A DNA stretch of 44,068 bases from Actinomycetota bacterium (lineage in GTDB: Bacteria; Actinomycetota; Actinomycetes; Nanopelagicales; Nanopelagicaceae), in assembly GCA_947449535.1 (NCBI GenBank), contig CANFRP010000010.1, forward strand, positions 1 through 44,068, read 5' to 3'. How positions within the stretch are numbered: the first letter of the stretch is position 1; each line of letters starts with the position of its first letter. The notes beneath the pieces were generated by a model. That model was not told the origin of the DNA, did not search any database, and worked only from the letters and a program-made list of their open reading frames with translations. The position numbers and the translations under genes were made by a program. This document shows positions 1 to 44,068 of this stretch, piece by piece.

Positions 1-897
1 AAGGACGATTCCATCGACCCCCATCTTTGCCAAAGTCTTAGCATCTTCTACGGACTGGACGCCTTTGACAATAATGGGACCCTGCCAGACTTTCTGGAGC
101 CACTTCACATCATCAAAGGAAATTGCAGGCGAAAATATTGCTGCGGCAAGTTCAACGAGGGACTTATCCCAACCGCGAAATGCTGCAAATTCCAATTTCT
201 TAGTAGTGAACAAATTAATCCACCAGACAGGTTTGCGCGCGATCGCAAATACGGTCGCGAGTCGAATACGCGGTGGGATTGTCAGACCATTTCGAAGATC
301 ACGAATACGTAGACCACTCACTGGTGTATCAACAGTAAGAATAAGCGCTTCAAAACCAGCATCGCGTGCTTGCTTGATAACCGCAAGACTGTCATCGCGA
401 TTTTGCATGACATAGAGTTGGAACCACTTGCGGCCATTAGGAACAGCAGCAGTTAATTCTGCCGGTGATGTGGTGCCCATAGTGGAGAGGGAATAGATCA
501 AATTATTATTTGCGGCCGCACTGGCTACTGCCGGCTCACCCACGTGATGCATTAAGCGGGTGTATCCAGTCGGTGCGAAAATAATAGGGAGATCAACTTT
601 CTTTCCAAAGATGGTTTCTGATGGGTCAACAGTCGAAACATCTCTTAACGTGCGTGAATTAAATTGCACTCTATGCAACGCATTTGTGGATCTGGCATAA
701 CCCATCTCATCAAGCGCAGATCCTTCGACATAGTCATAAACAACTTTGGGGACTCGCTTGCGCGCTGCTCGCGCCAAATCATGGATCGTCTGTGCCTTTT
801 TCGTCGCTGATTTGCGGCGACCGAGTGAGGGTAACTTCCAATCAATCAGCGAATAGAAGTAAGGGAGGTTGGGGAAATTCCTCTTGGATTTAATCAC
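1..897 (-). CDS. lldD: FMN-dependent alpha-hydroxy-acid (L-lactate) dehydrogenase, C-terminus cut by window edge
   Basis: I translated this frame by hand on the minus strand. It reads YDYVEGSALDE near the N-terminus, then FAPTGYTRLMHH, QLYVMQNRDDS, LTVDTPVSGLR and, near the edge, GPIIVKGVQSVEDA, where the lysine is the usual FMN/active-site Lys of the LldD / glycolate-oxidase family. The family oxidises L-2-hydroxyacids to 2-ketoacids. The catalytic His/Arg region near the C-terminus lies outside the window. The start is uncertain: GTG at 897 gives an N-terminus beginning IKSKRNFPNLPYF; the frame stays open further up into the upstream gene. The gene follows the ABC ATPase gene by 17 bp, so it is probably the last known gene of the transporter operon. 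L-lactate is an end product of the fucose route encoded nearby, so L-lactate oxidation is the most economical role; other 2-hydroxyacids are possible. Confidence 0.82.
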   Translation of the reverse strand, partial: MIKSKRNFPNLPYFYSLIDWKLPSLGRRKSATKKAQTIHDLARAARKRVPKVVYDYVEGSALDEMGYARSTNALHRVQFNSRTLRDVSTVDPSETIFGKKVDLPIIFAPTGYTRLMHHVGEPAVASAAANNNLIYSLSTMGTTSPAELTAAVPNGRKWFQLYVMQNRDDSLAVIKQARDAGFEALILTVDTPVSGLRIRDLRNGLTIPPRIRLATVFAIARKPVWWINLFTTKKLEFAAFRGWDKSLVELAAAIFSPAISFDDVKWLQKVWQGPIIVKGVQSVEDAKTLAKMGVDGIVL

Positions 898-914
898 TTG
901 TAGCTCGATATCAC

Positions 915-2420
915 CTATGCGGAATGAATCGCGGTCATGATTCCACGAGACATCGTCGTGTAATCCTTCGAGTTATCCAGGTCGCCAACAAGCTGGTAAT
1001 CGCGCATCACCAAAATGCGATCGGCGAGCGAAATCATTTCTGCCAAGTCGCTGGAGATCAAAATGATAGATAAGCCCTCATTGGCTAATTCGACGATCAA
1101 CTCGTGGAAGGAGGCCTTTGTTCGGACATCCACACCCACTGTTGGCTCATCAATAATGAGAATTTTTGTATCGGCAGCCAACCACTTAGACACGCTTACT
1201 TTCTGTTGATTTCCGCCAGAGAGCGTTCCTGCTAATTGATTATTATCGACAACTTTGATTCCTAAGCGATCGACGTATTTAGTAGAAACGGAATCTTCTT
1301 CTTGGAAGGAGATAACTCCCAGCTTCTTTAATATCTTGGAGAGAATGGTGACTGAGATATTTTTGCGCACTGGGAAATCGAGGAAGAGGCCCTCTTCTTT
1401 CCGGTTCTCAGTGACATAACCGATTCGGTGCTTGTGGAGCGCATCGCGCAAGCTCTTAATTTCGACAACCTGCCCATTGAGCTTTAGTTCGCCGCTTGAA
1501 ATTCCATGCAGGCCAAGGACGCTTCGAGCGAGCTCAGAGCGACCCGCACCGACCAGACCATACATTCCAAGAACTTCTCCTGGATAAAGGGACATCGAAA
1601 TTTTCTCGTGGCCAAGTGCTGTATGAATATCGGTTAGTTGCATAACTGGCTCTACTGAGCGATTTACTTTACGTAGTTCAACTTTGCGATCTGCTAAGTG
1701 GCGACCAACCATTGCATCAACGATCTCGCCTTGCTTATATTCAGAAAGTGGCTTTGATTCCAAAATGCTTTCACCATCTCGCAATACCGTGACGGTGTCA
1801 CAGATTTCATAGACTTCTTCGAGTTTGTGGCTAACGAATAGAACCGCTGTGCCAGATTCCTTCAGCCGCTTAATTACATCAAATAGCTTGATTGTTTCAC
1901 CGCTTGTGATTGAAGCAGTTGGTTCATCCAACAAAATGATCTGAGCATTAGTAACCAGAGCTTTCGCAATCTCTACCAATTGCATTTGTGCAACTGAGAG
2001 ATTCTTTACCCGCTCGTTCAGGTCAATATCAAAACCAAGTGTTTCTAGAGCTTGGCGTGCTAAGCGTGTGCGCTCAGCACGATCAACAATTCCAAATTTA
2101 GTAGGTGGGTGGTGAAGCGTGATGTTCTCTTCAACTGAGAATTCAGGGATCAAGTTGCGCTCTTGGTGCACAACAGCAATGCCAGCATCTGTGGCTTCGA
2201 CCGGTGAATTGAAGAATTTCTCTTCGCCATTTGTCTTGAGGACACCAGAGTCAGCGCGATAGACGCCAGTAATAATTTTGATGAGGGTGGACTTTCCGGC
2301 ACCATTTTCGCCGAGAAGCGCGTGAACAGATCCACCTTTCATGGTGAGATTTACTTCGTTGAGCGCTTTAACGCCAGGAAATGATTTCGATACTTTCTCG
2401 ATCCGAAGTTCGGTATTCAT
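915..2420 (-). CDS. Sugar ABC importer ATPase (two-domain, RbsA/MglA/AraG type)
   Basis: A 501-residue tandem ATPase. The first nucleotide-binding half has a Walker A motif (GENGAGKST, about residue 37), signature region SVAQMQLVEIAKAL and Walker B IILLDEPTAS. The second half has a degenerate Walker A region (GLVGAGRSELAR), signature LSGGNQQKVSVSKWL and Walker B ILIIDEPTVGVD. The weak first P-loop of the second half is normal for this carbohydrate-uptake (CUT2) family. The ATG overlaps the stop of the upstream permease gene by 4 bp. It energises the importer formed with the two permeases and the binding protein. Substrate cannot be read from the ATPase; the surrounding enzymes suggest L-fucose and/or a pentose. 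Confidence 0.93.
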   Translation of the reverse strand: MNTELRIEKVSKSFPGVKALNEVNLTMKGGSVHALLGENGAGKSTLIKIITGVYRADSGVLKTNGEEKFFNSPVEATDAGIAVVHQERNLIPEFSVEENITLHHPPTKFGIVDRAERTRLARQALETLGFDIDLNERVKNLSVAQMQLVEIAKALVTNAQIILLDEPTASITSGETIKLFDVIKRLKESGTAVLFVSHKLEEVYEICDTVTVLRDGESILESKPLSEYKQGEIVDAMVGRHLADRKVELRKVNRSVEPVMQLTDIHTALGHEKISMSLYPGEVLGMYGLVGAGRSELARSVLGLHGISSGELKLNGQVVEIKSLRDALHKHRIGYVTENRKEEGLFLDFPVRKNISVTILSKILKKLGVISFQEEDSVSTKYVDRLGIKVVDNNQLAGTLSGGNQQKVSVSKWLAADTKILIIDEPTVGVDVRTKASFHELIVELANEGLSIILISSDLAEMISLADRILVMRDYQLVGDLDNSKDYTTMSRGIMTAIHSA

Positions 2421-3400
2421 GCTGCAACCTTCCGTCCTTCTCGCGCACGTTCGCTTCGACGACGTCGTAATTCGCTGAGAGCTACTGTGGAGAGAACAAC
2501 AACACCGACGGTGAGGCTGACGATGCTGGGATCTAGTGAATATTGAGCACGCGCGATATCGACTAGGCGCACAACGCCCGCTGCGACGACAGTTCCGTAA
2601 ATTGCGACCGTTCCACCCGCCATCAATACTCCACCGATGATTGGCGCAGCAAATGATGCAAGCATCCAGTCGCCACCAATCGAGCGATTGATTCCAGGAA
2701 GCGATGAGATAGTAATAATTGCGGCAATACCGACTAGCGCTCCAGAAAGTGTGTGAGCGATAAAGACTGACTTTCCATTAGAGATTCCAGAGAGACGTGC
2801 TGCTAATGCATTTCCGCCAGTAGCAAGTACCCGGCGGCCCGTCGATGTGCGACTGAAGAACAAGGAGAGAATCACCGATGTAGCGATTGCGATAACGAGA
2901 ATTAATGGGAAGCCAAGAATGTTCTTGGCGCCAAAGTCAGGCAATGATTTTGGATAGGCATCGATAGTAAATGTGCGGACCAAGCGATACTGGAATCCAA
3001 GGAGAATAGTCATTGTTCCCAAAGTAATAATGAAACCGTTGAGCTGTGTGACCACTACAAGAAAACCATTGATGGCGCCCATTGCAGTAGCCGATAAGAA
3101 ACCAATAAGAAGTGCGAGCCAAATTGGATAATGGTGATCGGCCATCAGTACCGCCATGATTGCAGCAGATACGCCACCCATAGCTCCAACCGCTAAGTTC
3201 ATCTGGCCAATTGCGAGCACAACCATTTGCGCCATTCCGATAACAATCGGCACCGCAAGGTAGGTAAGGAATCCTTGAAGTGATTCGCGGCTAAGGAGTA
3301 CGCCGTGAGAAGTCGCAACTAATAGGAGAAATCCAAGAACGAAGATCGCCGTGAGGGATAACTCAGTTGCGCGATGGCGGAAGAGCGCCTTGAAGTTCAT
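2417..3400 (-). CDS. Sugar ABC importer permease (RbsC type)
   Basis: A 327-residue polytopic membrane protein with about 8-10 hydrophobic segments and the family signature GANALAARLSGI-like segment (GGNALAARLSGISNGK, about residues 196-211), typical of ribose/galactose/AI-2 type permeases. The C-terminus is basic (RRRRSERAREGRK). It overlaps both neighbours by 4 bp (permease upstream, ATPase downstream), which indicates translational coupling. With the second permease it should form a heterodimeric channel. Substrate is inferred only from context. Confidence 0.92.
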   Translation of the reverse strand: MNFKALFRHRATELSLTAIFVLGFLLLVATSHGVLLSRESLQGFLTYLAVPIVIGMAQMVVLAIGQMNLAVGAMGGVSAAIMAVLMADHHYPIWLALLIGFLSATAMGAINGFLVVVTQLNGFIITLGTMTILLGFQYRLVRTFTIDAYPKSLPDFGAKNILGFPLILVIAIATSVILSLFFSRTSTGRRVLATGGNALAARLSGISNGKSVFIAHTLSGALVGIAAIITISSLPGINRSIGGDWMLASFAAPIIGGVLMAGGTVAIYGTVVAAGVVRLVDIARAQYSLDPSIVSLTVGVVVLSTVALSELRRRRSERAREGRKVAA

Positions 3401-4425
3401 GTTCGGCCTCTCATTCGAATCGAAGTAAACATTTTCTGTATTTGTCCAAGCGATAGAGCGGTGAGAAGTACTAGGCCGAGTGCAATATTGAGTGTCTCAA
3501 GTCCAATGCCTTGCACCGAAAGTCCTTGGCGAATAACGAGAGTCAACATGGTGCCGATAAATGTGCCGAGAACTTGTACTGCGCCACCGACTAGAAGTGT
3601 TCCGCCAAGCACTGGGCCAAGGAATGAAGGCAACATAAATTGTGATCCAATGGAGGCGGTAAATGATCCATTTGTGAAAGCCAACATTACGCCGGCTAGT
3701 GCGGCGAGCAATCCAGAAAGTGTGTGCGCCATAATCACGCGACGATCAACTGGAATACCAGAAAGCTTTGCGGCGCGAAGATTAGATCCGGTAGCGAGAA
3801 GCTCGCGACCCATGCGAGTCTTTGCATACATAAATCCAACAAGAATCAATGCGATGATCGCAGGGACCAACATCATCGGAAATACTCTTGGGCCACAATG
3901 TCCGGCGATGCAATATTGATGAAGGCTGGTATTTCTCCAATATTCCATTCCGGCAGGCTTTGTAGTGAATGCAGCTGTGGCTCCAGTAAATGTGACATAA
4001 ATAAATGTCACAAATCCAAGGAGCGCGAAATCCATCGCAAGGGTCACAATGAAAGCATTTACTTGGGATTTAACGATCATCCAGCCAGTGATTGCGCCAA
4101 GTAGTGCGCCAGTGACTAAGCCAATGAGAAGACCTGGAATTAACGCTAAGTGCCAATATTGATAGGAAGCACCGGCAGCAAGGGCCGCGACTGCAGCCAT
4201 ACGGCCAACAGCTAAGTTGAGGTGGCCAATAGATAGTGCACAGAGTTGTGCTAATCCAATAACAGTAAGAACTGCGCCATCACGAAGTAATGGATAAATA
4301 ACAAAGTCAGTACTAAAGAAAGCGCTGTTCTTCATTCCGAAATAAAGGAATAGACCAACAGTGAGCAGTGTCAGTACTACGCGTTGATCACCAACGATAC
4401 GTCGGATTCGGGTGAGTGGACTCAT
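3397..4425 (-). CDS. Sugar ABC importer permease (RbsC type, second)
   Basis: A 342-residue multi-pass membrane protein of the same family as the next gene, with the signature TGSNLRAAKLSGIPVDRR (about residues 211-228) and another conserved stretch MAHTLSGLLAALAG. An unusual insertion between transmembrane segments contains two cysteines (HQYCIAGHCG, about residue 150) in a likely extracytoplasmic loop, which could form a disulfide; the paralogous permease lacks it. The start ATG overlaps the stop of the upstream dehydratase gene by 4 bp. Two non-identical permeases plus one fused ATPase is a common CUT2 layout. Confidence 0.91.
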   Translation of the reverse strand: MSPLTRIRRIVGDQRVVLTLLTVGLFLYFGMKNSAFFSTDFVIYPLLRDGAVLTVIGLAQLCALSIGHLNLAVGRMAAVAALAAGASYQYWHLALIPGLLIGLVTGALLGAITGWMIVKSQVNAFIVTLAMDFALLGFVTFIYVTFTGATAAFTTKPAGMEYWRNTSLHQYCIAGHCGPRVFPMMLVPAIIALILVGFMYAKTRMGRELLATGSNLRAAKLSGIPVDRRVIMAHTLSGLLAALAGVMLAFTNGSFTASIGSQFMLPSFLGPVLGGTLLVGGAVQVLGTFIGTMLTLVIRQGLSVQGIGLETLNIALGLVLLTALSLGQIQKMFTSIRMRGRT

Positions 4426-5510
4426 GAGATTCTCAATCCTTCAATGGCATCGAAATTCCAATCGATACCCAAGCCTGGAGTTGTAGGTGCGATGGCATGT
4501 CCATTCTCGATCTTCATTTGAGTGTGAGTGATACCGCGAAGTTGTGGAATATGTTCTACATAAAGGCCATTAGGAATAGCGGCAGTCAAACTGACATGAA
4601 TCTCCATCAGGAAATGTGGGCAGACTTTGACGTTAAATGCTTCGGCCATGTGTGCCACTTTAAGCCATGGTGTTATTCCACCAACGCGAGCGACATCCAC
4701 TTGCACGATCCCGACTGCTTCTTGGTGAAGGTACTGCTGGAATTGCATCGCGGAATACATCGTCTCACCTACGGCGACGGGAATTGATGTCGACTTCGCA
4801 AGCGCTGCATGGCCAGTGACGTCATCTGCTGGAAGCGGCTCTTCAAACCAGAAGAGATCGATCGGTTCAAATGCCTGGGCACGTCGCTTTGCTTCAGCGA
4901 CCGTAAAAGAAGTGTTGGCATCGACCATGATGTGCATCTTGTTGCCAACTTCTGCGCGTACTGCTACTAGCCGTTCGACATCTTCATGAACGTTTGGCTT
5001 GCCAACTTTAAGTTTTACGCCGGGCCATCCCTTTGCTTGCGATGCCTTCGCGCCAGCAACTAATTCTTCTGTGGTGAGATGTAGCCAGCCGCCTTCAGTG
5101 TCATACAACGGAACGCGATCTCTAAATCCGCCTGCTACAACGGCCAAACTTTGATTTGCGCGCTTGCACTTGAGATCCCAGATTGCGGTATCAATGGCAG
5201 CCATTGCAAGTGAAGAAATCGCACCTGTCTCTGTTGCGCGAGTGGAATAATAAATTTCATTCCATACTTTTTCTACATTACGAGAATCCATCCCAATGAG
5301 CTTGGGGACTAAGTAATCGCGGAGCATTGCTAGTACCGCGGTACCACCTGTGCCGATTGTGTAGGAATAGCCCACGCCTTCTAGTCCATCATCAGTCTTG
5401 ATGCGCACAAAAGGGGTCTCTTGCTTTAAGAATGCTTGAACGGAATCGGTACGAACAGTCTCGACCGGAATATCAATTAAGAAAGCTTCTGCGGATGTGA
5501 TGATGCTCAA
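4422..5510 (-). CDS. Enolase-superfamily (mandelate racemase subgroup) sugar-acid dehydratase or racemase
   Basis: A 362-residue protein with the enolase-superfamily capping domain (residues 1-130) and barrel. Expected catalytic and metal residues are visible: K-x-K at K166/K168 (GVKLKVG), metal ligands D197 (VDAN), E223 (WFEEP) and E249 (VGET), and H299 (CPHFLMEIH) as the likely second base. This pattern fits acid-sugar dehydratases of the mandelate racemase subgroup. The exact substrate is not recognisable. It is translationally coupled to the sugar permease genes rather than to the second dehydratase at 8293-9591, so it may handle a different imported acid sugar or the D-arabinonate branch. 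A racemase or cycloisomerase activity cannot be excluded. Confidence 0.85.
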   Translation of the reverse strand: MSIITSAEAFLIDIPVETVRTDSVQAFLKQETPFVRIKTDDGLEGVGYSYTIGTGGTAVLAMLRDYLVPKLIGMDSRNVEKVWNEIYYSTRATETGAISSLAMAAIDTAIWDLKCKRANQSLAVVAGGFRDRVPLYDTEGGWLHLTTEELVAGAKASQAKGWPGVKLKVGKPNVHEDVERLVAVRAEVGNKMHIMVDANTSFTVAEAKRRAQAFEPIDLFWFEEPLPADDVTGHAALAKSTSIPVAVGETMYSAMQFQQYLHQEAVGIVQVDVARVGGITPWLKVAHMAEAFNVKVCPHFLMEIHVSLTAAIPNGLYVEHIPQLRGITHTQMKIENGHAIAPTTPGLGIDWNFDAIEGLRIS

Positions 5511-5585
5511 CGGAGAAGACCTTTCTAAGAAAAAATATGAAAGTTATTTGTAGAACCAGTATTACAACTTGCCTTAAATTGAATT

Positions 5586-5620
5586 CGGGCGGTTCATACC
5601 CCTCGGATATGAACCGCCCG
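5586..5620 (-). terminator. Strong stem-loop after the binding-protein gene
   Basis: A perfect 13-bp inverted repeat (5586-5598 with 5608-5620, stem CGGGCGGTTCATA) around a 9-nt loop lies 15 bp beyond the binding-protein stop and about 75 bp before the next gene of the operon. There is no clean U-tract on the minus strand. It more likely stabilises the binding-protein mRNA 3' end, or partly attenuates readthrough, than acts as a full terminator. Confidence 0.75.
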
Positions 5621-5634
5621 TCATCAACTATCTA

Positions 5635-6672
5635 TTACTTACAGGTCATGTACTTCGTCTGGAAATCCTTAAGGATCTGCTTAGAAGTAGCCATGCGTGT
5701 TGTGTTGTATGTTCCAACATTTGCCTTGGTTACAAGGAATGAACCGGAGTCTACGTAGAGACCTGGTGTCTTCATTGTGCAAGCTTTTGAACCAAGTGCA
5801 GCCATAACCCATGAACCAACGTAGCCCTGACCCCAAGGGTTCTGAACTACTGTTCCTGAGATTGTTCCTGACTTAATTGCTGACAAGATCTTTGGATCAT
5901 CATCAATTGCAATTACCTTGATTGGAAGCTTTGTTGAAGCAACAGATTGTGTTGCAGCAACAGCTGGGTTGTAAGCAGTTGTAACGATTCCGTTAATCTG
6001 CTTGCCCTTTGCAGCTACGAGGTCTGAAACAGCCTTTGTAGCAGTCTGAAGGTCAGTATCGATATCTGTGATGGTTGTAAGAAGCTTTACTTTTCCGCCA
6101 GTTTCAGCGATTGCCTTCTTAACGCCATCCATACGACGGATGGTGTTTGCATCTACAGCATTACCTGTGAGGTGAACGAGGTTACCCTTGCCACCCATTT
6201 GAGTAATAACAGCCTTAGCTGCGAGGTATGCAGCCTTACCGGTATCGGTTGAGAGACAGAAATCAGCTGAGTTCTTCTGTGGCTCCTTGACGATGTCATA
6301 TCCACCAGGGCATGAAGCGAGTGATCCGACAGCGAATCCCTTTGCCTTCAAGTTAGAGAATGTTGTGTTGATATCTGATGGTGAAACACCAAAGAGACCA
6401 AATGCGTTGTATCCCTGAGCAGCTAGTGAATCAATAGCAGCATTCTGCTTTGTCTGATCCCATTCGCCGGTCTCGTTAAATACTGTGCCACCAATCTTGA
6501 ATTCAGTAGCAGCAGCTTTGCCGCCAGCGATCCAAGGCTGGAAGTAAGGGTGAGCTCCACCTGGAACGAGAGCTACCTTAATCTTTGAAAAATCAGGAGT
6601 TGCAGCAAAAGCTGATGCTGGAACAACAAGAGCAAGAGCGAGAATTCCCGCTACTAGCGACTTCTTCTTCAT
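5635..6672 (-). CDS. Sugar ABC importer substrate-binding protein (periplasmic-binding-protein type 1)
   Basis: This start begins MKKKSLVAGILALAL, a classic signal peptide ending near ASAFA (about residue 22). It is chosen because AAAGGAC sits about 7 nt upstream; an ATG eight codons earlier has no such site. The mature part has the two-lobe sugar-binding fold of the ribose/galactose class (FSKIKVALVPGGAHPYF at its start, IKVIAIDDDPKI and SGTISGTVVQNPWGQG in the second lobe). There is no lipobox cysteine after the signal peptide, so how the protein stays at the cell surface is unclear. The gene heads the transporter operon. Its 5' region carries two copies of the putative GntR operator. Confidence 0.9.
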   Translation of the reverse strand: MKKKSLVAGILALALVVPASAFAATPDFSKIKVALVPGGAHPYFQPWIAGGKAAATEFKIGGTVFNETGEWDQTKQNAAIDSLAAQGYNAFGLFGVSPSDINTTFSNLKAKGFAVGSLASCPGGYDIVKEPQKNSADFCLSTDTGKAAYLAAKAVITQMGGKGNLVHLTGNAVDANTIRRMDGVKKAIAETGGKVKLLTTITDIDTDLQTATKAVSDLVAAKGKQINGIVTTAYNPAVAATQSVASTKLPIKVIAIDDDPKILSAIKSGTISGTVVQNPWGQGYVGSWVMAALGSKACTMKTPGLYVDSGSFLVTKANVGTYNTTRMATSKQILKDFQTKYMTCK

Positions 6673-6721
6673 GCAGTGTCCTTTCGAGTTCATCATTGAA
6701 TCCGCTAGGAGCTCAGCCTTC

Positions 6722-6736
6722 GAGATCCTATAGGAA
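6722..6736. promoter_or_regulatory. Putative GntR operator site 1 (TCCTATAGGA palindrome)
   Basis: The sequence GAGATCCTATAGGAA contains a perfect 10-bp palindrome, TCCTATAGGA, at 6726-6735, about 55 bp upstream of the binding-protein start. AGATCCTATA is shared with the site at 6805-6818 (reverse complement) and the site at 9641-9656. Assignment to the neighbouring GntR/FCD regulator is inference. Confidence 0.5.
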
Positions 6737-6753
6737 GTGGTTAAGGTGGAGCA

Positions 6754-6778
6754 TTGCCTAGAAAGGGCCCTTAGGCAA
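6754..6778. repeat. Nested inverted repeat in the binding-protein leader region
   Basis: TTGCCTA (6754-6760) and TAGGCAA (6772-6778) form an outer inverted repeat. A palindrome, AAGGGCCCTT (6763-6772), sits between them and shares its last base with the right arm. It lies between the two putative GntR sites. It could be a second regulator's site or an RNA hairpin at the end of the regulator transcript; no U-tract follows. Confidence 0.45.
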
Positions 6779-6804
6779 GGAAGTTTGGTAACGGTTTTAT
6801 AACA

Positions 6805-6818
6805 AAACTATAGGATCT
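6805..6818. promoter_or_regulatory. Putative GntR operator site 2
   Basis: AAACTATAGGATCT contains CTATAG and matches the reverse complement of site 1 over CTATAGGATCT. A TATAAAA-like stretch lies close by on the minus strand, so binding here could block the transporter promoter. It is 132-145 bp upstream of the binding-protein start codon. Confidence 0.45.
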
Positions 6819-6857
6819 GCGGAGATCATGCACGATCTCGCAATGAGGCGTGAAGGG

Positions 6858-7532
6858 TTACCCCTGCTTCAGGATGAAGGGCAGGATGCGATCTCGAGAG
6901 TTTTCCAAGTGCTCAGTCATCGCCTCACGCGCAGCTTTAGCGTCGCGGGACAACATCGCTTTAAAAATCATGCTGTGCTCTTTTATCGCAAGCTTTTGCA
7001 CTGGGGCCGAAGTTGGATTGAGGCGGAAGAGATGAAGGTGGCAGTGAGAGCGCTTGTAGGCAGCGTCCATAAAAGTATTGCCAGAAAGCGTGACGATTAA
7101 TGAGTGGAATCGCTGATCGTGCTCACTCACGCTTCGGTAAGCAGAATACTTCTCGCCGGTAGTAATTTTTTTAGCAAAATTGAGTTCGGCTTTGAGTTTC
7201 TCTTCCCCTTCTACGGTCAAAAGTTTGGTGGCGGTCTCGATAGCTCGAGGCTCGATCATAAATCGAAATTCGTAAAGCTCAATCAATTCATTGAGTGTTA
7301 ATACTGGAGTAGCGGAATATCCCGTAAGTGGCTTTCGCACGACAAGATCATCGGATTCCAGGCGCGCGAGTGCTTCCCGAATTGGGGTTTGCGAAACTTT
7401 GAGATCGCGCGCAAGGCCATCAATCGATACGCGCTCTCCAGGTTGGATCGCATGATCCATCAATAAGGATTTGATCGATTCATATATTTCATCGGTCAAT
7501 ACCGCGCGGATTGCTTCTTTCTTGCTGGTCAT
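6858..7532 (-). CDS. GntR-family transcriptional regulator, FCD subfamily
   Basis: A 224-residue protein with an N-terminal winged helix-turn-helix (about residues 10-78, including VSIDGLARDLKVSQTPIREALARLE) and an all-helical C-terminal FCD effector domain (about 85-215). Possible metal or ligand residues of FCD domains are visible as EHDQRFH, a HCHLH stretch and KEHS. FCD regulators commonly sense sugar acids or other carboxylates, so an intermediate such as L-fuconate or a 2-keto-3-deoxy acid is a reasonable effector (inference). The gene lies 20 bp after the SDR gene and probably belongs to the operon starting at 9591. It likely controls both the divergent operon and the transporter through the AGATCCTATA sites. 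Confidence 0.9.
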   Translation of the reverse strand: MTSKKEAIRAVLTDEIYESIKSLLMDHAIQPGERVSIDGLARDLKVSQTPIREALARLESDDLVVRKPLTGYSATPVLTLNELIELYEFRFMIEPRAIETATKLLTVEGEEKLKAELNFAKKITTGEKYSAYRSVSEHDQRFHSLIVTLSGNTFMDAAYKRSHCHLHLFRLNPTSAPVQKLAIKEHSMIFKAMLSRDAKAAREAMTEHLENSRDRILPFILKQG

Positions 7533-7552
7533 AGGGAAGGACTTTACTGGTA

Positions 7553-8296
7553 TTACTTAGGAATTCGAAGTCCCTGCATTCCCCCATCAACTGCGAGTGA
7601 AGTACCAGTTGTTGAGCTCTGCATGGGGCTTGCGAGATAACAAATAGCGCTAGCAACTTCATCTGCGCTGACTAGTCGACCCATTGGTTGACGTGCCTCA
7701 AGTGCAGTGCGCTCGGCAGCAGGATTAGCAGCCTGATCTAACAATCGCTTCACCCAGGGCGTATCTGCAGTTCCGGGATTAACACAATTCACGCGAACTC
7801 CATCGACCAAATGATCATTTGCCATTGCAAGAGTTAAGGAGAGAACTGCCCCTTTGGTGGCGCTATAAATGGCGCGCTTGGGAATACCTGCGGTGGCAGC
7901 TACAGAACAAGTATTCACAATTGCGGCGTGCTTGCTCTTGCGCAGTAATGGAAGGGCAGCACGAGATGTGCGAACTAATCCAACAACATTGACATTAAGA
8001 ACCCGGGTCCAATCTTCATCAGGCGAAGTTTCGACGGTTCCAACTGCGCTGATGCCAGCGTTATTTATCAAAATATCAAGGGAGGAAATCTGTGAAAAAG
8101 CCTTGTTCACAGATTCCGCATCTCCGATATCGCACTGGATCCACTGTGCGACTTGGCCCATCTCCCCCTCGTTGAGATCTAGACCAAAAACTTTTGCGCC
8201 CCGTACTTGCAACATTTGTGCAGTAGCGAGTCCGATACCGGAACCCGCTCCTGTCACTGCAGCAGTAAGGCCATCAAAATCTTTTCCGTAGTTCAT
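7553..8296 (-). CDS. SDR oxidoreductase, probable 2-keto-3-deoxy-L-fuconate dehydrogenase
   Basis: A 247-residue classical short-chain dehydrogenase: cofactor loop [10 protein letters not shown] (about 15-24), an acidic residue at the end of strand 2 (FGLDLNEG) favouring NAD+, NNAGIS, catalytic Ser/Tyr/Lys in NTCSVAA and YSATKGA. The start overlaps the L-fuconate dehydratase stop by 4 bp, so the product most likely acts on that enzyme's product. In the known non-phosphorylating L-fucose route this step oxidises C4 of 2-keto-3-deoxy-L-fuconate to the 2,4-diketo acid. Family membership is certain; the substrate is inferred from coupling and from the diketo-acid hydrolase gene at 16796-17650. 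Confidence 0.88.
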
Positions 8297-9591
8297 GCGT
8301 TAGCCCATTCTTTTCCGGTGGGATAAGTAAAGTCTTTAACGCTCTGCTCATACATCTCTGCGCCCGCACCTGGTAACAGTGGTGGCATGTAACGAGCGCG
8401 TTGAATATTTGTTGGGACCACAAAGTGTTCGTGCAAGTGATCAACGAATTCGACTACGCGATCTGGATTCTCGCCACCCACTGCAACAAAGTCGAACATT
8501 GCAAGGTGTTGAACCATTTCGCAGAGTCCTACGCCACCTGCGTGTGGGCAAACCGGGATACCGCTCTTTGCTGCCATCAAAAGCATTGCAATATTTTCAT
8601 TAACGCCAGCTACCCGAGTTGCATCGATCTGCAAGAAGGAGAGTGCTTTGGTCTGGAGCATTTGCTTAAAAATGATTCGGTTAGCTGCATGCTCGCCTGT
8701 AGCAACGCGAACTGGTGCGATGCCTTTCGCGATTGCAGCATGGCCAACTACATCATCTGGATTTGTTGGCTCTTCAATCCAATGCAGATTGACATCTCCC
8801 AATGAATTAATCCAATGAATGGCTTCGTTGACATCCCAAACTTGGTTGGCATCAATGGCCAGGCGTACATCTGGACCAATCGCTTCGCGCGCTAATTTCA
8901 GGCGACGCTTATCATCTTCCAGCGAAACTCCGCACTTGAGTTTGATTAAAGTAAATCCATCCGCGACCGCTTCTTTTGCTAGTCGCACCATCTTCTCATC
9001 GGTATAGCCAAGCCATCCAGGAGTAGTGGTGTAAGCGGGAAGTCCATTTGCCAATAGAGCTGCTTCATTCTTCGCTTTATTTGCCGATGCTTCCTTAAGA
9101 AGTGCGAGCGCCTCATCTTTGGTGATGAGATCGGTGATGTAACGGAAATCAACTAGATCAACAATCTCTTCTGGCGAAAGATCAGCGAGGAATTTCCACA
9201 ATGGCTTTCCAGCATTTTTGGAGACAAGATCCCAAGCGGCATTAAGGACGGCGCCGGCCGCCATGTGAGTGACGCCCTTTTCTGGCCCGAGCCAACGCAT
9301 CTGAGAATCCCGGACTAGCGAGCGAGCAAAATCGCCCATCGTCTTGGCCAGATCATCGACATCCCGGCCAACGGCATAACCAGCGAGTAATTCGATCGCA
9401 TCGCACTGCAGGTCGTTGCCGCGGCCGATGGTGAAAACCAATCCATGGCCAGAGAGTTTGGGATCATCGGTCTCTAGTACTAAATAAGCAGCTGAATAAT
9501 CGGGATCTTGGTTCATAGCGTCAGAACCGTCGAGACCGCGCGAGGTCGGGAATCTGACATCTACTGTTTTAAAGCCAGTTACCTTTGCCAT
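8293..9591 (-). CDS. L-fuconate dehydratase (enolase superfamily)
   Basis: A 432-residue protein with the layout and length of L-fuconate dehydratases: N-terminal segment with [16 protein letters not shown], capping domain, then barrel. Catalytic positions visible are K217/K219 (IKLKCG), D247 (AIDANQ), E273 (WIEEP), E300 (ATGEH) and H350 ([11 protein letters not shown]). The family dehydrates L-fuconate to 2-keto-3-deoxy-L-fuconate; characterised members also accept D-arabinonate and related acids with the same C2-C4 configuration. An SD (AGAGGAG) precedes the ATG by about 6 nt. It heads the minus operon divergent from the aldo/keto reductase gene, with a shared operator-like palindrome in the 70-bp gap. 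Confidence 0.9.
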
Positions 9592-9640
9592 TACCGCTCC
9601 TCTACTAATTAAATCGCCGAAGCCCTATCGGTCTGGATCG

Positions 9641-9656
9641 AGATCCTATACGATCT
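9641..9656. promoter_or_regulatory. Putative GntR operator site 3 in the divergent promoter
   Basis: AGATCCTATACGATCT is palindromic except at one pair. It shares AGATCCTATA with the two sites upstream of the binding-protein gene. It covers a plausible -10 for each direction: TACGAT (9649-9654), 7 nt before the plus-strand ATG at 9662, and TATAGG/TAGGAT on the minus strand. Repression of both operons from one site is the simple reading (inference). Confidence 0.55.
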
Positions 9657-9661
9657 GGCGC

Positions 9662-10639
9662 ATGATCCGGCACAATACCAAAGTAAATATTGCAGGTACA
9701 GACCTCCAAGTAACAAAGTTGGGATTGGGTACTGCGCCCCTGGGTGGACTCTTCACCTCCGTTCTCGATACCGATAGTGATGAGCTGATTAATTCTGCCT
9801 TCGATAATGAAATTAATTTTTTCGATACTGCGCCGCAATATGGTCATGGCACCGCAGAAATTCGGCTCGGTCGCATTCTCAAAAATATTGGTAAGCCATA
9901 TGTATTAGAGACAAAAGTAGGGCGAGTGCTCAATGCCACTGAAGCGGCTGATAAAGCGTGGTTCGCTGATGCCAACCCTCACCTTGAGCCGATCTTTGAT
10001 TTCAGCGCCGAAGGTGTGAAACGCTCGATTGAAGAGAGTCTTGCGCGACTTGGCGTTGACCATATCGATCTGGCGCTCTTGCATGACGCAGAAGATCATC
10101 TCGATACTGCAATCCGCGAGGGTTACCCAGTGCTCGATGATTATCGCCGCCAGGGAATTATTAAGGGCGTGGGCATGGGGCTCAACCTGTGTGCACCTTC
10201 AGTTCGCATTATGAAAGAGTGTGATCTCAATGTTGCGCTAATCGCTGGTCGCTACACGCTCCTTGATCAAGAAGCGCAAGATGAACTTTTCCCACTGGCA
10301 ATGAAGAAGAACGTGTCAATTCTTGCAGCTGGTGTTTATAACTCAGGAGTACTCGCCAATCCCAACCCGGGAGCTACCTATAACTATTTGCCTGCCAGTG
10401 AAGAGATTATTAATCGTGCGCGGGCAATCGGTGAATTCCTTAAAGCGCGCAATGTTTCCCTCACTGCGGCTGCCCTTCAATTCCCATTGCGCCATCCAGC
10501 AGTCACGGTTGTGTTAACTGGATCGCGAAGCAAAGCTGAGTTGGAATCAAATATTGAAGATTTCAATACTGATCTACCCGCCAATATCTGGAGTGAGCTC
10601 GAAGCATCTGGTCTCATTCAACCGCTGAAAGTTTCGTAA
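9662..10639 (+). CDS. Aldo/keto reductase, probable L-fucose / D-arabinose 1-dehydrogenase
   Basis: A 325-residue aldo/keto reductase with the usual tetrad: D55 and Y60 (FFDTAPQYGHG), K85 (ETKVGR) and H141 (ALLHDAED). The protein resembles the pyridoxal dehydrogenase / D-threo-aldose 1-dehydrogenase / L-fucose dehydrogenase branch, which oxidises sugars with the L-fucose, L-galactose or D-arabinose configuration to the 1,5- or 1,4-lactone. It is first in a plus-strand operon with mutarotase and lactonase genes, the right company for a sugar 1-dehydrogenase. The ATG is 7 nt after a TACGAT -10-like box and has no SD, so the mRNA may be leaderless. Confidence 0.87.
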   Translation: MIRHNTKVNIAGTDLQVTKLGLGTAPLGGLFTSVLDTDSDELINSAFDNEINFFDTAPQYGHGTAEIRLGRILKNIGKPYVLETKVGRVLNATEAADKAWFADANPHLEPIFDFSAEGVKRSIEESLARLGVDHIDLALLHDAEDHLDTAIREGYPVLDDYRRQGIIKGVGMGLNLCAPSVRIMKECDLNVALIAGRYTLLDQEAQDELFPLAMKKNVSILAAGVYNSGVLANPNPGATYNYLPASEEIINRARAIGEFLKARNVSLTAAALQFPLRHPAVTVVLTGSRSKAELESNIEDFNTDLPANIWSELEASGLIQPLKVS

Positions 10640-10640
10640 T

Positions 10641-10970
10641 ATGAGCGTCAAAAGAATTTGCTCGCTCATCAATGTCAAGCCAGATCAAATTGCAGAATAC
10701 GAACGCATTCACGCTGATGTGTGGCCAGATGTATTGGCTTGTTTGAAGCGTGCCCATGTTTCGAACTATTCGATTTATCGTTACGGGGATCTCTTAGTTT
10801 CTTATATGGAATACAACGGCAGTGACTATGAAGCAGATATGGCTTCTATTGCTGCCGATCCACGTACGCAAGAATGGTGGGAAGTCACCGCTCCGATGCA
10901 ATCTCCAATGCCAGACAAACTTGAGGGCGAATGGTGGCACACCATCCCTGAAGTTTTCCATCTCGACTGA
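10641..10970 (+). CDS. Sugar mutarotase, RhaM family (probably acting on L-fucose)
   Basis: A 109-residue dimeric alpha/beta-barrel-type protein of the L-rhamnose mutarotase family: ISVKRICSLINVKPDQ-like start, EYERIHADVWPDVLACL with the family's central His (H24), and a C-terminal WWEVTAPMQ and EGEWWHTIPEVFHLD. It interconverts anomers of a 6-deoxyhexose. No rhamnose isomerase, kinase or aldolase gene is present, while fuconate genes are, so L-fucose is the more likely substrate. The gene starts 1 nt after the previous stop, which indicates tight coupling to the sugar dehydrogenase that needs one anomer. Confidence 0.87.
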   Translation: MSVKRICSLINVKPDQIAEYERIHADVWPDVLACLKRAHVSNYSIYRYGDLLVSYMEYNGSDYEADMASIAADPRTQEWWEVTAPMQSPMPDKLEGEWWHTIPEVFHLD

Positions 10971-10979
10971 TAGATCGGA

Positions 10980-11843
10980 TTGCAGATGAAAATCGCGGTA
11001 TTAAGTAATGCACAACATTCCCATCAATTGACAATTCATAATGGTGAAACTTTTTCATCAGTGATATCGATTCCCACTATGACTGATGCATTTCACATGA
11101 CACTTGCTGATTTTAGAAAGGCGGTTGAAAATAATTCGGGCGCCCAGGTTGAAGGAACTTTAGTTGCACCAATTGCCCCTGAAATCGAATTGTGGGGCGC
11201 TGGAGTTACCTACCTGCGATCACGCGATGCACGTAAAGAAGAGAGTGGCGTGCCTGATGTTTATCAGCGCGTCTATGAAGCAGATCGCCCCGAGCTTTTC
11301 TATAAGGGAAATTCCAAGCGCACTCGTGGGACAAAGGCGAATATTGGTATTCGTTATGACTCTCATGCTTCGGTCCCAGAACCTGAAGTTGCAATCTTTA
11401 TTAATCGTCACAAAGAAATTATTGGCTATTCAATTTGTAACGATGTAACTGCGCGAAGTATTGAAGGCGAAAATCCGCTCTATCTATCGCAAGCAAAGAT
11501 GTATGTCGGATCAACCGCCCTAGGCCCAGAAATGTCTCCATCATGGTTGGTTCCAACTCCGGCCGAGATGACGATAGATGCGACCATTATTCGAGCCGGA
11601 AAATCAATCTGGAGCGCCTCCACTTCTCTGGCGGCCCTTAATCGCACACTCTCTGATCTCGTCGATTACTTATTTCGCTGTCAGAATTTTCCAGACGGTG
11701 TGATTCTTTCGACCGGAACTGGCATTGTTCCTCCCATGGATATCGCTCTCGCCGAGGGAGATGTCGTGGAAATTACAGTGGCTGGAATTGGAACACTTTC
11801 TAATCCGGTCGTCGTTATTCCAGAATCGCCCGTAGGTTTCTGA
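10980..11843 (+). CDS. FAH-superfamily protein, probable 2-keto-3-deoxy-pentonate dehydratase (KdaD/XylX type)
   Basis: A 287-residue fumarylacetoacetate-hydrolase-superfamily protein. EPEVAIFIN carries the E-x-E metal-site pattern and ICNDVTARSIEGENPLYLSQ closely resembles the motif of 2-keto-3-deoxy-D-arabinonate/xylonate dehydratases of the oxidative pentose route. Those enzymes convert the 2-keto-3-deoxy-pentonate to 2-oxoglutarate semialdehyde. The 2-oxoglutarate-semialdehyde dehydrogenase gene at 15347-16795 in the same operon supports this. The second ATG (codon 3, MKIAVLSNA) is also possible as the start. The other FAH gene at 16796-17650 belongs to a different branch, so the two should not be merged as duplicates. 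Confidence 0.82.
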   Translation: MQMKIAVLSNAQHSHQLTIHNGETFSSVISIPTMTDAFHMTLADFRKAVENNSGAQVEGTLVAPIAPEIELWGAGVTYLRSRDARKEESGVPDVYQRVYEADRPELFYKGNSKRTRGTKANIGIRYDSHASVPEPEVAIFINRHKEIIGYSICNDVTARSIEGENPLYLSQAKMYVGSTALGPEMSPSWLVPTPAEMTIDATIIRAGKSIWSASTSLAALNRTLSDLVDYLFRCQNFPDGVILSTGTGIVPPMDIALAEGDVVEITVAGIGTLSNPVVVIPESPVGF

Positions 11844-11853
11844 GGAGAGATTA

Positions 11854-12762
11854 ATGTCGAAGATCGTTGCGTGGACCCAGTGGTCAGATCTCCCTGCTAT
11901 TGATGGCGTTGATCTTCGCAATCCCACAAATTTCCCACTAGAGAGTAGTGATCTCTCGCAAATCGAATTTTATGTACCTACTTATATGTCAGGTAAAAAG
12001 GGTTTGGATTTTGTGCCAGCAATGCCCAATCTCAAATATCTCCAGATGCCAAATGCTGGCTATGACGATGCGATGGCATATGTGCGCCCTGGTATGACAA
12101 TGTGTAATGCCACCGGCGTACACGATGATTCGACTGCTGAATTAGCAGTGGGATTGGCACTCGCTTCCCGCCGCGGCTTCGCTGAATTCGCCAAAGATCA
12201 GGCGAGCGCCACCTGGAACCATCGTCGCTTTGCCTCCTTTAGCGATAGCAAGATAGGCGTAATTGGTTTTGGGTCGATTGGCCAGACCGTTGCTAAGAAC
12301 CTCGCTGGATTCGCAGTGGAGGTAGTTCCTTTTTCAAAATCCGGTCGCGATGGATCCCACAAGATTGATCAACTAGATCAGCATCTTCCGACATTAGATA
12401 TCGTCATTTTGATTTTGCCACTTAATGCCGAGAGCAAGCATATGTTTGACGCTCGTCGCTTAGCGCTCATGAAAGATGGCGCACTGATCGTGAATGTTGC
12501 GCGCGGACCCATCATTGATACCGATGCGCTAGTTGCCGAATTAAATAGCGGACGACTAAACGCTGCACTTGATGTCACTGATCCAGAACCACTTCCGAGT
12601 GATCATCCACTCTGGAATGCGAAGAATCTCTTGCTCTTGCCTCACGTTGGCGGGGATAGCACTGCATTTGAATCGCGCGGTCGCAAGCTGGTCACAGCGC
12701 AGCTTCATTTATTAATTTCTGGAAAATCTCTAAATAACATCATTGTCGATGGAACAAAGTAG
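11854..12762 (+). CDS. D-isomer-specific 2-hydroxyacid dehydrogenase family protein
   Basis: A 302-residue protein with the NAD(P)-binding motif GVIGFGSIGQ (residues 135-144), catalytic Arg R217 (NVARGPI), Glu E245 (TDPEPLP) and His H264 (LLPHVGG), all expected for D-2-hydroxyacid dehydrogenases. Members reduce 2-ketoacids such as pyruvate, glyoxylate or hydroxypyruvate, or act on sugar acids. No step of the fucose or Weimberg routes needs it by standard schemes, so its role here is unknown; reduction of a 2-keto acid intermediate or of glyoxylate are options. It starts 10 bp after the previous stop with GAGGAGA as SD. Confidence 0.85.
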   Translation: MSKIVAWTQWSDLPAIDGVDLRNPTNFPLESSDLSQIEFYVPTYMSGKKGLDFVPAMPNLKYLQMPNAGYDDAMAYVRPGMTMCNATGVHDDSTAELAVGLALASRRGFAEFAKDQASATWNHRRFASFSDSKIGVIGFGSIGQTVAKNLAGFAVEVVPFSKSGRDGSHKIDQLDQHLPTLDIVILILPLNAESKHMFDARRLALMKDGALIVNVARGPIIDTDALVAELNSGRLNAALDVTDPEPLPSDHPLWNAKNLLLLPHVGGDSTAFESRGRKLVTAQLHLLISGKSLNNIIVDGTK

Positions 12763-12771
12763 GGAGCAATC

Positions 12772-13626
12772 ATGAGAATCGATTCACATCACCACGTCTG
12801 GGATCTCTCGGTACGTCCACAAGATTGGATGGTCGGTGAGGGACTCGATGCGGTTAAGCGAAACTTCAGTATGGATGATTTTCGAGCTAACTCTGCCGGT
12901 ACTGGAATTGAGAAAACCGTCATCGTCCAGACTGTTATGAAATATGTCGAAACTCCAGAATTCTTAGAGCTCGCCACAAAGGATGATTACATTGCAGGAG
13001 TTGTGGGATGGCTTGATATCGGCGCAGCGGATGCGATCTCACATCTCGAGGAATATGAAACTTTGCCGGGACACGAATATTTAGTTGCAATTCGGGAAGT
13101 TGCGCACGATTTACCCGATGATAATTTCTTAGCGCGCCCTCAAGTAATTGCGAATGTACGCGGGCTTGGAAAGCGTGGCTATGCCTATGACTTACTTACT
13201 AAGACTCCTCATATGCGCGCTGCTATTGAATTAGTTAAAGCAGCACCTGATACCCAATTTGTCATCGACCATATCTCTAAGCCCCGTATTGCAGAAGGCG
13301 TAATGGAGCCATGGGCCGAGATGATTAAGGAATTGGCTGCATTCCCAAATACGGTCTGCAAAGTTTCAGGACTCACGGTAGAGGCCAAGTGGGATAGCTG
13401 GAAAACCAGTGATTTCCGCCCCTATACCGATATTTTGCTCGAGCACTTTGGTCCATCGCGATTAATGTTTGGTAGCGATTGGCCAGTCTCGCTGCTCGCA
13501 TCTACTTATCAAGAGGTAGTCACACTCGCCGAGGAGTTAACAGCTTCACTCTCGGAATCTGAGAAGAATGATTTTTGGAGCGGAACCGCAATTCGCGCTT
13601 ATGGATTAGATCTAGGAGCAAAGTAA
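12772..13626 (+). CDS. Amidohydrolase-family lactonase, probable L-fuconolactonase
   Basis: A 284-residue amidohydrolase of the COG3618 lactonase group. It opens with MRIDSHHHVWD (metal-binding H-x-H) and continues with FVIDHISKPRI, NTVCKVSGL and RLMFGSDWPVS, where the Asp is the conserved metal/base residue of the fold. The group hydrolyses sugar lactones such as L-fucono-1,5-lactone and L-rhamnono-lactone. Placed between the sugar dehydrogenase and dehydratase genes, it fits the lactone-opening step, and D-arabinono-lactone could be a second substrate. SD GGGAG lies about 7 nt before the ATG; the next gene starts immediately after the stop. Confidence 0.88.
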   Translation: MRIDSHHHVWDLSVRPQDWMVGEGLDAVKRNFSMDDFRANSAGTGIEKTVIVQTVMKYVETPEFLELATKDDYIAGVVGWLDIGAADAISHLEEYETLPGHEYLVAIREVAHDLPDDNFLARPQVIANVRGLGKRGYAYDLLTKTPHMRAAIELVKAAPDTQFVIDHISKPRIAEGVMEPWAEMIKELAAFPNTVCKVSGLTVEAKWDSWKTSDFRPYTDILLEHFGPSRLMFGSDWPVSLLASTYQEVVTLAEELTASLSESEKNDFWSGTAIRAYGLDLGAK

Positions 13627-15336
13627 ATGAGAAGCGCAGCCTGGTACGGTGGAAATGATCGAGATGCATATCTCCATCGGGCATGGATGCGCCGCGGAAA
13701 TCCCGATACCGCTTTTGAAGGTAAGCAACCTCAAATTGCGATTATCAATACTGCATCGGATTTATCTCCCTGCAATGCCCACCTCAATGAGGTCGCGCAA
13801 TTTGTGAAAGATGGAATTTGGGCGGCTGGTGGCGTTCCTTATAACTTACCGATGATCTCTCCGGGTGAGACCAATGTTCGCCCTACTGCGATGTTGTATC
13901 GCAATATTGCGGCGATGGCCACCGAAGAAATGATTCGCGCCAATCCCGTCGATGGCGTTGTTTTACTTGGTGGTTGTGACAAAACAATCCCGGCACTTCT
14001 CATGGGCGCAGCATCAGTAAATCTTCCGGCAATCGCGATTTCTGGCGGGCCAATGCTCAACGGCACATTCCGCGGAAACACTTTGGGGTGCGGCACTGAT
14101 GTCTGGAAATACTCCGAAGATGTACGCGCTGGAAAAATGTCGCAGGAAGATTTCACCGCCTCTGAAAAATCAATGATTCGCTCCAAAGGACATTGCAACA
14201 CCATGGGTACAGCATCCACCATGGCATGTATGGCCGAATCACTCGGAATGACACTTCCTGGATTGGCTGGCACACCTGCAGCTGATAGTCGATTGCTCGA
14301 GATGTCACACCTGACTGGCCGCCGAATTGTTGAAATGGTTTATGAAGATCTCAAGCCATCCGACATTATGACTCGCGGTTCATTCATTAACGCGATCGTG
14401 GCGCTTGCGGGAATTGGTGGATCTACCAATGCGGTTGTGCACTTACTTGCAATTGCGGGTCGCGTCGGAGTCGACCTCACGCTTGATGATTTCGATGAGA
14501 TTGGTTCACATATTCCACTGCTCGTTAATCTCCAACCAGCGGGTAAGCACTTGATGGAAGATCTCTTCCGCGCTGGTGGATTACGCGCAGTATTGAAAGA
14601 ACTTCAAGGAAGCCTTGATCACAAAGCCATCAACGTGACAGGCAAGCCACTTGTTGATTCATTACAAAACGCAGAAATCTTTGATGAAGGCGTTATTTCG
14701 CGCCTTAATACGCCACTTCAAAATGATGCGGGCATTGCGATTCTCTATGGAAATCTCGCACCGCTAGGCGCAGTCATCAAGCCGGCTGCTGCAAGTCCCG
14801 CCCTCCTTAAGCATCGCGGCCCAGCCGTTGTCTTTGAGAGCATCGAAGATTTCCATAAGCGCATCGATGATCCGGATTTGGATGTCACCAAGGATTCAGT
14901 TCTTGTACTTCGCGGATGCGGCCCCAAGGGTTATCCGGGAATGCCAGAAGTTTCTAACATGGCTATTCCAAAAAAATTATTGGAGCAAGGGGTTACTGAT
15001 TTAGTCCGAGTATGTGATGGCCGCATGTCCGGAACTGCTTATGGCACTGTCGTTTTGCATGTTGCACCAGAAGCTGCAGCAGGTGGGCCACTTGGACTTA
15101 TTAAGAATGGTGACATGATCATTCTTGATGTAGAAGCCCGCGAATTATCAATCGATATCTCCGACGACGAGCTCGCTGCTCGCACGCTTCCCGAATCTAC
15201 TCGTAGTGCCTTTGCTGCACCTGCGCGCGGATGGGAACGTCTTTATGTCGATCACGTCCAACAAGCTAATCTCGGCGCTGATTTAGATTTCCTTCTTGGA
15301 AAATCTGGATCTGCCGTTCCCCGCGAATCCCACTAG
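13627..15336 (+). CDS. IlvD/Edd-family sugar-acid dehydratase (arabinonate/xylonate type)
   Basis: A 569-residue [2Fe-2S] dehydratase. The three cluster cysteines are visible as C49 (LSPCNAH), C117 (GGCDKT) and C190 (GHCNTMGTAS), with the same spacing as in characterised L-arabinonate dehydratases. The length and motifs favour the sugar-acid group over IlvD proper. It would convert a pentonate (D-xylonate, L-arabinonate or similar) to the 2-keto-3-deoxy acid for the KdaD/XylX-like enzyme. The ATG immediately follows the lactonase stop. Because an enolase-type dehydratase also exists, this may widen the range of sugar acids used. Amino-acid biosynthetic IlvD is unlikely given the operon. Confidence 0.87.
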   Translation: MRSAAWYGGNDRDAYLHRAWMRRGNPDTAFEGKQPQIAIINTASDLSPCNAHLNEVAQFVKDGIWAAGGVPYNLPMISPGETNVRPTAMLYRNIAAMATEEMIRANPVDGVVLLGGCDKTIPALLMGAASVNLPAIAISGGPMLNGTFRGNTLGCGTDVWKYSEDVRAGKMSQEDFTASEKSMIRSKGHCNTMGTASTMACMAESLGMTLPGLAGTPAADSRLLEMSHLTGRRIVEMVYEDLKPSDIMTRGSFINAIVALAGIGGSTNAVVHLLAIAGRVGVDLTLDDFDEIGSHIPLLVNLQPAGKHLMEDLFRAGGLRAVLKELQGSLDHKAINVTGKPLVDSLQNAEIFDEGVISRLNTPLQNDAGIAILYGNLAPLGAVIKPAAASPALLKHRGPAVVFESIEDFHKRIDDPDLDVTKDSVLVLRGCGPKGYPGMPEVSNMAIPKKLLEQGVTDLVRVCDGRMSGTAYGTVVLHVAPEAAAGGPLGLIKNGDMIILDVEARELSIDISDDELAARTLPESTRSAFAAPARGWERLYVDHVQQANLGADLDFLLGKSGSAVPRESH

Positions 15337-15346
15337 TTAGGTAATC

Positions 15347-16795
15347 ATGAGCGTTCAATCTGTTAACCCACGCACCGGCGAAGCATTCGGTCCAGTATTT
15401 GAAGATAGTTCTCCAACACAAGTCGATGGCGCCGTCGGTGGCGCAGTTGCATCTTTCCCAGCGTGGTCGACTAGTTCGCCTTCCGTACGAGCACTAGCGC
15501 TTAACGCTGTGGCAGATGCCCTCGATGCAAATATTGAATCACTTGTCGAGATTGCAGATCTGGAAACCGGACTTGGTAAGCCACGTTTAACTGGCGAAGT
15601 TGGGCGCACCACATTCCAGATTCGCCAATTTGCAGACGCTATTACTCGTGGCGATTTCATTGCGCCACACGTTGATGCCGCAATAGATGCACCACTTCCG
15701 GCCGGACATCCAGAACTTCTCCGTACCACAGTTGCAATTGGCCCAGTCGTAGTTTTTGGGGCTTCTAATTTTCCTTTCGCATTTAGCGTCTTGGGTGGCG
15801 ATACCGCATCAGCACTTGCTGCTGGTTGTACTGTCGTAGCAAAAGCCCATCCGGCGCATCCCCAAACTTCACAAAAAGTTTTTGAAATTGCATCTGCAAA
15901 ATTGCCACAAGGCGTTCTCTCATTAGTTCATGGCGTAGAAGCTGGAAAATCACTACTACACGATCACCGCATTACTGCAGGAGCCTTCACTGGTTCTCGC
16001 GCAGGTGGCCGTGCACTATTTGATCTCGCCAACAAGCGCGATACTCCCATTCCTTTTTATGGCGAGCTCGGCAGTGTTAATCCCGTTGTGGAATTAAAGG
16101 GTGGCGCGACGGATTCACCTGCATTTGCTACCGCATACTTAGATTCACTTCTCTTGGGTAATGGCCAGTTCTGCACAAATCCATCGATTCTCTTTGCACC
16201 AGATGGTTGCACCATACTTCCAGAAATTAAATCTCAGATTCTCGAGCGCGATGCGAGTGTATTCCTCAGTAAAGCGACGAAGGATTTGCACGATAAGAAT
16301 CGCGCGCACCTTGCGACACTGATCGATGGTGAAGTATTTACTGGTAAGAATTCTTCGACTTCTGGTTTTACATCTGCCCCACAAATCTTTGTTGCACCTA
16401 TCACTTCCGTGAAACCCGAGGCGCTCACTGTCGAAGCCTTTGGCCCGACTGGTTTAGTTCTTACTTTTAACGATGTCGATGAATTGATTGCCACATTGCA
16501 CAAAATGGAGGGCGCGCTCACCTCATCTATCTTTGCTCCCGCTGATGATCCAGACGTTATTCGCGTCAGCAAAGTATTAGCTGGGATGTCTGGCCGAGTT
16601 TCATTTAATGCCTGGCCCACCGGTGTTGCAGTAACTGCCGGCCAGAATCACGGCGGCCCTTACCCTGCATCTACTTCGCCACTTCACACCTCTGTGGGGT
16701 TGTCCGCAATTACTCGCTTCTTGCGTCCAGTGACTTTCCAAAGTTTTCCAAAAGCAATTCAGAGTTCAGTCATCACCAATCAGGAAGGCAAGTAA
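15347..16795 (+). CDS. Aldehyde dehydrogenase, probable 2-oxoglutarate-semialdehyde dehydrogenase
   Basis: A 482-residue aldehyde dehydrogenase. Catalytic residues visible are N141 (GASNFPFAFS), E240 (FYGELGSVNP) and C276 (GNGQFCTNPS). The FPFAFSVLGGDTASALAAG and YGELGSVNPV segments are characteristic of the 2-oxoglutarate-semialdehyde (2,5-dioxovalerate) dehydrogenase group, which completes the Weimberg-type pentose route by forming 2-oxoglutarate. It is directly downstream of the IlvD/Edd dehydratase gene and its stop abuts the next ATG. A lactaldehyde substrate is less likely because the fucose route encoded here yields lactate directly. Confidence 0.9.
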   Translation: MSVQSVNPRTGEAFGPVFEDSSPTQVDGAVGGAVASFPAWSTSSPSVRALALNAVADALDANIESLVEIADLETGLGKPRLTGEVGRTTFQIRQFADAITRGDFIAPHVDAAIDAPLPAGHPELLRTTVAIGPVVVFGASNFPFAFSVLGGDTASALAAGCTVVAKAHPAHPQTSQKVFEIASAKLPQGVLSLVHGVEAGKSLLHDHRITAGAFTGSRAGGRALFDLANKRDTPIPFYGELGSVNPVVELKGGATDSPAFATAYLDSLLLGNGQFCTNPSILFAPDGCTILPEIKSQILERDASVFLSKATKDLHDKNRAHLATLIDGEVFTGKNSSTSGFTSAPQIFVAPITSVKPEALTVEAFGPTGLVLTFNDVDELIATLHKMEGALTSSIFAPADDPDVIRVSKVLAGMSGRVSFNAWPTGVAVTAGQNHGGPYPASTSPLHTSVGLSAITRFLRPVTFQSFPKAIQSSVITNQEGK

Positions 16796-17650
16796 ATGCG
16801 TATCGCCCGTTTAGGAGCATTTGAATCCGAGAAACCAGCTGTGATTGTCTCTGACAGCGAAGCTGTATTTGTTGATGATGTCATTAAGGATTGGAACCGA
16901 GTAGAACTTGAGAATGGCGCACTTGCGAAAGTTAAGGCACTTGATCTCACATCACGTCCTAAAGTAAAAATTGCCGATTACCGCCTTGGCTCCCCTGTTG
17001 CACGTCCAACTAAAGCGATCTGTGTGGGATTGAATTACTTGCAGCACGCTAAGGAAACTGGTGCTACACCGCCCGAGGAGCCAATCATTTTCATGAAAGC
17101 CCCGGACACTGTTGTAGGTGGCTTTGATGACATCATCGTTCCACCGGGATCGCTCAAGACAGATTATGAAGTTGAGATCTGTGTTGTGATCGGAAAGAAC
17201 GCTTTGTATCTGGATTCTCCAGATCAAGCACGCGAACACATTCTTGGTTACACCATTTCACAAGATGTCTCCGAGCGTCATTGGCAGATCGAACGCAGCG
17301 GCCAATGGGTAAAGGGAAAGTCATTCCCAACCTACAATCCAGTTGGGCCATGGATTGTTACTACCGATTCATTTGAACCTGATGATGTTCGCTTGTGGTG
17401 TTCGGTCGATGGTCAGATGCGCCAAGATTCGCGTACCTCAGATTTAATTTTCGGTATTAATCATTGTGTTTGGTATATCTCGCAATTTATGGAGCTAAAA
17501 GCTGGCGACATCATTAACACTGGCACACCGCAAGGTGTAGGCATGGGACACAACCCCACCAAGTATTTATTAGGTGGCGAAGTAGTTGAGACTGGAATTG
17601 ATGGAATCGGTGTGATTAAGTCACAGGTAAAGAACTACAAGAAGTCTTAG
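16796..17650 (+). CDS. FAH-superfamily hydrolase, probable 2,4-diketo-3-deoxy-L-fuconate hydrolase
   Basis: A 284-residue FAH-superfamily protein with the classic features CVGLNYLQHAKETG, the metal-binding E-x-E of DYEVEICVVIG, the QDVSERHWQIERSGQW loop, KGKSFPTYNPVGPW and TGTPQGVGMG. Family members of this length hydrolyse 2,4-diketo-3-deoxy sugar acids (fuconate or rhamnonate series) to pyruvate and L-lactate. With the SDR at 7553-8296 this completes an aldolase-free L-fucose route. It is the last gene of the plus operon, starting at the base after the previous stop. Confidence 0.88.
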   Translation: MRIARLGAFESEKPAVIVSDSEAVFVDDVIKDWNRVELENGALAKVKALDLTSRPKVKIADYRLGSPVARPTKAICVGLNYLQHAKETGATPPEEPIIFMKAPDTVVGGFDDIIVPPGSLKTDYEVEICVVIGKNALYLDSPDQAREHILGYTISQDVSERHWQIERSGQWVKGKSFPTYNPVGPWIVTTDSFEPDDVRLWCSVDGQMRQDSRTSDLIFGINHCVWYISQFMELKAGDIINTGTPQGVGMGHNPTKYLLGGEVVETGIDGIGVIKSQVKNYKKS

Positions 17651-17668
17651 CCAAGAGGGCAATTGGCT
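17649..17668 (+). terminator. Weak hairpin at the end of the plus sugar operon
   Basis: AGCCAA (17649-17654) pairs with TTGGCT (17663-17668) around an 8-nt loop, overlapping the stop codon. The following CCTGCTTTA is only weakly T-rich, so termination is possible but not assured; tRNA-Ser lies on the other strand just beyond. Confidence 0.3.
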
Positions 17669-17690
17669 CCTGCTTTACATTTGTATCGAG

Positions 17691-17779
17691 CGGAGACGAA
17701 GAGATTTGAACTCTTGAAGGGTTTTACCCCTTACCTCGTTAGCAGTGAGGCGCACTCGACCGGGCTATGCGACGTCTCC
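17691..17779 (-). tRNA. tRNA-Ser (GCU anticodon)
   Basis: On the minus strand the acceptor arms GGAGACG and CGTCTCC pair over 7 bp. The anticodon arm CCTCACTGCTAACGAGG presents GCU. A long class II variable arm (AAGGGGTAAAACCCTT) and the T-loop GTTCAAATC follow, as expected for a serine tRNA reading AGY codons. The CCA end is not encoded. Confidence 0.92.
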
Positions 17780-17808
17780 AAGTGGTGCTGGAAGTTTACA
17801 GGCTTGGG

Positions 17809-19155
17809 CTAGCGGTTTGAAACACGCTTTCCGACGATTGGATTAATCGTGGTTGAGGTTGAGTTATTGCCGGTGTAAGGCTTAAAGATTGCCTTCAAAG
17901 GAACCGAGTTGTGGCTTGCTGGGCGCCACGAGCAGGTGGCGATAAATGGAGAAGAGCCAGCGGTAGAGATATTGATGCATCCAGGAATCTTCTTGTTATT
18001 GGCATAGAAGGTGACTTTGCCAGTTGTCGAAGCTGTCGCAGTAAGTGAAATGGCTGAACGATAAATAGCACCCGTGCCGCCGGAAAGTGAAACGGTGGTA
18101 TTTAAAATTGCGCCTGCGACTGTTGGTGCATTCACCAATATTTGAAGATTAAAGTTCGTTCGACTCGGACAGTTGCCATTGGTATAACAAAATGTCCAGT
18201 CCGGCTGATTGATTGGGCTGCTTCCAAAACCTAAATCTGGAGTCAAATTCTTAACGTGATGGTTCCAAGCAAGAACAGTTTTTCCGTCGGTGGCATTGTG
18301 AACTTGAAAAGATCCATAGGTTCCGGCTGCAGGCAAATCATCGTAATCATATGCACCATTAGCGCCTGAATAAGTCGGAGTTAAACCTGAAGGGCCATAT
18401 CCGTAATCCGTTGCCCAAATTTCTAGGCGTCCTGTTTTGCCAGAGGCATTAAGAGTCGAATCACTAGCCACAACTGTTAAATCCGAAACGTTTGTTTGAA
18501 TGGTGAAATCACCAGTATTTCCACCTGTGGTTGTAAGAGTTGGAACACGTAAATTTTGAACTGTGGCTGCCACTGTTGAAAATCCGGAGTTAGGTGGCGT
18601 AGATGCGCCCCACTTATCCATATCTGCATCTGCATAGGAAGTTGCTCCCGATGTATCAAATTGCATGTGATACTTGACGCGAGTGAATGCGGTAAGTGAA
18701 TCAACTTTATAGGGATCGCTGTTTCCCAAACCAAAATTCGAATCGTAGACAATTAAGTCAGAGGAATCTCGAAGGGGATTACTTACGCTATATAACTTCT
18801 TCCATGGATATCCATATGGACTCGTGCCACCTGTGCCTGTGGCAGTCATGCGAATGTAATAAGGAGTTCCGGGAGTTAATCCACTTACGACATATGGACC
18901 AGTTCCAGTGATACCGGTTGCGGCCGTACTCCAACTCGATCCATCTGTTGAGTAATAAATGGAATAGCTGGAAACTCCATCGCCCGAATAAGAAGGTGCT
19001 GCCCATTGAACGGAGACACTTCCCTGTCCGGCAGTAACGGTAATTCCGGTGGGCGCAGTTGGTGCAACAGCTGCGTGTGCGGGACTGGCTGGAATCAAAA
19101 GCACGGTGAATAGCGTCGCGAATAATGCTCGCACACCCATTCTCCGCTTCAACAT
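17809..19155 (-). CDS. Secreted protein with fibronectin type III and C-terminal Ig-like domain
   Basis: A 448-residue exported protein. Signal peptide ends near PAHA (residue 28). Residues about 33-118 form an FN3 domain (TGITVTAGQGSVSVQW, YYSTDGSSWS, YYIRMTATG). The middle (about 120-345) is Thr/Ser/Gly-rich and unrecognised. Residues about 350-440 look like a bacterial Ig-like repeat (GAIYRSAISLTATAS, GKVTFYANNKKIPGC) with a likely Cys pair. No transmembrane anchor or sortase motif is seen at the C-terminus. The start at 19155 is favoured by TAAAAT 7 nt upstream (leaderless); the ATG at 19140 with GGAG upstream is an alternative. A role in surface attachment or glycan binding is a guess. 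Confidence 0.8.
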   Translation of the reverse strand: MLKRRMGVRALFATLFTVLLIPASPAHAAVAPTAPTGITVTAGQGSVSVQWAAPSYSGDGVSSYSIYYSTDGSSWSTAATGITGTGPYVVSGLTPGTPYYIRMTATGTGGTSPYGYPWKKLYSVSNPLRDSSDLIVYDSNFGLGNSDPYKVDSLTAFTRVKYHMQFDTSGATSYADADMDKWGASTPPNSGFSTVAATVQNLRVPTLTTTGGNTGDFTIQTNVSDLTVVASDSTLNASGKTGRLEIWATDYGYGPSGLTPTYSGANGAYDYDDLPAAGTYGSFQVHNATDGKTVLAWNHHVKNLTPDLGFGSSPINQPDWTFCYTNGNCPSRTNFNLQILVNAPTVAGAILNTTVSLSGGTGAIYRSAISLTATASTTGKVTFYANNKKIPGCINISTAGSSPFIATCSWRPASHNSVPLKAIFKPYTGNNSTSTTINPIVGKRVSNR

Positions 19156-19216
19156 AATGAGGATTTTATCGCGAACCTCTAGCCATCCTCACAGGGGGTT
19201 GGCCTATTCTCTTCCC

Positions 19217-19516
19217 ATGAGTATCTCTTTCACACGCAAAGTAGCCACTGCAGTATTCGCTCTGGCCCTCGTTTCTGGTTCAAGCTCAGCTTTTGCCGCA
19301 ACAAATAGGGCAAACGGGGCGTGCACCAAAGCTGGCGCCAAAGCAACAATTGCTGGAAAGAAATATGTCTGCGCAAAGAACATAATGAAGAAATTAACAT
19401 GGATGGTTCCAGCCGCCACAAGTAAGACTCCCGCAGCCAAGCCAACAATCAAAGGTGGCAGTGGTGGCGAAGGGAATGAAAGCGGCGAAGGTAGCGAAGG
19501 TAGAGAAGACGATTAA
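19217..19516 (+). CDS. Small secreted protein with Cys pair and acidic Gly/Glu tail
   Basis: A 99-residue product starting MSISFTRKVATAVFALAL with a signal peptide ending near SAFA (about residue 27). The mature part has a short module with two cysteines (ACTKAGAKATIAGKKYVCAK, then KKLTWMV), a pattern I associate with small secreted actinobacterial proteins, followed by an Ala/Pro/Lys stretch and a Gly/Glu/Ser-rich acidic tail. The start is set by the signal peptide and by TATTCT 6 nt upstream of the ATG with no SD; a longer open frame upstream is antisense to the FN3 gene. Function unknown. Its stop overlaps the stop of the 38-aa gene on the other strand. Confidence 0.72.
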   Translation: MSISFTRKVATAVFALALVSGSSSAFAATNRANGACTKAGAKATIAGKKYVCAKNIMKKLTWMVPAATSKTPAAKPTIKGGSGGEGNESGEGSEGREDD

Positions 19517-19629
19517 TTACAGGTACAGCGCTGATCCGCAGTGAATGGCGCAAGCGCCTCTTCAATATGCTCGCCACAACCCATCCAGGTGGCTTTTCCG
19601 CATTCATCGCATCGAACTGCACTGCACAT
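19513..19629 (-). CDS. 38-aa cysteine-rich protein (possible zinc-binding microprotein)
   Basis: The reading frame encodes 38 residues beginning MCSAVRCDECGKATWMGCG and ending DQRCTCN. Six cysteines, arranged C-x4-C-x2-C, then C, then C-x-C near the end, suggest a zinc-ribbon-like site. I recognise similar short actinobacterial proteins with the CxxCGKxTWxGCG pattern, of unknown function. The gene sits 16 bp after the rhodanese gene on the same strand, and its stop overlaps the opposite-strand stop by 4 bp. A link between the sulfur-carrying rhodanese and a Cys-rich partner is speculative. Confidence 0.75.
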   Translation of the reverse strand: MCSAVRCDECGKATWMGCGEHIEEALAPFTADQRCTCN

Positions 19630-19645
19630 TTGTTATTCCTATCTA

Positions 19646-19957
19646 TTAACTGACGACTGGATGACCCGTAGCAACCCAATCAAGGATTCCATCGGTGAGG
19701 TGAAAAAATGATGTGAAACCTAGGCTCATCATTAGGCCCATCGCCGTGACTGAACGAACACCAGAACGACAGTAGACCGCATAAGCAATATCGTGATCGA
19801 GTGCGCTGACTTGTGAATCGAAATCAATTCCGTTGACATCAATATTTATGGCGCCTTCAATATGGCCCGCATGAAATTCTTCTGGAGATCGGACGTCCAA
19901 AATGACGATTGATGGGTCAGTGATTGTCTGAGCAAACTCTGATGAGCTTTGTTCCAC
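19646..19957 (-). CDS. Rhodanese-like domain protein
   Basis: A single-domain rhodanese of about 103 residues: VILDVRSPEEFHAGHIEGAI, then the active-site loop YCRSGVRS with the persulfide-forming Cys, then GFTSFFHLTDGILDW. Single-domain rhodaneses carry sulfane sulfur or act in sulfide/cyanide handling. The GTG at 19957 is chosen because AAGGGGAGA precedes it; the upstream GTG at 19978 would add seven residues. The downstream small gene is the Cys-rich microprotein. Confidence 0.87.
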   Translation of the reverse strand: MEQSSSEFAQTITDPSIVILDVRSPEEFHAGHIEGAINIDVNGIDFDSQVSALDHDIAYAVYCRSGVRSVTAMGLMMSLGFTSFFHLTDGILDWVATGHPVVS

Positions 19958-20074
19958 TGTCTCCCCTTCACGCCGCACACAAAATCTAGAATTTAAATTT
20001 CTCTGTTAAGCATACATCGAGAAAATTCAATAAGTCCTCTCGCAAAGTTGCGCACCCTCTAATAGGCTGGGCGC

Positions 20075-21508
20075 ATGAACGGTAAAGACGTACCTCGCGC
20101 CCACGATGCTCCTACCCCTCAAGGGTGGGCTGAATTTATGAAGACGGGATGGGCGCCATCGCCACTCGATGGTGTCGTCGCGACTCCTGCACTTGCTTAC
20201 ACAAAAGCTCGTCGTGCCAAATTATCTGCGCAATTTCCTGGTGTGCGTTTAGTAATTCCAGCTGGTTCTTTTAAAACTCGTTCTAACGACACCGATTACC
20301 GATTCCGTGCCCACTCTGCGTATTTGTGGCTGACCGGCATCACTGCATCTGATGCAGTTCCTGATTCTGTTTTGGTACTCGAACCGACCGCCAATGGTCA
20401 CGAATCACTTCTCTTTATTCACCCTCGTTCAAATCGCGATACCGATGAGTTCTATCGCAGCGCACGCCATGGTGAATTCTGGGTTGGGCGTCGCATGACT
20501 TTGGAAGAGACGGAAACAAAATATGGAATTACCGTTCGCCAAGTAGATGATTTGGTGAAGTTCTTGGATTCCGAGATTGATACCTATGTTCTTCGAGGTG
20601 AAGATAGCGATGTTGATTCTGCTGTTAAGGATCGCAAGAAGAAAGATCCCGAGCTTGCCCAATGGTTATCGCAAGCACGCCTCATTAAAGATTCATTTGA
20701 AATCGCCGAGATGCAAGCAGCGGTGGATTCCACCAATCTTGGGTTCGCCGACATGGTTCGCGTCTTTCCGGCTGCGACTGCCACTAAGCGTGGAGAGCGA
20801 ATTATCGAAGCAGCATTCTTTGGCCGCGCGCGGATAGAAGGTAATGAATTAGGTTATGACTCGATTGTCGCCTCTGGTTCACATGCCTGCATCCTGCACT
20901 GGATTCGCAATGATGGTGATGTGACTCCTGGTGATTTAATTTTGATTGATGCTGGCGTGGAAATGGATTCTCATTACACCGCAGATATCACTCGCACACT
21001 TCCCATCAATGGAAAATTTACTGAAGCTCAGCGCAAGATTTATATGTTGGTTTATGAGGCGCAACGTGCTGGGTATGCCGCGATCAAGCCTGGTGCAAAA
21101 TTTGCTGATATTAATCGTGCATCGCAAGAAGTATTAGCTAAAGGCTTGGAGGAGATGGGAGTGCTTCCGATCTCTGCAGAAGAGTCCATGCAACCTGATT
21201 CTGGACTACATCGTCGCTGGACTGTTCATGGAGTCTCACATATGTTGGGCATGGATGTGCACGATTGCGCCCAAGCGCGTAAGGATCAGTATCTGGAAGG
21301 AACTTTAGAAGCAGGAATGATTCTCACCGTCGAGCCTGGTCTCTATATCCATCCCGATGATCTGCTCTTTCCAGCGGAATACCGGGGCATTGGTGTGCGC
21401 ATTGAAGATGATGTGCTCGTTACTGAAACTGGTTGTCGGGTACTTTCTAGCGGTCTACCAAGTCACCCAGATGAGATCGAAGTCTGGATGTCTAACCTGA
21501 AAAACTAG
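20075..21508 (+). CDS. pepP: Xaa-Pro aminopeptidase (M24B)
   Basis: A 477-residue aminopeptidase P. The N-terminal creatinase-like domain (about 1-200) includes YRFRAHSAYLWLTG. The C-terminal pita-bread domain has metal ligands in LIDAGVEMDSHYTADITRT (two Asp), HGVSHMLGMDVHD (His), TVEPGLYI (Glu) and GVRIEDDVLV (Glu). It removes an N-terminal residue preceding proline. The ATG has no SD and lies 6 nt after TAGGCT, in line with leaderless expression. The stop overlaps the 3' end of the convergent crcB gene by 4 bp. Confidence 0.93.
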   Translation: MNGKDVPRAHDAPTPQGWAEFMKTGWAPSPLDGVVATPALAYTKARRAKLSAQFPGVRLVIPAGSFKTRSNDTDYRFRAHSAYLWLTGITASDAVPDSVLVLEPTANGHESLLFIHPRSNRDTDEFYRSARHGEFWVGRRMTLEETETKYGITVRQVDDLVKFLDSEIDTYVLRGEDSDVDSAVKDRKKKDPELAQWLSQARLIKDSFEIAEMQAAVDSTNLGFADMVRVFPAATATKRGERIIEAAFFGRARIEGNELGYDSIVASGSHACILHWIRNDGDVTPGDLILIDAGVEMDSHYTADITRTLPINGKFTEAQRKIYMLVYEAQRAGYAAIKPGAKFADINRASQEVLAKGLEEMGVLPISAEESMQPDSGLHRRWTVHGVSHMLGMDVHDCAQARKDQYLEGTLEAGMILTVEPGLYIHPDDLLFPAEYRGIGVRIEDDVLVTETGCRVLSSGLPSHPDEIEVWMSNLKN

Positions 21509-21849
21509 CTAACTAGCTGCACCCCAAATGCGGCGGCGCTCACTCCTAAGATAATTGTGAGAGCAAGATAGCTAATTGCAGTTGTGCTTTTCTTATTGTG
21601 GATCAAGTTGTGAACTTCGACTGCAAATGTCGACCAAGTAGTAAAAGCTCCGGCAAAGCCGATACCAAAGAGATAACGTAAATCTCCCTTGGTGTGGATG
21701 AGAACTCCGATCACAAATGAACCAAGAATATTAATTGCCAAAGTAGCGATCGGAAATACGGTTGGTTTTATTCGTTGAATTTCCCGGCCAATAATGTAAC
21801 GAAGAGGTGCGCCTAGTCCTGCGCCGAGTGCGATAAGTAGATCTCTCAC
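21505..21849 (-). CDS. crcB: CrcB/Fluc fluoride channel subunit 1
   Basis: A 114-residue membrane protein with four hydrophobic segments. It has the N-terminal GAGLGAPLRYIIGR, ATLAINILGSFVIG with the pore Asn, and the Phe-box motif AFTTWSTFAVEV typical of Fluc fluoride exporters. The start overlaps the second crcB-like gene's stop by 4 bp (ATGA). Fluc channels are dual-topology dimers; paired genes often give two subunits of fixed opposite orientation. Confidence 0.9.
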   Translation of the reverse strand: MRDLLIALGAGLGAPLRYIIGREIQRIKPTVFPIATLAINILGSFVIGVLIHTKGDLRYLFGIGFAGAFTTWSTFAVEVHNLIHNKKSTTAISYLALTIILGVSAAAFGVQLVS

Positions 21850-22220
21850 TTGCTCGCCTTAGGTCTAATTGTTTTAGAAAGTATGAAGAGAATTGCATAT
21901 GTACCGAGAAGTGATGCGATGAGATATGTTCCGGCTTGACCGTAATGATGTTTCGCCATCATCTGCTCGACTTCGAGTGCGAATGTGGAATAGGTTGTAA
22001 ATCCGCCACAAAAACCAGCGCCGATAGCAGGGCGCCACCACCATTCTTCCTTCGGATTGTTATGCGCTTTGAGAAGAAATCCCATCAGGATTGCAGATCC
22101 TAGGTAATTAACAATCAGCGTCTGCCAAGGGAAGCCATCTGAATGAAAGGGAAGTGAAATTCCCCAACGAGCAAGTGAGCCAAAGATGCCGCCGAAAGCT
22201 ACGGCAACAATTGTGTTCAG
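21846..22220 (-). CDS. crcB: CrcB/Fluc fluoride channel subunit 2, non-AUG start
   Basis: The frame carries FGGIFGSLARW, LIVNYLGSAILMG and GGFTTYSTFALEVEQM, all Fluc hallmarks. The first ATG (22085) would remove the first transmembrane segment and the pore Asn. The frame is open upstream to an in-frame stop just beyond 22220 and contains no ATG/GTG/TTG there. CTG at 22220 gives a 124-aa protein of normal family length and forms a CTGA overlap with the upstream stop; ATT two codons' width upstream (22223) is an alternative. The protein pairs with the downstream crcB. Confidence 0.75.
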   Translation of the reverse strand: MNTIVAVAFGGIFGSLARWGISLPFHSDGFPWQTLIVNYLGSAILMGFLLKAHNNPKEEWWWRPAIGAGFCGGFTTYSTFALEVEQMMAKHHYGQAGTYLIASLLGTYAILFILSKTIRPKASK

Positions 22221-22570
22221 AATTGTTCTTTCGGCTTAAAGGCGTTATTAATGATTGATGAGATAGCAGAAATCAAGAATGATCCAAGGACTGCCCACCA
22301 GAATCCATCGACTTTCAAACTATCGCTCCACTTATCGGTCAGCATCAACATCGCAGCGTTGATCACCCAGGCAAATAGACCGAGTGAGAGAAGTACGGCC
22401 GGGAATGTAAGAATCTTTAAGAGTGAACCAATAAAGGTATTCACCAATCCAAAGACAAGAGCTACTTTCATATAAGTAGAAAAGCCACCACTAACTGTGA
22501 TTCCTGGAAGCCATGCAGCCACGGCCCAGATCGCTATGGCAAGAGCGCCCCAACGAACGAGAAGTTTCAT
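22217..22570 (-). CDS. Phage_holin_4_2-family small membrane protein
   Basis: A 117-residue, four-helix membrane protein: WGALAIAIWAVAAWLPGI, VALVFGLVNTFIGSLLKI, LTFPAVLLSLGLFAWVINAAML and a final segment FLISAISSIINNAF. This matches the widespread bacterial family named after phage holins, whose cellular role is unknown; no phage genes are near. It sits between sdhB (3 bp upstream) and the crcB pair and is probably co-transcribed with them. Confidence 0.83.
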   Translation of the reverse strand: MKLLVRWGALAIAIWAVAAWLPGITVSGGFSTYMKVALVFGLVNTFIGSLLKILTFPAVLLSLGLFAWVINAAMLMLTDKWSDSLKVDGFWWAVLGSFLISAISSIINNAFKPKEQF

Positions 22571-22573
22571 GTA

Positions 22574-23335
22574 TTAGAGCATACCCTCGCGCTTGCGAAT
22601 CTTGGATCCGAGCCAACGAAGTGGATCGTATTTCTCATCAACCACGCGTTCCTTCATCGGAATAATTGCGTTATCGGTGATGCGGATGTGCTCTGGGCAA
22701 ACTTCAGTACAGCACTTGGTGATGTTACACATTCCAAGACCGTGCTCTTCTTGAGCGGTCTTCTTACGGTTGCGCAAAATATCCAATGGGTGCATATCGA
22801 GTTCTGCAATACGGATAAAGAATCGTGGACCAGCGAATGATTTCTTATTCTCTTCGTGGTCGCGGATAACGTGGCATGTGTCTTGGCACAAGAAACATTC
22901 GATGCACTTGCGGAACTCTTGGCTGCGCTCTACATCGATTTGTTGCATGCGTGGCTCACCTGGCTTCATGCCAACTGGTGGCTCGAAGGCAGGAATCTCC
23001 ATCGCTTTCTTGTAATTGAAAGACACGTCAGTGACGAGATCCTTAATTACTGGGAATGCGCGAAGTGGCGTAATGGTGATGGTCTCTTCGTCACCAAAAG
23101 ATGACACTTGAGTCATGCAAGCAAGGCGTGGCTTGCCGTTAATTTCAACGGAGCAAGAACCGCACTTGCCGGCTTTACAGTTCCAGCGAACTGCGAGGTC
23201 GTTCATCTGCTCTGCTTGAACGCGGTGAATTACATCGAGAACTACTTCGCCTTCATTGGCATCGACGGTGACGTTTTGTAGTCCGCCATCGGCTTGATTA
23301 CCACGCCAGATGCGGAGACTTAATTTGCGGGCCAT
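22574..23335 (-). CDS. sdhB: Succinate dehydrogenase iron-sulfur subunit (Sdh1 type)
   Basis: A 253-residue protein. The N-terminal ferredoxin domain has the [2Fe-2S] motif CKAGKCGSCSVEINGKPRLAC (cysteines at about 54-74), and the C-terminal domain has CIECFLCQDTC and CNITKCCTEVCP for the [4Fe-4S] and [3Fe-4S] clusters. It passes electrons from the flavoprotein to the membrane subunit. The start overlaps the sdhA stop by one base. Gene order and sizes match the mycobacterial Sdh1 locus (B, A, membrane anchor in the same order relative to transcription). Confidence 0.95.
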   Translation of the reverse strand: MARKLSLRIWRGNQADGGLQNVTVDANEGEVVLDVIHRVQAEQMNDLAVRWNCKAGKCGSCSVEINGKPRLACMTQVSSFGDEETITITPLRAFPVIKDLVTDVSFNYKKAMEIPAFEPPVGMKPGEPRMQQIDVERSQEFRKCIECFLCQDTCHVIRDHEENKKSFAGPRFFIRIAELDMHPLDILRNRKKTAQEEHGLGMCNITKCCTEVCPEHIRITDNAIIPMKERVVDEKYDPLRWLGSKIRKREGML

Positions 23336-25221
23336 TAGTTGGAGCCACCCTTCGCCATCTCAACAGCAGTCATATATTTCTCAAGCTCATGGGGGTCAAA
23401 GAGATCAAAGAGCTCTTTCGGAAGAACAGGTAGCGGTTGTTGGCGCACATTTACTTGTGTTCCATCAAAGCTGGCGATGTTGTTCTTCTGGCGCCATTGC
23501 ATATTCATGCCAGGGAAATCATCGCGAGTATGGCCACCGCGTGATTCTTCGCGAACGATCGCTGACTTCGCTGTTGATTCTGCAATCAACAACATATTGT
23601 CGAGATCGAAGGCTAAGTGGAAACCTGGATTGAATTGGCGATCACCAGAGACGGAAACATTTGTACTACGACGACGAATATCTGCAATTTGCTCGATTGC
23701 GGATTGAATTTCATTTCGGGTGCGAATAATTCCGACCAAGTTATGGGTAACTTCCTGAAGCTCTTGATGAAGCGCGTAAGGATTCTCACCACCGCTACGA
23801 GTAAACGGTGCTTGTACGCGATCAGCAGCTTTTGCGATTGAGGCATCAGATACTGGATTTGCCGGGTTCTTTCTTACATATTCCGCTGCGCCGACACCTG
23901 CGCGACGACCAAAGACCAAGAGATCGGTAAGTGAATTTCCACCAAGGCGATTAGAGCCATGCATTCCACCAGCAACTTCACCTGCTGCGAAAAGTCCATC
24001 GACCCCAACTGCAGCAGCAGTATCTGGATCTACTTCAACACCGCCCATCACATAGTGACAGGTTGGGCCAACTTCCATTGCTTCCTTAGTGATATCTACG
24101 CCAGCAAGCTCAAAGAATTGGTGCCACATAGATGGAAGACGCTTCTTAATAATTTCGGCAGAAAGTCGCTTGGAGACATCGAGGAATACTCCACCGTGCT
24201 CGGTGCCGCGACCTGCTTTAACTTCCGAGTTAATGGCGCGCGCAACTTCATCGCGCGGCAACAACTCAGGAGGACGGCGGTTATTGTCTTGATCGGTATA
24301 CCAACGATCTGCTTCTGCTTCGTTGTCGGCATATTTATCTTTAAATACATCTGGAATGTATTTGAACATAAATCGCTCGCCATCAGTGTTGGTGAGAATT
24401 CCACCTTCGCCGCGAACAGATTCGGTAACCAAAATTCCGCGTACTGATGGTGGCCAGACCATTCCGGTTGGGTGGAATTGCAAGAACTCCATATCAACCA
24501 AATTCGCGCCAGCTTTAAGAGCTAGTGCATGACCATCTCCAGTACCTTCCCAAGAGTTGGAGGTAATTTTAAATGTCTTGCCGACTCCACCAGTTGCAAG
24601 AATTACGGCAGGTGCTTCAAATAAAACATCTGCGCCATTTTCGCGGCGATAACCATAAGCACCAGCAACTTTGCCATTCTCTTTGAGAATGTCGGTGATG
24701 GTGAGCTCAGCGAAAACTTTAATATGTGATTCGGCATCGCCATGTTCGCGCGCATCTTTTTGTTGCAGCGCGACAATGCGTTGTTGCATGGTGCGAATTA
24801 ATTCAAGTCCGGTGCGATCGCCAACGTGAGCTAGGCGTGGATATTCATGGCCACCGAAGTTACGTTGGGAAATCTTGCCCTCTGAAGTTCGATCAAAGAG
24901 CGCGCCCCACATCTCAAGCTCCCAGATGCGATCAGGCGCTTCCTTGGCATGTAATTCCGCCATGCGATAGTGATTGAGGAATTTTCCACCGCGCATAGTG
25001 TCGCGGAAGTGAACCATCCAGTTGTCATTGTCATTGACGTTACCCATAGAAGCAGCAGCGCCGCCTTCTGCCATAACAGTGTGGGCCTTACCAAATAGTG
25101 ACTTACAAATAATTGCAACGCTTAGTCCTGCCTCTCGCGCTTCTACTGCAGCGCGCAGTCCTGCACCACCCGCGCCAATAACGAGGATGTCGTACTTATG
25201 ACGCTCTAAAGAATTTGTCAT
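23335..25221 (-). CDS. sdhA: Succinate dehydrogenase flavoprotein subunit (Sdh1 type)
   Basis: A 628-residue flavoprotein. The start MTNSLERHKYDILVIGAGGAG is chosen because AAAGGA lies 9 nt upstream; an open frame of 79 further codons runs into the anchor gene and is a shadow. FAD-binding GAGGAGLRAAVEA, the covalent-FAD region KAHTVMAEGGAAA, the substrate region LQFHPTGM and HGSNRLGGNSL, and the C-terminal RTEN-like region are present (SRGGHTRDDFPG). It oxidises succinate to fumarate in the TCA cycle and respiratory chain. Confidence 0.95.
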   Translation of the reverse strand: MTNSLERHKYDILVIGAGGAGLRAAVEAREAGLSVAIICKSLFGKAHTVMAEGGAAASMGNVNDNDNWMVHFRDTMRGGKFLNHYRMAELHAKEAPDRIWELEMWGALFDRTSEGKISQRNFGGHEYPRLAHVGDRTGLELIRTMQQRIVALQQKDAREHGDAESHIKVFAELTITDILKENGKVAGAYGYRRENGADVLFEAPAVILATGGVGKTFKITSNSWEGTGDGHALALKAGANLVDMEFLQFHPTGMVWPPSVRGILVTESVRGEGGILTNTDGERFMFKYIPDVFKDKYADNEAEADRWYTDQDNNRRPPELLPRDEVARAINSEVKAGRGTEHGGVFLDVSKRLSAEIIKKRLPSMWHQFFELAGVDITKEAMEVGPTCHYVMGGVEVDPDTAAAVGVDGLFAAGEVAGGMHGSNRLGGNSLTDLLVFGRRAGVGAAEYVRKNPANPVSDASIAKAADRVQAPFTRSGGENPYALHQELQEVTHNLVGIIRTRNEIQSAIEQIADIRRRSTNVSVSGDRQFNPGFHLAFDLDNMLLIAESTAKSAIVREESRGGHTRDDFPGMNMQWRQKNNIASFDGTQVNVRQQPLPVLPKELFDLFDPHELEKYMTAVEMAKGGSN

Positions 25222-25235
25222 CTGTAATAGTCCTT

Positions 25236-26039
25236 TTAGAAGAAGTAGAGATTTGTGAAGAGATGAGTGGAAACTGAACGAACGTAGAAGTCGGCAAAGG
25301 CAACGCCGAGAAGTGAAACCCATGCAAATTCTTGATGCTTGTGATTCAAAGCGGAAACGATCGTCCATGCCTTGTAACGAATAGGGTGCTTGGAGAAATT
25401 GCGCAAGCGTCCACCAATAGTGTGACGACAGGTGTGACAAGAAGCGGAGTACAACCAAAGGAATGTGGCGTTAGCGAGGAGCACCAAGGTACCGACGCTC
25501 ATGTGGCCCCAATGGCCTTTCGAATCTTTAAAAGCGAGAATCGCGTCAATAGTAAGAAGAACATTGAAAACAAGTCCAATATAGAAGAAATAACGATGTG
25601 CGTTCTGCAAAATGAGCGGAGCTTTCGTTTCACCGGTATAGGTAGCGTGTGGTTCTGCAACTGCACATGCAGGTGGTGACATCCAGAAAGACCGGTAGTA
25701 AGACTTTCGGTAGTAGTAGCAAGTCATACGGAATCCAAGTGGGAAAATTAATATAAAGAGTGCTGGGGAGAAAGTCATTCCCAAGATCTTCCAGATGCCA
25801 AATGGTTGTCCAAGTAGTGAAGAACCGGTTTCGCAAGCAGCAGATAAACATGGGGAATAAAAAGGTGAGATCAGCGGCTCGGCAAAATAGTGACCATTTT
25901 CAAATGCGCGGATTGTTGCGTAGATAATAAAAAGAATTAGGACCGAGAAAATAACGAGTGGCTGAATCCACCACTTATCTGTGCGAAGTGTGCGCTGCGA
26001 AATCTTTGCGCGGGTGCTAGAAAATACGCCGGTAGCCAT
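25236..26039 (-). CDS. sdhC: Succinate dehydrogenase membrane anchor (Sdh1 type, Cys/His-rich)
   Basis: A 267-residue protein with about five membrane segments, close in size to the mycobacterial Sdh1 anchor. The ATG at 26039 is chosen for its GAGGAG SD about 10 nt upstream; a GTG 24 codons earlier lacks one. The motifs C125-AVAEPH131 and C201-HTCRH206 lie in loops between helices. In mycobacterial Sdh1 a membrane-embedded Rieske-type [2Fe-2S] cluster has been described; these Cys/His groups are the likely equivalents (inference, not aligned). The protein anchors SdhAB and passes electrons to menaquinone. Confidence 0.87.
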   Translation of the reverse strand: MATGVFSSTRAKISQRTLRTDKWWIQPLVIFSVLILFIIYATIRAFENGHYFAEPLISPFYSPCLSAACETGSSLLGQPFGIWKILGMTFSPALFILIFPLGFRMTCYYYRKSYYRSFWMSPPACAVAEPHATYTGETKAPLILQNAHRYFFYIGLVFNVLLTIDAILAFKDSKGHWGHMSVGTLVLLANATFLWLYSASCHTCRHTIGGRLRNFSKHPIRYKAWTIVSALNHKHQEFAWVSLLGVAFADFYVRSVSTHLFTNLYFF

Positions 26040-26145
26040 AAGGAGAAGTCTCCTCAGTAGTTGAGTTAAGCGCCAGAAAGTACCCTGCGGGCGATTGGTG
26101 AAGTCAGCCACATGAGATGCGTGGAATGTGACTTAAGTAAAAATA

Positions 26146-26231
26146 TGGCGGAGGGCGTGGGATTTGAACCCACGAAGGTTTCCCTTGCCGGTTTTCAAGA
26201 CCGGTGCACTCGGCCGCTATGCGAGCCCTCC
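26146..26231 (-). tRNA. tRNA-Ser (UGA anticodon)
   Basis: Acceptor arms GGAGGGC and GCCCTCC pair over 7 bp. The anticodon arm ACCGGTCTTGAAAACCGG presents UGA, followed by a class II variable arm and GGTTCAAATCC. The 3' CCA is encoded (26146-26148), unlike the other tRNA-Ser here. It reads UCN codons and lies next to the HAD and serS genes. Confidence 0.95.
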
Positions 26232-26279
26232 GTGGGGTAACTTACCCGAAGAGGTGCGAGGCTCAAAACTGGCCGCTAT

Positions 26280-27113
26280 TTAGGCAGGCAACTCCAATAA
26301 TTCTTCGATGATCATTGCCACTCCATCATGATGATGAGGTTCTGCAGAAAACTTTGCATTTAATTTTCCATCTGGGTGGCCATCAGACATGGCCCATGAT
26401 CGACCAGCCCATCGCAACATGGAAAAGTCATTGGGATTATCACCGAATGTGACGGCATCATCTGCAGCAATTCCGGCGCGATCAGCCATCTTGGCAAGAG
26501 TTTCACCCTTACTGACACCGAGCGCTGCGATCTCTAGCAAAGAATCATGTGGATTTGAATGAGTTACCGCTGCAATACCCTCGAGCGCTTTGGTGGCAAT
26601 AACAAGCATTTCATCGGATGACAAATCACCTTGCGAACATCGCGCAAGAATTTTAAGAGCTGGTGCGGTCATCGCATCTTCCGCTACATCAACACCGGTG
26701 TTATCTAATCCGGCATCCCAGCGAGGAATATAAATCTTTTCGCGATGAAAAGTGTTATTGATTTCTACTGCAAATGAAACAGTAGGAATCGCTTCCCGAA
26801 GTTTCTTAGTAATCATAAATTGGGTCTCGACTGGAACTAGCCACTCTTCCAGAATCTTCTCACCAATCAAGTCATACAACATCGCTCCGTTGGCGCAGAT
26901 TGCATTTCCAAAACCAAAGGCATCTTTGATCTCTGCCATCCAGCGCGGTGGTCGGCCGGTAACAAAGAAAACTTCTATTCCAGAATTGTGCGCAGAAGTG
27001 AATGCGTTTATGGTGCGCTGAGAAATATGGCCATCATGAGTGACGATGGTGCCATCAAGATCGGTCGCAATTAACTTTGGGCGACGCCCCGGAATGCTTA
27101 TGCTGGAAGTAAT
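26280..27113 (-). CDS. HAD-family Cof-type sugar phosphatase, probable AUU start
   Basis: By hand translation the frame reads [15 protein letters not shown] (motif I, with both catalytic Asp), [11 protein letters not shown] (motif II region) and [13 protein letters not shown] (motif IV), the hallmarks of Cof-type HAD phosphatases. The first ATG (26939) would delete motif I, so it cannot be the true start. No ATG/GTG/TTG lies between the motif and the upstream region, but AGGAG stands 7 nt before ATT at 27113, inside the serS 3' end. This gives 277 residues, the normal family length. AUU starts are rare. Substrate is unknown, probably a sugar phosphate. Confidence 0.78.
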
Positions 27114-28360
27114 CTGTCGACTCCTAGGAATGGGCGAAGTGCTTGCGGAACATTTACGGAACCGTCAGCGTTCTGGTGGTTCTCCAGGATCGCAACAATC
27201 ATGCGTGGAATAGCGACCAAAGTGCCATTAAGGGTTGCTACTGGCTTGGTTCCAGATTCATCGCGGTAACGAATATTAAGACGGCGGGCTTGGAATTCAG
27301 TGCAGTTAGAAGTCGAAGTAACTTCGCGATAGGCGCCTTGTGTGGGGATCCATGCTTCGCAATCAAATTTACGAATTGCAGATGCACCCAGATCCCCTGA
27401 TGCCACATCGATAACGCGGAAGGGAATCTCCATTGCTTTCAAGAAATCTTTCTCCCATTCGAGCAGGCGCTTGTGTTCGGCGGCGGCATCTTCTGGCTTA
27501 ATAAATGAGAACATCTCGACTTTATCGAATTGGTGCACGCGAATAATTCCGCGAGTGTCTTTGCCGTATGTGCCTGCTTCGCGGCGGAAGCATGATGAAT
27601 ATCCGGCATAACGAATAGGAAGATCCTCAAGGATTTCATCCATGTGATACGCCGCAAGCGGAACTTCGGAAGTTCCGACCAAATACATATCGTCTTCGAC
27701 TAAATGATAAACATTTTCAGCAGCTTGGCCAAGGAATCCTGTGCCCTCCATAGCTGCTGGCTTTACAAGTACTGGTGGTAGTACCGGAATGAATCCAGCT
27801 TTGGAAGCTGATGCAATTGCATAATTAACAAGCGCGAACTCAAGCATTGCACCTGGGCCAGTGAGGTAATACATGCGAGAACCTGCGACTTTAGCGCCCC
27901 GCTCGGTATCGATCGCTTTGATGATTTTGCCGATCTCGACGTGATCTCTTGGCTCAAAGCCATCTTTTGCAAAATCACGTGGTGTTCCAACATGCTCGAG
28001 AACAACGAAATCTTCCTCGCCCCCAACTGGTGCTGCGGTATCAATCAGGTTATGAATTTTGAGAAGTAATTGTTGGGCAGCTGTTTCGAGCTCGGTGCGC
28101 TTTGAATCTGCAGCTTTAACTCGTGCAGCTAAATCCTTGGCATTCTCAAGCAAGGCCGACTTTTCATCACCTTTGGCTGCGCCTACAGCTTTAGAGAGAA
28201 CGTTCTGCTCTGCGCGCAGAGTCTCAAAATCGGTGGTCGCAATTCGACGGGCTTCATCGGCAGCGAGAAGTTGGTCAACAACTCCTTCGTCTTCACCGCG
28301 AACTTTTTGAGAATGACGAACCAGATCGGGGCTCTCGCGAAGAATTTTGAGATCGATCAT
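27098..28360 (-). CDS. serS: Seryl-tRNA synthetase
   Basis: A 420-residue class II synthetase. An N-terminal coiled-coil arm (about 30-100) precedes the catalytic core, with motif 2 in [25 protein letters not shown] and motif 3 in [19 protein letters not shown]. It charges tRNA-Ser. The start [15 protein letters not shown] is standard for SerS. It follows pheA by 16 bp and its 3' end overlaps the HAD gene by about 16 bp. A tRNA-Ser gene follows the HAD gene on the same strand. Confidence 0.97.
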
Positions 28361-28376
28361 GTCATTAGCCTACCTA

Positions 28377-29213
28377 TTACTTATTCGCGCCAACGCGAGG
28401 GTAAGAGCCAAGTAGGCGAATATCTTCACAAATTGCACGAACACCTTCGACTGCCTCAGCGACTTTAGGATCTTGGATATGACCTTCGGCATCAATAATG
28501 AAGTGATAGTGACCAAGCTCGAGTCCTGTGGGGCGGCTCTGAATAAAAGTGAGGTTGACGTTGCGCTTAGCAAATTCAGTCAATATTTCAAGAAGGGCAC
28601 CTGCGTGATCGATGCCAATGAATGCGGCAAGTGAGGTGCGATCATTTCCGGTTGGGGCAGGAATTGCACCTGGGCGTTCCACAACTACAAATCGAGTAAC
28701 CGCGCCATTGTTGTCGCCAATATTTCTAGCTACTACTGAAAGCCCGTATTTCTCTGCCGCAATCTCGGCCGCAATAGCAGCGCCCCAATTTCCTTCTGAC
28801 AATCCTTTAGCCGCCGCAGCTGTTGAGGCGGTCTCGACATATTCAGCACTTGGAAATTCACGAGCGATATATGAGCGGCACTGCGCTTCGGCATGAGGAT
28901 GTGTGGCAATTTTCGTAATTGGCTTTCCCGCATTCTCAGGCAAAACCATAAGTGAAAAAGTGACGGGGAGAGTTGTTTCGGCTGAAACAACAAGCGGGTC
29001 ACCAGTGGCGAGTTCATCGAGCGTGCGCGCAACAACTCCCTCTACCGAATTTTCAATCGGCACTAGCGCTTTAGTGGCCTCCCCGGTGCGCACTGCATTT
29101 ATGGCAGCAGTGACATTTGCAAAGGGAATGAGCTCGTCGTTGGGGCCGGTTATTTGCCGAAGCGCCTGCTCGGTAAATGTTCCCGAAGGTCCGAGATAGG
29201 CGTATTTGGTCAC
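28377..29213 (-). CDS. pheA: Prephenate dehydratase
   Basis: A 278-residue protein with an N-terminal prephenate dehydratase domain (YLGPSGTFTEQALRQI; VPIENSVEGVV; TRFVVVERPG) and a C-terminal ACT domain with the ESRP-like Phe-binding motif (FIQSRPTGLELGHYHFIIDAEGH). It converts prephenate to phenylpyruvate and should be feedback-inhibited by phenylalanine. The start is GTG at 29213; the spacing from the upstream phosphodiesterase gene is 9 bp. Confidence 0.95.
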   Translation of the reverse strand: MTKYAYLGPSGTFTEQALRQITGPNDELIPFANVTAAINAVRTGEATKALVPIENSVEGVVARTLDELATGDPLVVSAETTLPVTFSLMVLPENAGKPITKIATHPHAEAQCRSYIAREFPSAEYVETASTAAAAKGLSEGNWGAAIAAEIAAEKYGLSVVARNIGDNNGAVTRFVVVERPGAIPAPTGNDRTSLAAFIGIDHAGALLEILTEFAKRNVNLTFIQSRPTGLELGHYHFIIDAEGHIQDPKVAEAVEGVRAICEDIRLLGSYPRVGANK

Positions 29214-29222
29214 TAGCCAATC

Positions 29223-29906
29223 TTAACGGAGGGCCTGCCGAGCATGAAATGGAATATCGGTAATGAGCACATCTACCCCGAGTTCTGCGCACATTCTTTG
29301 ATCTGATGGCTCATTAACAGTCCACACATAAATTGGCTGGCCTTGATTCTTGGCTTTAGCAACAATAGAAGGGTGCTCCTTGATTAGCGCAACCGAGGGT
29401 CCTGTTATCGCAAAACGATCGAAATATTTCTTGATTCGAGAACCGGTCAAATACACAGTTTCGAATGGTGAAGAAATAACTCTATTGAGCGCCCACCACG
29501 AAAATGACATGATGACAATTTCAATTCCACTTTCGGCTATCTCCACTCGATGATCAAAGAGGGTTTTTAATAACTCTCTTTCAATGGCGCCACGAAACTT
29601 TACCGGATGCTTTGTTTCGATTGCTAAATCTTTTTTATTCGTAATTGCAATTTTGAGTAATTCGGTAAATAGGAGGGGTTTGGCGAATTGCAATTCGTCA
29701 TATGTTGTATGAGAAATCTTCTTCTTAATACCTGAGATTCTCTGCGTATCTGCATCGTGCCAACAAATAATTTGGCGATCTTTGGTCAACCGGAGATCGC
29801 ATTCAAAGCCATCAGCACCTTGATCGATTGCACCTAAATATGCCTCGCGGCTCATCTCTATGAAGTCGCGCGATGCCCCGCGGTGCGCATAAATCTTCAT
29901 CCCCAT
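29223..29906 (-). CDS. Glycerophosphodiester phosphodiesterase family protein
   Basis: A 227-residue GDPD. It starts MGMKIYAHRGASRDF, with the catalytic HRG, and continues GADGFECDLRLTKDRQIICWHD (Glu-x-Asp metal site and second catalytic His). It hydrolyses glycerophosphodiesters to glycerol-3-phosphate and an alcohol. No signal peptide, so it is likely cytosolic. AAGGG lies 9 nt before the ATG. The open frame extends further upstream, but that part is antisense to the PP2C gene. The 82-bp gap to the PP2C start carries the divergent promoters. Confidence 0.9.
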   Translation of the reverse strand: MGMKIYAHRGASRDFIEMSREAYLGAIDQGADGFECDLRLTKDRQIICWHDADTQRISGIKKKISHTTYDELQFAKPLLFTELLKIAITNKKDLAIETKHPVKFRGAIERELLKTLFDHRVEIAESGIEIVIMSFSWWALNRVISSPFETVYLTGSRIKKYFDRFAITGPSVALIKEHPSIVAKAKNQGQPIYVWTVNEPSDQRMCAELGVDVLITDIPFHARQALR

Positions 29907-29988
29907 ATGAGTTGGCCCTTTGCTCGCTTGTAATCGCTGGTCTAGTCTTGCATCTATATTCGCACGATTCGAGCAGAGGAGGGTAGTA

Positions 29989-30723
29989 ATGGGACTTACT
30001 TTTAAAGCTATTGCGCTCTCCGACAGAGGATTGATTCGTGACGGAAACGAAGATGCCGCAATTATTTCCTCCGCACTGGTCGCTGTTGCCGATGGAATGG
30101 GCGGACATGCCGCCGGTGAAGTTGCTTCAAAACTAGCCATTACCAAACTTCAGGCGAGCCACGAACAATCACTACTTGCCGCTGCTGATGAAATTAATGA
30201 TGAGATCGCAGCCCAACAAAGTGACGATAAAGCCTTATCGGGTATGGGAACCACACTTACGGCACTTGCAATGATCGACGATGAAATCCAACTTCTTCAC
30301 ATTGGTGATTCTCGTTGTTATAAGTACTCAAAAGGAAAGCTCACCCAATTTAGTTATGACCACACCGTCATGCAAGAACTCATTGATCAAGGACGACTTT
30401 CACCAGATGAAGTAAGCAGCCATCCTCAGCGCTCATTGCTGACCCAAGCACTTATGGGTAACCCTGGAATTAGTCCGCTCACCATTTCTATTCCTGCTAA
30501 TAAGGACGATACATTTTTATTGTGTAGTGATGGACTCACCACCGTTCTCTCCGATAGTGAAATAGCGGCAATTGTTAAGAAGTCAGATTTTGCAGAGATC
30601 CCCGCTCAATTAATCAGCGCCACTAAGGCAAAAGGTGCGCCAGATAATGTGACTGTTATTTGGGTAGAAGTTTCTGATTCACCAGATAGTTATATGGAAT
30701 TGCTGGGAGCTGCGCGTGGATAA
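29989..30723 (+). CDS. PP2C-family protein serine/threonine phosphatase (PstP type)
   Basis: A 244-residue single-domain PP2C: SDRGLIRDGNEDAAI (metal Asp), VADGMGGHAAGE, GMGTTLTAL, LLHIGDSRCY, LLCSDGLTTVL and GAPDNVTVIWVEV carry the conserved motifs. The ATG at 29989 has AGAGGAGG about 8 nt upstream. It lacks the C-terminal membrane anchor and extracellular domain of mycobacterial PstP, so it is probably soluble. Its gene overlaps the PASTA kinase gene by 8 bp; the two should act as an opposing pair in controlling cell-wall growth and division. Confidence 0.92.
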   Translation: MGLTFKAIALSDRGLIRDGNEDAAIISSALVAVADGMGGHAAGEVASKLAITKLQASHEQSLLAAADEINDEIAAQQSDDKALSGMGTTLTALAMIDDEIQLLHIGDSRCYKYSKGKLTQFSYDHTVMQELIDQGRLSPDEVSSHPQRSLLTQALMGNPGISPLTISIPANKDDTFLLCSDGLTTVLSDSEIAAIVKKSDFAEIPAQLISATKAKGAPDNVTVIWVEVSDSPDSYMELLGAARG

Positions 30724-32263
30724 TTTATTTGGAGGGCGCTACCAGCTCGGCGCAATGATCGGCACCGGCGGCATGGCAGATGTTTATCTCGCTTATGACC
30801 AACGCCTCTCCCGTGAGGTCGCCGTAAAAGTTTTGCGAAGTGATTTAGCGCGAGATCCATCTTTTATTTCTCGCTTTCGTAAGGAAGCACTAGCTGCGGC
30901 TGGACTAAACCACCCAGGAATTGTTGCTGTCTATGACTCCGGCGAAGAGGGCGATCGCTCATACATTGTGATGGAGCTTGTGAATGGCCAAACTCTTCGC
31001 GAAATAATAAAGAGCGGCGAACATATTTCAATCGATGATATTTTGCGAATAGCTGTTGGAATTCTCGACGCACTGTCATATTCACATGCAAATGGACTTA
31101 TTCATCGCGATATCAAGCCAGGAAATGTAATGATCACCGATAGTGGTGATATTAAGGTGATGGACTTCGGCATCGCGCGTGCGATGGATGATGTTGGCGC
31201 CACAATGACCAGCACCTGGAATGTTGTTGGCACTGCGCAATATTTATCTCCCGAGCAAGCCACTGGTGAAGTTGCTGATGGTCGAAGTGATATTTATTCA
31301 GTGGGGTGCTTGCTCTATGAATTAATTACTGGTCGCCCACCATTTACTGGTGACACTCCGGTCGCTATTGCCTACCAACATGTATCTGGTGAACTCATCC
31401 CCGCCTCTGACATTGTCGAAGATTTAGATCCTGGACTCGACACCATATTGGAAGTTGCACTCGCAAAGAATCCGAACGATCGTTACCCCACCGCTGATGA
31501 AATGTTGCGCGATATTCGCTTGGTGGCATCTGGCCATGAAGTCACCACAAAGATTCGTCGCGTGGTTCCCACAAAGAATAAGTGGATCATTGCAATATCA
31601 GCTTTATTAGTCGTTCTTATGTTGGGCGTTGCCTATGTAATTTCGCCGACTCCCACCATTTCGCAAAATGTTATTCAGCTCCCCAACGTTGTAGGACTTA
31701 CTGAAGAGCAAGCAACAGCGCTTCTTCAAGGCTTCACTCTCAACATCTCTCGCGCACCAGATTCAAAGATTCCAGTGGGAAGAGTTGCTACTCAATTACC
31801 GCTTGCCACATCTCGCGTTCCGCAAGGCAGCAGCGTAACTTTGACGATTTCTTCAGGTCCTGGCGATACCGCCATCCCGGTCGACATCATTGGTAAGAAT
31901 CTCTCCGAAGCGCGAAATATGCTGGCATCGGTGGGCCTTGTTATTTCGCAGACCACTCCCGTTGATTCCAATTCAAATCCCGGAGTCGTTTTGAAAGTAA
32001 CTCCATCACCAGGGTCGGTTATTCCCGCAGGTTCTGGTGTTGTTCTTGAAATCGCTAGCGGTAATTTACAAATTCCTGCACTCGTAAATTTATCTGAAAT
32101 CGAAGCAAAAACTATTCTTGCGCAGGCTGGATTGCTCGTAAAAATGGTGACTATTAATGATCCTTCTCAGCAATACGATGTTGTGCTTGCGCAAGCACCA
32201 AGCGCAGGTGCGAGTGAGGCGATTGGGTCTTCCGTGACTATTACTGTAAACAAAAAGAGTTAA
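30716..32263 (+). CDS. pknB: PknB-type serine/threonine kinase with three PASTA domains
   Basis: A 515-residue membrane kinase. The kinase domain (1-270) has the glycine loop GTGGMADVY, VAVKVL, catalytic HRDIKPGN, DFGIAR and an activation loop with TWNVVGTAQYLSPEQA. A single membrane segment (about 291-310) is followed by three extracellular PASTA repeats (about 318-382, 385-449, 451-514). PASTA domains sense peptidoglycan fragments or lipid II. The start is GTG, inside the phosphatase gene. The actinobacterial cluster usually also holds rodA, pbpA and a second kinase; none is here. Confidence 0.95.
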   Translation: MDNLFGGRYQLGAMIGTGGMADVYLAYDQRLSREVAVKVLRSDLARDPSFISRFRKEALAAAGLNHPGIVAVYDSGEEGDRSYIVMELVNGQTLREIIKSGEHISIDDILRIAVGILDALSYSHANGLIHRDIKPGNVMITDSGDIKVMDFGIARAMDDVGATMTSTWNVVGTAQYLSPEQATGEVADGRSDIYSVGCLLYELITGRPPFTGDTPVAIAYQHVSGELIPASDIVEDLDPGLDTILEVALAKNPNDRYPTADEMLRDIRLVASGHEVTTKIRRVVPTKNKWIIAISALLVVLMLGVAYVISPTPTISQNVIQLPNVVGLTEEQATALLQGFTLNISRAPDSKIPVGRVATQLPLATSRVPQGSSVTLTISSGPGDTAIPVDIIGKNLSEARNMLASVGLVISQTTPVDSNSNPGVVLKVTPSPGSVIPAGSGVVLEIASGNLQIPALVNLSEIEAKTILAQAGLLVKMVTINDPSQQYDVVLAQAPSAGASEAIGSSVTITVNKKS

Positions 32264-32919
32264 TTCTTATTTACTACTGGTGACAAACCTTCGGAGCGTT
32301 TGCGAGCGCCGAGATCTCCGCACTTCACTAACCAATTACCTAATAGTTGATGTCCATGTTCTGTCAGCACTGATTCTGGATGGAACTGCACTCCCCAAAT
32401 GGGAAGAGTGTTATGTTGAATAGACATCACAACACCTGACTCTGTTTCGCCAGTTACTTCGAGCTCTGCTGGAATTGTCGAACGTTCGATCGCTAACGAG
32501 TGATATCTCGTTGCAATAAATGGCGATGGGATCTCTTCAAAAATTCCGGTCTTCTTATGTGTTACAACTGAAGTCTTCCCATGCAGCAACTCCGGTGCCC
32601 GCGAAACAGTCGCGCCATATGCGACACCGATTGCTTGATGTCCCAAACACACCCCAAATAAAGGGATCTTCTCTGCTGCGCAAAATTTCACCATATCAAC
32701 ACTGATGCCAGCATCGATCGGGGTTCCAGGGCCGGGAGAAATAAGTACTCCGTCATAACCGTGGGCATCTTCGGCAGTGAGTTGGTCATTGCGAATCACT
32801 GTGCACTCAGCGCCGAGTTGGCCGAGATATTGCACCAAGTTAAAGACGAAGGAGTCGTAGTTATCGACCACCAAAATCTTTCTGGGCTGGCTCGGGGCAG
32901 CCGATGGGCTCGCATTCAT
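32260..32919 (-). CDS. trpG: Anthranilate / aminodeoxychorismate synthase glutaminase subunit
   Basis: A 219-residue class I glutamine amidotransferase: DNYDSFVFNLVQYL, oxyanion loop ISPGPGTPIDAG, nucleophile in FGVCLGHQAIG, and catalytic His-x-Glu in VQFHPESVLTEHG. It supplies ammonia for anthranilate (Trp) and/or aminodeoxychorismate (folate) synthesis; the subunit is often shared, so the TrpG/PabA choice is open. Its position beside pknB and crgA matches the mycobacterial order. The stop overlaps the pknB stop by 4 bp. Confidence 0.93.
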   Translation of the reverse strand: MNASPSAAPSQPRKILVVDNYDSFVFNLVQYLGQLGAECTVIRNDQLTAEDAHGYDGVLISPGPGTPIDAGISVDMVKFCAAEKIPLFGVCLGHQAIGVAYGATVSRAPELLHGKTSVVTHKKTGIFEEIPSPFIATRYHSLAIERSTIPAELEVTGETESGVVMSIQHNTLPIWGVQFHPESVLTEHGHQLLGNWLVKCGDLGARKRSEGLSPVVNKN

Positions 32920-32946
32920 GTGCTTATTGTGGTGTAACCTTCGGGC

Positions 32947-33213
32947 ATGCCTAAATCCAAGGTCCGCAAAAAGAACAAGAGCGTTGATCCAGCTTTTATC
33001 GCTGCTTCAACCCAAGCGCCCCATGAGGCGCCAGAAAGTCCTGCCTGGCTCGTGCCCGTCATGTTGTCCGCCTTCATCGCCGGACTCATCTGGATTGTCA
33101 TCTATTACGTCAGCGGAACGAAGGGGCCTGTCTCTTCATTCCACGCTTGGAATATGGCGGTTGGTTTTGGCTTTATCGCGGTGGGCTTCTCGCTTGCCAC
33201 CAAATGGCGCTAA
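32947..33213 (+). CDS. crgA: Cell-division protein CrgA
   Basis: An 88-residue protein with the CrgA hallmark start MPKSKVRKK, a short linker and two membrane segments (about 34-53 and 67-84). CrgA is an actinobacterial septum protein that interacts with FtsZ, FtsQ/FtsI and PASTA-regulated cell-wall machinery. TAACCT lies 6 nt before the ATG with no SD, a clear leaderless layout. It is divergent from trpG across a 27-bp gap. Confidence 0.95.
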   Translation: MPKSKVRKKNKSVDPAFIAASTQAPHEAPESPAWLVPVMLSAFIAGLIWIVIYYVSGTKGPVSSFHAWNMAVGFGFIAVGFSLATKWR

Positions 33214-33250
33214 CCCACCCTTAAACTCCCAGTAAATAACACGCATGTAA

Positions 33251-33282
33251 TTCTCCACACCGTGGATAACTGTTGTGGATAA
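33251..33282. promoter_or_regulatory. Cluster of three DnaA-box-like sites
   Basis: One perfect DnaA box in reverse orientation (TGTGGATAA, 33274-33282), one with a single mismatch 13 bp away (CGTGGATAA, 33261-33269) and a single-mismatch box in the opposite orientation (TTCTCCACA, 33251-33259) occupy 32 bp of the crgA / response-regulator gap. The region is too small and lacks dnaA/dnaN neighbours to be the origin. DnaA control of the two-component operon is possible. Confidence 0.5.
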
Positions 33283-33344
33283 CTTAGAGCGGAATTTCGG
33301 CTCGCTCTCAGGAAACCCCCAGACTCTGGGAGCATTCTCTCCTC

Positions 33345-34082
33345 ATGACTACAGCCACCGCCGCCGCTCCCATCGCTACGCCAGCAACAACACAGCGAAT
33401 TCTCGTCGTTGATGACGAGCACAGCATCTCGGATCTGATTGCAACCAGTCTTCGCTTCGTTGGCTTTGATGTTCGCACAGCTGCCAGCGGTTCTGAAGCG
33501 CTACAGATTGCTGAAGAATTTAAACCTCATGCCCTAATTCTCGATGTGATGCTCCCCGACCAGAATGGCTTCGAAGTCTGTCGCCAATTACGTCAAGATG
33601 GCCACAATGTAGGAGTTCTCTTCTTAACAGCGAAAGATGCGGTTGAAGACAAGATCACTGGATTAACGATCGGTGGCGATGACTATGTGACAAAGCCATT
33701 TAGTTTGGAAGAGCTTGTTGCTCGTCTTCGCGCATTATTGCGTCGAATCGGGGCAGTTGAGATTGAAGTAGATGATGAGAAAGTTCGCTTTGCCGATCTG
33801 GAACTTGATGAGGCTACTCATGAAGTTCGTCGCGCCGGGAATCTCATCGAACTCTCCCCTACCGAATTTCTCTTACTCCGCTATTTGATGATTAATGCTG
33901 ATCGAGTGGTTAGTAAGTCCCAAATTCTTGATCATGTCTGGCAATACGACTTCCGTGGCGATGCTGGAATTGTCGAAACATATGTCTCCTACCTACGTAA
34001 AAAGATTGATATTTACGAGCCTGCACTAATTCATACCGTTCGTGGCGTGGGTTATCGCATGCGCATGCCAGCTAAAAAGTAA
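33345..34082 (+). CDS. OmpR-family response regulator
   Basis: A 245-residue regulator. The receiver domain (about 20-130) has acidic pocket residues in VVDDEHS, phospho-acceptor Asp in LILDVMLPD, Thr in LFLTAKD and Lys in YVTKPFS. The C-terminal winged helix (about 145-242) has ELSPTEFLLLRYLM, SKSQILDHVWQYDF and VETYVSYLRKKID. Residues 1-18 are an Ala/Thr-rich extension (MTTATAAAPIATPATTQ). The ATG has no SD and CATTCT lies 6 nt upstream. It pairs with the histidine kinase gene 9 bp downstream. Target genes are unknown. Confidence 0.94.
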   Translation: MTTATAAAPIATPATTQRILVVDDEHSISDLIATSLRFVGFDVRTAASGSEALQIAEEFKPHALILDVMLPDQNGFEVCRQLRQDGHNVGVLFLTAKDAVEDKITGLTIGGDDYVTKPFSLEELVARLRALLRRIGAVEIEVDDEKVRFADLELDEATHEVRRAGNLIELSPTEFLLLRYLMINADRVVSKSQILDHVWQYDFRGDAGIVETYVSYLRKKIDIYEPALIHTVRGVGYRMRMPAKK

Positions 34083-34091
34083 TATTTAGCA

Positions 34092-35573
34092 ATGAGATCT
34101 CCGCTGCGTAAGATCGCTCTGCGCCATTGGTCTCTCCGACTCCGCTTGATTCTGGCTACCTTATCTTTGGCGGCAATTGCGATTGTTGCTTCAGATTTTG
34201 CAGCTAGCGCCTCTCTTAAAACTTTTCTGCTTCAGCAAGTTGATGCCCAGCTAGAAAATGTGGCCACAAACTCAATTGCTCGATTAGATCGTGCCGGAAT
34301 TGATCCCAACAGTGATGCAATGGGAAGCGCTCGTTCTGATGATCAGCCATACAAGCCTGTTCGCCCATTAAATAATGTCCCCACTGCAACATCTGTCACG
34401 CTCTTAGATTTGATGGGAAATGTTGTTGGGCAAGTCGGTGGAGATCTCACCGTTGAAGATGGAACCAGTCCTTTTGTCGGACTCCAACCCGCAGAAGTCA
34501 TTAGTTATCAAGGCCGACCTTTTACTATTCACGGCGAAGATGGCGCTCCCGATATTCGAGTTATCGCTCGATTGTTGCCATCAGGTGTTGGTACCGCGGT
34601 TGTATCAGTAACCCTCGATAGCGTTGATCGCACACTTGCCAAATTACTAGCGCTATTCCTTCTTATCAGCGCCATAGTTCTCTTAATTATTGGTCTCGTC
34701 TCCTATTTATTAATTCGCTTGAGCTTGCGGCCACTCACTGAAATCGAAGGGACTGCGCAGGCGATTGCCGATGGTGATCTCTCTGCCCGTTTACCTGAAG
34801 GAAATCCCAAGACGGAAGTTGGCCGATTGACGGGATCACTGAACCGAATGCTCTCTCGTATTGAAGAATCATTTGCGGTGCGTGTGGAGTCAGAGACAAA
34901 GCTACGTAGATTTGTGGCTGATGCAAGCCACGAACTTCGCACTCCGCTCACCGCAATTCGAGGCTTCGCTGAATTACATCGCCAAGGCGCAGTCCAGGGT
35001 GAGGAAAAAACCAAAGAACTTATTGGTCGAATTGAAAATGAATCAATTCGTATGAGTTCACTTGTCGAGGATTTACTACTTCTCGCACGACTAGATCAAT
35101 CGCGCGAACTTAATCGAGATCCAGTGGATATTGAGCGCTTAATTGATGAAGCTGTTGCATCTGCCAAAGCGGCTGGTCCTGATCATCCAATTGCGGTGAA
35201 AATCGAAGGCGAAGATCTATTTGTCCTAGGTGATTCGATGCGTATTCACCAAGCGATAGCAAACTTATTAGCAAATGCTCGTACACATACCGAAAATGGA
35301 ACTTTGATCACGGTCACTGCCAAGCATGTAGATAATGAAGTTTCCATCTCGGTTGAAGATCAGGGTGGCGGGCTATCGACTGAAGACCAAGCGAAAATCT
35401 TTGAACGTTTCTATCGCGCCGATCCATCCCGCGTTCGCGTTCGCGGCGAAGGAAGCGGGCTGGGCCTTTCGATTGTTCATGCAGTAATGCAGGCGCATGG
35501 TGGTTCGGTAACAGTGGATTCAGCGCCCGGCAAGGGAGCTACTTTTACGCTTCACTTCCCGATTGGGGATTAG
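34092..35573 (+). CDS. Membrane sensor histidine kinase
   Basis: A 493-residue kinase: first membrane segment about residues 15-37, an extracytoplasmic sensor domain to about 180, a second segment about 186-215 (FLLISAIVLLIIGLVSYLLI), a HAMP domain, the phospho-acceptor H-box VADASHELRTPLTAIRGF, an N-box (LLANARTHTENG) and G-boxes (VEDQGGGLS, GEGSGLGLSIV). It should phosphorylate the regulator encoded just upstream. The signal is not evident. Its 3' end overlaps the convergent htpX gene by 29 bp. Confidence 0.93.
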   Translation: MRSPLRKIALRHWSLRLRLILATLSLAAIAIVASDFAASASLKTFLLQQVDAQLENVATNSIARLDRAGIDPNSDAMGSARSDDQPYKPVRPLNNVPTATSVTLLDLMGNVVGQVGGDLTVEDGTSPFVGLQPAEVISYQGRPFTIHGEDGAPDIRVIARLLPSGVGTAVVSVTLDSVDRTLAKLLALFLLISAIVLLIIGLVSYLLIRLSLRPLTEIEGTAQAIADGDLSARLPEGNPKTEVGRLTGSLNRMLSRIEESFAVRVESETKLRRFVADASHELRTPLTAIRGFAELHRQGAVQGEEKTKELIGRIENESIRMSSLVEDLLLLARLDQSRELNRDPVDIERLIDEAVASAKAAGPDHPIAVKIEGEDLFVLGDSMRIHQAIANLLANARTHTENGTLITVTAKHVDNEVSISVEDQGGGLSTEDQAKIFERFYRADPSRVRVRGEGSGLGLSIVHAVMQAHGGSVTVDSAPGKGATFTLHFPIGD

Positions 35574-36462
35574 CTTCCATTTGGCGAAGAAGTGCAATCC
35601 GCTCACTTAATGGTGGATGGGTGCTAAATAACTTTGAGACCGAACTGCTATCTAGTGGTGATTCAATCCAAATATGCGCCACTGAATTAGATTTCTGACG
35701 CACCACGGTGGAATCTGATTGCAATACTTCAAGGGCTTTGCGTAGCCCGGAAGGATTGCGAGTAAAAGCTACTGCAGTCGCATCGGCTAAAGATTCACGA
35801 TTACGGGAAATTGCTGATTTCAAAAGTAGCGCGGCAAGTGGCGCAAGAATTAGTACGATAATTGAAGCGATTGCTGCAAATGGGTTGGAGTTGTTCTCGC
35901 TATCGCGATCACGACCGCCACCAAACCACATCATGCGCATCAGGAAATCACTCAACATTGCAATCGCACCTGCTGTAGTGGCAGCGACCGCCGAGACCAA
36001 AGTATCTCGATTAGCCACGTGGGCCATCTCATGAGCGATTACTCCTTGTAGTTCATCGCGATCCATCACTTCCAGGATTCGAGTCGTAAAGGCAATAAGT
36101 GCGTGCTCTGGGTTGCGGCCAGTGGCGAAGGCATTAGGGGCAGAATCTTGAACTATTGCCACCTTCGGCATCTTGAGGCCACTAGCTATTGCAACCTCTT
36201 CAACAAGATTAAAGAGTTCCGGAGCTTGATCACGCTGTACGACTTTGGCACCAGTCATAGTCAGAACCAAAGTGTCGGAGGCAAAGTAGGAACCCCAGAC
36301 AGATATCAGCGCGATACCCACCGCAATAGGCATTACTGCCGTGGACGATTTACCGAAATATGTAAGTGCAGCATAAGCAACTGCAACAACCAAGATGCCC
36401 ATACCCACGAGCAGACCAATTGTCTTACGGCGATTTGATAACTGTAGTTTGCGAAAATTCAT
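35545..36462 (-). CDS. htpX: M48 membrane metalloprotease HtpX
   Basis: A 305-residue protease with two N-terminal membrane segments (about 16-33, 40-60), the zinc motif GVIAHEMAHVANRD, two more hydrophobic segments after it, and the third ligand Glu in NRESLADATAVAF. HtpX degrades misfolded membrane proteins at the cytoplasmic face. It follows lemA by 10 bp, a widespread gene pair. Confidence 0.94.
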   Translation of the reverse strand: MNFRKLQLSNRRKTIGLLVGMGILVVAVAYAALTYFGKSSTAVMPIAVGIALISVWGSYFASDTLVLTMTGAKVVQRDQAPELFNLVEEVAIASGLKMPKVAIVQDSAPNAFATGRNPEHALIAFTTRILEVMDRDELQGVIAHEMAHVANRDTLVSAVAATTAGAIAMLSDFLMRMMWFGGGRDRDSENNSNPFAAIASIIVLILAPLAALLLKSAISRNRESLADATAVAFTRNPSGLRKALEVLQSDSTVVRQKSNSVAHIWIESPLDSSSVSKLFSTHPPLSERIALLRQMEANPQSGSEA

Positions 36463-36472
36463 AGATGAATAT

Positions 36473-37024
36473 CTAGAACTTTACATTTGGGACGTTGCGA
36501 TCTGTTGGGTTTTCAATTTCGTAAAACTCGCGAGCACTAACTTTCGCAATTCCGGCAAAGAGGCTAGAAGGAAATGTCTTTACGCTTTGATTGAGCGAGC
36601 GCACATTATCGTTATAGAACTGGCGCGCAAAGGAAACTTTATTTTCGGTAGTGGAGAGCTCTTCTTGAAGTGATAAAAAATTCGCTGATGCTTTGAGGTC
36701 TGGGTAAGCCTCGCTGACTGCGAGTAATCCACGAAGGGCTTGGGTCATTGCGCCATCTGCAGCTGCAACATCTCGAACGCCAGTCGCTGAAGTCGCTTTC
36801 GCACGTGCCGCCACCACGCTTTCAAGCGCTGATTTTTCGTGTGCGGCATAACCTTTTACCGTCTCGACGAGATTGGGAATTAAATCAGAGCGACGCCTGA
36901 GTTGAACTTCAATTTGCGCAAATGCTTCATCGACCGAAATGTTAAGTCGAACAAGTCGGTTATACATCCCGACGCCAATGACAATAATAAGTGCGAGAAC
37001 TGCGAGAACGATGAGAACTGTCAC
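36473..37024 (-). CDS. lemA: LemA-family protein
   Basis: A 183-residue protein with one N-terminal membrane segment (MTVLIVLAVLALIIVIGVGMY) and the long helical-bundle domain typical of LemA: NISVDEAFAQIEVQLRRRSDLIPNLVETVKGY and ARQFYNDNVRSLNQSVKTFPS. The GTG start has an AAAGG SD about 8 nt upstream. Function is unknown in detail; pairing with htpX suggests a role in membrane-protein quality control. Confidence 0.93.
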   Translation of the reverse strand: MTVLIVLAVLALIIVIGVGMYNRLVRLNISVDEAFAQIEVQLRRRSDLIPNLVETVKGYAAHEKSALESVVAARAKATSATGVRDVAAADGAMTQALRGLLAVSEAYPDLKASANFLSLQEELSTTENKVSFARQFYNDNVRSLNQSVKTFPSSLFAGIAKVSAREFYEIENPTDRNVPNVKF

Positions 37025-37066
37025 GTGGTTACCTTTCGCTTAGGAAGTACCTAAACGGTACTAGGT

Positions 37067-37645
37067 TTATTTAACTTGTGATTTATGAAAATTAAGCCAA
37101 GACTTCGAAGGCGTAGGGCCACGTTGTCCTTGGTAGCGAGAACCGTAGAGCGCAGAGCCGTATGGATGCTCAGCAGGTGATGAGAGTTTGATGAGACAGA
37201 GCTGACCAATTTTCATACCTGGGTGCAAGCGCACGGGAAGATTTGCAACATTGGAAAGTTCGAGCGTGATGTGTCCAGAAAATCCAGGATCAATAAATCC
37301 TGCAGTTGAGTGTGTGAGCAATCCGAGGCGACCAAGAGATGACTTTCCTTCTAGGCGACCTGCAATATCGTCGGGAAGCGTGATGATTTCGTAGGTGCTT
37401 GCCAAAACAAATTCGCCAGGGTGCAAAATGAAATCCTCATCTGGCCCAACAGCAACTTCGCGAGTGAGATCTGGTTGTTCGATAGAGGGATCGATCACTG
37501 AATATTTGTGGTTTTCAAAAACTCGGAAGAAGCGGTCCAAGCGGACATCCACGGAGGATGGCTGGATCATGGCGTTATCGAAAGGCTCGACTTTTACGCG
37601 GCCTTTTTCGATTTCGGACTTAATATCGCGATCACTGAGTAGCAC
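37067..37645 (-). CDS. dcd: dCTP deaminase (possibly bifunctional dCTP deaminase / dUTPase)
   Basis: A 192-residue protein opening [12 protein letters not shown] (GTG start) with [50 protein letters not shown] carrying the catalytic Glu, and [12 protein letters not shown]. It deaminates dCTP toward dUMP for thymidylate synthesis; in Actinobacteria related enzymes also remove pyrophosphate. TAGGGT lies 7 nt before the GTG, so the mRNA may be leaderless. The gene is divergent from fadE5 across 63 bp. Confidence 0.95.
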
Positions 37646-37681
37646 GAGCGAAACCCTATACCGCGCGCTCTACTTGATTAT

Positions 37682-37697
37682 GTTACTGACCAGTAGC
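37682..37697. promoter_or_regulatory. Palindrome upstream of fadE5 (possible regulator site)
   Basis: GTTACTGACCAGTAGC holds the 12-bp inverted repeat TACTGACCAGTA (5-bp arms, 2-bp centre), 13 bp before the fadE5 ATG and 38 bp from dcd. Such a site suits a TetR- or GntR-type repressor of fatty-acid genes; no regulator gene is adjacent. Confidence 0.35.
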
Positions 37698-37708
37698 AAA
37701 CTTGGGTC

Positions 37709-39532
37709 ATGACCCACTACACAGCAAATCTCCGAGATATCGAATTCTGCCTCTTCGACCTCCTTGGGCGAGACTCCATTTTAGGAACCTCTCTCTATAA
37801 GGAGTTCGATCGCGAAACTGCAATGGGCATGCTCGAAGAAGTAAAGCGCATGGCCGAGAACGACCTAGCAGCATCATTTGTAGAAGGCGATCGCAAAGGC
37901 GTTGATTTCAATAAAGCTACTGGCGATATCAAAGTTCCCGAAAGTTTTAAGAAGTCATATCGCGCATACATGGATGGAGAATGGTGGCGCGTTGATGCAC
38001 CTGTAGAACTGGGTGGTACTGCTGTTCCGCCATCAGTTCGTTGGGCGATGGCAGAAATGGTTCTGGGTTCTAATCCATCTGTTCACATTTATGCCTCAGG
38101 AACTTCCTTCGCACAAGTGGCTTATTACCTTGGCACAGATAAGCAGAAGAAAATTGCAAAACATATGGTGGAGAAAGATTGGGGCGCCACCATGCAACTC
38201 ACCGAACCTGATGCTGGTAGTGATGTCGGTGCTGGTCGTTCGAAAGCTGTACAACAACCAGATGGAACATGGCACATCACTGGAACTAAAAGATTTATTA
38301 CATCTGGTGATTCAGATTTGAATGAAAATATTATTCACTACGTCCTCGCGCGCCCGGAAGGCGCTGGTCCCGGAACAAAAGGTTTGAGTCTCTTCTTAGT
38401 TCCAAAGTTCATGTTTGATTTCGAAACCGGAGCTCTCGGAAAACGCAATGGTGTTTACGTCACCAATGTTGAACATAAGATGGGACTCAATGTTTCTGCT
38501 ACATGCGAAATGAACTTGGGAGAGAAAGAGCCTGCTGTTGGCTATTTACTTGGTGAAGTTCATCAAGGAATTGCACAAATGTTCAAGGTCATCGAATTCG
38601 CTCGAATGATGGTGGGAACAAAGGCAATTGCCACTTTGAGCGCTGGATACCAACAAGCTCTCGCTTACGCAAAAGTTCGAGTGCAGGGCGGCGATATGAA
38701 AGTAATGAATGACAAAGCAAGCCCCCGAGTCACCATCATTAATCATCCCGATGTTCGCCGCTCTTTAATGGTACAAAAATCATATTCCGAAGGTATGCGC
38801 GCACTTGTGCTTTACACCGCCTCCATTCAAGATGCCATCGCTATCGCTCGCTCTGAAAATGATGATGAGAGAATTGGCGATCTTGAAGCGCTCAATGATC
38901 TACTCCTTCCAATTGTTAAGGGCTATGGATCCGAAAAATCCTGGGTATTGCTTGGCACTGAATCACTTCAGACATTTGGTGGATCTGGCTTCACTCAAGA
39001 TTGGCCATTAGAGCAATATGTGCGCGATGCCAAGATCGACACTTTGTATGAGGGAACCACGGCAATTCAGGGTCTGGATTTCTTCTTCCGCAAAATTATT
39101 AAAGATAAAGGTCGCGCAATTGGATTGCTAGCAAAGGAGATTAATACTTTTGCAACATCTGGTGGGGCTTTAGCTGAGGAGAAATTATTACTCGGAAAAG
39201 CCCTCGAAGATGTCAATGCAATTATGGGAACTCTTGTTGGCTTTGCAATGGAGTCACAAAATAATTCTGCGGAAATTTATAAAGCAGGTCTTCAGACTTC
39301 ACGTCTCTTGATGTCGGTTGGCGAGACAATTATTGGTTGGCTCCTACTTCGCCAAGCAGATATTGCAATCGAAAAGTCAGCTAACCCTGGCCGCGATGCC
39401 GATTTCTACGCTGGAAAAATAGCGGCAGCGAAATTCTTTATTCGAACCGTTCTGCCTCACCTCGCCGCAGAACGCATAATCGTTGAAGCAGAAAATGGCT
39501 CTATTATGGAGATTGCAGAAACAGCCTTCTAA
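37709..39532 (+). CDS. fadE5: Acyl-CoA dehydrogenase, FadE5 type
   Basis: A 607-residue acyl-CoA dehydrogenase with the extra N- and C-terminal segments of the mycobacterial FadE5 group. Recognisable stretches are [62 protein letters not shown], and [14 protein letters not shown] followed by [12 protein letters not shown], where the Glu is the catalytic base. It desaturates fatty acyl-CoAs in beta-oxidation, probably of broad chain length. The ATG lies without SD shortly after a palindromic site. In mycobacteria the gene is close to sdh1; here both are in the window but not adjacent. Confidence 0.94.
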
Positions 39533-39550
39533 TACCGCTATGGTTGCGCG

Positions 39551-40480
39551 GTGTTAAAAAAATATCGCGCTGAACTCTTCCTCCTCCTCGGGTCCATCAC
39601 CTTTTCCTTTAATGGAGTGGTTGCAAAGATTGTTCTGAAGAATGGCTTGGATTCGTGGCACATGGTCCAGATTCGATGCACTGGCGCCCTCATCATTATT
39701 TTGACTTACGTTCTTCTTAAATTCCCACGCGGCATCAGAATTAAGCGCTCTGAGGTTCCACATCTCTTTGCTTTTGGATTATTTGGGGTAGCGGCGGTCC
39801 AATTCTTTTACTTCATCTCTATTCGCCTGCTCGATGTCTCAATCGCCTTGCTTATTGAATTCACTTCACCAATTTGGATTGTTCTTTGGATGAGATTTGT
39901 AAATAAGAAACATATCTCGCCGCTCATGTGGTGGGGGCTCGGGATTGGGTTTGGCGGAATGATCCTTCTCGCCCAAGTCTGGAAGGGGCTTACGCTTAAT
40001 GGTTGGGGTGTGATTTCCGCAGTTTTTGATGCTTTCGCTCTCGCCTCCTATTTCTTGCTCGGCGAAAAGATTGGCAAAGTTAAATCCAGTGAAGTGATGA
40101 TGGTCTGGGGCTTTGGAATTACCGCCGCGATCTTTGCCATCATCAAACCTTGGTGGAGTTTTCCCTATTCAATCTTTAGTAAGAAGATGGAGCTTGCAAG
40201 CGATGGGGTGGGGCCATTCGCCGGTCATTATTCCTATGGCTGGATTCTTATTCTCTGGGTTGTCATCATGGGAACCGTTGTTCCTTATTTTTGCGTGATC
40301 ACCGGACTCAAAGGGCTCAATGCTTCAACGGCCAGCGTTATTGGAATGCTCGAGCCTGTTCTCGCGGGAATCTTCGCTTGGATCTGCCTCAGCGAGAAAC
40401 TTTCTTCAATTCAACTAGCGGGTGGAGCAGTAGTACTCGTCGGTATTTACTTGGCCGATAAAGCGAAGAATTCGATTTAG
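39551..40480 (+). CDS. EamA / DMT-superfamily transporter
   Basis: A 309-residue protein with ten hydrophobic segments in two EamA repeats (about 8-138 and 150-303). The second repeat ends with the characteristic ASVIGMLEPVLAGIFAWI and LAGGAVVLVGIYLADK. The family exports or imports small metabolites, often amino acids; the substrate is not readable. The start is GTG at 39551 with TATGGT 6 nt upstream and no SD. Confidence 0.9.
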   Translation: MLKKYRAELFLLLGSITFSFNGVVAKIVLKNGLDSWHMVQIRCTGALIIILTYVLLKFPRGIRIKRSEVPHLFAFGLFGVAAVQFFYFISIRLLDVSIALLIEFTSPIWIVLWMRFVNKKHISPLMWWGLGIGFGGMILLAQVWKGLTLNGWGVISAVFDAFALASYFLLGEKIGKVKSSEVMMVWGFGITAAIFAIIKPWWSFPYSIFSKKMELASDGVGPFAGHYSYGWILILWVVIMGTVVPYFCVITGLKGLNASTASVIGMLEPVLAGIFAWICLSEKLSSIQLAGGAVVLVGIYLADKAKNSI

Positions 40481-40494
40481 GGTAAATTCGGCAC

Positions 40495-40989
40495 ATGGAA
40501 ATTTTCTCAGATCTATTGGCTGCTAATAAGGATTTCGCTGCTGCATTTAAATCTGAAGCGCTGACGGGCCAGGCTAAGAAAGGCCTCGCGATTGTCACTT
40601 GTATGGATTCGCGTATTGATCCACTGCATATTGTGGGCATGCACGCAGGCGATGCAAAAATTCTACGTAATGCCGGCGCCCGCGTTACTGATGACGTTCT
40701 TCGAACACTTGTCTTAGCTACCCACCTCTTGGGTGTTACTCGAATTTTGGTTATGCCTCATACCGATTGCAGAATGGCTTCAGGTACTGAAGATGAGATT
40801 CATGCGGCCATTAAAGAAAAATCTGGGGTAGATACTCGCGGAATTGAAATTCGCACCGTTCGTGATCAGCTCACTGCACTCAAGACCGATATCACTCGGA
40901 TCGAAAGTTATCCATTACTTGCCCAAGGCATAAAGGTAATGGGAGCGATCTACGATGTCTCCACCGGTCTGATCACTCCCATTAATTAA
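40495..40989 (+). CDS. Beta-class carbonic anhydrase
   Basis: A 164-residue small beta-carbonic anhydrase resembling the mycobacterial Rv1284 type. Zinc ligands C36 (in TCMDSRID, with the Asp-Arg dyad D38/R40), H89 and C92 (MPHTDCRM) are all present, together with RNAGARVTDDVLRTL. It interconverts CO2 and bicarbonate, useful for carboxylations. TAAATT is 6 nt before the ATG, with no SD, one of the clearest leaderless starts here. It is 14 bp after the transporter gene. Confidence 0.94.
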   Translation: MEIFSDLLAANKDFAAAFKSEALTGQAKKGLAIVTCMDSRIDPLHIVGMHAGDAKILRNAGARVTDDVLRTLVLATHLLGVTRILVMPHTDCRMASGTEDEIHAAIKEKSGVDTRGIEIRTVRDQLTALKTDITRIESYPLLAQGIKVMGAIYDVSTGLITPIN

Positions 40990-41002
40990 TTACTTTTAAT
41001 TA

Positions 41003-41428
41003 CTACTTAACAATCCCTGCTGCAACTAGCGCTGAGTCATATGCAGCGTGGGCTGCCTTTTGAACAGCAGTGTTAATTGTTCGAGCTTGCGTGACTGTAT
41101 TTTTAAAGAGAAGATTTGCTGCAGCAAGAGCTGCCTTCTTCTTTTTCGCATCGGTCAAGGCATTAGCTGCTGTTGTACCTGCGATACGCGCTGTGGTTGC
41201 GTTTTCGATCGCGGTAGCAAGATTGTTCTTACCCAATGCGATTGCGCGTAATTCGGCGGTTATTGCATTGGATCTGGCCAAGCGCTGTGCCTGAAGTGTT
41301 GCCTTTTGGGCTGGAGTTAGTTTGGTTGTGACATTAGTAGTGTCGGCTGCATAGGCACCAGTTGAAACAACTGAAAGTGCAAGTGCTGTACCAATGGCTA
41401 TTGATGAATAAATTCTTGTTACCTTCAT
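41003..41428 (-). CDS. Secreted Ala/Thr/Lys-rich helical protein of unknown function
   Basis: A 141-residue protein. The signal peptide ends at TGAYA (about residue 27). The mature part has almost no aromatic residues, is rich in Ala, Thr, Lys and Leu (LTPAQKATLQAQRLARSNAITAELRAIA; ANLLFKNTVTQARTINTAVQKAAHAAY) and should be largely helical, possibly coiled-coil. No cysteine in the mature part. SD AGGGAG lies about 5 nt before the ATG. No family recognised. A 7-bp inverted repeat and a leader hairpin lie upstream. Confidence 0.72.
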   Translation of the reverse strand: MKVTRIYSSIAIGTALALSVVSTGAYAADTTNVTTKLTPAQKATLQAQRLARSNAITAELRAIALGKNNLATAIENATTARIAGTTAANALTDAKKKKAALAAANLLFKNTVTQARTINTAVQKAAHAAYDSALVAAGIVK

Positions 41429-41445
41429 GGAAACTCCCTAAGTCG

Positions 41446-41462
41446 TAGAGGAAAAACCTCTA
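41446..41462 (-). promoter_or_regulatory. Leader hairpin of the Ala-rich secreted protein gene
   Basis: TAGAGG (41446-41451) and CCTCTA (41457-41462) form a 6-bp stem with a 5-nt loop (five U on the minus strand), 18 nt upstream of the start and just upstream of the SD. It could affect translation or mRNA stability. Confidence 0.4.
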
Positions 41463-41488
41463 AGAGCAGGCTATGGGAGAACTATGTA

Positions 41489-41514
41489 TATTGCCTGTTC
41501 AAATTCTGGCAATA
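41489..41514. promoter_or_regulatory. 7-bp inverted repeat overlapping a likely promoter
   Basis: TATTGCC (41489-41495) and GGCAATA (41508-41514) are separated by 12 bp. On the minus strand the same segment offers TTGCCA as -35 and TATACA as -10 at a 16-bp spacing, so a regulator bound here could control the Ala-rich secreted protein. Confidence 0.4.
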
Positions 41515-41523
41515 ACCTGAGTG

Positions 41524-42942
41524 TTAATTGTCGCGCTGGAAAGAATTCTCACCTGAGTAATTAGATGCAGGTGCGAGATCGCTGAAACGAGCAAAGTGCA
41601 ATTGGGCAGAGACAGCGATGGTTCGTGTTGGGCCGTTACGGTGCTTGGCAATTATGAGATCTGCTTCGCCAGAACGCCCACCACCGTCATACATATCATC
41701 GCGGTGAAGAAGGATTACAACGTCGGCATCCTGCTCAATAGAACCAGATTCACGGAGGTCAGAGAGCATTGGGCGCTTATCTGCGCGCTGCTCGGGACCA
41801 CGGTTGAGCTGTGAAATTGCAATAACAGGAACTTCGAGTTCTTTTGCAAGCAACTTTAAGTTACGTGAAAATTCCGAGACTTCTTGCTGACGATTCTCTA
41901 CGCGCTTACCTGCAGTCATGAGCTGGAGGTAATCGATAATGATTAGCTTGAGATTGTGACGCTGCTTAAGGCGTCGAGCCTTTGCTCGAATCTCCATAAG
42001 AGACATATTGGGTGAATCATCAATAAATAGTGGTGCTGCGGAGATCTCGCCCATTCGCTTGGCAAGACGCCCCCACTCTTCATCCGACAAAGAACCGGAT
42101 CGAATGTTATTAAGAGGTACTCGCGCTTCTGCTGAGAGCATACGCATTGTGATTTCTGAGCGAGACATTTCTAGGGAGAAGATGACGCAGGCATCGCCTT
42201 CGTGAATTGATGCATAACGTGCAATATCGAGACCTAGTGTTGACTTACCAACTGCAGGACGCGCAGCGAGAACAATCATGTTGCCGGGATGGAATCCATT
42301 TGTTAAACCATCGAGATCTTTGAATCCGGACTTAACGCCTTCACTACCAACGCCCTTAGAGATACTTTCGATCTCATCAAGTGCTGCTGGCAGAAGCTCT
42401 GAGAGCTGAATGTAATCTTCGGTGGCGCGTCGCTCGGTGACCTGATAAACCTCTGCTTGCGCAGCATCTACCGCTTCATCAACTTCGCCTTCTTGCGAAT
42501 AACCGATCTGAACAATCTTTGTTCCGGCCTCAACCAATCGACGCATGATTGCGTGATCGCGAACAATGCGTGCGTAGTAGCCAGCATTCGCGGCGGTCGG
42601 TACAGATGAAATTAAAGTATGGAGATATGGCGCGCCACCTGCACGCGCGATATCACCACGTTTTGTTAGTTCGGCTACGACGGTAACTGGATCGGCAGGT
42701 TCGCCGCGGCCATAGAGATCAATAATTGCATCGTAAATAAGTTCGTGCGCAGGACGATAGAAATCGCGTTCACGAATAACTTCGACCACATCTGCGATCG
42801 CATCTTTGCTTAATAACATTCCGCCAAGCACGCCTTGTTCTGCAGCGAGATCTTGTGGTGGTGTTCGTTCGAACTCAGCTCCAGCCGATGAACTCGAGCG
42901 GAAATTTTCTGCCCCGCGGCTTGGAAGTTCGGAGATGCTCAT
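41524..42942 (-). CDS. dnaB: Replicative DNA helicase DnaB
   Basis: A 472-residue helicase. The N-terminal domain (about 25-130) has PPQDLAAEQGVLGGMLLS. The RecA-like domain has Walker A AARPAVGKSTLG, Walker B LIIIDYLQLMT and SQLNRGPEQRADKRP. The ATG at 42942 (MSISELPSRG) is chosen because GGAG lies 9 nt upstream and the length fits the family; 52 more codons are open upstream but run through the repeat-rich region. No intein is present. DnaB unwinds DNA at the fork. Confidence 0.95.
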   Translation of the reverse strand: MSISELPSRGAENFRSSSSAGAEFERTPPQDLAAEQGVLGGMLLSKDAIADVVEVIRERDFYRPAHELIYDAIIDLYGRGEPADPVTVVAELTKRGDIARAGGAPYLHTLISSVPTAANAGYYARIVRDHAIMRRLVEAGTKIVQIGYSQEGEVDEAVDAAQAEVYQVTERRATEDYIQLSELLPAALDEIESISKGVGSEGVKSGFKDLDGLTNGFHPGNMIVLAARPAVGKSTLGLDIARYASIHEGDACVIFSLEMSRSEITMRMLSAEARVPLNNIRSGSLSDEEWGRLAKRMGEISAAPLFIDDSPNMSLMEIRAKARRLKQRHNLKLIIIDYLQLMTAGKRVENRQQEVSEFSRNLKLLAKELEVPVIAISQLNRGPEQRADKRPMLSDLRESGSIEQDADVVILLHRDDMYDGGGRSGEADLIIAKHRNGPTRTIAVSAQLHFARFSDLAPASNYSGENSFQRDN

Positions 42943-43027
42943 GGAGGTATTCTCCAAGTGAGCACTGACATTCCCTATTAAGCGGGAGAGCGCCTGTGTA
43001 TGTGCCTGTGGGGAAGGTGTGAAATGC

Positions 43028-43099
43028 GGTGGAGAAGGTGTGTATAAAGGGTGGATAACTCCCCCAGGAAGGTGGATTCCACGCTCATTCACGCTCATT
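43028..43099. repeat. Repeat-rich region upstream of dnaB
   Basis: GGTGGA occurs at 43028, 43050 and 43071, spacings of 22 and 21 bp (about two helical turns); the middle copy is part of GGTGGATAA, one mismatch from a DnaA box. A perfect tandem 10-bp repeat, CACGCTCATT, follows at 43080-43089 and 43090-43099. The 246-bp gap 42943-43188 contains no other gene I can support; it must hold the dnaB promoter and the divergent promoter of the secreted protein gene. Confidence 0.55.
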
Positions 43100-43188
43100 G
43101 CCCTGTGGGTAAAAGTAATTTGGGGAGTCTCACAATATAAGAATCTCTCAAATGCATAAATCGTCTGCGCATTTACGGTGTAACAATC

Positions 43189-43890
43189 ATGAAACGGATA
43201 ATTTCTCTAGCACTCATCATCATTGGGCCACTCATTTCGACCCCAACGGCCTCAGCAGCAAATCTCCCATTTACCGGTGCTGTCACTAAGGGGGAATGCC
43301 AAGTTGCAGCGTTTATGGTCCCACTTGCGACCGATATCAAAAATATTTCACAGCTAGCACTCTCAATAATTTCACGAGTTCCTGGTGCGGGAAAAGTCGC
43401 TACTTTGGGAAATCTCGCAATTACTGGTGCGGGAAATATTGGTGAGGCAATAAATGGCTACCCGATGAAGAAGGACGACCCAACCGAAGTAAGCGCATTT
43501 AATAAGTTGCGCGACGGAATTATTGGAATGAATGCCGCAAAAGATACTGCCGTGGAAATCACTTCTATTCTTACGGAGCCAATGACCGCCGTTAAGTCTT
43601 GGGATAAGGCTGGAACTTATGAAGTTGCCATTGACCCTAGTGCTCTTTCTAAAGATCAAGTAAGCAAAATATTTCAAAACAAAATTCGCCCTGGGGCTAC
43701 TAACTTTAAATTAAAGGCTGTTCAATTTGTAAAAGTTGAAAAGATTGGTGGAGTACTAACTCTCACAAAAACTTTTACTGCAATTGGAGTTGTAGGAGAT
43801 GTCCTCAGCTTAAAAGAAACTGGTAGCAAAATAATTGGCACTCCAAAGGACATTAGCTCGGGGTTGAATCTCTGTAGCATGATGAAGTAG
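43189..43890 (+). CDS. Secreted protein of unknown function between dnaB and rplI
   Basis: A 233-residue protein with a signal peptide ending at TASA (about residue 23). The mature part has two cysteines, C37 and C229, near its two ends, which could form one disulfide. Hydrophobic glycine-rich helices (SRVPGAGKVATLGNLAITGAG and TFTAIGVVGDVLSL) flank a more polar middle (about 75-165); these helices resemble amphipathic or membrane-inserting segments. I do not recognise a family. It runs opposite to dnaB and convergent to rplI and shares the strong terminator at 43902-43933 with rplI. Confidence 0.75.
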   Translation: MKRIISLALIIIGPLISTPTASAANLPFTGAVTKGECQVAAFMVPLATDIKNISQLALSIISRVPGAGKVATLGNLAITGAGNIGEAINGYPMKKDDPTEVSAFNKLRDGIIGMNAAKDTAVEITSILTEPMTAVKSWDKAGTYEVAIDPSALSKDQVSKIFQNKIRPGATNFKLKAVQFVKVEKIGGVLTLTKTFTAIGVVGDVLSLKETGSKIIGTPKDISSGLNLCSMMK

Positions 43891-43901
43891 TAGTCCAAGC
43901 A

Positions 43902-43933
43902 AAAAGCCCCGCTAATCACTTAGCGGGGCTTTT
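43902..43933. terminator. Bidirectional intrinsic terminator
   Basis: A perfect 14-bp inverted repeat, AAAAGCCCCGCTAA with TTAGCGGGGCTTTT around a TCAC loop, flanked by A-rich and T-rich runs. It ends the plus-strand secreted-protein gene (11 bp after its stop) and the minus-strand rplI transcript. Confidence 0.93.
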
Positions 43934-43946
43934 AAATTATTACTTA

Positions 43947-44068
43947 TTAAGCAGCAACAACATTAATGCTGATGTTTGCAACTACGCCGGCATGAACTGA
44001 AACCTTTGCAGAGTGCTTTCCAACAACCTTGATGTGGCCAACAACTTTGATGCCGTGGCGATCGATAT
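43947..44068 (-). CDS. rplI: Ribosomal protein L9, C-terminal end (cut by window edge)
   Basis: Hand translation gives a C-terminal fragment with IDRHGIKVVGHIKVVGKH followed by SAKVSVHAGVVANISINVVAA and a TAA stop. It matches the C-terminal domain of L9 (xIKxxGxHxVxVxLHxxV pattern). About 40 codons are in the window; the rest lies beyond the edge. L9 next to dnaB is a widespread arrangement, but here the two genes are separated by a gene on the opposite strand. Confidence 0.9.
   Translation of the reverse strand, partial: IDRHGIKVVGHIKVVGKHSAKVSVHAGVVANISINVVAA

Follow-up and report, generated by a model that had tools for sequence, protein, structure and literature searches.

What is the gene that separates rplI from dnaB in this genome, and what allows it to lie there? 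In the window, by which we mean the whole 44,068-nt stretch of DNA analysed here, an ORF runs on the strand opposite to both neighbours, as an earlier note on this DNA had described (Table 1). We think it probable, on balance, that this ORF is a genuine single gene restricted to its lineage, which was gained or born in the rplI-dnaB gap and codes for an exported factor that works by itself at the envelope or surface.

Table 1. Coordinates of the orphan ORF, its parts and its surroundings in the window.
Feature	Position	Strand	Basis	Remarks
dnaB	41524..43098	-	Pfam-confirmed	longest ORF; start at 42942 equally possible
dnaB-side block, probable dnaB promoter region	43101..43145		by eye and by pattern	TGTGGG...TCTCA.TAT, kept in relatives
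Extra DNA compared with short-interval genomes	43146..43901		interval comparison	~756 bp, limits approximate
Orphan ORF, predicted exported protein	43189..43890	+		233 aa, stop codon included; no family
Predicted Sec signal peptide	43189..43257	+	K-R, then hydrophobic stretch and AXA, read by eye	residues 1-23; cleavage after A-S-A
Cys37 codon	43297..43299	+	sequence	near N end of mature protein
Cys229 codon	43873..43875	+	sequence	five residues from C end
Hairpin between ORF and rplI, probable bidirectional terminator	43902..43933		fold energy	absent from the consensus scan listing
rplI, 3' end	43950..44068	-	residue identity with contig C14	39 codons; remainder on contig C14

The ORF is a genuine bacterial gene. 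In a codon model trained on 32 window ORFs that we took as genes, only its own frame is coding, with an in-frame log-odds of 0.265 bit/codon. The remaining five frames of the same stretch are all negative (-0.28 to -1.31 bit/codon). The training ORFs span 0.111-0.413 bit/codon, and six of the 32 score below the orphan ORF in leave-one-out evaluation. When a 765-base stretch of the same dinucleotide make-up was simulated 3000 times with a first-order Markov model, the longest ORF reached 197 codons, as against 233 residues here. These statistics speak against a spurious ORF or an assembly join, which we regard as scarcely credible. Such an artefact might be suspected where the window stops 178 nt past the ORF and where another contig of the same genome, C14, halts precisely at the loop of the hairpin shared by the ORF and rplI. 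Against it, the expected neighbours lie on both sides of the ORF within one contig, and the last 149 bases of C14 are identical to window 43920-44068 in reverse complement. C14 carries the full rplI, and its last 39 residues are those in the window. This identity and the equal rplI ends indicate that the two contigs adjoin. The halt of C14 at the hairpin loop could mean that strains differ at the edge of the insertion, or that the assembly ran into difficulty at the hairpin.

The earlier note recognised no family for the protein, and our searches bear this out: no clear match to a known family appeared in Pfam, NCBIfam, PHROGs, PADLOC or PDB. Pfam, PHROGs and PADLOC returned no family at E values up to 10. 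The sole NCBIfam match was Rex (E 0.056, 13 bits against a cut-off of 126), and PDB sequences gave one match at E 1.4. Thus, nothing in the four family collections passed a curated cut-off or fell below E 0.001. The genome sets that we searched overlap from genus to phylum, and their E-values are per genome. Among the other genomes, 3 of 26 in the genus matched at E up to 1 (best 0.026), 21 of 295 in the family at E up to 0.05 (best 0.0057) and 3 of 393 in the class at E up to 0.01 (best 0.0035), with no convincing homologue at any of these levels; in the phylum, none of 395 matched at E up to 0.001. The family count, 22 of 296 with the genome's own match included, compares with ~15 expected by chance, and the weak matches are in general close to chance in number. 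Two scans each of genome contigs and viral contigs, in which single-protein scans reach close relatives only, found no relative, and the plasmid collection gave no match.

Several weak matches were set aside. Fourteen of the 21 family matches form a group from one genus (g39) that ends at query residue 185. These were taken as chance, and the locus examined from this group, L037, encodes a PmbA/TldD peptidase. A tblastn match to L036 looks better (E 7.6e-5), but the match itself was why the loci compared had been selected. In L003, the match lies antisense to an ORF of 339 aa. Two loci of relatives contain ORFs with a hydrophobic N-terminal stretch, L037 371-1045(-) and L035 741-2051(-). A cysteine-containing motif resembling ITC-KG-KK-T-P-CP-GY recurs in both ORFs, close to the N-terminus of one and at the C-terminus of the other.

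The protein might instead belong to a known exported family from which it has diverged so far that sequence comparison no longer detects the similarity. Small exported proteins change fast, and the best non-self match in the family could be a trace of such kinship, with 26% identity over 87 residues at E 0.0057. It falls in the C-terminal part of an ORF of 436 aa (L035) whose N-terminus has a hydrophobic stretch. However, per-genome E-values over 296 genomes predict 1.7 such matches by chance, and the Pfam, NCBIfam, PHROGs, PADLOC and PDB results are all at noise level. The 436-aa ORF itself has no Pfam match. We therefore treat distant membership as possible but doubtful. The gene resembles instead the class of ORFan genes: it is a single gene of atypical composition without relatives, a real coding sequence by coding statistics and simulation, and it has no convincing homologue outside its species in the genus, family, class, phylum, genome, viral, phage and plasmid sets. 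It is longer than many ORFans and has a clear export signal as read by eye. Nothing else sets it apart from the class.

The N-terminus appears to be of the Sec type. By eye, it reads as the signal peptide MKRIISLALIIIGPLISTPTASA followed by ANLP, with the A-S-A site at residues 21-23, and the most hydrophobic 19-residue stretch of the protein is residues 4-22. This supports the proposal, already in the earlier note, that the protein is exported. The lipobox Cys that a lipoprotein would carry directly behind its signal peptide is absent, as the first Cys, residue 37, lies past the AXA site. According to this reading, cleavage after Ala23 would release a basic product of ~22 kDa; the mature part has a calculated mass of 21.9 kDa, a pI of 9.3 and a Gly content of 9.5%. 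The single Cys pair noted earlier, C37 and C229, does lie in this part and makes up all of its cysteines. The two residues probably form one disulfide that would join both ends of the protein outside the cytoplasm. The earlier note had also read glycine-rich hydrophobic helices in the protein. Single-sequence structure predictions gave a mean pLDDT of 34.6 for the whole and 33.6 for the mature protein, too low to serve as a model of its fold.

The predicted signal peptide is what points to an envelope role: the protein may act in the cell envelope or immediately beyond it, as a lone surface or secreted factor. Judging by this location, phage exclusion and antibacterial action are both possible. 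A secreted antibacterial protein would be exported and might well be basic and carry hydrophobic stretches, as this one does near residues 37-50 and 188-208 in addition to the signal peptide. However, the gene stands alone, and the insert has no second ORF fit for an immunity gene; Pfam matched neither of its two antisense ORFs (101 and 65 aa), and all frames but that of the orphan are non-coding. An antibacterial function is thus very improbable in our estimate.

How unusual is the position of the gene? The earlier note had regarded a gene splitting rplI from dnaB as remarkable, an impression that does not survive comparison with the same family. We located dnaB in 59 of 60 relative genomes, and in the family in at least 223 of 296. 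The interval was then compared in 90 family genomes, namely the 30 best relatives and 60 chosen among the matches listed, favouring positions well inside a contig. It is short (230-468 nt) and without any tested occupant in 59, occupied in 29 and undecided in 2, where contigs end. The orphan-carrying interval (1011 nt) is one of the 29. The other 28 hold a dimethylglycine-dehydrogenase-like gene (15), CorA (11), a peptidase gene alone (1) or an MFS gene (1), the names being those of Pfam matches on one example each. A peptidase-like stretch lies beyond CorA in 2 of the 11 CorA loci. In longer stretches, rplI was found beyond the dimethylglycine-dehydrogenase-like gene in 14 of the 15 loci; in the fifteenth (G029), the order is rplI, that gene, further ORFs, then dnaB. 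With 29 of 90 intervals occupied by such varied genes, the interval is a recurrent open cargo slot in the family (loci L005-L034, L057-L116 and L126-L142), and the orphan's position in it is ordinary.

Two occupants are close to the orphan in arrangement. The CorA-like gene (PF01544) lies in the same slot and, in all 11 genomes, in the same orientation opposite to dnaB. CorA, however, is a transporter family, whereas the orphan is a predicted exported protein without detectable similarity to these loci: tblastn against them gave nothing at E values up to 10, and the CorA profile did not match the orphan. In a genome of the same genus (G007), an MFS transporter gene (PF07690) follows as a single gene just beyond the same dnaB-side block, like the orphan. 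Unlike the orphan, it is on the same strand as dnaB and encodes a membrane transporter of 389 aa.

The borders of the extra DNA can be placed approximately. In 27 intervals compared by eye, the dnaB-side DNA ends in a TGTGGG...ATCTCA.TAT-like block close to the rplI hairpin, and the block pattern is present in 34 of the 90 loci, including 25 of the 30 nearest. The spacing between block and hairpin rests on the rows read by eye; an automatic finder, which required perfect arms within 70 nt, placed a hairpin just after the block in 9 of the 34 loci. With the block ending near 43145 and the hairpin beginning at 43902, about 756 bp is extra in the window. The MFS gene of G007 sits at the same point. 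Searched as DNA against the 296 genomes, the insert matched its own genome only, besides 30-42 nt matches in four genomes, and elsewhere in the window it gave matches of just 14-27 nt. Our analysis turned up no donor for it, no gene of a mobile element and no flanking repeat.

The orphan ORF has a GC content of 42.9% and a GC3 of 36.1%, below all 32 window genes compared (minima 45.2% and 37.5%), which is in line with a recent arrival. Together with its absence elsewhere, this composition suggests that the gene was recently gained by transfer. Alternatively, it may have been born in place. Loss of the gene in all relatives would give the same pattern, yet this scenario needs many losses.

A strong terminator common to the ORF and rplI had also been proposed. 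The shared hairpin is present, 11 nt after the ORF stop, with a 14-pair stem and fold energies of -23.4 kcal/mol (z -6.8) on the + strand and -24.9 kcal/mol (z -5.2) on the - strand. On the other hand, a consensus scan of 42900-44068 returned no terminator and no promoter. By eye, the T run comprises four T on the + strand and five on the - strand, partly inside the stem, and its shortness explains why no terminator was listed. From its fold, the hairpin is probably a bidirectional terminator, and the dnaB-side block is probably the dnaB promoter region.

These elements suggest how the gene could be accommodated. It would have entered, or arisen in, the space that separates the rplI terminator from the dnaB promoter region, and it would be transcribed away from dnaB, toward the rplI hairpin. 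If the hairpin ends transcription from either side, the orphan should disturb neither housekeeping gene. Unrelated genes may persist in the slot for the same reason, because they can be expressed there without disturbing rplI or dnaB. Different species of this one family carry different single genes in the slot, which makes it a place to seek recently gained functions.

A single unit running from promoter to terminator, with low GC, orphan status and an export signal, is also what a phage-derived envelope gene of the moron type would look like, a gene whose product blocks infection at the cell surface. The phage collection gave one weak match that could point in this direction (E 0.2, 31% over 45% of the protein). 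Nevertheless, PHROGs and PADLOC hold no family for the protein, the two viral-contig scans found no relative, and no phage genes were identified beside the orphan. We consider a moron improbable. The orphan might go further than the lone envelope factor that we favour and be the founding member of an undescribed exported family, held by an end-to-end disulfide, carried as interchangeable cargo of the slot and acting at the envelope, for example against phage or grazers. This extension is speculative and, in our view, rather unlikely as a whole.

Our literature search returned nothing on the rplI-dnaB interval in these organisms. Genome sizes and gene content suggest that the source may be a freshwater actinobacterium close to Planktophila and Nanopelagicus. 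One study presents the secreted proteome as generally conserved among freshwater bacteria with small genomes, and the words 'orphan' and 'hypothetical' are absent from its main text (PMC11039613). The orphan protein adds one more to the exported proteins of small-genome bacteria, and the slot is the more useful result. Just past the end of dnaB, the window contains another small exported ORF, alanine-rich and of 141 aa, at 41003-41428(-). It has no family above noise, and its match to a near relative (L006, 54%) is confined to the first 37 residues.
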